Of a stretch of 47,037 bases of DNA, positions 1 through 47,037 are shown piece after piece. This DNA is from Herpetosiphonaceae bacterium (lineage in GTDB: Bacteria > Chloroflexota > Chloroflexia > Chloroflexales > Kallotenuaceae). Under the pieces are notes generated by a model. The model did not search any database. It worked only from the letters and a program-made list of their open reading frames with translations, and was not told where the DNA came from. Position 1 is the stretch's first letter. Every line of letters starts with the position of its first letter. Both the position numbers and the translations under genes were made by a program. The stretch lies in the NCBI GenBank assembly GCA_036374795.1, contig DASUTC010000259.1:1-47037 (forward strand), written 5' to 3'.

Positions 1-28
1 CAGCAAGGCTGAGTTCGTTGGCATCGCG

Positions 29-37
29 TGGTACAAT
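29..37 (+). promoter_or_regulatory. extended -10 promoter of the Fur-family gene
   Basis: TG at 29-30, one base, then TACAAT at 32-37 forms an extended -10 element. No good -35 is visible. Transcription would start near 44, downstream of the GTG at 28, which argues against using that codon as the start. Confidence 0.45.
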
Positions 38-78
38 TTCAGGTACCGAATGACTTGCTGAACGGTAAGGATGGCACT

Positions 79-513
79 GTGGGCTGGACGGAGCGCGTTG
101 TCGAACATTTAGCGGACGAGGGCCACCGGCTGACGGGGCCGCGCCGGGCGATTCTTGAGCATATTTTACGCTACAGCGCGCCGTTTACGGCTGAGGAGCT
201 GCTGGCGGATCTGCAAGCGGCCAGGATTCACGTAGGCCGGGCCACGGTGTACCGCACGCTGGAGCTGCTGCATAGCTACCAGTGGCTAGGGCTGGTGCAT
301 CGTCCGGAGGGCGAGCACGGATACGTGGTGGCCGAGCCTGGGCACCAGCATCATCTGGTCTGCCGCCAGTGCGGGCATGTGATCGCGTTTCAGGGCTGCG
401 AGCTGGAAAAGCTGCTGGGCGGCCTGGCGGAGCGGCTCAATTTCCGCATCGAGGGCCACTGGCTGGAGGCGTTCGGCGTCTGCCGGGCATGCCAGATGAC
501 GGCCTCTTCCTGA
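79..513 (+). CDS. Fur-family metal-dependent transcriptional regulator
   Basis: A metal-sensing repressor of the Fur/Zur/PerR family. An N-terminal winged-helix DNA-binding half ends in the typical ATVYRTLELL helix. The C-terminal dimerisation half begins with the metal-binding stretch GHQHHLVCRQCGHV. From the chosen start, His89/91/92 fit the regulatory site, and the CxxC pairs at 95/98 and 135/138 fit the structural zinc site. The frame is open from GTG 28, but an extended -10 covers 29-37, and AAGGA at 67-71 lies 7 nt before GTG 79, so 79 is preferred (144 aa, normal for the family). No target gene is identifiable next to it, so the sensed metal (Fe, Zn or peroxide/Mn) cannot be decided. 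Confidence 0.88.
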   Translation: MGWTERVVEHLADEGHRLTGPRRAILEHILRYSAPFTAEELLADLQAARIHVGRATVYRTLELLHSYQWLGLVHRPEGEHGYVVAEPGHQHHLVCRQCGHVIAFQGCELEKLLGGLAERLNFRIEGHWLEAFGVCRACQMTASS

Positions 514-598
514 TTCACGCTCAAGCAACCTTTTGGCAATCCCTTTGATCCCTTCCAGGCACCAGGAATCGTCGAGTGTCCGCGCCAGACTCCGAAGC

Positions 599-1099
599 CT
601 ACGCCTCATCGACGGCTGCGCGCAGACGGTCGAGCTGTGTGTGCAGCGCGCTGCGATCGGTTTCACGGCTGATCGTCGCCGAGATATGCGCGCCGATCGT
701 CTGATTCAGCCGCGCTACCTCAGCGTCGAGCCGCTCCAGAAGCGCGTCGCGCGTATCGTCCTGGGCATGATACAGCTCCCAGTAGACATCGTCCATCACG
801 TTGCGCAGATCGTTGCGAAAGCCCTCCAACCAGCGCGCGTCGTCTGAGCCGGGCGTGAGATGCCGCTGCATATCGGCCAGGCGCTCCTGAATCGCCAGCA
901 GCGCCTCGAACGGCGCGGTCGCCGTCACCTCAGGCTGCCAGGCCGGACGCGGCGGCTGTTCCGGTGGCGCGGGCCGGAGTGCTGGCCGCTGCCTCGATCG
1001 GCTGTAGGAGAGTAGCGCTGCGGCGATCAGCAGCAGGCAGATCAGCAGCAAAAGACTGAACAGGCACCAGGGATTCTCGAAGCTCAACAGCAAGCGCAT
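599..1099 (-). CDS. single-pass membrane protein of unknown function
   Basis: A 166-aa protein with one N-terminal transmembrane segment (about residues 12-32, rich in Leu and Ile), then a Pro/Arg-rich linker and a charged, probably helical C-terminal half (about 65-166). That half could be a coiled coil facing the cytoplasm. AAAGGA sits 7 nt before the ATG. I do not recognise a family. It is transcribed away from the cystathionine-enzyme gene and ends towards the Fur-family gene. The frame has ordinary codon use with no internal stops. Confidence 0.7.
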   Translation of the reverse strand: MRLLLSFENPWCLFSLLLLICLLLIAAALLSYSRSRQRPALRPAPPEQPPRPAWQPEVTATAPFEALLAIQERLADMQRHLTPGSDDARWLEGFRNDLRNVMDDVYWELYHAQDDTRDALLERLDAEVARLNQTIGAHISATISRETDRSALHTQLDRLRAAVDEA

Positions 1100-1138
1100 A
1101 CCATCATCCTTTCGTCGGCTGGCTGGAACGAAGTGGCG

Positions 1139-1147
1139 TGCTATAAT
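1139..1147 (+). promoter_or_regulatory. extended -10 promoter (TGcTATAAT)
   Basis: TG, one base, then consensus TATAAT at 1142-1147, about 118 nt upstream of the trans-sulfuration gene. The -35 region is weak. A second, poorer candidate, TATAAC, lies at 1234-1239, closer to the gene. Confidence 0.5.
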
Positions 1148-1265
1148 CGCAGCGGCGACGATCTGCGCGGCAGCTCTATCATCGCCTAAGGTAGCCGCAT
1201 ACGCAGCGCCGGTCGTCGATCGTATACGCTAACTATAACGCGATGTCACACGCAAGGAGGCGTTC

Positions 1266-2456
1266 GTGGACTACGGTTTTTCAACACGGGCTATTCATGT
1301 CGGTCAGGAGCCGGAGCCGGGCACCGGCAGCGTGATCGTCCCGATCTTTCAGACCTCGACCTTTGCGCAGGACGAGGTTGGCGTTCATAAAGGCTACGAG
1401 TATTCGCGGACGGATAATCCCACGCGCACGGCGCTGCAAGCCTGCCTGGCATCGCTTGAGAACGCGAAGTACGCGCTGACGTTCGGCTCCGGCCTCGGCG
1501 CGACAACCACGCTGATGCTGACGCTCAAGGCGGGCGAGCATGTGATCTGCGGCGACGATGTCTACGGCGGCACCTATCGGCTCTTCCAGCGAGTGATGAC
1601 CGACCACGGGCTGCTCTTCGATTTTGTCGATATGTCGAAGCCGGAGGAGGTCGCGGCGGCGATTCGGCCTGAGACGCGCCTGATCTGGCTGGAAACGCCG
1701 ACCAATCCGCTGCTCAAGCTGGCGGACATTCAGGCGATCAGCGCGCTGGCCCGCCAGCGCGGCATCCTGACGGTCGTCGATAACACGTTTGCCTCGCCCT
1801 ACGGCCAGCAGCCGCTCGATCTGGGCGCGGACATCGTGATGCACTCGACGACCAAGTACATCGGCGGGCACTCCGATGTCGTCGGCGGCGCGCTGATGCT
1901 CTCCAACGACGAGGTCTACGAGCGGCTGAAGTTCCTGCAAAACGCGGCGGGCGCGGTGCCCGGCCCGTTCGACTCGTGGCTGACGCTGCGGGGCGCGAAG
2001 ACGCTGGCGCTGCGCATGCGCGAGCACGAGCGCAACGCGCTAGCGGTGGCGCAGTTTTTGGAGGAGCATCCTGCTGTCGAGCGGGTGATCTACCCTGGCC
2101 TGCCGAGCCATCCGCAGCATGAGCTGGCGCGGCGGCAGATGCGCTGCTTCGGCGGGATGGTTTCGCTGACGCTGCGCGGCGGCGAGGCGGCGGCGCGCGA
2201 GATGGTGCGGCGCACGCGGCTTTTTACGCTGGCCGAAAGCCTGGGCGGCGTCGAAAGCCTGATCGAGCTGCCGGCGGCGATGACCCATGCCAGCGTGGTC
2301 GGCTCGAAGCTTGAAGTTCCGGCGGGGCTGGTGCGGCTGTCGGTCGGCATCGAGGACGCGGACGATCTGCTGGCCGATCTGCGGCAGGCGCTTGCGGACG
2401 CGCCCACGGAGGATGTCGGAGCGGAGGCGTACGTGCCGACGCACTCGGAAGCATAA
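1266..2456 (+). CDS. cystathionine gamma-synthase / gamma-lyase family PLP enzyme
   Basis: A cytoplasmic PLP-dependent enzyme of the Cys/Met metabolism family (396 aa, full length), handling cystathionine or homocysteine-type substrates in trans-sulfuration. Visible family marks are YEYSRTDNPTR near the N-terminus, the substrate/PLP stretch ETPTNPLLK, VDNTFASPY, and the Schiff-base lysine Lys197 in HSTTKYIGGHSD. Synthase (metB) and lyase (mccB) cannot be told apart from these motifs, so no symbol is given. GTG start with AAGGAGG ending 5 nt upstream. The following TPM-domain gene starts 14 nt after its stop and probably shares the transcript. Confidence 0.92.
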   Translation: MDYGFSTRAIHVGQEPEPGTGSVIVPIFQTSTFAQDEVGVHKGYEYSRTDNPTRTALQACLASLENAKYALTFGSGLGATTTLMLTLKAGEHVICGDDVYGGTYRLFQRVMTDHGLLFDFVDMSKPEEVAAAIRPETRLIWLETPTNPLLKLADIQAISALARQRGILTVVDNTFASPYGQQPLDLGADIVMHSTTKYIGGHSDVVGGALMLSNDEVYERLKFLQNAAGAVPGPFDSWLTLRGAKTLALRMREHERNALAVAQFLEEHPAVERVIYPGLPSHPQHELARRQMRCFGGMVSLTLRGGEAAAREMVRRTRLFTLAESLGGVESLIELPAAMTHASVVGSKLEVPAGLVRLSVGIEDADDLLADLRQALADAPTEDVGAEAYVPTHSEA

Positions 2457-2469
2457 GAAGGAGCAAGCC

Positions 2470-3447
2470 GTGCGACGTGTGCAAATCTGGAGCGTGCTCG
2501 TCGGGCTGTGGCTGCTGCTGATCCTACCAGCGCTGGCCCAGGCCCCAGGCGTGCAGATCGAAGACCCGGATACCGTGCTGGGTAGTCAGGAGAGCGTGCG
2601 TCGGGCGGCGCAGCGGCTGGCCGACGAAGGCGCGCGGGTGATCGTCGTCGCGGCGGGACCATCGGCGGGCCAGACACCCAGCCAGGCCGAACAATTCCTG
2701 GATGCGCTTCTCGCGCGCAGGAACATCGCTCCGAACAGCGGCCAGCTCCAGCCGAATGATATTCTGCTCTATGTCGCACGCGACGCGCGGTGGACCTTGC
2801 TGCTCTACGGTCAGCGCTGGAAAGACAATCTCGATCCGGTCTTCCAGTCGATCCAGGTCGAGCAGATGAATCCTCGCTTTGCCAGCGGCGATCTCGCCGG
2901 TGGTCTGGTTGCGGGCCTCGACGCGGTGCGCACGACGATCAATCCGCCCGTGCCGACGGTGGTCTATCTACTCGGCGGGGCGCTGGTGCTGACCGTGATC
3001 GGTGTGGTGGCGGTGCCGCTGCTCAAAAAGCGTCGCGTCAGCGCGGATGCCCTGGCGGCGGCGCGCGAGCGCATGCAGCAGGCGCGCAAAACAGCGGGCG
3101 CGGCGATTGCCGATCTGGATCGTCTGGTGGAGCAGGCGCAGGCCAAGGCGGAGTACGATCGGATCAGCTATAGCCAGGGCAACATCGAGCGGCTGCAATC
3201 GCTCCAGGCGAAGGGCATCCAGCTTTTCCACGAGGCGCAGGACGCATTCGCGGCTGGCGACGATCAGCAGGAGGCCAAGGCCGTGCTCGCCATCGCCGAC
3301 TACGACGCGATCAGCGCGCACTACGCCCGCGCCCAGGAGATCGCGCGGCAGGCCAGCGCGGCGATTGGCGAGGCTGAGTCGCTGCGCGCTCAGTTCGACG
3401 CGCAGGGCACGCCCAACACCGGCCCGACGACGCGGCTGCGCGAGTGA
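2470..3447 (+). CDS. exported TPM-domain membrane protein
   Basis: The frame is open further upstream inside the previous gene, but AAGGAG lies 6 nt before GTG 2470, and translation from there begins with a signal peptide (VRRVQIWSVLVGLWLLLILP, then ALAQA). The protein is 325 aa. Residues about 30-150 resemble the TPM domain (ILLYVARDARWTLLLYGQRW, then GDLAGGLVAGLDAV), found in bacterial envelope and photosystem-repair proteins. A transmembrane helix lies near 158-180, followed by a long charged, Ala/Gln-rich, probably coiled-coil cytoplasmic tail. Its exact role is unknown. It lies directly behind the trans-sulfuration gene, with no functional link that I can see. Confidence 0.75.
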   Translation: MRRVQIWSVLVGLWLLLILPALAQAPGVQIEDPDTVLGSQESVRRAAQRLADEGARVIVVAAGPSAGQTPSQAEQFLDALLARRNIAPNSGQLQPNDILLYVARDARWTLLLYGQRWKDNLDPVFQSIQVEQMNPRFASGDLAGGLVAGLDAVRTTINPPVPTVVYLLGGALVLTVIGVVAVPLLKKRRVSADALAAARERMQQARKTAGAAIADLDRLVEQAQAKAEYDRISYSQGNIERLQSLQAKGIQLFHEAQDAFAAGDDQQEAKAVLAIADYDAISAHYARAQEIARQASAAIGEAESLRAQFDAQGTPNTGPTTRLRE

Positions 3448-3486
3448 GCCTGTCGCGCTGATCTGCTTGAAGGTCGTTCAAAGTAC

Positions 3487-3517
3487 AAGCGTGGTCCCTG
3501 TGAAAGGGGCCACGCTT
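3487..3517. terminator. hairpin terminator between convergent genes
   Basis: An 8-bp perfect stem (AAGCGTGG with CCACGCTT), extended by CCC/GGG, around a short loop. It stands between the stop of the TPM gene and the stop of the convergent acetyltransferase gene. There is no long T-run on either side. Confidence 0.6.
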
Positions 3518-3543
3518 GCGTGTGCAGCCACGACAGCGGATCT

Positions 3544-4107
3544 TCAGGCGTTGCTCTGCGCCGCATGCATCGCCCGGTACTCGTCTTCGAGCATGCCCAT
3601 GACGATGGAGTCGTGGTACGTGCCGTCGAGGTAGAGCACCTCGCGCCGCACGCCCTCGCGCCGAAAGCCGAGCTTCTCGTAGACGTGCAGCGCGCGTGGA
3701 TTGAACGCAAAGACCTCAAGATCGACGCGGTGCAGGCGTAGCTGGTCGAAGGCGTAGCCGAGCATCAGGCGCATGGCCTCGCTGCCGTAGCCCTGCCCGG
3801 TGTAGGGCGTGCGAATCCCGATGCGAATGTTGGCCGAGCGATTGGTCGTGTCGATTTCATTCAGCACCACCTCGCCAATCAGATCGCTCGTATCGTGCGG
3901 GACGATCGCCAGGTCGACACGATCGTCGCGCTCCGCGATCGTCGTGATCCAGCGCTCGGTCTGCTCGCGGGAAAAGCCCGTGGTCTGCGTCCCGGTCAGG
4001 CGCAGGCCCTCCTCGTCCTGCATCAGCGCGAGGTAGGCATCGATGTCGTCGAGCCGGATCGGGCGTAGCGTGATGCGTGTGCCGCGCAGCGTAGGCTTGG
4101 TGGTCAT
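3544..4107 (-). CDS. GNAT-family N-acetyltransferase (RimJ/RimL type)
   Basis: A 187-aa acetyl-CoA-dependent acetyltransferase of the Acetyltransf_3 group. Motif A is seen as RIGIRTPYTGQGYGSEAM, which supplies the pyrophosphate-binding Q-G-x-G. The motif B region NPRALHVYEKLGFRREGVRR and a closing strand, YHDSIVMGML, complete the domain. The frame is open back to 4182, but a complete promoter (4154-4182, minus strand) lies inside that extension and GGAG precedes ATG 4107, so the shorter start is used. The substrate (ribosomal protein N-terminus, amino acid or drug) cannot be told from sequence. Confidence 0.87.
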   Translation of the reverse strand: MTTKPTLRGTRITLRPIRLDDIDAYLALMQDEEGLRLTGTQTTGFSREQTERWITTIAERDDRVDLAIVPHDTSDLIGEVVLNEIDTTNRSANIRIGIRTPYTGQGYGSEAMRLMLGYAFDQLRLHRVDLEVFAFNPRALHVYEKLGFRREGVRREVLYLDGTYHDSIVMGMLEDEYRAMHAAQSNA

Positions 4108-4153
4108 ACCACAGTCTCCAATAGCCGCAATGTAGATCTCACGAGCGGCTGGT

Positions 4154-4182
4154 GTTATACTCCGCGCGTGCATACGTGTCAA
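4154..4182 (-). promoter_or_regulatory. sigma-70-type promoter of the acetyltransferase gene
   Basis: On the minus strand, TTGACA (4182-4177), 17 nt, TATAAC (4159-4154). It overlaps the stop codon of the upstream nitronate monooxygenase gene. Transcription would begin near 4147, giving a leader of about 40 nt before ATG 4107. Confidence 0.75.
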
Positions 4183-5258
4183 TCGAACGTTGCCAATCTG
4201 CGCACGACCGCCTCGGCTTCCCTCGCCAGCCGCGCGATCAACTCGGCGGCGGATTGACGGCGGGCAAGGCGGAGGCCCTGGCCGGCCCAGAGCGAAAGGT
4301 AGTCGGCCCGGCCCTGGCTGGCGGCTGCGCTGCGCATCGGTCGCGTCAGCGCATTCTGGATCGGATACGGCAGAATCGCCTCGGCGGTGCTCTCGGCCTC
4401 GTGCATGAAGCGGTTGACGATGCCACGCGCCGGACGACCGGAGAAGGCCCGTGTCAGGCTCGTCTGGTGCTCGCCCGCCTGAAGGATCGCCGCCTTATGC
4501 GCTTCGGGAATGCCCGCCTCGTCGCAGGTCAGGAAGGCGGTGCCCATCTGGACGGCGCTCGCGCCAAGCGCCAGGGCCGCCGCAATGCCACGGCCATCCA
4601 TGATCCCGCCCGACGCGATCACCGGCACTGTCACCGCATCGACGACCTGCGGCACCAGCGCGATCGTCCCCACCAGCCCAGACTCGAAGTTAACCGCGAA
4701 TGTGCCGCGATGCGCGCCTGCCTCGCTGCCCTGCGCGACGACCGCATCGACGCCTGCCCCCTCTAGCGCGCGGGCCTCATCGACTGTCGTCGCCGTTCCG
4801 ATCAGGAACATGCCGCGCGCCTTGATCGCCTCGATGGCGGGTGAGGGCAGGATGCCAAACGTGAAGCTGAAGACTTCCGCGCCGCTCTCAAGCGCCGCCG
4901 CGAGCTGCCCATCGAAGGGCTCGATCGCCCAGGTTGGCAGGCCGGGCGGCGGCAAGCTCAGCTCCGCGTGGAACGGAGCCAGCAGCGCAAGCGCCGCGCT
5001 CGCGTCCGCTGGCGGATCGGGCGCGGGCAGCGGAGCAAAGAGGTTGATGCCGAAGGGCCGCGATGTGCGCGCGCGCACCTCACGCGAGATCTCAGCGATC
5101 TGGGAGGGCGTGAGATACGCCGCGCCGATCGAGCCGAGCGCGCCCGCCTCGCAGACCGCCGCTACCAGCTCGGCGGTCGTCGCGCCGCCTGCCATCGGTG
5201 CCTGGATGATAGGATGCGACAATCTCAGCCGTCGCGTCAGGATGGTCTGGAATGGCAT
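4179..5258 (-). CDS. nitronate monooxygenase (2-nitropropane dioxygenase family)
   Basis: An FMN-dependent TIM-barrel enzyme that oxidises alkyl nitronates, 359 aa, the usual length. Family marks are the N-terminal PIIQAPMAGG loop, AQGSEAGAHRG (FMN/catalytic His region), IASGGIMDGRGIAAALALGASAVQMGTAF (FMN phosphate binding) and the closing NRFMHE region. AGGAGG stands 6 nt before ATG. The family also contains enoyl reductase-like members (FabK), so nitronate as the true substrate is family knowledge, not proof. The downstream acetyltransferase has its own promoter. Confidence 0.88.
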   Translation of the reverse strand: MPFQTILTRRLRLSHPIIQAPMAGGATTAELVAAVCEAGALGSIGAAYLTPSQIAEISREVRARTSRPFGINLFAPLPAPDPPADASAALALLAPFHAELSLPPPGLPTWAIEPFDGQLAAALESGAEVFSFTFGILPSPAIEAIKARGMFLIGTATTVDEARALEGAGVDAVVAQGSEAGAHRGTFAVNFESGLVGTIALVPQVVDAVTVPVIASGGIMDGRGIAAALALGASAVQMGTAFLTCDEAGIPEAHKAAILQAGEHQTSLTRAFSGRPARGIVNRFMHEAESTAEAILPYPIQNALTRPMRSAAASQGRADYLSLWAGQGLRLARRQSAAELIARLAREAEAVVRRLATFD

Positions 5259-5311
5259 AGATCGCCTCCTCTATGATCGGTTTGCAACGGGTGTGCGGCT
5301 GCGCCTGCGGC

Positions 5312-5678
5312 TCACAGCTCGTACCCCTGGCTGATCCAGTAGTGCCAATCCTCAATCGCCTGCTGTGTCTGCGGATCGATCTTCATGCCTTTGAGCTGCG
5401 CAAGCGGCACGGCGACGTCACGGCGCTCCCAGCGAACGACGACAAACATCTCGTGGTCGCATTCGTCTTCGGGTGCCATGCCCGTGACTTTGACGTTATC
5501 GCCAACTCGGAGCGGAGAGATCGCGCTGGGTGATGCAGGTGGCCGCGAAGGGAAACTGCAAGTTTTCTTCGAGGTAGTAGTACCAGCCCATAGCCTGCTC
5601 TTCCGGGCCGTAGGCATCGACAATAATGTCCATCGCGATCCGCTCTTCGCGCGCTTCGTCTCGTGGCGTCCTCGGCAT
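5312..5678 (-). pseudogene. CcbP-type calcium-binding protein gene, frameshifted
   Basis: Two overlapping minus-strand frames together give one complete protein of the CcbP calcium-binding family. The first encodes MDIIVDAYGPEEQAMGWYYY to FAATCITQR. The second continues ISPLRVGDNVKV to IEDWHYWISQGYEL. The switch falls at about 5515-5523, in a CGCG stretch. Two extra bases (CG) there would restore one 122-aa frame. Start ATG 5678 follows AGGAG with 8 nt spacing. The remainder of the frame is clean and family-like on both sides, so this is either a recent 2-bp deletion or a sequencing error. Confidence 0.75.
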
Positions 5679-5925
5679 ACGGCGTGCTCCTCGATAGCTC
5701 ATCTATCACAGCTTCGCTGCTCTTGTGCAGGGGCAGCATACTACACCTGCCGCGTGTGGAGCAACGCGCTGTGGATGCCCAGGCGGGTACAAGGGAGCGA
5801 GCTAGCGCTGATCTGCTCCTTTCTCGGCAGTGCCGGGTTTAATCCAAAGCGCGGGCAAATCCCGTACTGTTAAGAATGAAGTATGTTACAGACTGTTCGC
5901 ACAGGCTGATGCGGGAGTTATATCC

Positions 5926-6624
5926 ATGAGTTCCACTCCTCACCCAACGTGGGAAACGCACGCCCGATCGCACGCCGCAGAGCGCAAGCCGCTCCTGCGC
6001 GGCTGGTCGCACGCGCTCGCCGCGCTGGCCGCCGTGGTGGTGACGATTATTTTGCTCATAGAGACACACACCGATCTGCTGCGCTTTCTTTCGCTGCTGA
6101 TCTTTGGCCTGAGTATGATCTGGCTCTACCTCGGCAGCGCCGTGTACCACATCGGCAGATGGCAGGGTCGTCGCCATCAAGTGCTGCGCGCGCTCGATCA
6201 CGCCAATATCTTTCTGCTGATCGCAGGCACGTACACGCCGATCTGCGTCAACGTGCTGACCGGCTCGCTGCGCATTACGGTGCTGACTCTCGTGTGGACG
6301 GTGGGGCTGACGGGCGCTCTCGCGACGGTGCTGATGCTGCGGCTGCCGCGCTGGGTTTCGACGGCGCTGTATCTGGGCATGGGCTGGGTTTCGCTGATCG
6401 CGCTGCCGCAGCTTGTGCAGCTCTTGCCCTGGCAGGCGATCACGATGCTGGTTGCCGGCGGCGTGCTCTATTCGATCGGAGCGGTGATCTATGCGCTCAA
6501 GCGGCCCAATCCGCTGCCGCGTATCTTCGGCTTCCACGAGATTTTCCATCTCTTCACCATCGCGGGCGGCGCGGCGTTCGTGGCGCTGATCTGGATCTGG
6601 GTGGTGCCGTTCCCCCGCGTGTAG
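5926..6624 (+). CDS. hemolysin III / PAQR (YqfA, TrhA-like) membrane protein
   Basis: A 232-aa integral membrane protein with about seven hydrophobic segments. The conserved metal-site motifs of the hemolysin III/PAQR family are visible: SAVYH after the second helix, DHANIFLLIAGTYTP, and HEIFHLF before the last helix. In other bacteria these proteins are linked to membrane fluidity and homeostasis rather than haemolysis. The frame is open upstream, but GGGAG lies 8 nt before ATG 5926 and the first hydrophobic segment follows at about residue 25. It is a monocistronic unit closed by a strong hairpin. Confidence 0.88.
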   Translation: MSSTPHPTWETHARSHAAERKPLLRGWSHALAALAAVVVTIILLIETHTDLLRFLSLLIFGLSMIWLYLGSAVYHIGRWQGRRHQVLRALDHANIFLLIAGTYTPICVNVLTGSLRITVLTLVWTVGLTGALATVLMLRLPRWVSTALYLGMGWVSLIALPQLVQLLPWQAITMLVAGGVLYSIGAVIYALKRPNPLPRIFGFHEIFHLFTIAGGAAFVALIWIWVVPFPRV

Positions 6625-6653
6625 CCCGCGCCTTGCCACGTTCGATCGGAATG

Positions 6654-6681
6654 CAAACGCACCCGCTCCTGGGTGCGTTTG
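6654..6681. terminator. strong hairpin terminator
   Basis: An 11-bp perfect stem (CAAACGCACCC pairing with GGGTGCGTTTG) around a 6-nt loop, 30 nt after the hemolysin III stop and before the convergent phosphatase gene. The A/T-ended stem could act in both directions. Confidence 0.7.
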
Positions 6682-6777
6682 TGGCGTTGATGAGGTTTGC
6701 GTCGATGGTGTGGGTCAGGGTATCGCGGGGAGCAGCTTGTTGGTCGAGCCGTGATCTACGGCTCCGCCACGTTAGCT

Positions 6778-7497
6778 TTAGCTGCTCAGCCGCTCACGCA
6801 CTGCTGCCAGATCGTCGTCGCTCAGGCCGCCTGAGCGCAGGTAGGCGGCGACGTCGAGCGACGCCAGCGTTGCGAGGATCGCGGCGCGGGCAGAGGTCTG
6901 CTTGCGCCTGAGCAGCGCCTCGATGATCGGCTCCTGGTCCTCCTCTCCCAGCGCGGTCCAGCGCGGTCGCAGGCGCACATTGCTCAGCTCGTAGTCGGCG
7001 GCGATGTCCTCAGGCGCGACGCCGACGAGCGCCAGCAGCAGCAGCGTGATCAGTCCGGTACGATCGCGACCGATGCCGCAGTGGATCACGACGCCACCCG
7101 GCGCGGCGCGGGCGATGGCAGCCACGGCGGCAGCGCAGCGCTCCGGCTTGCGCTCAAGGAAGGGCAGATAGTACAGCGGGCTGCCATCGAGTCCGTTGTC
7201 CCAGCAGTAGTCCCAGAACTCGGTGTCTGCGATGTCGTCCAGCGGCATATGCACCGTGGTTAGACCATTCGGGCGTGGCGCGGTGTCGGACCCAAGCTCG
7301 TGGTCGTTGCGCAGGTCGATGATCGTGCGGATTCCGTGGGCCTTCAGCGCTGCCCAGCCCGCTGCCGTGAGCTGGTTGAGGCTATCGGCGCGCACGACGG
7401 CACCCCGCCGGGTGCGACGACCATCGCCGGTGCGGATGCCGCCGAGATCACGGACGTTGAAGCAGGCGTTCCAGTCGAGGTTCCGATCGGGTATCAC
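6778..7497 (-). CDS. tyrosine phosphatase (Y_phosphatase3 / LipA-like)
   Basis: A 239-aa dual-specificity or tyrosine phosphatase. The P-loop HCGIGRDRTG carries the catalytic Cys and the phosphate-binding Arg. The N-terminal NVRDLGGIRTGDGR and RGAVVRADSL motifs are typical of the bacterial Y_phosphatase3 family. The frame runs back to TTG 7533, but AAAGG lies 7 nt before GTG 7497, which is taken as the start. A candidate minus-strand -10 (TATAAT at 7634-7629) lies about 130 nt upstream. Substrates may be phosphotyrosine or phosphoinositide, and the neighbours give no hint. Confidence 0.85.
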   Translation of the reverse strand: MIPDRNLDWNACFNVRDLGGIRTGDGRRTRRGAVVRADSLNQLTAAGWAALKAHGIRTIIDLRNDHELGSDTAPRPNGLTTVHMPLDDIADTEFWDYCWDNGLDGSPLYYLPFLERKPERCAAAVAAIARAAPGGVVIHCGIGRDRTGLITLLLLALVGVAPEDIAADYELSNVRLRPRWTALGEEDQEPIIEALLRRKQTSARAAILATLASLDVAAYLRSGGLSDDDLAAVRERLSS

Positions 7498-7700
7498 AGG
7501 CTCACCTTTAACGAGTCTGGAAGTTTTCCACAAACAGGTACAGCATGATCGTTGCGAGCAAGCGTGCGCCTAAGAGCATCACGCCCAGTTGGTGTGTCAT
7601 GCTCGTCTCGTTGAATGCATTGTTCAGCATTATAGCGTGGCGGGCAAGCGCAATGGTTAATCTATCCGCAATGCGTACCGGCTTTGCTCGCCTTCAGATA

Positions 7701-7729
7701 TTGACCATTTTTAATTTTTCTCGTATAGT
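7701..7729 (+). promoter_or_regulatory. sigma-70-type promoter of the amidase gene
   Basis: TTGACC (7701-7706), exactly 17 nt of T-rich spacer, TATAGT (7724-7729). Transcription would begin near 7736, so the repeats at 7744-7912 would be part of a leader of about 180 nt. Confidence 0.7.
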
Positions 7730-7743
7730 CTGCGTAGGACACA

Positions 7744-7912
7744 GTTTCGAGTTTCGGGTTCCAAGTTCCGATCTTCGGGCTTCGAGTTGAGGCCCACACC
7801 TCCCGGCCTGGCGGCCCCTGGTGTGCCCAGAGGTCGCCCGTTCTTGGTTCTCGGTTCTCCCTCTTTGTTCTCGGTTCTTCCCTTTGTTCTGGCATTTGGT
7901 TCAGGGAGGTTT
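7744..7912. repeat. 7-bp-period arrays flanking a palindromic core
   Basis: This accounts for the 420-bp gap between the phosphatase and the amidase. A first array of six heptads (GTTTCGA, GTTTCGG, then variants) runs from 7744 to about 7788. A core at about 7790-7836 contains CACACC...GGTGTG arms and GTGCCCAGAGG. A second, looser array (GTTCTTG, GTTCTCG and similar) runs from about 7837 to 7912 and ends just before the amidase ribosome-binding site. No convincing gene lies in this gap. Confidence 0.7.
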
Positions 7913-7917
7913 CAGGC

Positions 7918-9015
7918 ATGTCCGACTCATCGTTTTCTCGTCGCTCGTTCCTCAAGATGTCGGTTGGCGTTGGCTCAAGCGTAGTAATCGGCGGCGTTGA
8001 GCTGCGCTTCGCGTCGCCCTCCTCCGCCTCGCCCGCGCCCGTCGATCTCGCCGCCGTCACCGCGCCGAACATCATCGGCTGCGATACCTGGGGCGCGCGA
8101 CAGCCCACCGAGCCAATCACAGTGCTCTCCTCGAAGCCAACCAAGGTGATCGTGCATCATACCGCCACGTCGAACTCCACCGACTACTCGCTGGCGCATG
8201 CCTACTCGCTGGCGCGGGCGATCCAGAACTACCACATGGACAACAATGGCTGGATCGACACCGGGCAGCAGTTTACGATTAGCCGGGGCGGCTATGTGCT
8301 GGAAGGACGCCACCGCAGCCTTGAGGTGTTGCAGGGCGGCGTCAACCACGTGCGCGGCGCGCACTGCCTGAACCAGAACGATGTTGCCGTTGGGATCGAG
8401 AACGAGGGCACCTACATAACGGCAACACCGCCCCAGGCGCTCTACGATAAGCTCGTGGCGATGTGCGCCTACATCTGCCAGCAGTACGGCATTCCCAGCA
8501 CGGAGATCTACGGCCACCGCGATTTCAACGCCACCGAGTGCCCCGGCGATAAGCTCTATGCCATGCTGCCGCAGCTCCGCAGCGATGTCGCGGCGCTGAT
8601 CGGCGGTCCCACCCCGCGTGTCTGGCCGATCGTTCAGCGTGGGCACACCGGCGAGCGTGTCAAGACCGTGCAATACCTGCTGCGCGAGCACGGCCAGAGC
8701 CTGACGGTCGACGGCATCTTCGGCTCAGGCACCGAGCGCGCCGTCAAGAAGTTCCAGTCCTCCAAGGGCCTGACCGCCGATGGGATTGTGGGCGCGCAAA
8801 CCTGGGAGGTGCTGGTGATCGTGACTAAGCAGGGCGATAGCGGCGACGCCGTGCGCGCCGTGCAGAGCCAGCTCGTCTCCAAAGGCTACAGCCTGGTGAT
8901 CGACGGCATCTTCGGCCCGGCCACCGACAGCGCGGTCAGGAGCTTTCAGACCTCGCGCGGCCTGACCGTCGATGGGATCGTCAGCCTCAATACCTGGAAC
9001 GCGCTGGTCCAGTAG
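7918..9015 (+). CDS. Tat-exported N-acetylmuramoyl-L-alanine amidase with two peptidoglycan-binding repeats
   Basis: A 365-aa secreted cell-wall hydrolase. It begins with a twin-arginine signal (SFSRRSFLKM, hydrophobic stretch, then a Ser/Pro-rich region). An Amidase_2/PGRP-type zinc domain (about 50-205) follows, with KVIVHHTATSN and GHRDFNATECPGDKLY supplying the metal-ligand histidines and the cysteine. Two PG_binding_1 repeats close the protein (about 235-300 and 303-365), each with a DGIFG...V..FQ...GL..DGIV pattern. GGGAGG precedes ATG by 8 nt. Export of a folded zinc enzyme through Tat fits the family. It has its own promoter and a terminator at 9035-9065. Confidence 0.93.
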   Translation: MSDSSFSRRSFLKMSVGVGSSVVIGGVELRFASPSSASPAPVDLAAVTAPNIIGCDTWGARQPTEPITVLSSKPTKVIVHHTATSNSTDYSLAHAYSLARAIQNYHMDNNGWIDTGQQFTISRGGYVLEGRHRSLEVLQGGVNHVRGAHCLNQNDVAVGIENEGTYITATPPQALYDKLVAMCAYICQQYGIPSTEIYGHRDFNATECPGDKLYAMLPQLRSDVAALIGGPTPRVWPIVQRGHTGERVKTVQYLLREHGQSLTVDGIFGSGTERAVKKFQSSKGLTADGIVGAQTWEVLVIVTKQGDSGDAVRAVQSQLVSKGYSLVIDGIFGPATDSAVRSFQTSRGLTVDGIVSLNTWNALVQ

Positions 9016-9034
9016 GCGATCCAGGCCGGCCAGA

Positions 9035-9065
9035 AGCGCCCGCCTCCACATCGGAAGCGGGCGCT
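9035..9065. terminator. hairpin terminator after the amidase gene
   Basis: A 9-bp perfect stem (AGCGCCCGC with GCGGGCGCT) and a 13-nt loop, 20 nt downstream of the amidase stop and 22 nt from the stop of the convergent esterase gene. Confidence 0.65.
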
Positions 9066-9086
9066 GTACGTCGATCCGCGCCTCGG

Positions 9087-10748
9087 CTACCTCGCAAGCA
9101 GCGGCAGATACACGCTGGCTCTGGCGGAGAGACGCAACGCCGCCCAGTGGTGCGGCAGCGTCTGGCGCATGTGCTCGTCGGCGGTGCGCCAGTTGTGCCC
9201 GCCGGCCAGGATCGCCGGGAGCGGACCTGTGACGCCCTTCTGGATCAGCTTGTGCCGCAGATGCTCGCCACGGTAGAAGTTGGCATCGCTCGGCTCAGCC
9301 GATTCGGGGCCGTACTGGATCAGCCAGCGGATGCTGCGGACCTCGGCGACGCTGCGGTTGCAGACGATGTTCGGCGCGTTGTTGGCGGCGGCGTATGCTC
9401 GATCGCGTGGCTGGTCGAAGACCGGATCGAAGAGCGAGAGGCCGAAGACGCCGTCGCTCTCCGCGATGCTCTGGCACGTGGCGTCGGCGTAGAAGTACAG
9501 CCCGTCGAACGCTCCGGCGGTGCTGAACAGCTCAGGATGCTGCGACGCGATCTTGGTGCTCATGAAGCCGCCTAGCGAGAAGCCGTCCACGCCGCGACCG
9601 GAGCGCGTCGGCACCGTGCGATAGTGCCCGTCGACGTAGGGCACGAGCTCCTGCACCAGATAATCCTCGAAGCGTCCCGTGCCGACACCCGCCGCGCTGG
9701 TCAGCTCCGGCGCGAGAAAGTTGGTCAGCATGCCGGAGACTGAGTTGTCGGCGCTGCTGATGCCGGGAAAGACCAGGATCATCGGCCCGACCTGCCCCGC
9801 CGCGAGCAGCTCCTCGTACACGTCGATCACATTGCGACCGCCGCGCGTGCTGTCCTCCTGCTGGTTGATCCATTCGCGCTCGTGGCCCCGGAAGAGGTAG
9901 AGCGTCGGGTAGCGCAGCCCCGGCCTGGCGCTGTACTCCGGCGGCGTGTAGACATAAAACTCTTTGGCGACGCCAAGCGTCTGGCTGTCGAGCGCGATCT
10001 TCTCGACCCGTGGATCATAGACCACGGTGCAGCGATCGGCCCAGGCTGCGACGGACGCGCTGATCGTGCCGCCCACCGTGGCAACTGCGGTACGATTGGG
10101 AATGTTGACGCACTCCGCCGTCTGCTCGACCGAGCCCCACGATCCGCGCGTGAACTTGAACTCAAGCGTGCTGCCCTCGCTGACGGTGATCGTGCCGGTG
10201 GCCTGCAAGCCGCTGCGCACCAGCGGCGTGGCGCTCGGATTCCAGCCCTGGAAGTTTCCGGCGATGTAGATCGTATCGCCCGGCTGTGTCGTCTGCGGAA
10301 GCGTCACCGAGACGCTCATCGTCACGTCCGGCCCCGGCTCGTTCTGGACATCGGCCCAGCGCGCGACGCTATCGCTCACCGTGCGATCGGCGTCGGCGGT
10401 GGTCGTGCGGTTGGCAAGCTCGCTGCCGTCGGCGGCCTTCTCGACGCTGCTCCACGAGCCGCGCGTGTACTTGTACTCCAGATTCGTGCCTGCCGCGAAT
10501 GAGAGCGTAATGCTGGCGGTGTTGCCGGAGCGTTGCATTGGCGTGGAGCCCGGATTCCAGCCCGTGAAATTTCCGGCGATGTAGATCGTGTCGGCGGCGG
10601 GCGTTTCGGGCGGCAGCGTCACCTGAAAGGTCAGCGACACGTCAGCCGTGGGCGCGGGAAGCTGCCGGGCCTGCGCGCTCAAGCTCAGCGTACCGAAGAG
10701 CATCGTCAAGAGGAGTCCCAGGATAGGGACGGCGGCGCGTGATTTCAT
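9087..10748 (-). CDS. secreted esterase with two N-terminal CBM20-like domains
   Basis: A 553-aa exported protein. After a signal peptide (KSRAAVPILGLLLTMLFGTL, cleavage probably after SAQA), two related beta-sandwich modules occur at about 30-130 and 135-240. Both contain DTIYIAGNF-GWNP and LE(Y/F)K(Y/F)TRGSW, the pattern of starch-binding (CBM20) domains. The C-terminal part (about 245-545) is an esterase D / enterochelin-esterase-like alpha/beta hydrolase with YPTLYLFRGH and the nucleophile elbow GFSLGG. GHNW near the end probably carries the catalytic His. AAAGGA lies 5 nt before ATG 10748. Carbohydrate-ester or polymer cleavage outside the cell is inferred from the domain mix. Confidence 0.85.
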   Translation of the reverse strand: MKSRAAVPILGLLLTMLFGTLSLSAQARQLPAPTADVSLTFQVTLPPETPAADTIYIAGNFTGWNPGSTPMQRSGNTASITLSFAAGTNLEYKYTRGSWSSVEKAADGSELANRTTTADADRTVSDSVARWADVQNEPGPDVTMSVSVTLPQTTQPGDTIYIAGNFQGWNPSATPLVRSGLQATGTITVSEGSTLEFKFTRGSWGSVEQTAECVNIPNRTAVATVGGTISASVAAWADRCTVVYDPRVEKIALDSQTLGVAKEFYVYTPPEYSARPGLRYPTLYLFRGHEREWINQQEDSTRGGRNVIDVYEELLAAGQVGPMILVFPGISSADNSVSGMLTNFLAPELTSAAGVGTGRFEDYLVQELVPYVDGHYRTVPTRSGRGVDGFSLGGFMSTKIASQHPELFSTAGAFDGLYFYADATCQSIAESDGVFGLSLFDPVFDQPRDRAYAAANNAPNIVCNRSVAEVRSIRWLIQYGPESAEPSDANFYRGEHLRHKLIQKGVTGPLPAILAGGHNWRTADEHMRQTLPHHWAALRLSARASVYLPLLAR

Positions 10749-10843
10749 GGGTATCCTTTCCATTGGCGGGCGATACACGTTGGGATCTGCGGCGCAGAAG
10801 CCGGGGTCGTCTCCTGCTGGTTGGTGACAATGATGTGCCGCGC

Positions 10844-10852
10844 ATTATAGCA
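10844..10852 (-). promoter_or_regulatory. extended -10 promoter of the esterase gene
   Basis: On the minus strand, TG, one base, TATAAT (10849-10844), giving a leader of about 90 nt before ATG 10748. The -35 is poor. Confidence 0.5.
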
Positions 10853-10977
10853 TGACCACGCCTGGAATCTCAGGGTGCTGGCCCTCGACCGATGATGGGC
10901 CGAAGGTCCCTTGAGCCTGTGTGTCGGATGGTCGCCCAACGATCAGAAGCCAAACTATTCACGTCAGCTTGCAGCCA

Positions 10978-11006
10978 TTGACGCGGGCCGATCGACATGG
11001 TACTAT
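10978..11006 (+). promoter_or_regulatory. sigma-70-type promoter of the M23 peptidase gene
   Basis: TTGACG (10978-10983), 17 nt, TACTAT (11001-11006) preceded by TGG. It overlaps the first possible ATG at 10997 and so places the real start downstream, at 11048. Confidence 0.75.
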
Positions 11007-11047
11007 CCGCCTGTCTCCTGCATCTGACAGCAAATAATAGGTTGCTC

Positions 11048-13516
11048 ATGCGCGTTTCCAATCGGCTGTTCTGCTTCATCATACTCTTCAGCCTGGGTCT
11101 AGGATCGATCGTTCCTGCTGCCGCAGCGCCGTCAAGCGCCGCCGCACAGCTCAACGTCCAAAAATTTTTGGACGGGCAGCCCGGTGCCCTCAAAAGCTAC
11201 CGCGAGGGCAAGTACACTGCCGCGCAGGTGATCGAAGGCTATACCTCGTACTACAATCTCGATCCGCGCATCATCCTGACGCTGCTTGAGCTAGGGCCGC
11301 GTCTGCTAACGGAGCCCACGCCCGCGCCGGAGACGATCCGCAAGCCGTTCGGCGCGGCAGGTCCCGACGGGCTTACGCAGCAGGTCGAGTGGGCCGTGCG
11401 CGATATTCGCGCGGGCTTCGGCCCGTACACGAGCGCGCCGGTAGTCAAGTTCAGCGATGGTACCAGCGTAACGCTTGACATAAAACAAGAGGCATCGGTG
11501 ATCGCCGTGCAGCGCTTCCTGGCGAGTGGTCGCGCGCAGAGCGAGTGGCGCGGCCTGGTCGATCGCTATGTGCCGCTGTACACGCAGCTCTGGGGCAAGG
11601 AGCCCGCGCTCCCGACGCCAACACCCGCCGCGTCGCGTCCGTTTCTCAAGCTGCCGTGGCCTGCCGGAGTCGAGGTGATCCACTCGTCGTATTTCGACCA
11701 CGCCTATCCCACGGTCGATCGCGGCGGCGATGGCAACTCGTTTATCGTCAACTACCTGGGACGCGGCAACCTGTCGTATAACACGCACGACGGCCACGAT
11801 TATTATTTTCCCGCTCAGCCGATCGGCACGCCGATGCTGGCCGCCGCGCCAGGCATCGCCTATGCCTACACCACGCGCGGCAACGGCGTCGTGATCCGCC
11901 ACGGCGGCGCGTACGCGGGCTACGAGACGATCTACTGGCATCTCGATCAGTTCGCGGTCATCTTCGAGGGCAAGATCGACAAAGGCGTCGGCGTGGCGGT
12001 CGAGGCCGGGACGGTGCTCGGCACCAGCGGCAAGACCGGCTTCACCTCCGGCGGTGCGCATCTGCACTTCGAGGTCCGGCACAACGGCAAGCAGGTCGAT
12101 CCCTACGGCTGGTACGGCTCCGGCCCCGATCCGTGCTCTGCCTGGGCCGCTGGCTGCGAGACGAGCGTCTGGCTGTGGGACGAGAGCCTGAGCGGCCTGT
12201 ACGACTTTACCCGCCCCGACGCGCCCGCGCCGCAAGATCGCGAGCCGCCGACAGGCAATCTAGCGGTCGTGCCCGACGGTGATCTTGGCCTGCTGGCTCA
12301 CTTCGACGAGAACCTCGTCCCGGCGATTGGTCAGGGCATCGTGGAGTTTAGCGGCACTCAGGGATCGTCAGGGGCGAAGCCGAGCTTCAAGGAAGGCGTC
12401 TTCGATCGCGCGATCGAGCTGTCGTCGCTGGGGCTGAGCTATCCGATCAGCGGCAATCTTGAGCTTGAGCGCGGCACGATCGCGTTCTGGGCCAGGCTTC
12501 CGGCGGAGTATCCGCAGAGCCGCAGCAAACGTCACTATCTGGTCGCGGCGAGCGCGAATCCTGAGGACGGCAAAGTTTACACCGATACGCTGGCGCTGCG
12601 ACGTGAGCAGACCGACGAGCGCGCGCTGTGGAATTTCTGGACGGTCGACAGCGGCGGCGTCGCGCACAATCTCACCGTCTCCGACACGCTCCAGCGCGAC
12701 GCCTGGCACCATTTCGCGGTGGCCTGGGAGCGCGACACGGGGCGCAAGTCGCTCTTTATCGATGGGCAGCTTACGGCGCAGGCTAGCTCGATCGCGCTGC
12801 CGAACAGTCTTGGCGAGCAGCTTCAGCTTGGACGCTTTATCGCCGGATTTGGCGCGAGCGGCATTGCGCTGGATGAGCTGGCGGTCTTCAAGCGTGCGCT
12901 GAACGGACGCGAGATCAAGCGGCTGGCGGAGAAGCAAGATCTCTATTCGCGCAGCGCGGGTCCGATCAGCACGGCGCGCATCGTGACGGATCGCACGGTG
13001 GTGCTGGATGCCAACGCGATCGATCCGCAGGGCGGCATCGTCTCGGTCCAACTGCGCCGCGACAACGAGCCGTGGTCAGGGCCGCTGGCCTACCACGACA
13101 GCTATCGCTGGTCGATCACCGGCACCGAGGGCACGCATACGTTCGCGATCCGCTACCGCGACCGCGCCGACAACGAGACGGTGGTGACGACGACGCTTGA
13201 GCTTCAGTCGCCGATCAGCGCGACCGGCGAGGTGCGCTCGACCTTCGATACGGCGGCGGTGCTGAGCCTGGCGGTCAACGGCATCGATCCTGAGCCGCAG
13301 GGCACGCAGACACCGCAGATGTGGATGTCGGAGCATGTCGAGATGCAGCTCTCGATCCACGAGGATTTCCGCGATGCCGTCTGGGAGCCGTTCGTAGATG
13401 TGCGCGTGTGGAACTGGCAGCCCGGCCAGGAGCGCAAGGTCTTCGTGCGCTTCCGCGACGAGCAAGGCCGCATCAGCAAGCCGCAGCCGGTCGGCCCCGA
13501 CGTCACCGCGCCATAG
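11048..13516 (+). CDS. secreted M23-type metallopeptidase with LamG-like domain
   Basis: An 822-aa exported protein. ATG 11048 is chosen because a promoter covers the earlier ATG at 10997, and because it opens a signal peptide (NRLFCFIILFSLGLGSIVPA). Residues about 30-190 are an unrecognised helical region. About 195-360 is an M23 peptidoglycan endopeptidase/LysM-peptidase-like fold, with THDGHDYYF and the zinc motif HLHFEVRHNG. About 400-630 resembles a concanavalin-A/LamG lectin domain (GTIAFWARLP, AWHHFAVAWERDTGRKSLF). The remainder has Ig-like, strand-rich stretches. It probably acts on peptidoglycan or a surface polymer outside the cell. The Shine-Dalgarno sequence is weak. Confidence 0.85.
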   Translation: MRVSNRLFCFIILFSLGLGSIVPAAAAPSSAAAQLNVQKFLDGQPGALKSYREGKYTAAQVIEGYTSYYNLDPRIILTLLELGPRLLTEPTPAPETIRKPFGAAGPDGLTQQVEWAVRDIRAGFGPYTSAPVVKFSDGTSVTLDIKQEASVIAVQRFLASGRAQSEWRGLVDRYVPLYTQLWGKEPALPTPTPAASRPFLKLPWPAGVEVIHSSYFDHAYPTVDRGGDGNSFIVNYLGRGNLSYNTHDGHDYYFPAQPIGTPMLAAAPGIAYAYTTRGNGVVIRHGGAYAGYETIYWHLDQFAVIFEGKIDKGVGVAVEAGTVLGTSGKTGFTSGGAHLHFEVRHNGKQVDPYGWYGSGPDPCSAWAAGCETSVWLWDESLSGLYDFTRPDAPAPQDREPPTGNLAVVPDGDLGLLAHFDENLVPAIGQGIVEFSGTQGSSGAKPSFKEGVFDRAIELSSLGLSYPISGNLELERGTIAFWARLPAEYPQSRSKRHYLVAASANPEDGKVYTDTLALRREQTDERALWNFWTVDSGGVAHNLTVSDTLQRDAWHHFAVAWERDTGRKSLFIDGQLTAQASSIALPNSLGEQLQLGRFIAGFGASGIALDELAVFKRALNGREIKRLAEKQDLYSRSAGPISTARIVTDRTVVLDANAIDPQGGIVSVQLRRDNEPWSGPLAYHDSYRWSITGTEGTHTFAIRYRDRADNETVVTTTLELQSPISATGEVRSTFDTAAVLSLAVNGIDPEPQGTQTPQMWMSEHVEMQLSIHEDFRDAVWEPFVDVRVWNWQPGQERKVFVRFRDEQGRISKPQPVGPDVTAP

Positions 13517-13523
13517 CGGGCGC

Positions 13524-13600
13524 AGAACAAGGGAACCAGGAGCCGAGAACTAAGAGAACTCGAAACTTGAAACTCGAAACTTGGAACTTGAAACTCGAAA
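13524..13600 (+). repeat. eleven-unit heptanucleotide array
   Basis: Eleven consecutive 7-nt units stay in strict register from 13524 to 13600. They begin GAACAAG and end in alternating TTGAAAC and TCGAAAC units. GAA is the common core. This is the clearest copy of the family in the window. It lies between convergent genes, directly before the terminator hairpin at 13613-13638. Confidence 0.8.
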
Positions 13601-13612
13601 GCAGACGAAAAT

Positions 13613-13638
13613 AACGCCCTGGCATATGCCGGGGCGTT
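13613..13638. terminator. hairpin terminator between convergent genes
   Basis: A near-perfect inverted repeat, AACGCCC-T-GGC / GCC-G-GGGCGTT, with an ATAT loop and one mismatch. T-rich sequence follows on the plus strand, and a short A-run lies on the other side. Confidence 0.7.
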
Positions 13639-13782
13639 TGTCGTTAAGCGTGTTCGATCGGTAGGGACGTGAAGATCGATTCGTGGATAGTGACGATCGG
13701 CGCGTAGTGCATACGTCCCTATGGGATCGGCTGTACGGGCACGATTGATGGCATGCGATGCATGGATCGGTGTCGATGCATT

Positions 13783-13836
13783 TCCCCCTCTCCTATGCAA
13801 TGGGAGAGGGGTGCCCTCTGGGCCCGGGTGAGGGCC
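13783..13836 (+). repeat. CCCCTCTCC / GGGGTGAGGGC hairpin repeat
   Basis: A hairpin of CCCCTCTCC (13785-13793) and GGAGAGGGG (13803-13811) is followed by GTGCCCTCTGGGC and GGGTGAGGGC. Related copies lie at 34758-34842 and, inverted, at 40559-40606. It ends just before the kinase stop codon. The rest of the 13639-13782 gap shows nothing I can name. Confidence 0.65.
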
Positions 13837-13839
13837 TGC

Positions 13840-16506
13840 CTACCCCGCAACCGGCAGGATCAGCGTAAACGTCGAGCCTTTGCCAAGCTCGCTGGTGAGC
13901 CAGAGCCTACCGCCCATCAGCAGCGCCAGCGGACGCACGATCGCCAGGCCCAGACCTGTCCCGCCCGCCTCGACCTTCAGGTCGCTCTCGACGCGGTAGA
14001 AGCGCTCGAAGATACGCTCCTGGTCTTCGGGCGCGATGCCGATACCGGTATCGGTCACGTCGATCTGCACGTAGGTGCGGCGCGTCGCCAGGCCCGCGCG
14101 CTGCTCGGCTGGCAGATCTTTGCCCTGGATCTTCCTGGCCGCGATCGTGATCTGGCCCTGCTTGGGCGTGTACTTGATCGCATTCGAGAGCAGATTGTCC
14201 AAGATCTGCTGGAAGCGCGTGGTATCGACCAGCACAGGAGGCATCTCCATCGGCGCATCGATCAGCAGGTTTTGCTCGCGGCTGGTCAGCAGCGTTTGCT
14301 GACTATTGACCGTCATGCTCACGGTGTCGAGGACGCGCACCGGCTTGAAGTCAAGCTCCACACTGCCCGACTCGATCTTGGTGATGTCGAGCAGATCGTT
14401 GATGATCGCCGTCATGCGCTCGGCGCTGGTCTTGATCGTGTCGAGCAGCTGGCGCTGGGTGGGGCTTAGCTCGCCCATCGAGCCCATGCCGAGCAGTTGG
14501 ACATAGCCTTTGATCACCGTCATCGGCGTGCGCAGCTCGTGGCTGACCGTACCGATAAACTCGGTCTTGAGCCGGTCCGACTCGATCTCACGGGTGATGT
14601 CGCGCAGGATCGCCACGCCGCCCAGCAGCTCGCCGCGATCGGTCAGCACGGGGCCGAGCGCCATATCCACCGAGCGCGGCCCGATGCGGAACGTGGTGCG
14701 GAACTGGCGTGGCTGGCCCTGATCGTCGCGTGGATCGGCCAGCAGGTCGCGCAGCGGCGAGCGCTCAGGGCCGGAGATCTTGAGCGTGCGCAGGATCTCG
14801 TGGATATTCGCCATGAACAGCTCTTCCAGCGGCTGCTCAAGGATACGCGCGCTCATCGGATTGGCGAGCATGACCTGTCCGTCACAGTCGCAGACGACCA
14901 CGCCATCGGCGATCGATTGCAGGATCGCCTGGCTCTGGCTGGAGGTCGCGCGCTCGGCCTGGACCATCATCGCCAGCTTCGCGGCCTGCTCGCTGATATA
15001 GTAGTACAGATCGGCGTTGTGCAGCGCGCTCGCAACCTCGTTGGCGACGACGGTCAGCACGCGCTGGTGCTCCTGCTTGAAGTAGCCGATCTCTGGATGC
15101 GACAGGATCAGCACGCCCAGCAGCCCATCGGAGGCCGTGATCGGCACGCCCAGCAGCGAGCCGCGATGCTTGTGCTCGCCCTCGGCAACCTGCGGCTCGA
15201 CCCAGCGCGGGTCGAGCATCACGTCGTCGATCAGCACCGGCATGCGATGCTGCGCGACCCATCCGGCGACGCCCATGCCGATCGGGAAGTGGCTGATCTG
15301 CTTGTTATTGCTGCCGAGCGTCGCCCGCCGCACAAGCTGAGCCGTCTCGGTATCCAGCAGCAGCACCGATCCATGGCTGACCGACATGCGCTGCGCGAGC
15401 ACCTGGAGCAGCTCGTTCAGCATCGTGTCTACGTCGAGCGTGCTGATCACGGCGCTCGAAATCGCGTAGAGCAGATCGAGACGGTCGCGCTCGGCACGAA
15501 GCTCCTGGGTGCGCTCCTGAATGCGCTGCTCAAGCTCGGCGTTGAAGCGCACGATCTGCTCGTACAGCCGGGCATTCTCCAGCGCCAGCGCGGCCTGGTT
15601 TGCCAGCGATTGCGCCAGCGCGATCTGCTCCGTGCTGAGACGATCCGGCGGCCCCTGGATCACGATCACGCCCAGCCGATCTTCGCCGGCCAGCAGCGGC
15701 AGCGCCAGCAGCGCCGACTGGGGATCGACCCAGCCGCCGTCTTGAGTCGACGATGGATCGGGCAGCAGCCAGGGCTTGGCGCGGCGTAGCGCCTGCGGCA
15801 CCAGGCTTGTTTCTTCGAGCGCGTAGCGGATCGTTTCGAGCGGCTGCGGGTAGCCCCAGGCGCGCGCGTTGATCAACTGCTGGTCGGCGCGCAGCCAGAT
15901 CGCGCAGCGGTCGGCGCTGAGCGCCTGTTGCAGCTCCTGCCCGATAATGCTGACCAGCTCGTGAAGCTGGAGGCTGCCGCTGAGCGCCTGGGAGAACTTG
16001 AAGAGCCGGTTGATGCGCATGGCAACAAAATCAGCCTCCTCAGTCGCCATCGCAAGCTGCGTCGCCATAAACTCCGCCTCGTCGATCCGCTGACGCAGCG
16101 CCAGCTCGATCTCCTGGCCGAACTGCCGCGAGAGCACGCCGACCATCCACTCGGTGAGCGGCTCGAACTCGGCCAACACCTGCATCATCACCTGCGGCTC
16201 GTCCTCTTGCAGCGCCAGATCCCACAGGATGCGACGGATCTGGAACGGAATCTCCAGCAGTTGCGGCAGCGTTCGGTCGGTGCGTCCACGCAGATGCGGG
16301 GCCTGGTTGAGCGCAGCAGTAAGCATGGAGTAGTCGCCACGCGCCGCCGCGATCAATCCCGCGTAGGCCTGCACGAAGAACGTGGTACGTAGCTCGGAGG
16401 TGCCAAGTCGCTCGTCGCTGACGCCACGCTCACGGATGCGGCGCGCCCAGCGCGGAATGATCTCGGACTCGTGGGTTTCAAGCCAATGGGCTAAGCGTTC
16501 GCTCAT
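13840..16506 (-). CDS. hybrid sensor histidine kinase: RsbR-N-like, GAF, GAF, PAS, HisKA, HATPase
   Basis: An 888-aa soluble sensor kinase. Residues about 1-150 resemble the RsbRD N-terminal (non-haem globin-like) sensor domain. GAF domains lie at about 175-315 and 350-500, joined by a coiled coil (ELEQRIQERTQELRAERDRL). A PAS domain lies at about 525-635. HisKA carries the phosphorylated His656 in TVSHELRTPM. The ATPase has the N box NLLSNAIKYTP, DTGIGIAPED and GGTGLGLAI. No receiver domain is attached, and no response-regulator gene is adjacent. The frame continues upstream, but ATG 16506 starts right at the N-domain and the sequence before it looks like heptad repeat. It is third in a unit after rsbT and the rsbX-like gene. 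Confidence 0.88.
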   Translation of the reverse strand: MSERLAHWLETHESEIIPRWARRIRERGVSDERLGTSELRTTFFVQAYAGLIAAARGDYSMLTAALNQAPHLRGRTDRTLPQLLEIPFQIRRILWDLALQEDEPQVMMQVLAEFEPLTEWMVGVLSRQFGQEIELALRQRIDEAEFMATQLAMATEEADFVAMRINRLFKFSQALSGSLQLHELVSIIGQELQQALSADRCAIWLRADQQLINARAWGYPQPLETIRYALEETSLVPQALRRAKPWLLPDPSSTQDGGWVDPQSALLALPLLAGEDRLGVIVIQGPPDRLSTEQIALAQSLANQAALALENARLYEQIVRFNAELEQRIQERTQELRAERDRLDLLYAISSAVISTLDVDTMLNELLQVLAQRMSVSHGSVLLLDTETAQLVRRATLGSNNKQISHFPIGMGVAGWVAQHRMPVLIDDVMLDPRWVEPQVAEGEHKHRGSLLGVPITASDGLLGVLILSHPEIGYFKQEHQRVLTVVANEVASALHNADLYYYISEQAAKLAMMVQAERATSSQSQAILQSIADGVVVCDCDGQVMLANPMSARILEQPLEELFMANIHEILRTLKISGPERSPLRDLLADPRDDQGQPRQFRTTFRIGPRSVDMALGPVLTDRGELLGGVAILRDITREIESDRLKTEFIGTVSHELRTPMTVIKGYVQLLGMGSMGELSPTQRQLLDTIKTSAERMTAIINDLLDITKIESGSVELDFKPVRVLDTVSMTVNSQQTLLTSREQNLLIDAPMEMPPVLVDTTRFQQILDNLLSNAIKYTPKQGQITIAARKIQGKDLPAEQRAGLATRRTYVQIDVTDTGIGIAPEDQERIFERFYRVESDLKVEAGGTGLGLAIVRPLALLMGGRLWLTSELGKGSTFTLILPVAG

Positions 16507-16584
16507 ATTCGGAGTTCCAGGTTCCATGTGCCAAGGCGTTGCGCGCCGCTGCCCGCTCCTTGACACGTGGTGCTTTGTGCTCGG

Positions 16585-17178
16585 TTATGGGTGCTGGGGG
16601 GAGACAGACCGGGTCTTCGCCACGACCACCGTCGCGTCGTCGATGCTTTTGCCGAAGTGCTCTAAGATCCGCTCGGCCAGCGGCTGCGGCTCCAGCACCT
16701 CGCTCATCAGCGGCGCTTCCGAGAAGCGCATCGAGATGCCGTCGCTGAACAAGATAAAGGTATCGCCGCCGTCGAACCTGGCCTTGTGCTCCATCAGCGA
16801 CGGCATGCGGTAGCCGACGATCCCGTTGCGCGAGAGCGGCTTGATCGTGTGCTGGCTGATCACGTAGATCCCGATGTTGCCGACGCCGACGTACTGCGCC
16901 TCCTGATGGACAAGATCGAGCCGCAGCAGGCCGATCACCGCGCCGCGCGTGCCCATACAGGCGTTATGCGCGGCCTGCATGATCATCGAGAGCGGGCGAT
17001 CGGCAAGGTTGTCGATGGCGTCGTATGCTTTCCGGGCGGCCTCGGCGGCAGCCATCCCGCCGCCCAATCCGTCGATCACGGCGACCAGCGCCTGGTCGCC
17101 ATGATTCTTGACCAGGTAGCTATCGCCGGAGATCGTGGCCCCAGCCTTGGGTCGCTCGGCCACGCCTATATCGAGCAT
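16585..17178 (-). CDS. RsbX-like PP2C-family serine phosphatase
   Basis: A 197-aa minimal SpoIIE/PP2C-type phosphatase. The metal-binding aspartates sit in ISGDSYLVK, VAVIDGLGGGMAA and ILFSDGIS, and DDATVVVAK closes the fold. In Bacillus-type stressosomes RsbX dephosphorylates RsbS and RsbR and resets the system. GAGGA precedes ATG 17178 by 8 nt, five bases after the rsbT stop, which favours this start over the overlapping upstream ATG 17217. The length and the lack of any fused sensor fit RsbX. Its substrate here is inferred from context only. Confidence 0.83.
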   Translation of the reverse strand: MLDIGVAERPKAGATISGDSYLVKNHGDQALVAVIDGLGGGMAAAEAARKAYDAIDNLADRPLSMIMQAAHNACMGTRGAVIGLLRLDLVHQEAQYVGVGNIGIYVISQHTIKPLSRNGIVGYRMPSLMEHKARFDGGDTFILFSDGISMRFSEAPLMSEVLEPQPLAERILEHFGKSIDDATVVVAKTRSVSPQHP

Positions 17179-17183
17179 GCTTG

Positions 17184-17606
17184 CTATCCTCGTTTCGGGG
17201 GGTTGTGCCATTTCCATGCTTTGACTATGGTGCCGCTGCCCGGCGCGGAATCGATCGTGAATGCATCGGCAAGGCGGCGCACGCCCGGTAGCCCTGCACC
17301 AAGCGTGCCGGTGGTGCTGAAGCCATCCTGAAGCGCGCGGGCAATATCGGGAATGCCCGGCCCATCGTCGCGCGCGGTGATCAGCATGCCTCGACGGTTG
17401 TCGTGCTCGACCGGAGCGATGGTGATGTCTCCCTCGCCGTTGGCGTGCCGCAAAATGTTACGGGCCAGCTCCAAGATCATGATTTCGATCTTGGTCCGCT
17501 CGATATCGTTAAAGCCAAGGCTTGAGGCGAGCTTGCGTCCAAAGCCCATCGCAATATAGACATCAACTTCACGCTTGATTGGAAGCGCCTTCGTAGCTGT
17601 ATCCAT
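17184..17606 (-). CDS. rsbT: RsbT-like serine/threonine kinase
   Basis: A 140-aa GHKL-fold kinase. The N box LELARNILRHA, the DDGPGIPD loop, FSTTGTLGAGLPGVRRLAD and the closing PGSGTIVKAWKW follow the RsbT pattern closely. In stressosomes RsbT phosphorylates STAS proteins (RsbS, RsbR), is released, and then activates a downstream phosphatase. The rsbX-like gene and the sensor kinase follow on the same strand. No rsbR or rsbS lies in this unit. The only STAS protein in the window is at 28094-29554. No clear Shine-Dalgarno sequence precedes the ATG. Confidence 0.88.
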   Translation of the reverse strand: MDTATKALPIKREVDVYIAMGFGRKLASSLGFNDIERTKIEIMILELARNILRHANGEGDITIAPVEHDNRRGMLITARDDGPGIPDIARALQDGFSTTGTLGAGLPGVRRLADAFTIDSAPGSGTIVKAWKWHNPPKRG

Positions 17607-17828
17607 AGAATCTACTATCTAAGTACAACCAGAAAGATTTCGTCGGATGTGCTTTGGCTTGGCGCTGTCTCCTGCTGGAACCTTAGAAGCTATGTGTTGG
17701 TACGTCGTGCAACATCGAGCAGTGTTGTCGCCAATCTTGGAACATCCTTCCGTACAGGAATGAGGTGGTGTCGAATATCCCAACACTCCCGGCCTGACGG
17801 TCCACTGGCAAGGCTGCCCGGAAGTATA

Positions 17829-17865
17829 GCACGGCGACCCAGCCTTGTGCTTGAGGTCGCCGTGC
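17829..17865. terminator. strong hairpin terminator of the ABC importer operon
   Basis: An 11-bp perfect stem (GCACGGCGACC with GGTCGCCGTGC) lies about 80 nt past the lipoprotein stop on the minus strand. A smaller GC-rich palindrome nearer the stop (CCGCCGATCGGCGG region, about 17925-17940) may assist. The rest of the 17607-17941 gap holds the upstream region of rsbT and no gene I can support. Confidence 0.65.
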
Positions 17866-17941
17866 CGCGATGTGGTACTTTAGGCCAGCCGCCATCGGTC
17901 CATTTTTCGGCAACGGCTGGGCCGCCTCCGCCGATCGGCGG

Positions 17942-18988
17942 CTACTTCTTGGGCGTGATCTTATCCAGGGTTTGCGTCGCCATCTTGGCAACCTCTTCGG
18001 AGATCGTCACGTCCTGCTCCTGCGCCGCAGCGGTGTTGATCGCGATCACCTGCTTCTCCTGCTTGCGGATCGGCAGGTCTTCCGGCTTCGCGCCTTTGAG
18101 GATCGCGATGCCCTGCTCTTTGGCGCTGATGTAGCCGTTGTCGTAGTAGTCGAGGCCCAGACCGGCGGTGCAGCCACGGCCAGCCGAGGCCGGATCGCCG
18201 CAGTAGAGGCCGATGTCGTTGTCGTTAGCGACCTTGACCACCGACTCCAGCGCCGAGACGACGGTGCTATCGGTCAGGATCAGGATCGTATCCACCTTGT
18301 CCGCCGCCAGGCTTTCCGCCGCCTGGAGCACTTCGTCGGCCTTGGTGACGTTGCGCTCGACGAACTCGATGCCTTTGCTCTTGGCGTACTCGCGCGCGAT
18401 GCCGGTGACGACCTCGGAGTTCTTTTCGCTCGATGTCCAGATGTTGCCGACCTTCTTGGTTTCCGGCTGCATCTTGAGCATCATATCGAACACCTGCTGC
18501 ACGGGAGGTAGCGCCTGGATGCCCGTAACGCCCGGATGGTCCGTCTCCGACTTGGCGACGCCTGCCTTGTAGGGATCGACGACGGTGTTGAAGACCATCG
18601 GAATGCCCGATCCCTGCAAGCTCTTGAAGCCCGCCTGCGCTGGCTGCGTGCCCACGGTGAAGACCAGATCGAGCTTCTCGTCGCGGAAGCCATCGGTGAT
18701 CGTCGCCAGCGTCGCCGGGTCGTTCTGCGGGTTCTTGGCGATGATCTCGATGTTCAAGCCCGACTCCTTGAGCGCGGTTTCGACGCCACGCCGTGCGTCG
18801 TCGAGCGCCGGGTGAGTGGTCTGCTGAACGATGCCGACCCGGTAGGTCTTGCCAGCGGCGCCGCCCTGCGGCGCGGTCGTCGCGCCGGTCGCGGCACCCG
18901 TCGATGAGCTGTCGGTTGTTGCGGGCGTGCCGCAGGCTGCCAATAGTAGGGCAATGATCAGGACGGCAAAATTGCGAACACGTGGCAT
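17942..18988 (-). CDS. ABC importer substrate-binding lipoprotein (ABC_sub_bind / TrpX family)
   Basis: A 348-aa periplasmic-binding lipoprotein. The signal ends in the lipobox LLAAC, with Cys19 as lipidation site, then a Ser/Thr/Gly linker. The mature part has YRVGIVQQTTHPALDDARRG, LDLVFTVGTQPA and GIPMVFNTVVDP, typical of the PF04392 family. Known members of that family import tryptophan, tyrosine or related small molecules. AAGGAG lies 7 nt before ATG 18988. It is the last gene of the permease-ATPase-lipoprotein unit, separated from the ATPase by a heptad array. Confidence 0.88.
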   Translation of the reverse strand: MPRVRNFAVLIIALLLAACGTPATTDSSSTGAATGATTAPQGGAAGKTYRVGIVQQTTHPALDDARRGVETALKESGLNIEIIAKNPQNDPATLATITDGFRDEKLDLVFTVGTQPAQAGFKSLQGSGIPMVFNTVVDPYKAGVAKSETDHPGVTGIQALPPVQQVFDMMLKMQPETKKVGNIWTSSEKNSEVVTGIAREYAKSKGIEFVERNVTKADEVLQAAESLAADKVDTILILTDSTVVSALESVVKVANDNDIGLYCGDPASAGRGCTAGLGLDYYDNGYISAKEQGIAILKGAKPEDLPIRKQEKQVIAINTAAAQEQDVTISEEVAKMATQTLDKITPKK

Positions 18989-19012
18989 GAAAAACTCCTT
19001 ATTCCGTGTATT

Positions 19013-19094
19013 GAGTTCCAAGTTTCGAGTTCCAAGTTTCGAGTTCTTGGCTCTCAGTTCTTGGTTCTTGGTTCCTTGGTTCCTTGGTTCTTTC
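19013..19094 (-). repeat. heptad array inside the ABC importer operon
   Basis: Read on the plus strand, nine units in 7-nt register (GAGTTCC, AAGTTTC, later TGGTTCT) run from 19013. Less regular TTGGTTCC repeats follow to about 19094. The array fills the spacer between the ATPase stop (19101) and the lipoprotein ribosome-binding site. Confidence 0.75.
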
Positions 19095-19100
19095 GCCGAG

Positions 19101-19898
19101 CTACGTCAGCATCAGCTCGTCGTCGGCGAGCACCTCCTTGCGGGTGCGGGCGAAATGCGCGATCAAGTCTTGAACGGTGAGGCCGTCGCGCTCCGGGCTG
19201 CGCAGATCGAGAATGATCTGCCCGCTGTGCAGCATCAGCGTGCGCGTGCCCAGCGCGAGCGCCTGCTGCATGTTGTGCGTGACCATCAGCGCGGTCAGGC
19301 CATGCTCGGCGATCAGGTGGCGTGTCAGGCTCTCCACCTGGGCGGCGGCGCCGGGATCGAGCGCGGCGGTATGCTCGTCGAGCAGCAAGACCTGCGGACG
19401 TTGCAGCGTCGCCATCAGCAGCGTGAGCGCCTGCCGCTGGCCGCCGGAGAGCAGCCGCACGGGCGCTTGCAGCCGCTCTTCCAGCCCTAGCCCCAGCGTT
19501 TTGAGCACCGAGCGAAAATGCTCGCGTCGCTCGCGCGTCACGCCCAGGCTAAAGCCGCGCCTGTGACCGCGCCGTAGCGCGAGCGCCATGTTCTGCTCGA
19601 TCGTCAGCGAGCCTGCGGTGCCGTCGAGCGGGTTTTGAAAGACTCGCCCGATCAGGCTGGCCCGCTGGTGCTCCTGCTGTCTGGTCACGTCGCGCCCACC
19701 GATCGAGATGCTGCCCTCGTCGGGCGCGTACACGCCCGCGATGGTGTTGAGCAGCGTGGACTTGCCAGCGCCGTTGGTGCCGATCAGCGTGACGAACTCG
19801 CCAGGGCCGATGTCGAGGTCGATGCCGCGCAGCGCGTGGACCTCGTGGCCCTCGCCGCGATGGAAGAATTTGTGGATGTTGCGTAGCTGGATCATCAT
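19101..19898 (-). CDS. ABC importer ATP-binding protein
   Basis: A 265-aa ATPase. Walker A GTNGAGKST lies at residues 40-48, followed by a Q-loop region (IGRVFQNPLDG), signature LSGGQRQ, Walker B LLLDEHTAALDP and switch histidine THN. It energises uptake by the neighbouring permease. ATG 19898 overlaps the permease stop by four bases (ATGA), a sign of translational coupling. The reading frame is also open upstream through the permease gene in another frame, which is not coding. Confidence 0.93.
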   Translation of the reverse strand: MMIQLRNIHKFFHRGEGHEVHALRGIDLDIGPGEFVTLIGTNGAGKSTLLNTIAGVYAPDEGSISIGGRDVTRQQEHQRASLIGRVFQNPLDGTAGSLTIEQNMALALRRGHRRGFSLGVTRERREHFRSVLKTLGLGLEERLQAPVRLLSGGQRQALTLLMATLQRPQVLLLDEHTAALDPGAAAQVESLTRHLIAEHGLTALMVTHNMQQALALGTRTLMLHSGQIILDLRSPERDGLTVQDLIAHFARTRKEVLADDELMLT

Positions 19899-20893
19899 AC
19901 GCCTCGTCGCGGCAGCACGAAGCGCCGAAGCTGCGGCAGGGCCAGCGCCAGCACGACGATGCAGGCCGTCAGCAGTTGCAGATCCGTCTCTTGCAGGCCG
20001 ATCGAGCGGGTGTTGTTGAGCGCCAGCGTGATGAATACGCGGTACAGCAGCGAGCCGAGCAGCACGCCCAGCAGCGCCGTTCGCAGCGTGCGCGGCGCAA
20101 CCACCACCTCGCCGATGATCACCGCCGCCAGCCCGGTGATGATCAGCCCGCGCCCCAGGTTGACCTCGGCGTAGCCGAAGCGCGCGACGATCAGCGCTCC
20201 CGACAGCGCGATCAGGCCGTTCGAGACGCCCAGGCCCAGCATTTTGAGCGTGTCGGCGCTCATGCCCTGCGCCCGCACCATCTGCTCGTTGTCGCCGGTT
20301 GCCCGCAGCGCCAGGCCAAGCTCGGTGTTGAGAAACCAGTAGAGCGCCGCCGCCAGCCCGATCGCGAAGAGCAGGAAGATCAGCGTTTGCGCGCTGTAGT
20401 TGATGTAGGCGTCGTTGAAGCAGCTTCGCTCGGCCAGACAGATGCCTTTCAATCCCGCGAAGAACGGCTGCACGCGGTTCTCCACCGATGGAGCGCCGGA
20501 GATTGGGATCGGCAGGTTGGCGGTCGGGCTGCGGTCGATCGTGCCCAGGCCCAGCAGCCGCAGGTTGATCGAGTAGAGGCCAAGCGCGACGATGATCGAG
20601 GCCAGCAGGCCGTTGATCTTGAGCCGCGTCGCCAGCCAGGCGGTCGTCGCGCCCGACAGCCCGCCCAGCACAAAGGCGATCGGCAGCGAGAGCCACTGCG
20701 ACCAGCCGTTGATCAGGAAAACTGCGGCCACGACCGCGCCCAGCGGAAACGATCCCTCGATCGTCAGGTCCGGGAACGATAGGACGCGAAAGGTGATAAA
20801 CACGCCCAACACCGCGCCGACGTAGCAGAGTCCGGCGGCGATCGTGCCAAGCCATTGGGTCGATGTCAGGAGATCAGCCAGAAATTGCGGCAA
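19895..20893 (-). CDS. ABC importer permease (BPD_transp_2-like, TrpY type)
   Basis: A 332-aa membrane permease with about eight to nine hydrophobic segments. FPDLTIEGSFPLGAVVAA near the N-terminus and GDNEQMVRAQGMSADTLKMLGLGVSNGLIALSGAL (the ATPase-contact loop) are typical of permeases paired with PF04392 binding proteins. GGAGG lies 5 nt before TTG 20893, which is preferred to TTG 20905. It is the first gene of the importer unit, after a leader of about 180 nt. The substrate is unknown. Related systems carry aromatic amino acids. Confidence 0.88.
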   Translation of the reverse strand: MPQFLADLLTSTQWLGTIAAGLCYVGAVLGVFITFRVLSFPDLTIEGSFPLGAVVAAVFLINGWSQWLSLPIAFVLGGLSGATTAWLATRLKINGLLASIIVALGLYSINLRLLGLGTIDRSPTANLPIPISGAPSVENRVQPFFAGLKGICLAERSCFNDAYINYSAQTLIFLLFAIGLAAALYWFLNTELGLALRATGDNEQMVRAQGMSADTLKMLGLGVSNGLIALSGALIVARFGYAEVNLGRGLIITGLAAVIIGEVVVAPRTLRTALLGVLLGSLLYRVFITLALNNTRSIGLQETDLQLLTACIVVLALALPQLRRFVLPRRGV

Positions 20894-20915
20894 CTTGTCC
20901 TCCAAAACCAGGCAG

Positions 20916-20933
20916 GCGATAGCTGGCTATCGC
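20916..20933 (-). promoter_or_regulatory. perfect hairpin in the importer leader, next to the ribosome-binding site
   Basis: An 8-bp perfect stem, GCGATAGC / GCTATCGC, with a 2-nt loop ends about 15 nt before the GGAGG of the permease gene. It could modulate translation or be part of an attenuator. No known riboswitch core was recognised. Confidence 0.4.
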
Positions 20934-21079
20934 GAATCTCTGCGCGGGTCCATCGCTTCTGCTCCACAGCGGGGATCGCCATTGGCCCGGAGGTGGCGCT
21001 GAAAGGTTGGGGCGAAACGGCTCTGCCACGCTGCTGTGCTGCGACGCTGCGACGAAGAAGCAGACCCCTCTGCGAGGCG

Positions 21080-21109
21080 ATTATACTTGATCGCGGCGAT
21101 ACGCGACAA
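21080..21109 (-). promoter_or_regulatory. sigma-70-type promoter of the ABC importer operon
   Basis: On the minus strand, TTGTCG (21109-21104), 18 nt, TATAAT (21085-21080). Transcription from about 21073 gives a leader of about 180 nt. The remaining gap up to the methyltransferase gene (21110-21277) shows no gene. Confidence 0.6.
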
Positions 21110-21274
21110 CTGCTACGGTTGATAGTGCGGTGGGAGTTTTGGGTGGGCGCGGGTGGGATGGGTGGATCGCCGCTGAACCGCACATGTGCGTCTCCCTCAT
21201 CTTCGGCGCGTATGCCATGCGCCCCACAAGCCATGCATCGGAGATTGCCGGGCGGCACGAGCGCATAGCGCCTA

Positions 21275-21283
21275 TGCTATAAT
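21275..21283 (+). promoter_or_regulatory. extended -10 promoter of the methyltransferase gene
   Basis: TG, one base, TATAAT at 21278-21283, without a clear -35. It lies 64 nt upstream of the methyltransferase ATG. Confidence 0.5.
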
Positions 21284-21347
21284 CCGGCTTCACCCCGTGA
21301 TTGCGTCTCCATGAGCATTGATTCTCAAAACAGCAGGAGATCTGGAT

Positions 21348-22076
21348 ATGAAGAAGCTCGACTTTCGCCAAAGCTACCGCGACCTTGTGCAATCGGTCAA
21401 GCAGAAGTATGCCCCGGACGAGGCGATGCATCAAGCGATCGGGGCGGAGTTCGAGGCATTCGGGATCATCGAGCGCGAGCTGCTGATTCAGTACGGCCTA
21501 CAGCCCAACCAGTACGTGATCGATGTCGGCTGCGGCTCTGGCCGATTGGCGAAGCCGCTTTCCGCGTATTTGAAGGGACCCTACCTCGGCACGGATGTCG
21601 TGCCTGATCTGGTTGACTACGCGCGTGCGCTGGTGGGTCGTGCGGATTGGCGCTTCGAGGTGACGGAGGGCTTGTCGATCCCCGAACACGACGAGCAGGC
21701 CAACATGGTGTGCTTTTTCTCGGTGTTTACCCACCTCTTGCACGAACAGTCGTATATCTATCTGCGCGAGGCCAGGCGCGTGCTCAAGCCGGGCGGCAAG
21801 ATTATCTTTTCGTTTCTGGACTTCGCGATCCCGTGCCATTGGGATATTTTCGACGGCAATATTGCCGACATCGGCGGCGACCATCCGCTGAATATGTTTA
21901 TCAGCCGCGATGCGATTGCAGCATGGAGCAGCCACCTCGATCTTGAGATTGAGGCGATGCACGACGGCGATAAGCCGCATATCCCGCTATCGCAGCCGGT
22001 GACGCTGGATGATGGACGTGTTATGGAAGGACTCGGCAATCTTGGTCAGTCGGTCTGCGTCCTGGTTAAACGCTGA
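21348..22076 (+). CDS. class I SAM-dependent methyltransferase
   Basis: A 242-aa soluble methyltransferase with a Rossmann-like core. Motif I is VIDVGCGSGRLAKPL, the acidic residue after the second strand is in YLGTDVVPDLV, the motif IV region is ANMVCFFSVFTHL, and the post-motif is EARRVLKPGGKIIFSF. The substrate is not evident. AGGAGA lies 7 nt before ATG 21348. The gene stands alone between the importer leader and the convergent M24 gene, so context does not help. Glycan, lipid or small-molecule methylation are all possible. Confidence 0.87.
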   Translation: MKKLDFRQSYRDLVQSVKQKYAPDEAMHQAIGAEFEAFGIIERELLIQYGLQPNQYVIDVGCGSGRLAKPLSAYLKGPYLGTDVVPDLVDYARALVGRADWRFEVTEGLSIPEHDEQANMVCFFSVFTHLLHEQSYIYLREARRVLKPGGKIIFSFLDFAIPCHWDIFDGNIADIGGDHPLNMFISRDAIAAWSSHLDLEIEAMHDGDKPHIPLSQPVTLDDGRVMEGLGNLGQSVCVLVKR

Positions 22077-22195
22077 TCGTCCGCACGATCCGACCATGCA
22101 ATGATGTGACGATGCTGGATGGCAGGCGGAGGTTCGGGACACGCCCGGTGACAGGCGCATCCCGGCCTCATCGTGGCACTCGCCACACCGCGCGG

Positions 22196-23284
22196 CTACA
22201 GCTCAAGCACCGCTGGCCGCTCGATCGTCTGGCCGCCGACCTCATAGCGCTGTATCGGCCAGTCCGGGGAGGGTGTGAGAATCTCCGCTCCGGCCTCGGT
22301 GATCAGCACGGTGTCCTCCGACTTTGCGCCGGGCACGCTTGGATTCCAGGCAAACGCCTGCGGCGCGTTCACAACCTCGGCGCTCTCCGGCGTGGCGATA
22401 TAATCCCGCCCGCCGTAGGAGCACGCGCCGCCCTGATGATGGTTGCGCCACTCGTCGGCAAAGCCGACATCGGCATACGCCTGCCGGATCTGCGCGAAGA
22501 CCTCGGCGATGCGCGCTCCGGGCCGGGTGGCGGCGATGGCTGTCGCGTCGATCTGGCTCACCGCCTTGATCCGCCGCTGGAGCTCATCGGGCGCTGGACC
22601 AACGTGGACGATCCGCGTCAGGTTGGCGATCAGGCCATGCCGCCGCGCGCAGAGCACCATCATCACCACGCGCTGGACGCGCCGATCGGTGGGCAGCGGA
22701 TGGCGAACCGTTTGCAGGCGCTCGTCCGACGCCACCAGCACCACCGTCGGAAACGCGCCGATGGCGAACGTCTCGCGGGCAATCAGCCCCGCGATGGCGT
22801 GCTCGGTCATGCCGCGCTCGACCGCGCGAGCCGCTCGTGCCAGCGCCGCGCCGGCGTCGTGGCCTAATGCACGATAGCGCTCGATCTCCGGCGGCGTCAG
22901 CGGCGCGCGCAGCTTGATCAGATCCGCGCTCACGTCGATCGCAGTGGGATGCGGGCGATCGGCGAGGACGCGCATGCCCTTGGTCAGCTCGTCGAAGCGC
23001 GCGGGCGCTTGAAACCAGGGCTCGGCGACGATCTCCCAGTCGGCGAAGCCCTCCTCGTGCCGCAGGCGCTCGCCCTCGATCGTGTTGGTCAGCACATAGC
23101 GCCGGTCGGGCGTCACCAGCAGCGCGGCTACGCCGTAGTCGGTGGTAGCGTCGATGTAGCTGCGATTGCCGCCGGAGAGCCAGGCGACATTGGCGGTCTG
23201 CGTCAGCCAGACGGCATCGGCGCCGTGCCGCCGCATCAGGTCGTGAAGACGCTCGCGTTTGGCTGTGTACTCGTGCGTATCCAT
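22196..23284 (-). CDS. M24-fold (Xaa-Pro aminopeptidase-like) protein lacking most metal ligands
   Basis: A 362-aa two-domain protein: a creatinase-type N-domain (about 1-130) and a pita-bread M24 domain (about 135-362). The family order is recognisable, but aligned by eye the five usual metal ligands are largely changed. The D...D strand pair reads VLCARRHGLIANLTR (Val and Asn in place of Asp). The first Glu is Asn in WNPS. The His in NHHQGG and the last Glu in KSEDTVLIT remain. It may be a metal-free hydrolase, as creatinase is. GGGAGA precedes the ATG. It follows galK after 30 nt and probably shares its transcript. Confidence 0.8.
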   Translation of the reverse strand: MDTHEYTAKRERLHDLMRRHGADAVWLTQTANVAWLSGGNRSYIDATTDYGVAALLVTPDRRYVLTNTIEGERLRHEEGFADWEIVAEPWFQAPARFDELTKGMRVLADRPHPTAIDVSADLIKLRAPLTPPEIERYRALGHDAGAALARAARAVERGMTEHAIAGLIARETFAIGAFPTVVLVASDERLQTVRHPLPTDRRVQRVVMMVLCARRHGLIANLTRIVHVGPAPDELQRRIKAVSQIDATAIAATRPGARIAEVFAQIRQAYADVGFADEWRNHHQGGACSYGGRDYIATPESAEVVNAPQAFAWNPSVPGAKSEDTVLITEAGAEILTPSPDWPIQRYEVGGQTIERPAVLEL

Positions 23285-23314
23285 GTTCTCTCCCGTGCCT
23301 TCGTACGATTGCGG

Positions 23315-24514
23315 CTACGTGGCGGTCTGCTCTTCCTCCACCGGAACGACCTCGACGCCATCCGCCGCCGTGCAGACATAAATGTCGGGCGTGTACCCGA
23401 CCTCATGCTCATAGATCGTGCTGACCGTGCTGCAAAAGCGCTCGACCGCCTCGTCCGCGACCAGGCTGACGGTACAGCCGCCCCAGCCGCCGCCGGTTAG
23501 CCGCGAGCCATAGACGCCCGTCAGCGTTTGCGCGGCGTGGACCAGCACCTCGATCTCGCGGATGCTGGCCTCGAAATCGTCGCGGTAGCTGGCGTGCGCC
23601 TCGTTCATCAGCGCCCCGAAGCGCTGGAGATCGCCGCGCCGCAACACTTCGGCGCTCTCAAGCACGCGCGCATTCTCGGTGACAACATGCCGCGCGCGCT
23701 TGAGCACGTTCTCCGGCAGCAGATCGGCGTGCTGATCGAGGTGATCGGGCGTGACATCGCGCAGGGTTGTAATTTCGGGCAGCACCGCGCGCAGCAGCCG
23801 CACCGCCTCGTCGCACTCCGCGCGGCGCTGATTATAGCCCGAATGCGCCAGCTCGCGCTTGACCTTGCTGTTACACACGACGATCTGGACATCGCGTTGC
23901 AGCGGTAGCGGCTGCGTGCTGTAGTTGCGACAGTCGATCAGCAGCGCGTGATTGGCCTTGCCCAGCGCCGAGATCAGTTGATCCATGATCCCGCTCAGCA
24001 CATGGATATAATGGTGCTCGGTGCGCTGCCCGACCTGAGCCAGCTGCACCCGGTCGATCTCGTGCCCGGCCAGCGCCAGCAGCGTCGCGCCGATCGCCAT
24101 TTCCAGCGCGGCGGACGATGAGAGTCCCGCGCCCTGCGGCACATCGCCATCGATCATCAGATCCGCGCCGGTCAGCGTATGCCCGGCCTGCTGGAGAAAA
24201 TCGGCCATGCCGGCGATGTAGGCCGCCCAGCCCGTGACGAGATCCGGCTTCAATTCGTCCAGCGCGAGCGTCGCGTGCTCGTCTTTTTGCCTGGCATACA
24301 GGCGCAACTGTCGGTCGTCGCGGGGGCGCGCCGCCACGTAGGCCGCGCGATTGATCGCTGCGGGCAGCACAAAGCCTTCGTTATAATCGGTATGCTCGCC
24401 AATCAGGTTGACTCGACCCGGCGCGCGTGTAAACAACGTCGGCGGCGCGTCGAACACCTGCGTAAAAAGCCGGGCGAGCTGGACCCGGCGCGTTTCAGGA
24501 AGCTGATTAGGCAT
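23315..24514 (-). CDS. galK: galactokinase
   Basis: A 399-aa GHMP-family kinase that phosphorylates galactose to galactose-1-phosphate at the entry of the Leloir pathway. The galactokinase signature GRVNLIGEHTDYNEGFVLP, the ATP-binding stretch GDVPQGAGLSSSAALE and the C-terminal TGGGWGGCTVSL are all intact. The length is normal. AAGGAG lies 6 nt before ATG 24514. No galT or galE is in the window. The M24-fold gene lies directly downstream. Confidence 0.95.
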   Translation of the reverse strand: MPNQLPETRRVQLARLFTQVFDAPPTLFTRAPGRVNLIGEHTDYNEGFVLPAAINRAAYVAARPRDDRQLRLYARQKDEHATLALDELKPDLVTGWAAYIAGMADFLQQAGHTLTGADLMIDGDVPQGAGLSSSAALEMAIGATLLALAGHEIDRVQLAQVGQRTEHHYIHVLSGIMDQLISALGKANHALLIDCRNYSTQPLPLQRDVQIVVCNSKVKRELAHSGYNQRRAECDEAVRLLRAVLPEITTLRDVTPDHLDQHADLLPENVLKRARHVVTENARVLESAEVLRRGDLQRFGALMNEAHASYRDDFEASIREIEVLVHAAQTLTGVYGSRLTGGGWGGCTVSLVADEAVERFCSTVSTIYEHEVGYTPDIYVCTAADGVEVVPVEEEQTAT

Positions 24515-24540
24515 AGCTGCTCCTTCTATGATTCTGCGGC

Positions 24541-24568
24541 ATTATGCACAGGCCGTGCCGCTGGTCAA
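24541..24568 (-). promoter_or_regulatory. galK promoter
   Basis: On the minus strand, TTGACC (24568-24563), 16 nt, CATAAT (24546-24541), 27 nt upstream of the galK ATG. Confidence 0.5.
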
Positions 24569-24722
24569 GCCGCGCATCGATCGTAACCCGCTGCGCGTTT
24601 AAATGCTAGAATGCGGTTGACACATGTTCGGGAAAGTGCTTGTTGTTTCCGTACAACGCACATATGTGGGGTGTCCTCCAAGCCCCAGCCTGACGGCGCG
24701 CTAACAACGATTGAGGTAGATC

Positions 24723-25505
24723 ATGCTCCTGGCGATCGATATTGGCAATACAAACATTAAATTTGGCCTGTACGACGGCGATACCCGCGTTGAGGTCTGG
24801 CGCATCTCAACCGAGCGGCACAGGCTGACCGACGACTACGCGGTGATTGTGCGCAATCTGTTCGCGCTGCGCAAGTACGATCTGGCGCAGGTGCGCGGCT
24901 GCGCGATCTCGTGTGTGGTGCCGCCGCTGACGGCGGTCTTTATCGAGCTGGCCCGCAACTATCTTGGCGTCGAGCCGATCGTGATCGGGCCGGGCGTCAA
25001 GATCGGGATGCGGCTGCTGATCGACACGCCGCGCGAGCTTGGAGCCGACCGCGTGGCGCATGCGGTCGCGGCATACCAGCGCTACGGCGGCCCGGTGATC
25101 GTGATCGAGTTCGGCACGGCCACCGTCTTCGATGTTGTCTCGCGCGAGGGCGACTACATCGGCGGGGCGATTGCGCCGGGCCTTGCCATCTCGGCGGAGG
25201 CGCTCTCCACCTCGGCGGCCAAGCTCTATCAGGTCGATCTGGTGCGTCCACCGCGCGCGATCGGCAAAAACACCGTCCACTACATGCAATCGGGGATCGT
25301 CCTGGGCTGGGCCGCGCTGACCGAGGGCCTGATCCATCGCATGTGGGATGAGCTGGGCGAGCGCGCGACCGTCGTAGCGACCGGCGGGCTATCGCAGGTG
25401 ATCATGGATGCGCTGCCCGCCGACGATAAGGTGATCGACTACATCGCCGATAATCTGGTGCTCGAAGGCTTGCACCGGATCTATCGGATCAACCAGGGCG
25501 CGTAG
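24723..25505 (+). CDS. coaX: type III pantothenate kinase
   Basis: A 260-aa ASKHA-fold kinase catalysing the first step of CoA synthesis. The phosphate-1 loop is LLAIDIGNTNIKFGLYDG. GADRVAHAVAAY and EFGTATVFDVV carry the conserved Asp and Thr residues, and YIGGAIAPG is also present. GAGG precedes ATG by 7 nt. It is followed by its own terminator and then by coaBC, so two consecutive groups of CoA-synthesis steps are neighbours, though apparently transcribed separately. Confidence 0.95.
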   Translation: MLLAIDIGNTNIKFGLYDGDTRVEVWRISTERHRLTDDYAVIVRNLFALRKYDLAQVRGCAISCVVPPLTAVFIELARNYLGVEPIVIGPGVKIGMRLLIDTPRELGADRVAHAVAAYQRYGGPVIVIEFGTATVFDVVSREGDYIGGAIAPGLAISAEALSTSAAKLYQVDLVRPPRAIGKNTVHYMQSGIVLGWAALTEGLIHRMWDELGERATVVATGGLSQVIMDALPADDKVIDYIADNLVLEGLHRIYRINQGA

Positions 25506-25535
25506 GCGATCCGACTCTACGAAGTCGACGATCGC
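25506..25535 (+). terminator. probable terminator after coaX
   Basis: Inverted repeat GCGATC...GACT / AGTC...GATCGC, starting at the coaX stop and followed by CCCTTTC. The stem has an internal mismatch. Confidence 0.45.
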
Positions 25536-25552
25536 CCTTTCATCGTCGCGCT

Positions 25553-25581
25553 TTGACGTTGCTACGGCGCGCTGCTACAAT
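25553..25581 (+). promoter_or_regulatory. coaBC promoter
   Basis: TTGACG (25553-25558), 17 nt, TACAAT (25576-25581) preceded by TGC. It combines a good -35 with an extended -10. Transcription would start near 25588, about 18 nt before GTG 25606. Confidence 0.8.
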
Positions 25582-25605
25582 GACGAATTGACCAAGGATA
25601 GATGC

Positions 25606-26817
25606 GTGGGTATGCTGGCTGGCAAACACATTGTTCTGGGCGTTTCGGGGAGCATCGCAAGTTACAAAGTGATCGAGCTGGCGCGGCAGCTTACGGTTGC
25701 CGGGGCGCTCGTCGATGTGGTGATGACCGCAGAGGCGACGCGCTTTGTCACGCCGCTCAGCTTTCAAAGCCTAACCTATCGTCCGGTCTATACCGAGATG
25801 TGGTCGACGCTCGAAAACGCGGCGGCGCATATCAAGCTGGGCCACGACGCCGATCTGGTGGTGATCGCGCCCGCCACGGCCCATACCATCGCCAGCATCG
25901 CGGCTGGCTTTGCCGACAATCTCATCCTGACGACGGTGCTCGCCACACGCGCGCCGGTGCTGCTCGTGCCTGCGATGGAAACCAACATGTGGCGCAACGC
26001 CGCTACTCAGGAGAATGTCGCGGTGCTGCGACGGCGCGGCCTGCATGTCATGGAGCCAGACGAGGGCCTGCTCGCGTCGGGGCTGGTGGGGAGCGGACGC
26101 CTGCCCGACATCCTGCGGATCGAAGCCGAGATGCGCGTGCTGCTGGGCCGCGCGCATGGCCGCATGGCCGGTCGCAAGGTTGTGGTCACGGCTGGCGGCA
26201 CGCACGAGCCGCTCGATCCGGTGCGCTTCATCGGCAATCGGGCGTCGGGGCAGATGGGCTTTGCGCTGGCGGAGGCGGCGCGGGACGAGGGCGCGCAGGT
26301 GGTGGTGATCGCGGGGCAGACCGCCTATGCAGCGCCGTACGGCGTCGAGGTGGTGCGTGTCGAGACGGCGCAGCAGATGCACGATGCGGTTCATGCCGCG
26401 ATGACCGACGCCGATCTGCTGCTGATGAACGCCGCTGTCGCAGATTATCGCCCGGCGCAAACGGCGGATCATAAATTGAAGAAGACCCACGCGGAGCTGA
26501 CGATCGAGCTGCAACGCACGCCCGACATCCTGCAATCGCTGGTGGAGGTCACGCAGCCGGTCAAGGTGGGCTTTGCCGCCGAAACCAACGATCTGCTAAC
26601 CTATGCCGCCGATAAAATGCGGCGCAAGGGCCTGGACATGATCGTCGCCAACGATGCCGTCAGTAGCATCGGACAATCCGAGATCGAGGTGACGGTGCTG
26701 GCCGCAGACGGCAGCCACGAGCGATTGCCGCGACAGCCGAAAGCGGCGGCGGCCCAAGCGATTCTGGAGCGCGTGCTCCACCATTGGCCCGAACGGATCG
26801 GGCGTCGAATGAGTTGA
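25606..26817 (+). CDS. coaBC: bifunctional phosphopantothenoylcysteine decarboxylase / phosphopantothenate-cysteine ligase
   Basis: A 403-aa two-domain enzyme of CoA synthesis. The FMN-dependent CoaC half (about 1-180) shows [28 protein letters not shown] with the catalytic His, and [10 protein letters not shown]. The CoaB half (about 185-400) shows [34 protein letters not shown] and KPAAAQ-like KAAAAQ. AAGGA lies 7 nt before GTG 25606, which is preferred to TTG 25588. It has its own promoter just downstream of coaX. Confidence 0.95.
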
Positions 26818-26855
26818 AGCCAAGCAAGCGGTTACAGGAGGAATACCAGGGAAAT

Positions 26856-27848
26856 ATGAGTACACGTACACGTGAGGTCGCCGGTCAACCTGAGGACGAG
26901 CCACGGCACGACACGCCGCGCGTTGAAGCCAGCCCGGACCGGCCACGGGTCAGTCAGGATCGGCTGCGCGATCTGATCAACGCCCTGGGCGATCCCAATC
27001 ATCCGCTGCACAGCCAGGCGGTGAACGATCTCGTCGATATTGGCGAACCGGCTGTGGCCGCGCTATCGTCGGCGCTCTCGCCCAACTATCCCTGGCTCAC
27101 CTCGTACCGCGCCGCCGAGGCGCTGGCGCAGATCGGCGACGGTCGCGCGAGCGGTGCGCTGATCAACGCGCTGCGACATCCCAACAGCAACGTGCGCTGG
27201 AGCGTCGTGCGAGCGCTCTCGGAGGTCGGCGATACCCGCACGCTGCTGGCGCTGCGCCGGGTGGTGCAGGAGGATCACGGCAAAACGAGCTGGGGCGAGT
27301 CCGTGGCCGATACGGCGCAGCTTGCACTTGACCGGCTGCAATCGCGCTCGGCGCTGCTACGCTTCTCGGAGCCGATCAAGACCGCGCTGGTCTTCGTGGC
27401 GATGCTGGCGGTGCTGGCCTTTGCCGGTAATCGCGTGCAGGCGCTGCGCGACGAGCTTGGGCGCGGCGGCAACGTGCCCGTGCCGGTTGTCAATGTCAGC
27501 GCTCCTGCGGATGAGACGGCGACAGCGGAGCCGGAGGAGACGCCGACCGCCGAGCCGGCCACGCCGACGCCATCGATCGAGGCCGCCGACCAGATCGTCG
27601 GGACGGTCAAAGCCAGCGGCAACGTGCGCAACGGTCCCAGCCGCGACAGCCGCCGCATCGGGCAGGTCAGCGTCGGCGATGAGCTGGTCTTCCTGGCGAA
27701 GAGCGGCACGTGGTACCGCGTGCGGCTGGGCGAGAAGCACGCCGAAGGCTCAGAGATCCAGGGCGGCGAGGGCTGGGTTTCCGAGATCCTGGTGAACGTG
27801 CCCGACGCGAGCGTACCGCCCGCCGAGACGACGACATCGACGGGGTAG
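26856..27848 (+). CDS. HEAT-repeat, single-TM, SH3b-domain protein
   Basis: A 330-aa membrane protein of unknown role. The cytoplasmic part (about 35-155) carries HEAT-type repeats (HSQAVNDLVDIGEPAVAAL, YRAAEALAQIGDGRASGAL, VRWSVVRALSEVGDTRTLL). A transmembrane helix follows (about 173-190), then a Thr/Pro/Glu-rich linker and an outside bacterial SH3b domain (NVRNGPSRDSRRIGQVSVGDEL to GEGWVSEIL). Such domains usually bind cell-wall or protein ligands. The start is ATG 26856. AGGAGG lies further upstream than usual, and a weaker GGG is closer. It may be co-transcribed with coaBC, 38 nt away. Confidence 0.8.
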   Translation: MSTRTREVAGQPEDEPRHDTPRVEASPDRPRVSQDRLRDLINALGDPNHPLHSQAVNDLVDIGEPAVAALSSALSPNYPWLTSYRAAEALAQIGDGRASGALINALRHPNSNVRWSVVRALSEVGDTRTLLALRRVVQEDHGKTSWGESVADTAQLALDRLQSRSALLRFSEPIKTALVFVAMLAVLAFAGNRVQALRDELGRGGNVPVPVVNVSAPADETATAEPEETPTAEPATPTPSIEAADQIVGTVKASGNVRNGPSRDSRRIGQVSVGDELVFLAKSGTWYRVRLGEKHAEGSEIQGGEGWVSEILVNVPDASVPPAETTTSTG

Positions 27849-27868
27849 AACTATCGCCATAGGCTGTA

Positions 27869-27893
27869 GGGGGCGTACCTCACGTACGTCCCC
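27869..27893 (+). terminator. hairpin terminator after the HEAT/SH3b gene
   Basis: A 10-bp stem, GGGGGCGTAC with GTACGTCCCC (one G-T pair), and a 5-nt loop, 20 nt after the stop. Confidence 0.6.
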
Positions 27894-28093
27894 TTCGGAT
27901 TCTCGATCATGCGCGGCACGCGCTGGTGCCCGGCTTCCAACCTGCGCCAGACACAGCGCGCCGCCAGCCAGGATAGCCGGGTCGGACCAGCCCCCCAGCC
28001 GCACGGCGCTTGCCTGTGAGCGGCGACTCCTGCGTGATGGTACAGCACATTGCTGATACACGTTCCAAACCTTAGGACCGTCAAGGAGTCACA

Positions 28094-29554
28094 ATGGTTT
28101 CCGTTCTTGCGACGATTGTTGCGATTATGGTCAGCACGGTGATGGCAACGGTGGCAATCCTCCGCTACCGCGAGCATCGCCTGGGCTGGCTGTTTTTGAA
28201 CGTGATCGCAACGCGCATTGTCTTAGCGCTCGGCAACGTCGGCCTCGCGATCACATCGTCGCCGGATGTGGCCCTGGCTATCGCAAGCCTGCGCCTGGTG
28301 ACACTGTGGTGCTTTGGGCTCAGCATGCTGCTCTTTTTTAGCGCCCTGTATGTGCCTCAGCTCTGGCAGCGCCGATGGCTTGTGCGCAGCGTCGTTATCC
28401 TGTACGGCCTTGCGGCGGTGCTCTTTGCCCTGGATGCCGTGCTCGGCCAACGTCTCCTGATCGCAGGTGTCAGGCAGATCGGCGATCGGTACGCGCAGAT
28501 CATGTACACATCGCTCGGCTGGGTCTTCGCTTACATGCTTAACTTCAGTTGGCTGCTGCATCTGACGGTGCTGGTGTACGCCTTTGTCCGGCAGCCCAGG
28601 GAGCGGGCGTCGCTGGTCGTGCTGCTCGTGAGCGCGATTGCCAGCGGGACATTGAGCGGTGTCGCGCGGGGCTTTCCTGCCGTGGCACCTATCGCGCCCT
28701 CCGTCAGCGATGTGTTGTTTGTCGCCGCGCTCGCCTATCTCTTGTTTCGTCGCCGCATCTTCGAGACAACCCGCGTGGCGCTGGACTTTGCGCTGGAGAA
28801 CATTCCTCAGGGGATCGCGGTGGTGGCACGCGACGAAACCGTGCTCTGGGCCAATGCGGCGGCAACGCACCTGCTTGGCCTGCGCGTCGGACAGTCGGCA
28901 GCCGCGATCGAAATGACCGATCCGTATGGGCAGCCGCGACCGATGGCGCTTGCGGCGGATCAGATGGAGCAGATCGTCAGGGCGAGACAGCACACGCTGG
29001 TGATGAGCAGCACGGCCATTCGCGATCAGCAGGCAAGTGTGCAGGGGTATTTGCTGCTGATTCGTGATGTTACGGAGGCGCAGGCCGCAGCGCGCGCTTT
29101 GCAGGAGCGACAGCGCGCGCTGGAGCAAACGCTGGGCGAGCTACAACAAGCCTACGCCGCCCAGCACCACTTGATCGATACGGTCCACGCCCTGTCGATG
29201 CCGATCATTCCGGTGCTGGAGGGGGTGATCGTGCTGCCGTTGATCGGCGTGCTCGATGCGCAGCGTCGCGACGAGTTCACGGGGCGTTTTCTGCACGGCA
29301 TCGAGCAGCATCGCGCACATACGGCCCTGCTCGATCTGACGGGCGTATCGTCGCTTGACCATGAGGCCGCGATCGTCCTGACCGATGCGATTCAAAGCGC
29401 CCGGCTGCTTGGCGCGCAGACGATCCTGGTAGGCGTGCGACCGGATATTGCCCAGGCGCTGGTGGCCTGCAACCTGGACACGCGGGCAGTGTGGACCTCG
29501 CCGACGCTGCAAAGCGCGCTGGCACGTCACTTCGTACGCTCCGCCGCGACCTGA
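28094..29554 (+). CDS. 7TM-PAS-STAS membrane signalling protein (RsbR-like)
   Basis: A 486-aa protein. Seven hydrophobic segments (about 1-225) resemble the histidine-kinase 7TM input module. A PAS-like domain (about 235-340) and a short coiled coil (Gln/Arg/Glu-rich, 335-365) follow. An RsbR-type STAS domain (about 365-485) begins LSMPIIPVLEGVIVLPLIG. It has no kinase domain, so it should signal through the STAS domain. By alignment from memory, the two threonines phosphorylated in B. subtilis RsbR are replaced (Ala in VLDAQR, His in SLDHEA). AAGGAG lies 5 nt before the ATG. It may be a membrane partner of the RsbT/RsbX pair 11 kb away. Confidence 0.83.
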   Translation: MVSVLATIVAIMVSTVMATVAILRYREHRLGWLFLNVIATRIVLALGNVGLAITSSPDVALAIASLRLVTLWCFGLSMLLFFSALYVPQLWQRRWLVRSVVILYGLAAVLFALDAVLGQRLLIAGVRQIGDRYAQIMYTSLGWVFAYMLNFSWLLHLTVLVYAFVRQPRERASLVVLLVSAIASGTLSGVARGFPAVAPIAPSVSDVLFVAALAYLLFRRRIFETTRVALDFALENIPQGIAVVARDETVLWANAAATHLLGLRVGQSAAAIEMTDPYGQPRPMALAADQMEQIVRARQHTLVMSSTAIRDQQASVQGYLLLIRDVTEAQAAARALQERQRALEQTLGELQQAYAAQHHLIDTVHALSMPIIPVLEGVIVLPLIGVLDAQRRDEFTGRFLHGIEQHRAHTALLDLTGVSSLDHEAAIVLTDAIQSARLLGAQTILVGVRPDIAQALVACNLDTRAVWTSPTLQSALARHFVRSAAT

Positions 29555-29595
29555 ATCAGTGCGCAGGATCGTGCCTCTGGGTGACGCGCCCGGCG

Positions 29596-29626
29596 GCTGG
29601 GGCTTGCGGGTTACGCCAGCCCCAGC
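29596..29626 (+). terminator. possible terminator of the STAS gene
   Basis: An 8-bp stem, GCTGGGGC with GCCCCAGC, overlapping the last codons of the convergent DUF2085 gene. No T-run is present. Confidence 0.35.
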
Positions 29627-30471
29627 GAGCGCTCCATGATCTCGCGCAGCCAGGCCAGCAGCGCCAGCTCTCCCGCCGTCAGCGCCAGGCCGATCGTCGC
29701 CGCGCGGGCAAGCTGCCGCAGACGCAGAACTCGGCCCTCCAAGCCGCTCAGCATCGCCACTACGAACAGATTCGCCATGAAGAGCACACCGACGATGCCC
29801 AGCACGCTAAAGATCGCCAGCGGGTAGAAGAGCCACTGCGGCGCGGAGAAGAGCAGCCCGTACAGCAGTGTCGCGGCGACGAGCACGCCCAGCAGCTCAG
29901 GCCAGTTGCGCAGCACGCGCTGATCCTGCCGCGCGTCGTAGCGCAGGCTCATGTTGAACATCAGCACAAAGAACGCGCCGATCGCGATGCCCATGCCCAG
30001 GCCGGTGATCACCCGCAGCGAGTTGCGCGGCGGATAGACGTTGTAGCCGCCGATGTCCAGCAGCATCGAGTTGAAGCCGTCGATGCCCATCGCGATAATC
30101 GCCAGGCCAAGAAAGATCGTGATGCTGAGTGGCGGGATTCTGGCCGCGCGCGACCGGCCCAGCGCCAGCAGATACAGCAGCGTCGCCAAAAACCCGGCAT
30201 AGATGCCCGTGTTGCGGGCACACAGCGGCAGCGTGTACGAGCCGATCGTGAGGTAGTGCGCCTGCGCGCATACACCCTGCACCACCAGATGTAGCCGATC
30301 GGCGAGCGACCCGACCGGCAGCAGCAGCACGCCGCCGATCAGCGTCAGGCCCAGCCCCAGAAAAGCCCACAGCCACGGCTGCCGCCCCTCCGATGCGCGC
30401 TGCACCTCTTGCGCCCGCCGCGCTGCAATATCGCGCCGAGCCAGTTCGAGAATATCGGGAGTTTGATCCAT
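29611..30471 (-). CDS. DUF2085-containing multi-pass membrane protein (long form)
   Basis: A 286-aa membrane protein with about seven hydrophobic segments. The DUF2085 core is seen as VVQGVCAQAHYLTIGSYTLP, then LCARNTGIYAGF and MGIDGFNSM. The normal family pattern is a CH...CxRCTG arrangement. Here the second cysteine motif reads CARNTG, so one of the usual cysteines is Asn. AGAGG lies 5 nt before ATG 30471. The frame continues upstream through a heptad array and is not coding there. It is the third gene of a unit with a second DUF2085 protein and a thioredoxin-like protein. Its function is unknown. Confidence 0.75.
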   Translation of the reverse strand: MDQTPDILELARRDIAARRAQEVQRASEGRQPWLWAFLGLGLTLIGGVLLLPVGSLADRLHLVVQGVCAQAHYLTIGSYTLPLCARNTGIYAGFLATLLYLLALGRSRAARIPPLSITIFLGLAIIAMGIDGFNSMLLDIGGYNVYPPRNSLRVITGLGMGIAIGAFFVLMFNMSLRYDARQDQRVLRNWPELLGVLVAATLLYGLLFSAPQWLFYPLAIFSVLGIVGVLFMANLFVVAMLSGLEGRVLRLRQLARAATIGLALTAGELALLAWLREIMERSLGLA

Positions 30472-30483
30472 GAAAGCCTCTGA

Positions 30484-30586
30484 AGCAAGAACCGAAGGAA
30501 GAACAACGGAACAAAGAACAACGGAACAAAGCGAAAGAACAAGGGAACAAGGAAATAGCTCGAAACGTTGAACTTGAAACTCGAAA
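30484..30586 (-). repeat. heptad array between the two DUF2085 genes
   Basis: Units such as GAACAAC, GGAACAA and AGAACAA, then AACTTGA and AACTCGA, run in 7-nt steps with one or two slips. Both the AACAAAG and GAAACTT types occur in one array. It fills the spacer between two genes that seem to share a transcript. Confidence 0.7.
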
Positions 30587-31126
30587 CTAGATAGGTGCCA
30601 GCTCGCGTTGAAGCCGGGGATAGGCCCACAGCACAACGCCCAGCGCGAAGAGCGTGCCGGTGACAATACGAAGCCAGAAGTTGAGCGAGCCGACCGCGCT
30701 CTCGGTCGCGCGCAGACCAAGGCCGGGCAGCAGATCGTTGAGCATGTGCCACAGCCCATCGACGACGATCGGCAGCGTGAGGAGCAGCAGCAGACGATGC
30801 GAGATTGTGCTGCGCCAGCGCCGGACGCTGTAGATCAGGCTCATGATCAGCAGCCCGGTGTACAGCGCGGTGCAGCGGTGGCAGTAGCAGACCTGATAGC
30901 CGACCACAAAGAACGAGCGCTCCGGCAACTGGTGGCAGAACGATCGATACAGGCCAAAGATCATCCGGCCCAGCCGCTCGTAGCCCCAGCTCCGCAGCAG
31001 CGGCGAGAGCCACGGCAGCCCGGCGTAGATCGCCAGCGCGCCGCTCAGCAGCAGCGGCCAGCGCCGCAGCAGGGCACCGCCCCAGCGCTCGACTCTCGAT
31101 TCAAAAGCTGTCTGCTCTCCTATCAT
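30587..31126 (-). CDS. DUF2085 membrane protein (cysteine-intact form)
   Basis: A 179-aa membrane protein with about four hydrophobic segments and the complete DUF2085 motif: FCHQLPERSFFVVGYQVCYCHRCTALYTG. This supplies paired Cys and His residues on one face of the membrane. Metal or cofactor binding or redox activity is plausible, but the role of the family is unknown. The start ATG 31126 overlaps the stop of the thioredoxin-like gene (ATGA), suggesting translational coupling. Pairing with a CxxC thioredoxin-fold protein fits a redox role (inference). Confidence 0.8.
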   Translation of the reverse strand: MIGEQTAFESRVERWGGALLRRWPLLLSGALAIYAGLPWLSPLLRSWGYERLGRMIFGLYRSFCHQLPERSFFVVGYQVCYCHRCTALYTGLLIMSLIYSVRRWRSTISHRLLLLLTLPIVVDGLWHMLNDLLPGLGLRATESAVGSLNFWLRIVTGTLFALGVVLWAYPRLQRELAPI

Positions 31127-31389
31127 CTCATCTGCTGCGCGCTGCTCGCCACCAGCGCGCGTAGCGCCTCCGGCACGATCGGCGCGGCCAGCATGCGCTC
31201 GCCGACCACGACAACCGGTATTTTGTCCCAGTAGCGCCGATGGATTTCCAGATCGGTGGTGATGTCGACGGCGGTGATCTGGAGCGGCCACTGCTCGGAA
31301 AGTATCTCCAGCTCTTCGGCCACATCCTCGCACAGGTGGCAGCCGGGCTTGGTGTAAAACATCATGGGGATTGCGTGTACCGTGCTCAC
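31123..31389 (-). CDS. glutaredoxin-like thioredoxin-fold protein (DUF836 type)
   Basis: An 88-aa small redox protein with the active-site motif CHLC (MFYTKPGCHLCEDVAEEL), the cis-Pro loop KIPVVVV and a C-terminal helix. This length and motif are typical of DUF836/glutaredoxin-like proteins. The first in-frame start, GTG 31389, lies exactly where transcription from the extended -10 (31396-31404) would begin, so the message may be leaderless. The next ATGs (at 31368 and 31365) lack a Shine-Dalgarno sequence. It is the first gene of the DUF2085 unit. Confidence 0.85.
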   Translation of the reverse strand: MSTVHAIPMMFYTKPGCHLCEDVAEELEILSEQWPLQITAVDITTDLEIHRRYWDKIPVVVVGERMLAAPIVPEALRALVASSAQQMR

Positions 31390-31395
31390 ATCCGC

Positions 31396-31404
31396 ATTAT
31401 AACA
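31396..31404 (-). promoter_or_regulatory. extended -10 promoter of the thioredoxin-like/DUF2085 unit
   Basis: On the minus strand, TG, one base, TATAAT (31401-31396). The hexamer overlaps the stop codon of the upstream hydrolase gene, and six bases separate it from GTG 31389. Confidence 0.6.
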
Positions 31405-32224
31405 CGCCGCTCTCGGCGCGACCGAAAAATTCCAGAACGGCGCGGTTAAAGATCTCTGGTACGATCATCGGCAGCATGTGCCCCACCGACGGGCAGATCA
31501 GGTGCTCGCCGCAGGGCAGCGACTCCGCCAGCCGACGCGCCTGCGCCACCGAAACCCAGCGATCTTGACCGCCGCTGATTACCAGTACCGGCATTGTGGC
31601 GCGGATGAGATCGGGCGGCTCGTGGTATTCGAGCGCCGAGCCAACCCGCAGCACCATCGAGGCATCAGGCGTGAACGTATAGCCGAAGAACATCTTGCGC
31701 TTCTCGCTGTCGGGCTCCCGATGCAGAAAGATATGCTGATCGCCCCACAGCAGCGTGTACGAGCCAAGCTGCCGCGCCAGCCACGGCAGACGCGGGTAGA
31801 TCGCGCGCAGCAGCGGCACGAGACGCGGCTGGAGATGATGCAGCGGGCCGGGCAGCACGCGCAGATGCAGAAAGCCGTTCGCCAGGACCACCGCCGCCGC
31901 GACCTTAGGCGTTTTTTCAAGCATGCGCGCCAGCACCATCGCGCCGATCGAGTGGCCCATCAGCAGCGCCCGCTCGTAGCCAAGCCCGTGGAGCAGATCC
32001 GGCACGTCGTCCGCCAGCGCGTCCAGCGCGGTGACGCCCGGCAGATAGACGCGGCGGTATTCGGGCGCGATCACGCGGTAGCGCTGTGCCAGCACCGGGA
32101 TCTGATGGCACCAAAATTCCCACGAAACCATGTTGGCGAAGAGCAGCAGCGGCGGACCCTGGCCCATGATTTTGGCCCGGACGGTGCTGCCGTCGCGCAG
32201 GCGCAGTGTTGTGATTGTGCTCAA
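31397..32224 (-). CDS. alpha/beta hydrolase
   Basis: A 275-aa alpha/beta-hydrolase fold enzyme. GQGPPLLLFANMVSWEFW forms the oxyanion-hole region. GHSIGAMV is the nucleophile elbow with the catalytic Ser. VLVISGGQDRWV carries the acid, and CPSVGHMLP the catalytic His. The triad is complete. AAGGA stands 6 nt before TTG 32224, the only reasonable start. The substrate is unknown, as usual for the family. Its stop is shared with the -10 of the next gene, so the downstream unit is separately transcribed. Confidence 0.87.
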   Translation of the reverse strand: MSTITTLRLRDGSTVRAKIMGQGPPLLLFANMVSWEFWCHQIPVLAQRYRVIAPEYRRVYLPGVTALDALADDVPDLLHGLGYERALLMGHSIGAMVLARMLEKTPKVAAAVVLANGFLHLRVLPGPLHHLQPRLVPLLRAIYPRLPWLARQLGSYTLLWGDQHIFLHREPDSEKRKMFFGYTFTPDASMVLRVGSALEYHEPPDLIRATMPVLVISGGQDRWVSVAQARRLAESLPCGEHLICPSVGHMLPMIVPEIFNRAVLEFFGRAESGVL

Positions 32225-32321
32225 GCGGCTTCCTTATTTGACAGTTCGGTGGGAGCGTATTGCAATGCGCTCCTCCGGGGTCGATCATGGGGCGGGCGTT
32301 TCAATTTATATACCACGCCTG

Positions 32322-32330
32322 TGCTACAAT
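32322..32330 (+). promoter_or_regulatory. extended -10 promoter of the hisZ-like gene
   Basis: TG, one base, TACAAT at 32325-32330, giving a leader of about 16 nt before GTG 32353. A second possible promoter, TTGACA-17-TGCAAT, lies at about 32237-32265. Confidence 0.55.
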
Positions 32331-32352
32331 CTGCCCGACTGAAGGAGCGATT

Positions 32353-33810
32353 GTGGATCGGATGCTTGAGCCTGTGCGCGGCATGCGCGATGTGCTACCG
32401 GCGCAGCAGCGCGTGCTGGCGGACGTCCAGGCAGCGTTACAAGATGAGATGAGCCGCTGGGGCTATGAGTTGCTGGACTTGCCGATCTTGGAGCGGCGCG
32501 AGCTGTATCTCAAAAAGGCCGGCGAAGAGCTGGTTGGCAAGCTGTACGATTTTACGCATCACGGGCGCGGCCTGGCGCTGCGTCCCGAGTGGACCGCGTC
32601 GGTGCTGCGCGCGTATCTCAACGCATTACAGTCTGAGCCGCTGCCGCTGCGGCTGTCGTACAGCGGCCCCGTCTTTCGCTACGAGCGTCCGCAGCGCGTC
32701 ACCTTCCGGCAGTTTACCCAGGTGGGCGTCGAGCTGATCGGCGGTGCCGCGCCGCGCGCCGATGCCGAGGTGATCGCGCTGGCCTGCCGTGGCCTGGAGC
32801 GGGTTGGTATTTCGCAGTACACGCTGACGATCGGGCATATCGGCGTGATCCGCGCGCTGCTGAGCGGCCTGGGCCTGGCCGATCGCACGGCGAATCTGCT
32901 GCTGTGGAACATGGAGCGCCTCCGCGCGGGCCAGACCGATCTGATCCGGAGGCAGCTTGCCGATGTCCACGGCGAGGAGCTGTTTGACCTGGGGCCGCTC
33001 GCCGAGCTGCCCGACGATCAGATCGAGGCGCTGCTGCTGACGATGCTGCGCGCCGTGGGCCTGCGCCTCGACACCTCGACGCGACCGCCTGAGGCGATTG
33101 TGGCGCGGCTGGTGCGTAAGCTGCGGCGCGATGATCCGCAGCCGCGTGTCGAGCGGGCGCTGCATCTGATGAGCCAGCTGGCCGGAGCGCGTGGCGCGCC
33201 CGATGTGGCGCTGCCGCAGCTTGAGGCGCTCTTCGCCGCCGAGGAGATCGATCCCGCGCCGATCGGCGAGCTGCGCGCGATCCTCGATCTGCTCAGTGCT
33301 CAGGCCATACCCATAGAGCGGCTGACCGTCGATGCCGGGCTAGGTCGCGGCCTGCACTACTACACCGGGCTGATCTTCGAGATCGCCAGCGCCGACGGCC
33401 TTCAGCTCTGCGGCGGCGGTCGCTACGACGATCTGGTGACGGCGCTGGGCGGTCGCGCGAGCGTGCCTGCGATCGGCTGTGCGTACGGATTGGAGCGCGT
33501 AGCCTCCGCTCTCGCCGGGAGGCCGCAGCCAGCGCCCGCGCCGACCGTGCTGGTGATGGCCGAGGATCTGGCCTACTTTGCGGCGGCGCTGACGACCGCC
33601 GAGCATCTGCGCGCGCGCGGCTACGTCGCGATCGTCGATGTGCGTGGCCGCAGCTTCAACGCCAATGTCCGCGATGCCGTTCGACGCGATGCGCTGGCGG
33701 TGGCGATCTGTGATAACCAGTCGCCGGAGCATGTGCGCTGGTACACGCTCGCCGATCGCACCGAACAAACGCTGCATCTCGACGCTATTCCGCAAGGAGG
33801 AACCGCATGA
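32353..33810 (+). CDS. hisZ: HisS/HisZ-family protein, probably ATP phosphoribosyltransferase regulatory subunit
   Basis: A 485-aa class II synthetase-fold protein. RPEWTASVLRAY and FRYERPQRVTFRQFTQVGVELIGG are motif 1/2 regions. GLGRGLHYYTGLIFE and LCGGGRYDDL are the histidine-binding region, closer to HisZ (the usual Asp of RGLDYY is His). A C-terminal anticodon-binding-like domain (about 395-480, PTVLVMAEDL...IVDVRGRSFNANV) is unusual for HisZ. HisZ controls HisG, and hisG lies 1.2 kb downstream, which supports this call over a tRNA synthetase. AAGGAG lies 5 nt before GTG 32353. A true HisS cannot be excluded. Confidence 0.7.
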   Translation: MDRMLEPVRGMRDVLPAQQRVLADVQAALQDEMSRWGYELLDLPILERRELYLKKAGEELVGKLYDFTHHGRGLALRPEWTASVLRAYLNALQSEPLPLRLSYSGPVFRYERPQRVTFRQFTQVGVELIGGAAPRADAEVIALACRGLERVGISQYTLTIGHIGVIRALLSGLGLADRTANLLLWNMERLRAGQTDLIRRQLADVHGEELFDLGPLAELPDDQIEALLLTMLRAVGLRLDTSTRPPEAIVARLVRKLRRDDPQPRVERALHLMSQLAGARGAPDVALPQLEALFAAEEIDPAPIGELRAILDLLSAQAIPIERLTVDAGLGRGLHYYTGLIFEIASADGLQLCGGGRYDDLVTALGGRASVPAIGCAYGLERVASALAGRPQPAPAPTVLVMAEDLAYFAAALTTAEHLRARGYVAIVDVRGRSFNANVRDAVRRDALAVAICDNQSPEHVRWYTLADRTEQTLHLDAIPQGGTA

Positions 33811-34628
33811 GCTATGGCAAGCCCCGCGACAGCGCCTATGTCGCGCTGCGTCCCGATCAGTTGGCGGCAAAGCTGGCGGAGGCTCCCGTCGCGTATGTGC
33901 CCTGGGGCGCGCTCGAATGGCACAGCATGCATCTGCCGGTCGGGCTGGATGGCCTGGTCGCGGAGTGTATCGCCGAGCGCGCGGTCGCGCGTACCAGCGG
34001 CGTGGTGCTGCCGACGATGTATCTGCCGATCACCGCGCTGCCGCATCGCTTCTCGATCTCGCTCAGCGCGTCGACGGTGCGGGCGGTGCTTGAGGAGCTG
34101 CTGGCGGAGCTGGCGCGGATCGGCTTTCGGGTGGTGGTGCTGCTGAGCGGACACTACGCGCAGGGCCACGAGCTGGTGCTGATCGATGTCGCCGAGCGCG
34201 CGATCGTCGATCATAATCTGCTGGTGCTGGCGACGCCGCCGATGGCGCTGGTCAGCGAGGAGTATCTCGATCATGCCGGGCGCTGGGAAACCGCGCAGCT
34301 CCTGGCGACGCATCCTGAGCTGGTCGATCTGCGTGCGCTCACCCAGGCGCTGGCCGACTATCCCGCCGGTCATGTCGCCGATCTGGGCATCCTGGGCGAG
34401 CTGCCCGTGTCGGCGACCGCTGCCAGCGGCGAGGTTGCGATCGAGCAGGCGCTCGACGCGATTGCGCAGTGGGTCAGCCTGCTGCTCCAGACTGGCGATC
34501 CACAGCCGCTCCGCGAGTTCTACGCGAGCCGCCGCGCGCTCTACCAGTCCTTCGTCGATCGCTACTTCAGCGGCTCGTACGAGGACGCCGCCGCCGCGTG
34601 GTGGGCGGAGCGGGTGAGGCGGGATTGA
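33807..34628 (+). CDS. creatininase-family amidohydrolase
   Basis: A 273-aa metal-dependent hydrolase of the creatininase family, which opens cyclic amides or cleaves small amides. The first metal motif is intact: GALEWHSMHLPVGLD (Glu, His, Asp). The second is SGHYAQGHE, where the family usually has GHYEN or NGHGGN. AAGGAGG precedes an ATG that overlaps the hisZ-like stop by four bases (ATGA), so the two are translationally coupled. Coupling to histidine-biosynthesis genes suggests a nitrogen or purine/imidazole-related substrate, but that is only inference. Confidence 0.83.
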   Translation: MSYGKPRDSAYVALRPDQLAAKLAEAPVAYVPWGALEWHSMHLPVGLDGLVAECIAERAVARTSGVVLPTMYLPITALPHRFSISLSASTVRAVLEELLAELARIGFRVVVLLSGHYAQGHELVLIDVAERAIVDHNLLVLATPPMALVSEEYLDHAGRWETAQLLATHPELVDLRALTQALADYPAGHVADLGILGELPVSATAASGEVAIEQALDAIAQWVSLLLQTGDPQPLREFYASRRALYQSFVDRYFSGSYEDAAAAWWAERVRRD

Positions 34629-34629
34629 T

Positions 34630-35003
34630 AGCGAAGAACAAAGAACAAACAAACAAAGAACAAAGGAACAGGTGGAGAGCCAAGAGCCAAGAACCGGGTG
34701 CCACGCCCAGAGGGCACCCGGCGCACTAAGAACTACGAACTAAGAACCAGGCACAGATTCTCCCCCTCTCCTATCACGGCGAAGGCGGAGGCCCGCCTGA
34801 GCGTGGGGCAGAGGGTGGCGCGGCAGCGACGGGGGTGAGGGCCGCAGCTTGAAACTCGAAACTTGAAACTTTGAACCGTGAGCCGGGTGAACAACTGATG
34901 CCGAAACAAACAGAGGACGACACAAAGAACAAAGAAACGTAACAAAGAACAACCGACTGACAAAGCCAGTCGTTTTGTTCTTTGCTCTTTGTTCTTTGTT
35001 CTA
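34630..35003. repeat. composite repeat region: heptad arrays with two palindromic cores
   Basis: This accounts for the 386-bp gap before hisG. Heptads in register (AACAAAG type) run 34630-34692. A GGGTGCC-type palindrome lies at 34694-34721. Four more heptads (AGAACTA type) run to about 34750. The CCCCCTCTCC/GGGGTGAGGGC element lies at 34758-34842. GAAACTY heptads follow to about 34880, then AACAAAG-type units that form the left arm of the hairpin at 34923-35003. No gene is supported here. Confidence 0.75.
34923..35003 (+). terminator. long imperfect hairpin with terminator-like tip, before hisG
   Basis: A 6-bp GC-containing tip, CGACTG (34954-34959) and CAGTCG (34967-34972), is followed by TTTTGTTCTTT. 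The flanking heptads are complementary (AACAAAG on the left, CTTTGTT on the right), so the stem can extend to roughly 35 bp. It would end transcription from the hisZ-like operon. Confidence 0.55.
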
Positions 35004-35014
35004 CCATTACACAT

Positions 35015-36043
35015 ATGCTACGCTTTGCAATTCCTTCCAAAGGCTCGCTGTACGATGCAGCGACGCGCTTTCTTGAAAGCAGCGGCCTGAAAGTGTCGCG
35101 GCCCAACCCACGGCAGTACACGGCCCGTATCCGCAGCCTGCCCGATGCCGAGGTGCTGCTGCACCGTCCGGCGGACATTGTGCAGAAGGTTGCGGCGGGC
35201 GATGTCGACCTGGGCATCACCGGCCTCGATCTGGTGGCGGAGCTGGCGGGCGACGACCAGAACCTGCTGATCGCCGATGAGGACCTGGGCTTTGGCGGCG
35301 TCGATCTAGTGCTGGCGGTGCCCGAAGCCTGGGTCGATGTGCAATCCCGGCACGATCTGGCCGATCTGGCCGCGGAGTGGGCCGCTGAGGGTCGTCAGCT
35401 TCGCATCGCGACCAAGTATCCCAACCTGGTGCGCGCCTTCTGCTACCGCCAGGGCATCAACGTCTTCACGCTCGTCGACTCGCAGGGCGCGACCGAGGCG
35501 GCTCCCGCGCTGGGCTACGCCGATCTGATCGCCGACATCACCGAAACCGGCACGACGTTTCGCGAGAACCGGCTCAAGATCGTCGCGGGCACCACGATGC
35601 TGCGCTCGCAGGCGTGTCTGATCTGCGGGCGGCGGGCGCTGCGCCAGGATTCCCAGAAGCTCGCGACGGTCAAGACGATTCTGGAGCTGATCGAGGCGCG
35701 CAGACGGGCGCGCGGCTTTGCCCAGGTGATCGCCAACGTGCCCGGCGCGTCGGTGGCGGATGTGGGGCGGCGGATCGTGGCCGTGCCCGATCTGGCGGGG
35801 CTGCAAGGCCCGACGGTCGCGCCCGTCTTCGACAAGACGCGGCTGGACGCGGCGGCGGGCGACGGCGGCTCCGGCTGGTACAGCATCTCGATCGTGGTCC
35901 ACAGCGACCGGACGCTGCCTGCGGTCGAGCATCTGCGCTCGCTGGGCAGCACCGGCATCGTCGTGCTGCCGCTGCACTATGTCTTCGGTGATCGCTCGGA
36001 CAGCTTCAGCCGCCTGCTTGAGCAGTTCGACGCCGACTCGTGA
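35015..36043 (+). CDS. hisG: ATP phosphoribosyltransferase (long form)
   Basis: A 342-aa enzyme catalysing the first step of histidine synthesis. MLRFAIPSKGSLYDAA opens domain 1. RPADIVQKVAAGDVDLGITGLDLV and LRIATKYPNLVRAF follow, and the PRPP-binding loop region is ADLIADITETGTTFRENRLKI. The C-terminal part (about 255-342) is an ACT-like regulatory domain, so this is the feedback-controlled long form, somewhat longer than typical. The start ATG 35015 fits the first strand. No Shine-Dalgarno sequence precedes it, since the upstream sequence is T/C-rich heptad repeat. Confidence 0.92.
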   Translation: MLRFAIPSKGSLYDAATRFLESSGLKVSRPNPRQYTARIRSLPDAEVLLHRPADIVQKVAAGDVDLGITGLDLVAELAGDDQNLLIADEDLGFGGVDLVLAVPEAWVDVQSRHDLADLAAEWAAEGRQLRIATKYPNLVRAFCYRQGINVFTLVDSQGATEAAPALGYADLIADITETGTTFRENRLKIVAGTTMLRSQACLICGRRALRQDSQKLATVKTILELIEARRRARGFAQVIANVPGASVADVGRRIVAVPDLAGLQGPTVAPVFDKTRLDAAAGDGGSGWYSISIVVHSDRTLPAVEHLRSLGSTGIVVLPLHYVFGDRSDSFSRLLEQFDADS

Positions 36044-36184
36044 GCGCTCGTGCCGGGGCTAGGCGCTGCGATCCGAACGCGCTAGCGCCGATGAGGACGA
36101 TATACCTGTTGGATGCACAGCCCGATCGGTATGATCGAGCCTCTACGCCGCGAGGCGCGTCTGTTTTGTGGAAAGGTGCTGTCG

Positions 36185-36757
36185 ATGTCGCTACCTGAGG
36201 TGCTCTTTGTCTTTGCCGCGCCCTATCTGCTGGCCTGGCTGACCGCGAATGCGATCCGGCGCGTGAATATGCTCCCGCCGACCGCCTCGCCCGCGACGAT
36301 CGCGCGCAATCATCTGGGACGGCTCACGGTGCAGCAGCGGCGGGCGCTGCTGCTCTACAATCTGCCGGAGATCATCTTTGGCCTTGCCGCGATCCTCTTC
36401 GCGCTGGGCTGGCAGCCCGATGCCGGGCTGCAAGGCACTGCCCTGCGCTGGGGACTGGCCGGTATGGCGCTGGTGCGGCTGGGCCTGCTCTGGCCCGTCT
36501 GGCGCGATCTGGTTGGCGGCAAGGTATCCGCGCTGAGCGGGCCGCTGCGGAAGATCCAGTTTCGCTCGCGGCTGGCGCTGGCAACCGAGGACGGCCCGAT
36601 CGTGGTGCTGCCCGTCGAGCGCGCGCTCTACGCCGGATACGACGCTGGACAGCCCGTGACGATCTTCTACACGCCGCACAGCAAGCGTGTGGTCGCGGTG
36701 CAGCCCCTGGCCGAGGATTCTGCTCGCGCCGCCAGCCCGGTCCACGCCACCGCGTAG
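36185..36757 (+). CDS. membrane protein of unknown function
   Basis: A 190-aa protein with an N-terminal hydrophobic segment (about 5-22), two or three further hydrophobic segments around 60-115, and a soluble C-terminal part of beta character (ALSGPLRKIQFRSRLALAT to QPVTIFYTPHSKRVVAVQPL). That tail resembles the single small beta-barrel seen in other conserved bacterial membrane proteins. AAAGG lies 8 nt before ATG 36185. I do not recognise a named family. It follows hisG after 141 nt on the same strand. Confidence 0.65.
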   Translation: MSLPEVLFVFAAPYLLAWLTANAIRRVNMLPPTASPATIARNHLGRLTVQQRRALLLYNLPEIIFGLAAILFALGWQPDAGLQGTALRWGLAGMALVRLGLLWPVWRDLVGGKVSALSGPLRKIQFRSRLALATEDGPIVVLPVERALYAGYDAGQPVTIFYTPHSKRVVAVQPLAEDSARAASPVHATA

Positions 36758-36815
36758 GCCCTGGTGGTACACGCGCCGCACGATCCCGCTCCCACAGCCG
36801 AAGCGTGCCTGTAGC

Positions 36816-37367
36816 CTACTGGGGAGCGGGGTATTTTGCCGCCAATTTTTTGACCGTCGTTGCGCTGCGCATCGTCGCTGGCATGCCGATCGTCTTTTCG
36901 AGCAGCGCGCCGGAAAAGGCCGACTCGCTGAGCTTGGTGCGGCATAGCCAGTAGATTTCGCGCCCGTGGACGTGAAAGTCGTCGGTCGGCGAGCGAAGGG
37001 CCATCAGCTTTTGCCGCGCCTCTTTGGTGGGCGGCGCTGCCACGAACGAGATATAGAGCGAGCTGCCTTCCGCATCGGCCTTGGCGAACGGCTGATAGGC
37101 TGCAATCGCCGCCAGCTCGGCGGTCGTTCGCAGGAATGTCGCGACCTCGTAGCCCAGCGCTTGCTTGAGGTGACGCTCGATCTGCGCTTCGAGCGCGCGC
37201 GCGTCCGCGTTCGGCGATTCAAAGATCACATTGCCGCTTGCGATGAACGTCGCGACGTTAGCAAACGAAAGCTCCTCAAAGAGCGCGCGCAGGTCGGCCA
37301 TCTTGACGGTATGACCGCCAACGTTAATCGCCCGCAGAAACGCGATATATTGCTGGGCTGCGCTCAT
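36816..37367 (-). CDS. DUF1697 family protein
   Basis: A 183-aa cytoplasmic protein with the DUF1697 opening YIAFLRAINVGGHTVKMADLRALFEELSFANVATFIASGNVIFES, then a second similar alpha/beta half ending in EKTIGMPATMRSATTVKKLA. The family is widespread and of unknown biochemical role. GAGGAG lies 7 nt before the ATG. The gene is complete and apparently monocistronic, with an extended -10 (TGcTAGAAT, minus strand, 37413-37405) upstream. Confidence 0.88.
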   Translation of the reverse strand: MSAAQQYIAFLRAINVGGHTVKMADLRALFEELSFANVATFIASGNVIFESPNADARALEAQIERHLKQALGYEVATFLRTTAELAAIAAYQPFAKADAEGSSLYISFVAAPPTKEARQKLMALRSPTDDFHVHGREIYWLCRTKLSESAFSGALLEKTIGMPATMRSATTVKKLAAKYPAPQ

Positions 37368-37404
37368 CGGTCGGCTCCTCAGATGCGTACCAAAAGCATG
37401 CGCT

Positions 37405-37413
37405 ATTCTAGCA
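37405..37413 (-). promoter_or_regulatory. extended -10 promoter of the DUF1697 gene
   Basis: On the minus strand, TG, one base, TAGAAT (37410-37405), about 38 nt upstream of the ATG. The -35 is poor. Confidence 0.45.
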
Positions 37414-37471
37414 CAGATTTGCTAGAAGGCATCCGACACCTCTGCCGTGACTTGGTCAAGGGCAAAAAGCA

Positions 37472-38041
37472 CTACCCTGACTTGACAGGCGTAGTCCGGG
37501 CATCGAGCAGTTGCATCAGTAGGCGAATCTGCTCCTGCTGCATCGCGACCAGCTCGGCCCATTGATGCTCACGTAGCTCGTCGAACTTTTCATGAAGGCT
37601 GGCGATTTCGAGCTCAGCCTTCAAATTCACCTCGTAGTCATGCGCTACGGTCAGCCGATCCTTTGCCGCCTGGCGATTCTGCGACATCATGATGATCGGT
37701 GCCTGGATCGCGGCGAGCATCGAGAGCACAAGATTGAGCAGAATGTATGGATACGGGTCAAAGGCTTCTGCGCGGCGTGCCAGGACTAATGAGTTGAGGA
37801 TAATCCATGAGAAGAGGATCGCGGCAAACAGCATGATAAAGGTCCATGATCCGCCAAAGGTCGCCACCCGATCGGCCAGCCGTTGCCCAAATGTCAACCG
37901 CTCTTCAAAATCGCGGTTGGTATTCCGGCTGATATGGATGCCTTCGACATGCTGCCGAAGAATCTGCTGCTCACGCGCTGATAGCGCCTCGAAGCTGGTT
38001 CGCAGCCGTTTCTTTGCGACTTCTTGTAGGCTGTTCGTCAT
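37472..38041 (-). CDS. DUF1003 membrane protein
   Basis: A 189-aa protein with two transmembrane helices (about 62-85 and 97-120). The DUF1003 core is TFGQRLADRVATFGGSWTFIM to DPYPYILLNLVLSMLAAIQAPIIMMSQNRQAAKDR. A C-terminal charged helical tail is probably a coiled coil. AGGAG lies 7 nt before the ATG. The family is linked in other bacteria to membrane-associated or cyclic-nucleotide-type regulation, without a defined activity. The 282-bp gap upstream (38042-38323) shows no gene. Confidence 0.87.
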   Translation of the reverse strand: MTNSLQEVAKKRLRTSFEALSAREQQILRQHVEGIHISRNTNRDFEERLTFGQRLADRVATFGGSWTFIMLFAAILFSWIILNSLVLARRAEAFDPYPYILLNLVLSMLAAIQAPIIMMSQNRQAAKDRLTVAHDYEVNLKAELEIASLHEKFDELREHQWAELVAMQQEQIRLLMQLLDARTTPVKSG

Positions 38042-38323
38042 ATCGTGCTCCTGTCATCTTGTGCCAAGCTCAGGGTTAGATTGAGTGTAGCCTCGTCCAG
38101 ATCCGGTTTGTAAATTGTACAGCAGGAGGCTGCGCGGACCAACATGGAGCGAATCGCCTGGAATACCCTCGCGTGCGCTCAGGTCGCGCGCTACGCTTGC
38201 CGCTGCAACCTTTGATGAGCGGTCTTCGTCGATTCAGACGCGCTGAGCAACGTCACGAAACAGCGCGATCGTCGCCGATACCTGGCAACCGGCTTTACCG
38301 CACCGTCATCTGAGGAGCAAACC

Positions 38324-38869
38324 ATGACGCGACAACGCATCGCATTCACGATCATGCTGGCCTATCTGTGGGTGATGATGATCCTGTTGGGCAGCATCGC
38401 CATCGAGACGTTTATGATCTATCCCAATATTTTCCACAACCCGCCGGAGTCGTTCGACATCGCGCTGAAGTTCATGTCGGTTCGCGCTCCAAACGACTTC
38501 TTTCCGCCGCTCGGTTTTCTTAGCTGGGTGACGGGCGCGGGGGCCTTGCTCCTGGGCTGGAATGTGCGCTCAGCACGGTATTGGATCTTGGGTAGCCTGC
38601 TGATGATCGTGTGTGAGGGACTGGTTTCGATGGCGTTTTTCTGGCCGCGCAACACGATCATGTTTATCGAGGGGCCAGCGGTCCATTCGGCGGCCTTTCT
38701 GCGGCAGACCGCTCAAGAGTTCCAGACGCTCCACTGGTCAAGGGTGGCGTTCAATCTGGCGAGTTCGGTATTCATCTTCACGGGCTTCTTGAAGTTCTAC
38801 CGCCATAGGATCATCGCTCAGCACGCGCTGACGGCCCCACGCGGTACAATACAGGCAAGAGGAGCCTGA
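38324..38869 (+). CDS. four-helix membrane protein, possibly DUF1772-like
   Basis: A 181-aa membrane protein with four hydrophobic segments (about 8-30, 62-82, 88-110 and 148-165). The stretch NTIMFIEGPAVHSAAFLRQTAQEFQTLHWSRVAFNLAS recalls the HW.R motif of DUF1772/anthrone-oxygenase-like proteins, but I am not sure of the match. GAGGAG lies 6 nt before the ATG. Its stop overlaps the next ATG by one base (TGATG), so it is probably translationally coupled to the nuclease gene. Confidence 0.7.
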   Translation: MTRQRIAFTIMLAYLWVMMILLGSIAIETFMIYPNIFHNPPESFDIALKFMSVRAPNDFFPPLGFLSWVTGAGALLLGWNVRSARYWILGSLLMIVCEGLVSMAFFWPRNTIMFIEGPAVHSAAFLRQTAQEFQTLHWSRVAFNLASSVFIFTGFLKFYRHRIIAQHALTAPRGTIQARGA

Positions 38870-40524
38870 TGAATCTGCGCGATGCAATCACGGTCAACAA
38901 TCAGCCGCTCAGCGCGGCAGCGCCGGTCGGCGATTTCTACGAGTGGCAGCCGATCGAGATTGGCTGCGCGCCGCAGCCGGGCGTAGTGGCCGCGCGGCTG
39001 CGGATCGATGCTGCCGACCTGGGCTCGCCGACGACGACGCTGGGCGATACGACCTGGCGCTGGCGCTGGAATCCGCAGCACGCGGTCGGTCGCTTCGAGG
39101 CGACGCTTGAGCTGCGCCGCGCCGACGATACGACGACCGAGTCGTTCGAGCTGCGGATCGTGCCGCGCAAGCTCGACCTTGAGCGCTACGAGGCGCTGAT
39201 CACGGCAGTGCAGCGCGATGCCTATGCGATCGTCTATGCGCTGAGCGGTGGTCGCGAGGGCGCGACGCTCCAACCTCCATCCGCTCCGCAGCGTCCGCTC
39301 GTCGAGGAGTACTACACGCTGGTCGAGCGGCATGTCGCGGACGCTTTGGCGCTGGTCAAACAGATCGGGCCGCGACCGCATCACACGTTGCAGCCGCAGC
39401 CGACCGAGACACAGTTGCCGGAGGTCGATCGGCTGGAGGCGGCGGCGCTGGCCGAGGCGCTGCGTGGCCCGCTGGACGATCTGCCCGACGATGTGCTGCC
39501 GCCGCTTCAGGCGGCGCTGCGTCCGCCTGAGCGCGTGCGCGGCGGTCCCGTGCCGCGCATGGTCCGTACCGCCCGCTCGACCGCGTCGCACGATGTGATC
39601 GAGCACCGGCTGCTGAAGCATGTGCTGCATGTGCTGCTCTGGCGCATGGGCTTTGTGCGCGAGATGGTGCGTCGCGAGCTGCTGCGCCGCCAGCGTAACG
39701 CGCAGGTGATCGACGAGGGCGGCGCGCTCGCTACGTTTGAGCGCTGGCACAAGCGCTGCGGACGAGCGCTGCGCGATCTGCGCAAGGCGCTTGAGTCGCC
39801 GTTCCTGGCGGGCGTTGCCGCGCTGCATGCGCTGCCCGGTCCCACGCACCTGATGCGCCACGACCCGCGCTACCGCCGCCTGTACGAGCTATACCGACAC
39901 CTGCGCGCCGTGCCGTTCATCGCTCTGGACAGCCCGACGCTCTGGCTGCCGATCCAGGAGTTGCCGCTGCTCTACGAGCAGTGGTGCGCGCTGCAAGTCG
40001 TCAACGCGCTGCTGCCGATGGGCGAGATCCTTGTGCAATCGCTTGTGGCGCGCGCCCAGCAGGCGACCGATCCGATCCGCAGTAGTCGCTGGACCCTTCG
40101 CCTCAGCCAGAACACGCCGCTGCTGACCGTGCGGCGCGCGGATGGAGCCCGGCTGGCTGTCTGCTACCAGCGGCGCTACCAGCCCCAGCCGCCGTCGAGC
40201 GCGGTGCTCGGCGCGCTCGATCCGTTTGTGCGCATCCCCGATATTGCCGTGGAGCGCGCGCGCGCCGAGCAGCCGCAGGAGGTGCTGATCTTCGACGCCA
40301 AGTATCGTGTCGCGCCCGATGGCTGTGTGCCCCAGGACGCGCTCGACGATGCCTATGCCTACCGCAGCGCGATCGGCGTGGCAGGAGCGCGGGCGACACT
40401 CGGCACGTTTTTGCTCTTCCCCGGCACCGTGCCGCTCATCACCGCCGATCGGGTCGGCGCGCTGCCGTTTCAGCCCGGAGCTACTGCCGACCTCGCGCAG
40501 GTGTTGCAGCAAGCTTTCGGATAA
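38869..40524 (+). CDS. DUF2357 / DUF524-type PD-(D/E)XK nuclease
   Basis: A 551-aa protein. The N-terminal half (about 1-280) matches the general plan of DUF2357: a strand-rich start, then a long helical region. The C-terminal third holds a PD-(D/E)XK nuclease site: Asp458 in RIPDIAVE, and Asp476 and Lys478 in VLIFDAKYRVA, followed by DALDDAYAYRSAI. Proteins of this type usually accompany McrB-like AAA+ GTPases in modification-dependent restriction. No such partner gene is in the window. AGAGGAG precedes an ATG that overlaps the upstream membrane-protein stop. Confidence 0.8.
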   Translation: MNLRDAITVNNQPLSAAAPVGDFYEWQPIEIGCAPQPGVVAARLRIDAADLGSPTTTLGDTTWRWRWNPQHAVGRFEATLELRRADDTTTESFELRIVPRKLDLERYEALITAVQRDAYAIVYALSGGREGATLQPPSAPQRPLVEEYYTLVERHVADALALVKQIGPRPHHTLQPQPTETQLPEVDRLEAAALAEALRGPLDDLPDDVLPPLQAALRPPERVRGGPVPRMVRTARSTASHDVIEHRLLKHVLHVLLWRMGFVREMVRRELLRRQRNAQVIDEGGALATFERWHKRCGRALRDLRKALESPFLAGVAALHALPGPTHLMRHDPRYRRLYELYRHLRAVPFIALDSPTLWLPIQELPLLYEQWCALQVVNALLPMGEILVQSLVARAQQATDPIRSSRWTLRLSQNTPLLTVRRADGARLAVCYQRRYQPQPPSSAVLGALDPFVRIPDIAVERARAEQPQEVLIFDAKYRVAPDGCVPQDALDDAYAYRSAIGVAGARATLGTFLLFPGTVPLITADRVGALPFQPGATADLAQVLQQAFG

Positions 40525-40526
40525 CT

Positions 40527-40663
40527 TCAAGTTTCGAGTTCCGAGTTTCGCTTTGCATGCCCTCACCCCCGGCCTGCTCTCCTGTTGGATAGGCGAGGGG
40601 GAGCAGTGCCTCGCGGTGCTTGGTGCTTGCTGCTTGGTTCTTTGTTCCGCTGTTCTTGTGTTC
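40527..40663. repeat. composite repeat: heptads, inverted GGGGTGAGGGC core, heptads
   Basis: Heptads AAGTTTC, GAGTTCC and GAGTTTC run at 40527-40550. A reverse-strand copy of the CCCCCTCTCC...GGGGTGAGGGC element lies at 40559-40606. Seven heptads in strict register (GGTGCTT, GCTGCTT, GGTTCTT and others) run at 40615-40663. The order array-core-array matches the 7744-7912 and 34630-35003 elements. Confidence 0.7.
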
Positions 40664-40770
40664 CCACACCCTGGCGTGTCGGCGTAGGAGCAGGCTTGAC
40701 TCGCGTCGTAGAATAGGGCGCATCGATGCAGAAGCGATACCTCATCCGTTCCAACCAGAGGAGAGCTGCG

Positions 40771-41040
40771 ATGCCCTGCCTACTTGGACTTCTGGCGCTG
40801 GCGACACCACGTTTGGTAATCGTACTCTTATGGCTGTTCAGCGATTGGTTCACCGGAATCTTCGAATCGGCGCTATGGCCGGTGCTGGGCTTCTTCTTTC
40901 TGCCCACCACGCTGCTCTGGTACACCGCCGTTCAGCATTGGTTCGGTGGCGCGTGGACCTTCTGGCCGATCGTCGGCCTCGTGATCGCTCTGATGATCGA
41001 TGTGTCGCCTGCCGGAAGCCGACGGAAGGCCGAGGCGTAG
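40771..41040 (+). CDS. small two- to three-helix membrane protein
   Basis: An 89-aa protein. MPCLLGLLALATPRLVIVLLWLFSDW begins with a hydrophobic helix. A second (VLGFFFLPTTLLWYTAV) and a third (FWPIVGLVIALMIDV) follow, with a short basic tail. Small conserved membrane proteins with this opening occur in many bacteria without assigned function. The frame is open from 40726, but GAGGAGA lies 7 nt before ATG 40771 and the protein begins with its first helix there. Confidence 0.72.
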   Translation: MPCLLGLLALATPRLVIVLLWLFSDWFTGIFESALWPVLGFFFLPTTLLWYTAVQHWFGGAWTFWPIVGLVIALMIDVSPAGSRRKAEA

Positions 41041-41089
41041 ACGCGCGACGAAGATGCAACGGTGCTGAGGCGAAAGGATCGTGCGTACT

Positions 41090-41773
41090 ATGGCGCGACG
41101 ACAACAGTCTCGAGGGTCGTGTGTCTTTTGCGGGAAATCGATGACGCGCGGTGGTCTTGCCAGGCACCTGGCAACCTGCTCCGAGCGCCAGGCGGCGATC
41201 CAGCGCGCCGATCAGGGCAAGGGAGCCGAAGATCCCTGGTACCATCTCCAGATTCAAGACGCAGGCTATGGCGATTATTGGCTGCATATCGAGATTCGCG
41301 GCTCAGCATCGCTCGCCGTGCTCGATCAGTATTTGCGCGCGATCTGGTTGGAGTGCTGCGGACATCTCAGTCAATTCTCGGTTGGCGGATGGAGCGGGCA
41401 GGAGATTGCAAAAAACCGCAAAATTGCGCAGGTCTTCCAGCCAGGCGTGACGGTGACGCATATCTATGATTTTGGCACGTCCTCAGAAACCTTGATCAAG
41501 CTGGTCGGCACTCGTACCGGCAAGGCGCTGACAAGACACCCGATTGTGCTGCTGGCGCGCAACGATCCGTTCCAGGCGCAGTGTATCGAGTGCGAACAGC
41601 CTGCGATCTGGCTGTGCATCCAGTGCCTCTACGAGGACGAAGCGGGCGGAGTGCTCTGTGATCGTCATGCCGAGGAGCATCCGCACACCGACTACGGAGA
41701 GCCGATGCCGCTGGTCAACTCGCCGCGAGTTGGCATGTGTGGCTATGGGGGACCGGCAGAGCCGCCCTACTGA
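41090..41773 (+). CDS. zinc-finger / pRiA4b ORF-3-like protein
   Basis: A 227-aa protein. The N-terminal finger CVFCGKSMTRGGLARHLATC supplies a CCHC site. The middle (about 50-145) resembles the plasmid pRiA4b ORF-3/IS1096-passenger domain (YHLQIQDAGYGDYWLHIEI, VTHIYDFGTSSETLIKLVG). The C-terminus has further Cys/His pairs (CIECEQPAIWLCIQC, GVLCDRHAEEHPH) that look like a second zinc site. The family often sits near mobile elements, and its role is unknown. The start is unsure: AAAGG is 12 nt before ATG 41090 and only 4 nt before GTG 41081. Confidence 0.78.
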   Translation: MARRQQSRGSCVFCGKSMTRGGLARHLATCSERQAAIQRADQGKGAEDPWYHLQIQDAGYGDYWLHIEIRGSASLAVLDQYLRAIWLECCGHLSQFSVGGWSGQEIAKNRKIAQVFQPGVTVTHIYDFGTSSETLIKLVGTRTGKALTRHPIVLLARNDPFQAQCIECEQPAIWLCIQCLYEDEAGGVLCDRHAEEHPHTDYGEPMPLVNSPRVGMCGYGGPAEPPY

Positions 41774-41815
41774 GGATGCGCCGCGCTGAGTTTTGGCGAT
41801 CGGTCGAAAGTCCAA

Positions 41816-41843
41816 TTGAAACACGACCGATCCATGCTATGCT
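41816..41843 (+). promoter_or_regulatory. candidate promoter of the small-ORF unit
   Basis: TTGAAA at 41816-41821, 16 nt, TATGCT at 41838-41843, with TG one base upstream of the -10. It lies 38 nt before the 33-codon ORF. Confidence 0.5.
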
Positions 41844-41880
41844 CGCCTCTACGATAGCAACTCAAGGAGCCACATCACGA

Positions 41881-41982
41881 TGGTCAACCTGCGCGACATG
41901 ATGCTGAGCACGCCCCTTAACGCTGTTCGCGTTCGGGAGCTGCGCGGCATCACGCCCTCTGCCGAGGTGTCGCCGGGCTAGG
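41881..41982 (+). CDS. 33-residue small protein or leader peptide
   Basis: A short ORF, MVNLRDMMLSTPLNAVRVRE and 13 more residues ending PSAEVSPG. A candidate promoter lies upstream, AAGGAG stands 10 nt before the ATG, and a strong intrinsic terminator follows 24 nt after the stop, so it looks like a complete transcription unit. No homologue is recognised. It could be a small protein, a peptide precursor, or a by-product of a small regulatory RNA. It is also conceivable as the preserved 5' end of a decayed gene. Confidence 0.4.
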
Positions 41983-42005
41983 CTGGTGCTCCATGCGATA
42001 CGTTG

Positions 42006-42037
42006 GCCGTGGGCGAAGACTTCGTCCACGGCTTTTT
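42006..42037 (+). terminator. strong intrinsic terminator
   Basis: GCCGTGG-G-CGAA pairs with TTCG-T-CCACGGC around a 3-nt loop (12 pairs including one G-T). TTTTT follows at 42033-42037. It is the most canonical rho-independent terminator in the window. Confidence 0.8.
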
Positions 42038-42145
42038 GATTCTATCCTCTCTGTAAGCCGCTGGCACGCGAATCTGACGCGCTCATCTGACTGTTGCCGA
42101 TGTGGCCGCCGACCATCCGGGGTCGGCGAGCGCAACGGAGGAAGT

Positions 42146-42181
42146 ATGTCGAAGAAGAAGCAGAAACCAGCGCAGCCCTGA
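42146..42181 (+). CDS. possible 11-residue ORF
   Basis: MSKKKQKPAQP is preceded by GGAGG with 5 nt spacing. It is very short and may be the remains of a longer gene or chance. The only reason to list it is the excellent ribosome-binding site in a stretch with no other gene. Confidence 0.2.
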   Translation: MSKKKQKPAQP

Positions 42182-42295
42182 CGCGGCGGAGCGCCACATC
42201 GTCCGCCCAAACAGCCCTTTGGCAACCGTCCGATCATGTCGCGTCGTCCGCTGCGCCAGCCTGGACGGTAGCGCAGACCAGTCCCGACGCAACGT

Positions 42296-42330
42296 GTCCT
42301 GGGTATGATGAACCTTCATCTGCCCAGGAC
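42296..42330 (+). other. hairpin in the gene-free stretch before the doc unit
   Basis: GTCCTGGG pairs with CCCAGGAC, and an inner ATGAA-CC-TTCAT stem sits inside. The rest of 42182-42439 shows no supported gene. It may belong to a small RNA or be a structured leftover. Confidence 0.35.
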
Positions 42331-42439
42331 GCATGCCGTCCACCTCTACTGTCTCCCCCTGGTCCTGAGCAGGTTCCAAAGTGTATACTGGATACGTTCT
42401 CGATCCAGGCAGCGCGTGCCGGGTCGAGGCGATCGGGCA

Positions 42440-42468
42440 TTGAAGCAGCATGGGAAGTCTGCTATAGT
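42440..42468 (+). promoter_or_regulatory. promoter of the doc unit
   Basis: TTGAAG (42440-42445), 17 nt, TATAGT (42463-42468) preceded by TGC. Transcription would begin near 42475, only about 3 nt before ATG 42478. Confidence 0.7.
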
Positions 42469-42477
42469 TCGCGGAAT

Positions 42478-42705
42478 ATGGAAAAATATCTGAATGACAT
42501 GCTAACATTGCCCGCCGATGCCGTTCCTCCGGCGCTCGACGAATGGCTGTCTGCTCACGAGTCCGTCGCGCTGCTGGTATCGCTCGAACGCCTGCCCGAT
42601 GGACGGCTTGTGCTGCAAGCGCTGCCCGATGTCGATCCGACGCTGGTGGCGCAGATCCGGCGCGTGCTGGCGCAGCACGCCGATGTGCTGCGCAGGCTGA
42701 CATGA
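42478..42705 (+). CDS. 75-aa small protein, putative antitoxin of the doc unit
   Basis: An acidic, leucine-rich, probably helical protein (MEKYLNDMLTLPADAVPPAL, then ESVALLVSLERLPDGRLVLQ and DPTLVAQIRRVLAQHADVL). It does not look like Phd, AbrB or MazE antitoxins, and I see no Fic-inhibitory (S/T)xxxE(G/N) motif. Its promoter places the transcript start about 3 nt before ATG, and there is no Shine-Dalgarno sequence, so translation is probably leaderless. The stop overlaps the first doc ATG by four bases. The antitoxin role is inferred only from position and size. Confidence 0.6.
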   Translation: MEKYLNDMLTLPADAVPPALDEWLSAHESVALLVSLERLPDGRLVLQALPDVDPTLVAQIRRVLAQHADVLRRLT

Positions 42706-43115
42706 GCGACGACGTGCTGCCGCTCCAATCGCTGAAGCTGACCGAGATCTTTCTGATCCACGAATTGCTGATCGAGACATTCGGCGGCATGCGCGGTGTC
42801 ACCGAGCACGGCTTTGGTAAGCTGGAAGCCGCCGTAGCCGCGCCCGATGTGTCGATGTTCGGCGAGGATTTGTACGTGGGCCTGCCCGCAAAGGCGACCG
42901 CGCTCTTTTTTCGCCTGGTCCGCGCGCATGGCTTCTCGGACGGTAACAAGCGCGTCGCACTCGTGGCACTGATCGTGTATCTGGAACGGAACGGCATGAG
43001 GCTTCATGCCGATGACGATGCTGTGTATGATTTCACGATGGCGGCGGCAACCGATGCGACGCAGGAGCAGGTCGCGGCGTGGATCGAAGCGCGGTGTGTA
43101 GCGTATGCCGATTGA
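42702..43115 (+). CDS. Doc/Fic-family toxin-like protein 1
   Basis: A 137-aa Fic-fold protein of the Doc (death-on-curing) subfamily. Doc of phage P1 phosphorylates EF-Tu and halts translation. The active-site motif is HGFSDGNKRVAL, with His76, Asn82, Lys83 and Arg84, close to the P1 Doc pattern HxFxDANKRTA. VYLERNGMRL follows, as usual. It overlaps the small upstream gene (ATGA) and the second doc gene (11 bases), so all three form one operon. All the residues I can check in the loop are intact. Confidence 0.85.
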   Translation: MSDDVLPLQSLKLTEIFLIHELLIETFGGMRGVTEHGFGKLEAAVAAPDVSMFGEDLYVGLPAKATALFFRLVRAHGFSDGNKRVALVALIVYLERNGMRLHADDDAVYDFTMAAATDATQEQVAAWIEARCVAYAD

Positions 43116-43566
43116 GTATCTGTCACAATTCGACGTGCTGCAAATTCGTACCAGGCTGGCCGCGCAGGTGCGTACCTCGTTCGACGAGTGGAATCTGCAC
43201 GGCCTCCAGTCGGCGCTGGCCGCTCCCCGACAGTCGATGTTTGGCATAGAGCTGCAGCCGACGCTGTGGGATAAGGCGGCGATCCTCTTGTCGCTGCTGA
43301 TCAAAAACCATCCGTTTCACGACGGCAACAAGCGCATCGCCTTTATCGCGGCGCAGGAGTTTCTGCGCCGCAACGGCTGGGACCTGACCGTGAGCATGCC
43401 TGAGGCGGCGGCGTTTACGACGGGCATCGCCGCCGGACGGGTGGACGTGCCTGAAATCGTGAGCTGGCTGCAAGCGAATGCAGAAGCGAGAACAGAGCAC
43501 AAAGACGCCGGGTGCCCTTTGGGCATGGGCACCCGCATGGCACCCGGAACCAAGAACAGGGGATAA
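43105..43566 (+). CDS. Doc/Fic-family toxin-like protein 2 with repeat-derived C-terminus
   Basis: A second Doc-type protein, 153 aa, with active-site motif HPFHDGNKRIAF (His69 to Arg77) followed by EFLRRNGWDL. The loop is intact and closer to HPF-type Fic motifs. The two Doc proteins are clearly related but not near-identical, so this is not a fresh duplication. From about residue 127 on, the frame runs through a repeat element (heptads and a GGGTGCCC palindrome), giving the tail EARTEHKDAGCPLGMGTRMA and a few more residues. The original stop has probably been lost. Confidence 0.83.
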   Translation: MPIEYLSQFDVLQIRTRLAAQVRTSFDEWNLHGLQSALAAPRQSMFGIELQPTLWDKAAILLSLLIKNHPFHDGNKRIAFIAAQEFLRRNGWDLTVSMPEAAAFTTGIAAGRVDVPEIVSWLQANAEARTEHKDAGCPLGMGTRMAPGTKNRG

Positions 43567-43612
43567 ATTCAACCGTACTCTCTGTTCCCTGGTTCCCGTG
43601 TTCCGCTGTTCT
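43480..43612. repeat. composite repeat at the doc2 / M32 junction
   Basis: Loose heptads (GAGAACAGAGCACAAAG) are followed by the palindrome CCGGGTGCC (43508-43516) / GGCACCCGG (43539-43547) with an inner GGGC...GCCC-type core. Five heptads in register (TTCCCTG, GTTCCCG, TGTTCCG and others) run at 43578-43612. It reaches into the stop codons or tails of both convergent genes. Confidence 0.7.
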
Positions 43613-45122
43613 AAACGCTTACTCCATAGATCTCACCGAACTTGGCGCGCAGGTAGTTCAGATAGGGCTTGGCGTCGAGCGAGCCGCCGGTTGCCTTCTG
43701 GATCAGCGTGTTGGGCTTGAACTTCCGCCCGTGGCGGTGGATGTTCTGCCGCAGCCAGCCGAGCAGCGTCGCATACTCGTTGCGCGCGATCTCTTCGGGG
43801 ATCGACGGATGCGCTCCCAGCGCGCTCTCCCACAACTGCACCGACAGCACGTTGCCGAGCGTGTAGGTCGGGAAGTAGCCGATCAGGCCGCTGCTCCAAT
43901 GCATATCTTGCAGCACGCCCTGCGCGTCGTCGGGCGGCGTGATGCCAAGCAGCGATTCCATGCGGCTCTGCCACTCTTCGGCCAGATCGCCGACCTGCAT
44001 CTTACCCTCAAGGACCGCCGTCTCAAGCTCGAAGCGCAGCATGATATGCAGATTGTAGGTCAGCTCGTCGGCCTCGACGCGGATGAACGAGGGCTGGACG
44101 TTGTTGATCGCGCGGTAGAACACATCGAAATCGACCTGGCCGAACTGGGCCGGGAAGAGTTCCTGAAGCCGCCCATAATTTGCCTGCCAGAATGGTCGGC
44201 TGCGGCCTACGAGGTTCTCCCACAGCCGCGACTGTGACTCATGCACGCCCAGCGACGCGCCGCCGCTCAGGGGCGTGCGATTCAGCGCCGGATCAACGCC
44301 CTGCTCATACATCGCGTGGCCGGCCTCGTGCATCGTGCCAAACAGCGCGGGATTCAAGAAATCGGGGTAGAAGCGCGTTGTGATGCGCACATCGCCCTGA
44401 TCGAAGTTGGTGTAGAACGGATGGACCGTGCGATCCTGCCGCCCACGGCTCCAGTCGTAGCCGAACGCGCGCGTGATCTCGACGCCGAACTGCTCCTGCC
44501 TGGCTTCGTCGAACTCCTGATGGAGGATGCTGTCGTCGATCTGCGTGCTGCTCGCCATGATCGCCTTGAGCAGCGGCACCGTGCCCGCCTTCAGCTCATC
44601 GAAGACCACGCGCACCTGGGCGGTGCTCATGCCGGGCTCGTACTGATCGAGCAGCGCATCGTAGGGGTGCTCGTCGTAGCCCAGGTAATCGGCCTCGCGT
44701 TTGGCAAAATCAAACATTTTCTCAAGATACGGCTGGAAGCGCGTAAAATCCGATTTGCGCCGGGCCTCTTCCCACGCCTGGTTTGCCAGCGAGGCCGCCT
44801 GGGCGCGCGCCCGCACGAACTCCGAGGGCAGCTTGCGATCCTGCTCGTACTCGCGGCGCACATAGCGCACCAGACAGGCGTCGTCGCTCTCGTCCTGCTC
44901 GTCGGCGGCCAGCGGCGCAGCTTCGTCCAGCAGCCGCCCGATCTCGTCGGCGGTGAAGTACTCATGCGCCAGCCGCCGCAGCGTCGCCACCTGATGCGCG
45001 CGGGCTGCCGCGCCGCCGGACGGCATGTAGGTGCGCTGATCCCAGCTTAGCACGCTTGCCGCGCGATTCAGATCCGTTACGGTCGCCAGACGTTCTTTCA
45101 GCGTTTGGAGTGCCTCAGACAT
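43611..45122 (-). CDS. M32-family carboxypeptidase (thermostable carboxypeptidase Taq type)
   Basis: A 503-aa zinc carboxypeptidase releasing C-terminal amino acids from peptides. The zinc motif HEAGH lies at residues 265-269 (FGTMHEAGHAMYEQGVDP). VHESQSRLWENLVGRS provides the conserved second Glu region, and NVQPSFIRVEADELTYNLHIMLRFELE and FPTYTLGNVLSVQLWE are further family marks. AGGAGG lies 4 nt before ATG 45122. The frame is open far upstream through the transporter gene, but that is not coding in this frame. It follows the MFS gene by 23 nt, so the two are probably co-transcribed. Confidence 0.94.
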   Translation of the reverse strand: MSEALQTLKERLATVTDLNRAASVLSWDQRTYMPSGGAAARAHQVATLRRLAHEYFTADEIGRLLDEAAPLAADEQDESDDACLVRYVRREYEQDRKLPSEFVRARAQAASLANQAWEEARRKSDFTRFQPYLEKMFDFAKREADYLGYDEHPYDALLDQYEPGMSTAQVRVVFDELKAGTVPLLKAIMASSTQIDDSILHQEFDEARQEQFGVEITRAFGYDWSRGRQDRTVHPFYTNFDQGDVRITTRFYPDFLNPALFGTMHEAGHAMYEQGVDPALNRTPLSGGASLGVHESQSRLWENLVGRSRPFWQANYGRLQELFPAQFGQVDFDVFYRAINNVQPSFIRVEADELTYNLHIMLRFELETAVLEGKMQVGDLAEEWQSRMESLLGITPPDDAQGVLQDMHWSSGLIGYFPTYTLGNVLSVQLWESALGAHPSIPEEIARNEYATLLGWLRQNIHRHGRKFKPNTLIQKATGGSLDAKPYLNYLRAKFGEIYGVSV

Positions 45123-45145
45123 AGTTCCTCCTGATACAAGCTTGA

Positions 45146-46435
45146 TCACGTCTCGGATGCCGGGCCGCGTCCCACGCCCAGTCCAAGAAACAGCATGCTG
45201 CCGAGCAGCCGGAGCGCCGCCGCTACCAGCAGCATCGTGCCGATCCCGACATAGTTTGCCAGCGCCGCGCCGATCAGCGGAGCGCCAAAGGTTGCCAGGT
45301 AATTCGTCGTATGATAGAGTCCAACTGCTGTGCCGCGCGATGCCTCCGGCGCAGTACCCATCAGCACATCGAAAATTACAAGATCGGAGCCGGCCACGAA
45401 TATCCCGGCGACTCCGGCATAGATCAGCAGCGGCCATACACTGCCGGTCGCCGCCGTCAGCAGCGGGTAGAGCGCCAGCCCGAACGCGCACAGAGTCAGC
45501 ACGTTGCCTGCGCCCCAGCGCCGCGCGATGTAGATCCATAGGCCGTAGGCTACGAGCAGCACGCCGCTCTGCACGGTGTTGATCAGCCCGATCGACGAGT
45601 CCGACGCCTGGACGACGCGCACCCAGTAGAGCGGAAAGAGCGGGATTGCCATCGCCATGCCGCAGCGAAAGACGAACTGGCTGACGACAAAATGCGTGAA
45701 TGGGCGCTGCTCTTTGAAGAGCCGAAACATCCGCGCAAAGGATGTGCGCCACGGCACCTGCTCCGGCGGCGGGGGCGGCTCGCTGGCAGGCAGCACGATA
45801 TTGGTCGAGAAATAATAGCTGATTAGTCCGCCGACGAACGAGCAGATAAAGACGACCTGATAGTTGAGCGGAAAGCGGATCTGCTCCAGCGCCCAGCCGA
45901 CGGCGGCGACCGAGAGCGCGTTGCTGATGCCCAGCGTCGTCCAGCGGCGGCTCATCAGCGCCATGCGCCTGGTCGGCCCGGCCACGCCGCTCATGACCAG
46001 CGTGAAGCAGATATTGACCAGCGTCTGCGGGATCGTCGCAATCGCCCAGATCACGATGATCGCGATCGGCGCGGCATCGCCAAACAGAAACGGCGTGATG
46101 CCGGTCAGCGCATACGACGACAGCACCCAGATGCGCGAGCGCGCGTACCACGTGACGATGTTGGTCTGCCGTCCAAGAAACTGGCCGAGCGGAATCGCCA
46201 GGAGCGCGCCGGTGACGGCTGGCATGGCGGTGAGCAGGCCGACGAGAATATTCGATGCGCCCAGCCGCGCGAGGAAGACGGACAGAAACGTCGCAACGCC
46301 CGCGACCAGTCCCACGCCCAGCCCGTCGATCATGACATAGCGCGCGTTGCGCTCGTACAGCGAAAGCGCACTCGGAGGCGTGCTGATGGTTTGAACAACG
46401 CCACGCACGCGGTGACGTAGCTGGGTTCGTTGCAT
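45146..46435 (-). CDS. major facilitator superfamily transporter
   Basis: A 429-aa membrane protein with about twelve hydrophobic segments in two halves of six. The loop between segments 2 and 3 (LGQFLGRQTNIVTWYARSR) is a degenerate MFS loop motif, and the central loop carries a run of prolines (EPPPPPEQVPW). The substrate is unknown. Location upstream of a peptidase gene in one unit might suggest peptides or amino acids, but this is weak inference. Only a poor Shine-Dalgarno sequence (AGGTAGA) precedes ATG 46435. Confidence 0.87.
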   Translation of the reverse strand: MQRTQLRHRVRGVVQTISTPPSALSLYERNARYVMIDGLGVGLVAGVATFLSVFLARLGASNILVGLLTAMPAVTGALLAIPLGQFLGRQTNIVTWYARSRIWVLSSYALTGITPFLFGDAAPIAIIVIWAIATIPQTLVNICFTLVMSGVAGPTRRMALMSRRWTTLGISNALSVAAVGWALEQIRFPLNYQVVFICSFVGGLISYYFSTNIVLPASEPPPPPEQVPWRTSFARMFRLFKEQRPFTHFVVSQFVFRCGMAMAIPLFPLYWVRVVQASDSSIGLINTVQSGVLLVAYGLWIYIARRWGAGNVLTLCAFGLALYPLLTAATGSVWPLLIYAGVAGIFVAGSDLVIFDVLMGTAPEASRGTAVGLYHTTNYLATFGAPLIGAALANYVGIGTMLLVAAALRLLGSMLFLGLGVGRGPASET

Positions 46436-46467
46436 ATCTACCTATTGCGCCGACAGGCCGGGGGTGG

Positions 46468-46530
46468 GGCGAAGAACAAAGAACAAAGGAACAAAACGAA
46501 CAACTGCTTTACTCCTTGTTCGCTTGGTTC
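46468..46530. repeat. heptad array in the MFS gene leader
   Basis: ACAAAGA, ACAAAGG and AACAAAA units in 7-nt steps run at about 46468-46504. Complementary-type units (TTCGCTT, GGTTCCA) follow to about 46530, so an imperfect hairpin can form. Confidence 0.65.
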
Positions 46531-46599
46531 CATGCTCCCCCGATCGCTGCGGGGTGCGCTATTTTCCGAACATGCGCCGTGATTCCGCACGATGATCGC

Positions 46600-46628
46600 A
46601 TTGTACCGCGATTTCACAATATCGCCAA
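46600..46628 (-). promoter_or_regulatory. promoter of the MFS-M32 unit
   Basis: On the minus strand, TTGGCG (46628-46623), 17 nt, TACAAT (46605-46600). The transcript would start near 46593 and carry the heptad array in a leader of about 158 nt. Confidence 0.6.
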
Positions 46629-46785
46629 TGAAGCATATGCCCGAAGCGTGATACGCAGCTTCGCGCGCTGAGCCGCGCGGCGACGATCGGCGCAGCCCGG
46701 CGTGTGTCGGCGCGGCACTATGACCACAGGTGTATGCACAGCTAGGTTACTCGGCTAACATAACATAAGCTGGGAGATTGATAGC

Positions 46786-46813
46786 TTTTTGCTAGCAAAA
46801 ATGGTGCTATTAA
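46786..46813 (+). promoter_or_regulatory. palindrome plus extended -10 of the last gene
   Basis: A perfect 16-bp palindrome, TTTTTGCTAGCAAAAA (46786-46801), lies directly before an extended -10, TGcTATTAA (46805-46813). It occupies the -35/spacer region, an arrangement typical of an operator. Confidence 0.5.
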
Positions 46814-46888
46814 CGGCATCATAGAGCTATCCAACGATTGATCCGCCCGCCGCTCGGTCCTACGCAATCCTGCTTCAAGGAGGCAACG

Positions 46889-47037
46889 ATGCCCCGCAAC
46901 ACCGTCTGGTTGATTCTCCTCTGGACCCTGTTCGTGCTGTACCCCAATCCGACTCGGCTCGTCATGGCAAGCGTGTACGCAGCGCAGCCCGTGATCGATC
47001 CTGAGGCCGTCCGCCATCTCCTGCCGACGCTGCCCGA
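46889..47037 (+). CDS. start of a membrane-anchored protein, truncated by the window edge
   Basis: An open frame from ATG 46889, with AAGGAGG ending 5 nt upstream, runs off the end of the window after 49 complete codons. It begins MPRNTVWLILLWTLFVLYPN, a signal peptide or signal anchor, followed by PTRLVMASVYAAQPVIDPEA. The strong ribosome-binding site, the promoter-like sequence upstream and the sensible N-terminus support a real gene. The family cannot be named from this fragment. Confidence 0.7.
   Translation, partial: MPRNTVWLILLWTLFVLYPNPTRLVMASVYAAQPVIDPEAVRHLLPTLP

Follow-up and report, generated by a model that had tools for sequence, protein, structure and literature searches.

A conserved three-gene unit of a small putative antitoxin gene and two tandem Doc-type Fic genes in an order of Chloroflexota

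A small gene followed by two different genes for Doc-type Fic proteins was found in a 47,037-nucleotide stretch of DNA (hereafter the window) from the 7.7-Mb assembly of a Herpetosiphonaceae bacterium. This arrangement raises the question of whether the locus is a toxin-antitoxin (TA) system, what role the small protein would have in it, and why there are two Docs.

Architecture and distribution of the unit

The three genes (Table 1) lie where the preliminary description of this locus had placed them, with a 4-base overlap between the small gene and Doc1 and an 11-base overlap between Doc1 and Doc2. The layout is that of a type II TA locus, in which a small gene overlaps, or lies directly upstream of, a gene of a toxin family. 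The single promoter proposed in the same description is plausible, short of proof, because the spacing is identical in a relative (G003, locus L006: TTGAAC-17-TATAGT-9-ATG) and a -10-like hexamer stands 6-8 bases 5' of the ATG at three other loci. As 9 bases separate the candidate promoter from the first ATG, in G003 as well, the mRNA of the small gene is probably leaderless. A scan for operator repeats (42330-42500) returned 6-base palindromes and one 6-base inverted pair, and nothing longer.

Table 1. Features of the three-gene unit in window coordinates
Feature	Position	Strand	Description
Putative sigma-70-like promoter	42440..42468	+	TTGAAG-17-TATAGT, from a consensus scan
Small gene	42478..42705	+	75 aa; predicted antitoxin, AbrB-derived core without DNA-binding strand plus C-terminal bent helix
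C-terminal helical segment of small protein (residues 54-75)	42637..42702	+	Putative Doc-binding (Phd-C-like) element; predicted helices, C-terminal match to RHH-type Doc antitoxin
Doc1	42702..43115	+	137 aa; Doc-type Fic protein, loop HGFSDGNKRVA; Pfam Fic, NCBIfam DOC_P1
Doc2	43105..43566	+	153 aa; Doc-type Fic protein, loop HPFHDGNKRIA; Pfam Fic, NCBIfam DOC_P1

The small gene is present in 25 of the 82 genomes of the order, spread over four families (f1 to f4) and including all four genomes of the window's genus. Doc1 accompanies it in every case (25/25) and Doc2 in 23, such that the doubt raised earlier, whether the genes stay together in relatives, is settled in favor of the unit; one genus (G025 and G026) has Doc1 without Doc2. 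In most loci Doc1 follows the small gene directly, and in four f2/f3 loci it lies 0.25 to 1 kb further downstream. The 4-base overlap between these two genes is seen in 13 of the 21 genomes in which both positions were assigned (spacing of -4 in f1 and most f3, small gaps in f2), and Doc1 and Doc2 overlap in 18 of the 20 unfused pairs measured. Moreover, the two Docs are fused as a single open reading frame in two genera (275 aa in G033 and 273 aa in G035), with both loops intact. Among the matches listed, this unit provides the only close tandem Fic pairs in the order.

In a tree of 81 Docs, all Doc1 form one clade (support 95/91) and all Doc2 another (83/96), and within each clade the branching is broadly that of the families. 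Because each Doc forms one clade, the tree indicates that the duplication predates the families and that the pair was inherited together. Given these separate clades and a gene order that recurs in four families, the unit is far more than a chance assembly, and it recurs across the order instead of being a local oddity. For the small gene, Doc1, and Doc2, the dN/dS values of the pairs tested are between 0 and about 0.3, which indicates purifying selection. When 400 genomes of the phylum were searched with a profile, the small protein was confined to the order except for one weak partial match, and no match was found in plasmid and phage records (protein search) or in viral contigs (pattern scan).

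This distribution bears on the possibility of a domesticated signaling module, namely, a vertically inherited pair of regulatory enzymes with a small regulator, for which target modification would be part of normal physiology. The small gene is single copy in 6/6 f1 and 8/9 f3 genomes, the Doc trees follow families, plasmids, phages, and viral contigs gave no matches, and a related pair beside lysS looks domesticated (see below), all of which suit such a module. However, both catalytic loops are intact everywhere, and the occurrence in f2 and f4 is sporadic, as for a dispensable TA locus. We regard this explanation as unlikely.

The neighborhoods of the unit differ among families. A DUF2357/PDDEXK_7 (McrC-like) protein of 551 aa is encoded at 38869-40524 of the window, about 2 kb from the small gene, with a pRiA4 ORF3-like gene (41081-41773) in between; in the other f1 genomes its homolog is directly upstream of the small gene. 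This candidate for a restriction system within the unit was rejected because it is near the three genes in f1 only, and f3, f2, and f4 have other neighbors. Downstream of the unit in f3 come two genes that overlap, one encoding a sigma-70/ECF-like factor and the other a GAF histidine kinase (L096:10088-12578, L107, L095, and L097). A PEP-synthase-like gene is located 3' of the Docs in three f2/f4 loci (L102:9323, L104, and L105).

The two Doc proteins

Doc-type Fic proteins carry the loop HxFx(D/N)(A/G)NKR, in which Lys replaces the Gly of AMPylating Fic proteins (GNGRxxR). The preliminary description reported two non-identical Docs with intact HxFxDGNKR loops, and this was borne out: the loops read HGFSDGNKR in Doc1 and HPFHDGNKR in Doc2, and both proteins score above the cut-offs of Pfam Fic (PF02661; E 2.1e-13 for Doc1 and 3.7e-16 for Doc2) and NCBIfam DOC_P1 (TIGR01550). 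The residues H, D, G, N, K, and R are kept in all 25 Doc1 and all 23 Doc2. With all six in place in every copy, neither Doc is a dead copy, and both are likely active enzymes of the Doc (kinase-like) type, for which EF-Tu would be the target by analogy. The idea that one Doc serves as a degraded, Doc-derived neutralizer, also put forward earlier, is unlikely, as a degenerate second Doc was sought among these proteins and not found. PADLOC matches of the Docs (PDC-S23 and others) were set aside; the candidate proteins are longer and the matches are confined to their Fic core, and for this reason no defense system is claimed.

The best PDB sequence match of Doc2 is the Enterococcus faecalis Doc (chain 9vzc_A, E 1.6e-12). 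The Doc fold was compared using a model of the natural fusion protein of the relative G035, in place of the window's own Docs: its Doc1 half superposes on P1 Doc with Z 16.6 (2.2 Å over 121 residues), and for its Doc2 half the agreement with Fic structures is weaker (Z about 8.7, 3.4 Å over 120 residues). The AlphaFold model of this fusion has two Doc/Fic domains, with a domain orientation that is not fixed (pTM 0.50). A plain input alignment put all Docs on the first half, and different selections of rows were tried until each Doc aligned with its own half, a step that affected only that model. The last approximately 25 residues of the window's Doc2 (43480-43566) have no counterpart in relatives and extend into a repeat-like intergenic stretch; for these reasons the functional end of Doc2 may be earlier than the end of the open reading frame.

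Why would two intact Docs be kept side by side? Two toxins with separate targets could share one antitoxin without pairing physically, and the divergence of Doc1 from Doc2 (approximately 36% identity), their separate clades, and the different residues around F in their loops are in line with this. However, the fusion in two genera and the conserved coupled overlap favor a fixed stoichiometry, and we consider independent toxins improbable. Another arrangement is known from the fic1-fic2 genes of Campylobacter fetus (PMC5651007), the nearest tandem precedent, in which tandem overlapping Fic genes form a functional unit and Fic1 restrains Fic2. That one catalytically intact Doc restrains the other in the same way would agree with this precedent, with a Doc1-Doc2 fusion that suits an inhibitor in cis, and with the loci that have Doc1 but lack Doc2. 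Unlike the Docs described here, Fic1 is of the AMPylation type and acts via its own built-in inhibitory helix, the (S/T)xxxE(G/N) motif of which is absent from 14/14 Doc2 and 15/16 Doc1 rows scanned. Moreover, the C. fetus genes have no small leader gene, whereas the present unit already includes a dedicated antitoxin-like gene. A regulatory Doc is therefore also held to be a poor explanation of the pair.

The small protein and its relatives

No Pfam, NCBIfam, or PADLOC family matched the small protein above cut-off. For a Phd/YefM domain in particular, no match was found in Pfam or NCBIfam, and remote kinship is possible all the same. Weak matches to BscB, YscB, Hsp33, and Hook3 (Pfam, NCBIfam, PHROGs, and PDB sequences) were attributed to chance because they are below cut-off and scattered. 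In the alignment of this family (hereafter A1; 24 aligned members), the conserved features are a C-terminal P-x-L...R...A...L..L pattern and a W-L in the first main helix. The predicted structure (pLDDT 77, pTM 0.51) consists of a helix, two strands, and C-terminal helices at residues 54-66 and 68-74, and Foldseek and VIA-align found no significant structural match for it, the AbrB swapped-hairpin fold included.

Profile comparisons were more informative. Residues 36-75 of the small-protein profile match AbrB-type Doc antitoxins with a score of 27.7, compared with 16.8 for the best of 100 column shuffles. The 16 antitoxins in this set were taken from loci upstream of Docs, almost all of them proteobacterial, and are relatives of MazE/AbrB, as shown by their own comparison (43.7 vs 20.2). 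In addition, 9 of the last 24 residues are identical, without gaps, to the C-terminal end of an RHH-type antitoxin that forms a separate pair with a single Doc elsewhere in the window's genome (G000:C268:16500-17080, L001; shuffle p about 1e-5). These sequence comparisons indicate that the small protein is related to AbrB-type Doc antitoxins in its second half. The preliminary description had found it to look like no standard antitoxin, which holds for the family searches and fails for this half and for the C-terminus.

For the N-terminal half, the kinship with AbrB is indirect, through a second Chloroflexota family of Doc partners (A2). Over the full length, the small protein matches A2 with 28.6 vs 20.1 in shuffles, and A2 matches MazE with 26.1 vs 18.7. 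Direct comparisons of A1 with MazE and of A2 with AbrB-type Doc antitoxins were no better than shuffles, and an ungapped, end-anchored comparison of the core A2 C-terminus gave no match (p 0.8).

The earlier observation that the small protein has no recognizable DNA-binding part was upheld. The N-terminal strand with its G(N/A/S)S DNA-binding loop is absent in 24/24 aligned members, and the small protein starts past the point where AbrB proteins have this strand. Also, the (S/T)xxxE(G/N) motif of class I Fic antitoxins was found in none of the 24 A1 members. The best reading of these patterns is an AbrB-descended antitoxin that would have kept the neutralizing helix and lost DNA binding. The small protein therefore turns out to be half of what the preliminary description feared, an ordinary Phd/AbrB homolog: it is apparently of AbrB descent, but it is too divergent for an ordinary AbrB-type antitoxin and lacks the GxS strand, a defining feature of that class, so the three-gene unit was not filed as an ordinary member.

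A2 is of interest in its own right. This antitoxin-like family of 71 aa has 24 invariant positions and is present in 64 of the 82 genomes of the order. Among the 45 loci examined (G000:C3:37049-37551, L003 and L122, and 44 further loci, L123-L166), lysS is directly upstream of A2 in all 45, and a Doc protein follows A2 in 44. The loops of these Docs have lost Lys and Arg in 44/44, the acidic residue in 41/44, and His in 25/44. Together with lysS and a Doc pseudoenzyme, A2 makes up a gene cluster that belongs to the core of the order. Judging from the sequences, A2 and its pseudo-Doc resemble an antitoxin-pseudotoxin pair that has been domesticated and tied to lysyl-tRNA synthetase. This cluster may be more striking than the three-gene unit.

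Proposed mechanism and comparison with known systems

We favor the reading that the unit is an old, largely vertically inherited variant of a type II TA system with one antitoxin and two Doc toxins (probability about 0.6). A single transcript with coupled translation would yield the small protein, Doc1, and Doc2. The antitoxin would descend from AbrB-type Doc antitoxins through loss of the N-terminal strand and GxS loop for DNA binding, leaving a small core that folds and a bent helix at the C-terminus, and it would presumably have no DNA-binding autoregulation. The helix would lie in the groove of a Doc as Phd-C does, keeping the Doc inactive, and by analogy the small protein would bind both Doc1 and Doc2 through it, perhaps as a Doc1-Doc2 pair. 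Because the gene order is translationally coupled and the Docs are fused in two genera, which argues for a fixed stoichiometry, it is most likely that the two work together or are kept together as a pair (Doc1-Doc2-antitoxin). Against this reading, one genus has Doc1 alone, and an addiction module would not usually be so strongly conserved (here in two families) or be missing from plasmid, phage, and viral collections. A heterodimeric Doc1-Doc2 enzyme with a small non-DNA-binding regulator, that is, a domesticated, vertically inherited Fic signaling device of the order that is sister to the lysS-linked pseudo-Doc pair and not an addiction module, is possible but doubtful.

Several known systems share parts of the TA arrangement that we favor. 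AbrB/MazE-Doc pairs such as TasAB (PMC1626090; PMC2701414) also have a small antitoxin gene directly upstream of Doc and a related C-terminal antitoxin part, but they have one Doc, and their antitoxin keeps the N-terminal GNS/GxS strand. The P1 phd-doc system shares the Doc fold and loop (as in the Doc1 half of the fusion) and a small upstream partner with C-terminal helices; unlike it, the three-gene unit lacks a recognized Phd/YefM domain, has two Docs, and is chromosomal and largely vertical. In the Phd-Doc system of E. faecalis (PDB 9VZC; PMC13034048), the closest solved sequence relative of Doc2, the bent C-terminal helix of Phd drives Doc dimerization with the loop exposed. A toxin dimer mediated by the antitoxin is proposed for the three-gene unit by analogy, but the E. 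faecalis dimer consists of one Doc and its Phd binds DNA. In Corynebacterium doosanense (PMC10440598), Phd-C consists of two C-terminal helices that neutralize Doc independently of the antitoxin remainder, and SUMO-fused Phd-C suffices for this; a similar role may be proposed for the helices described here, although the remainder is a Panacea domain (Doc:PanA) in that system and would be an AbrB remnant in ours, and that system has one Doc. The departures from phd-doc and TasAB are therefore the antitoxin without a DNA-binding strand, the two Docs, and the long inheritance in one order. No description of such a three-gene unit was found in the titles, abstracts, and passages covered, which represent the literature in part.

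If the favored reading is true, a single antitoxin that has no part for binding DNA has governed two toxins, which co-evolve and are fused in some lineages, for as long as the bacterial order has existed. The unit would then provide a natural test of Doc pairing, of partner choice by Phd-C-like helices, and of the chromosomal fixation of Doc systems, and the lysS-linked pair of A2 and pseudo-Doc would be an end point of the route to such fixation.
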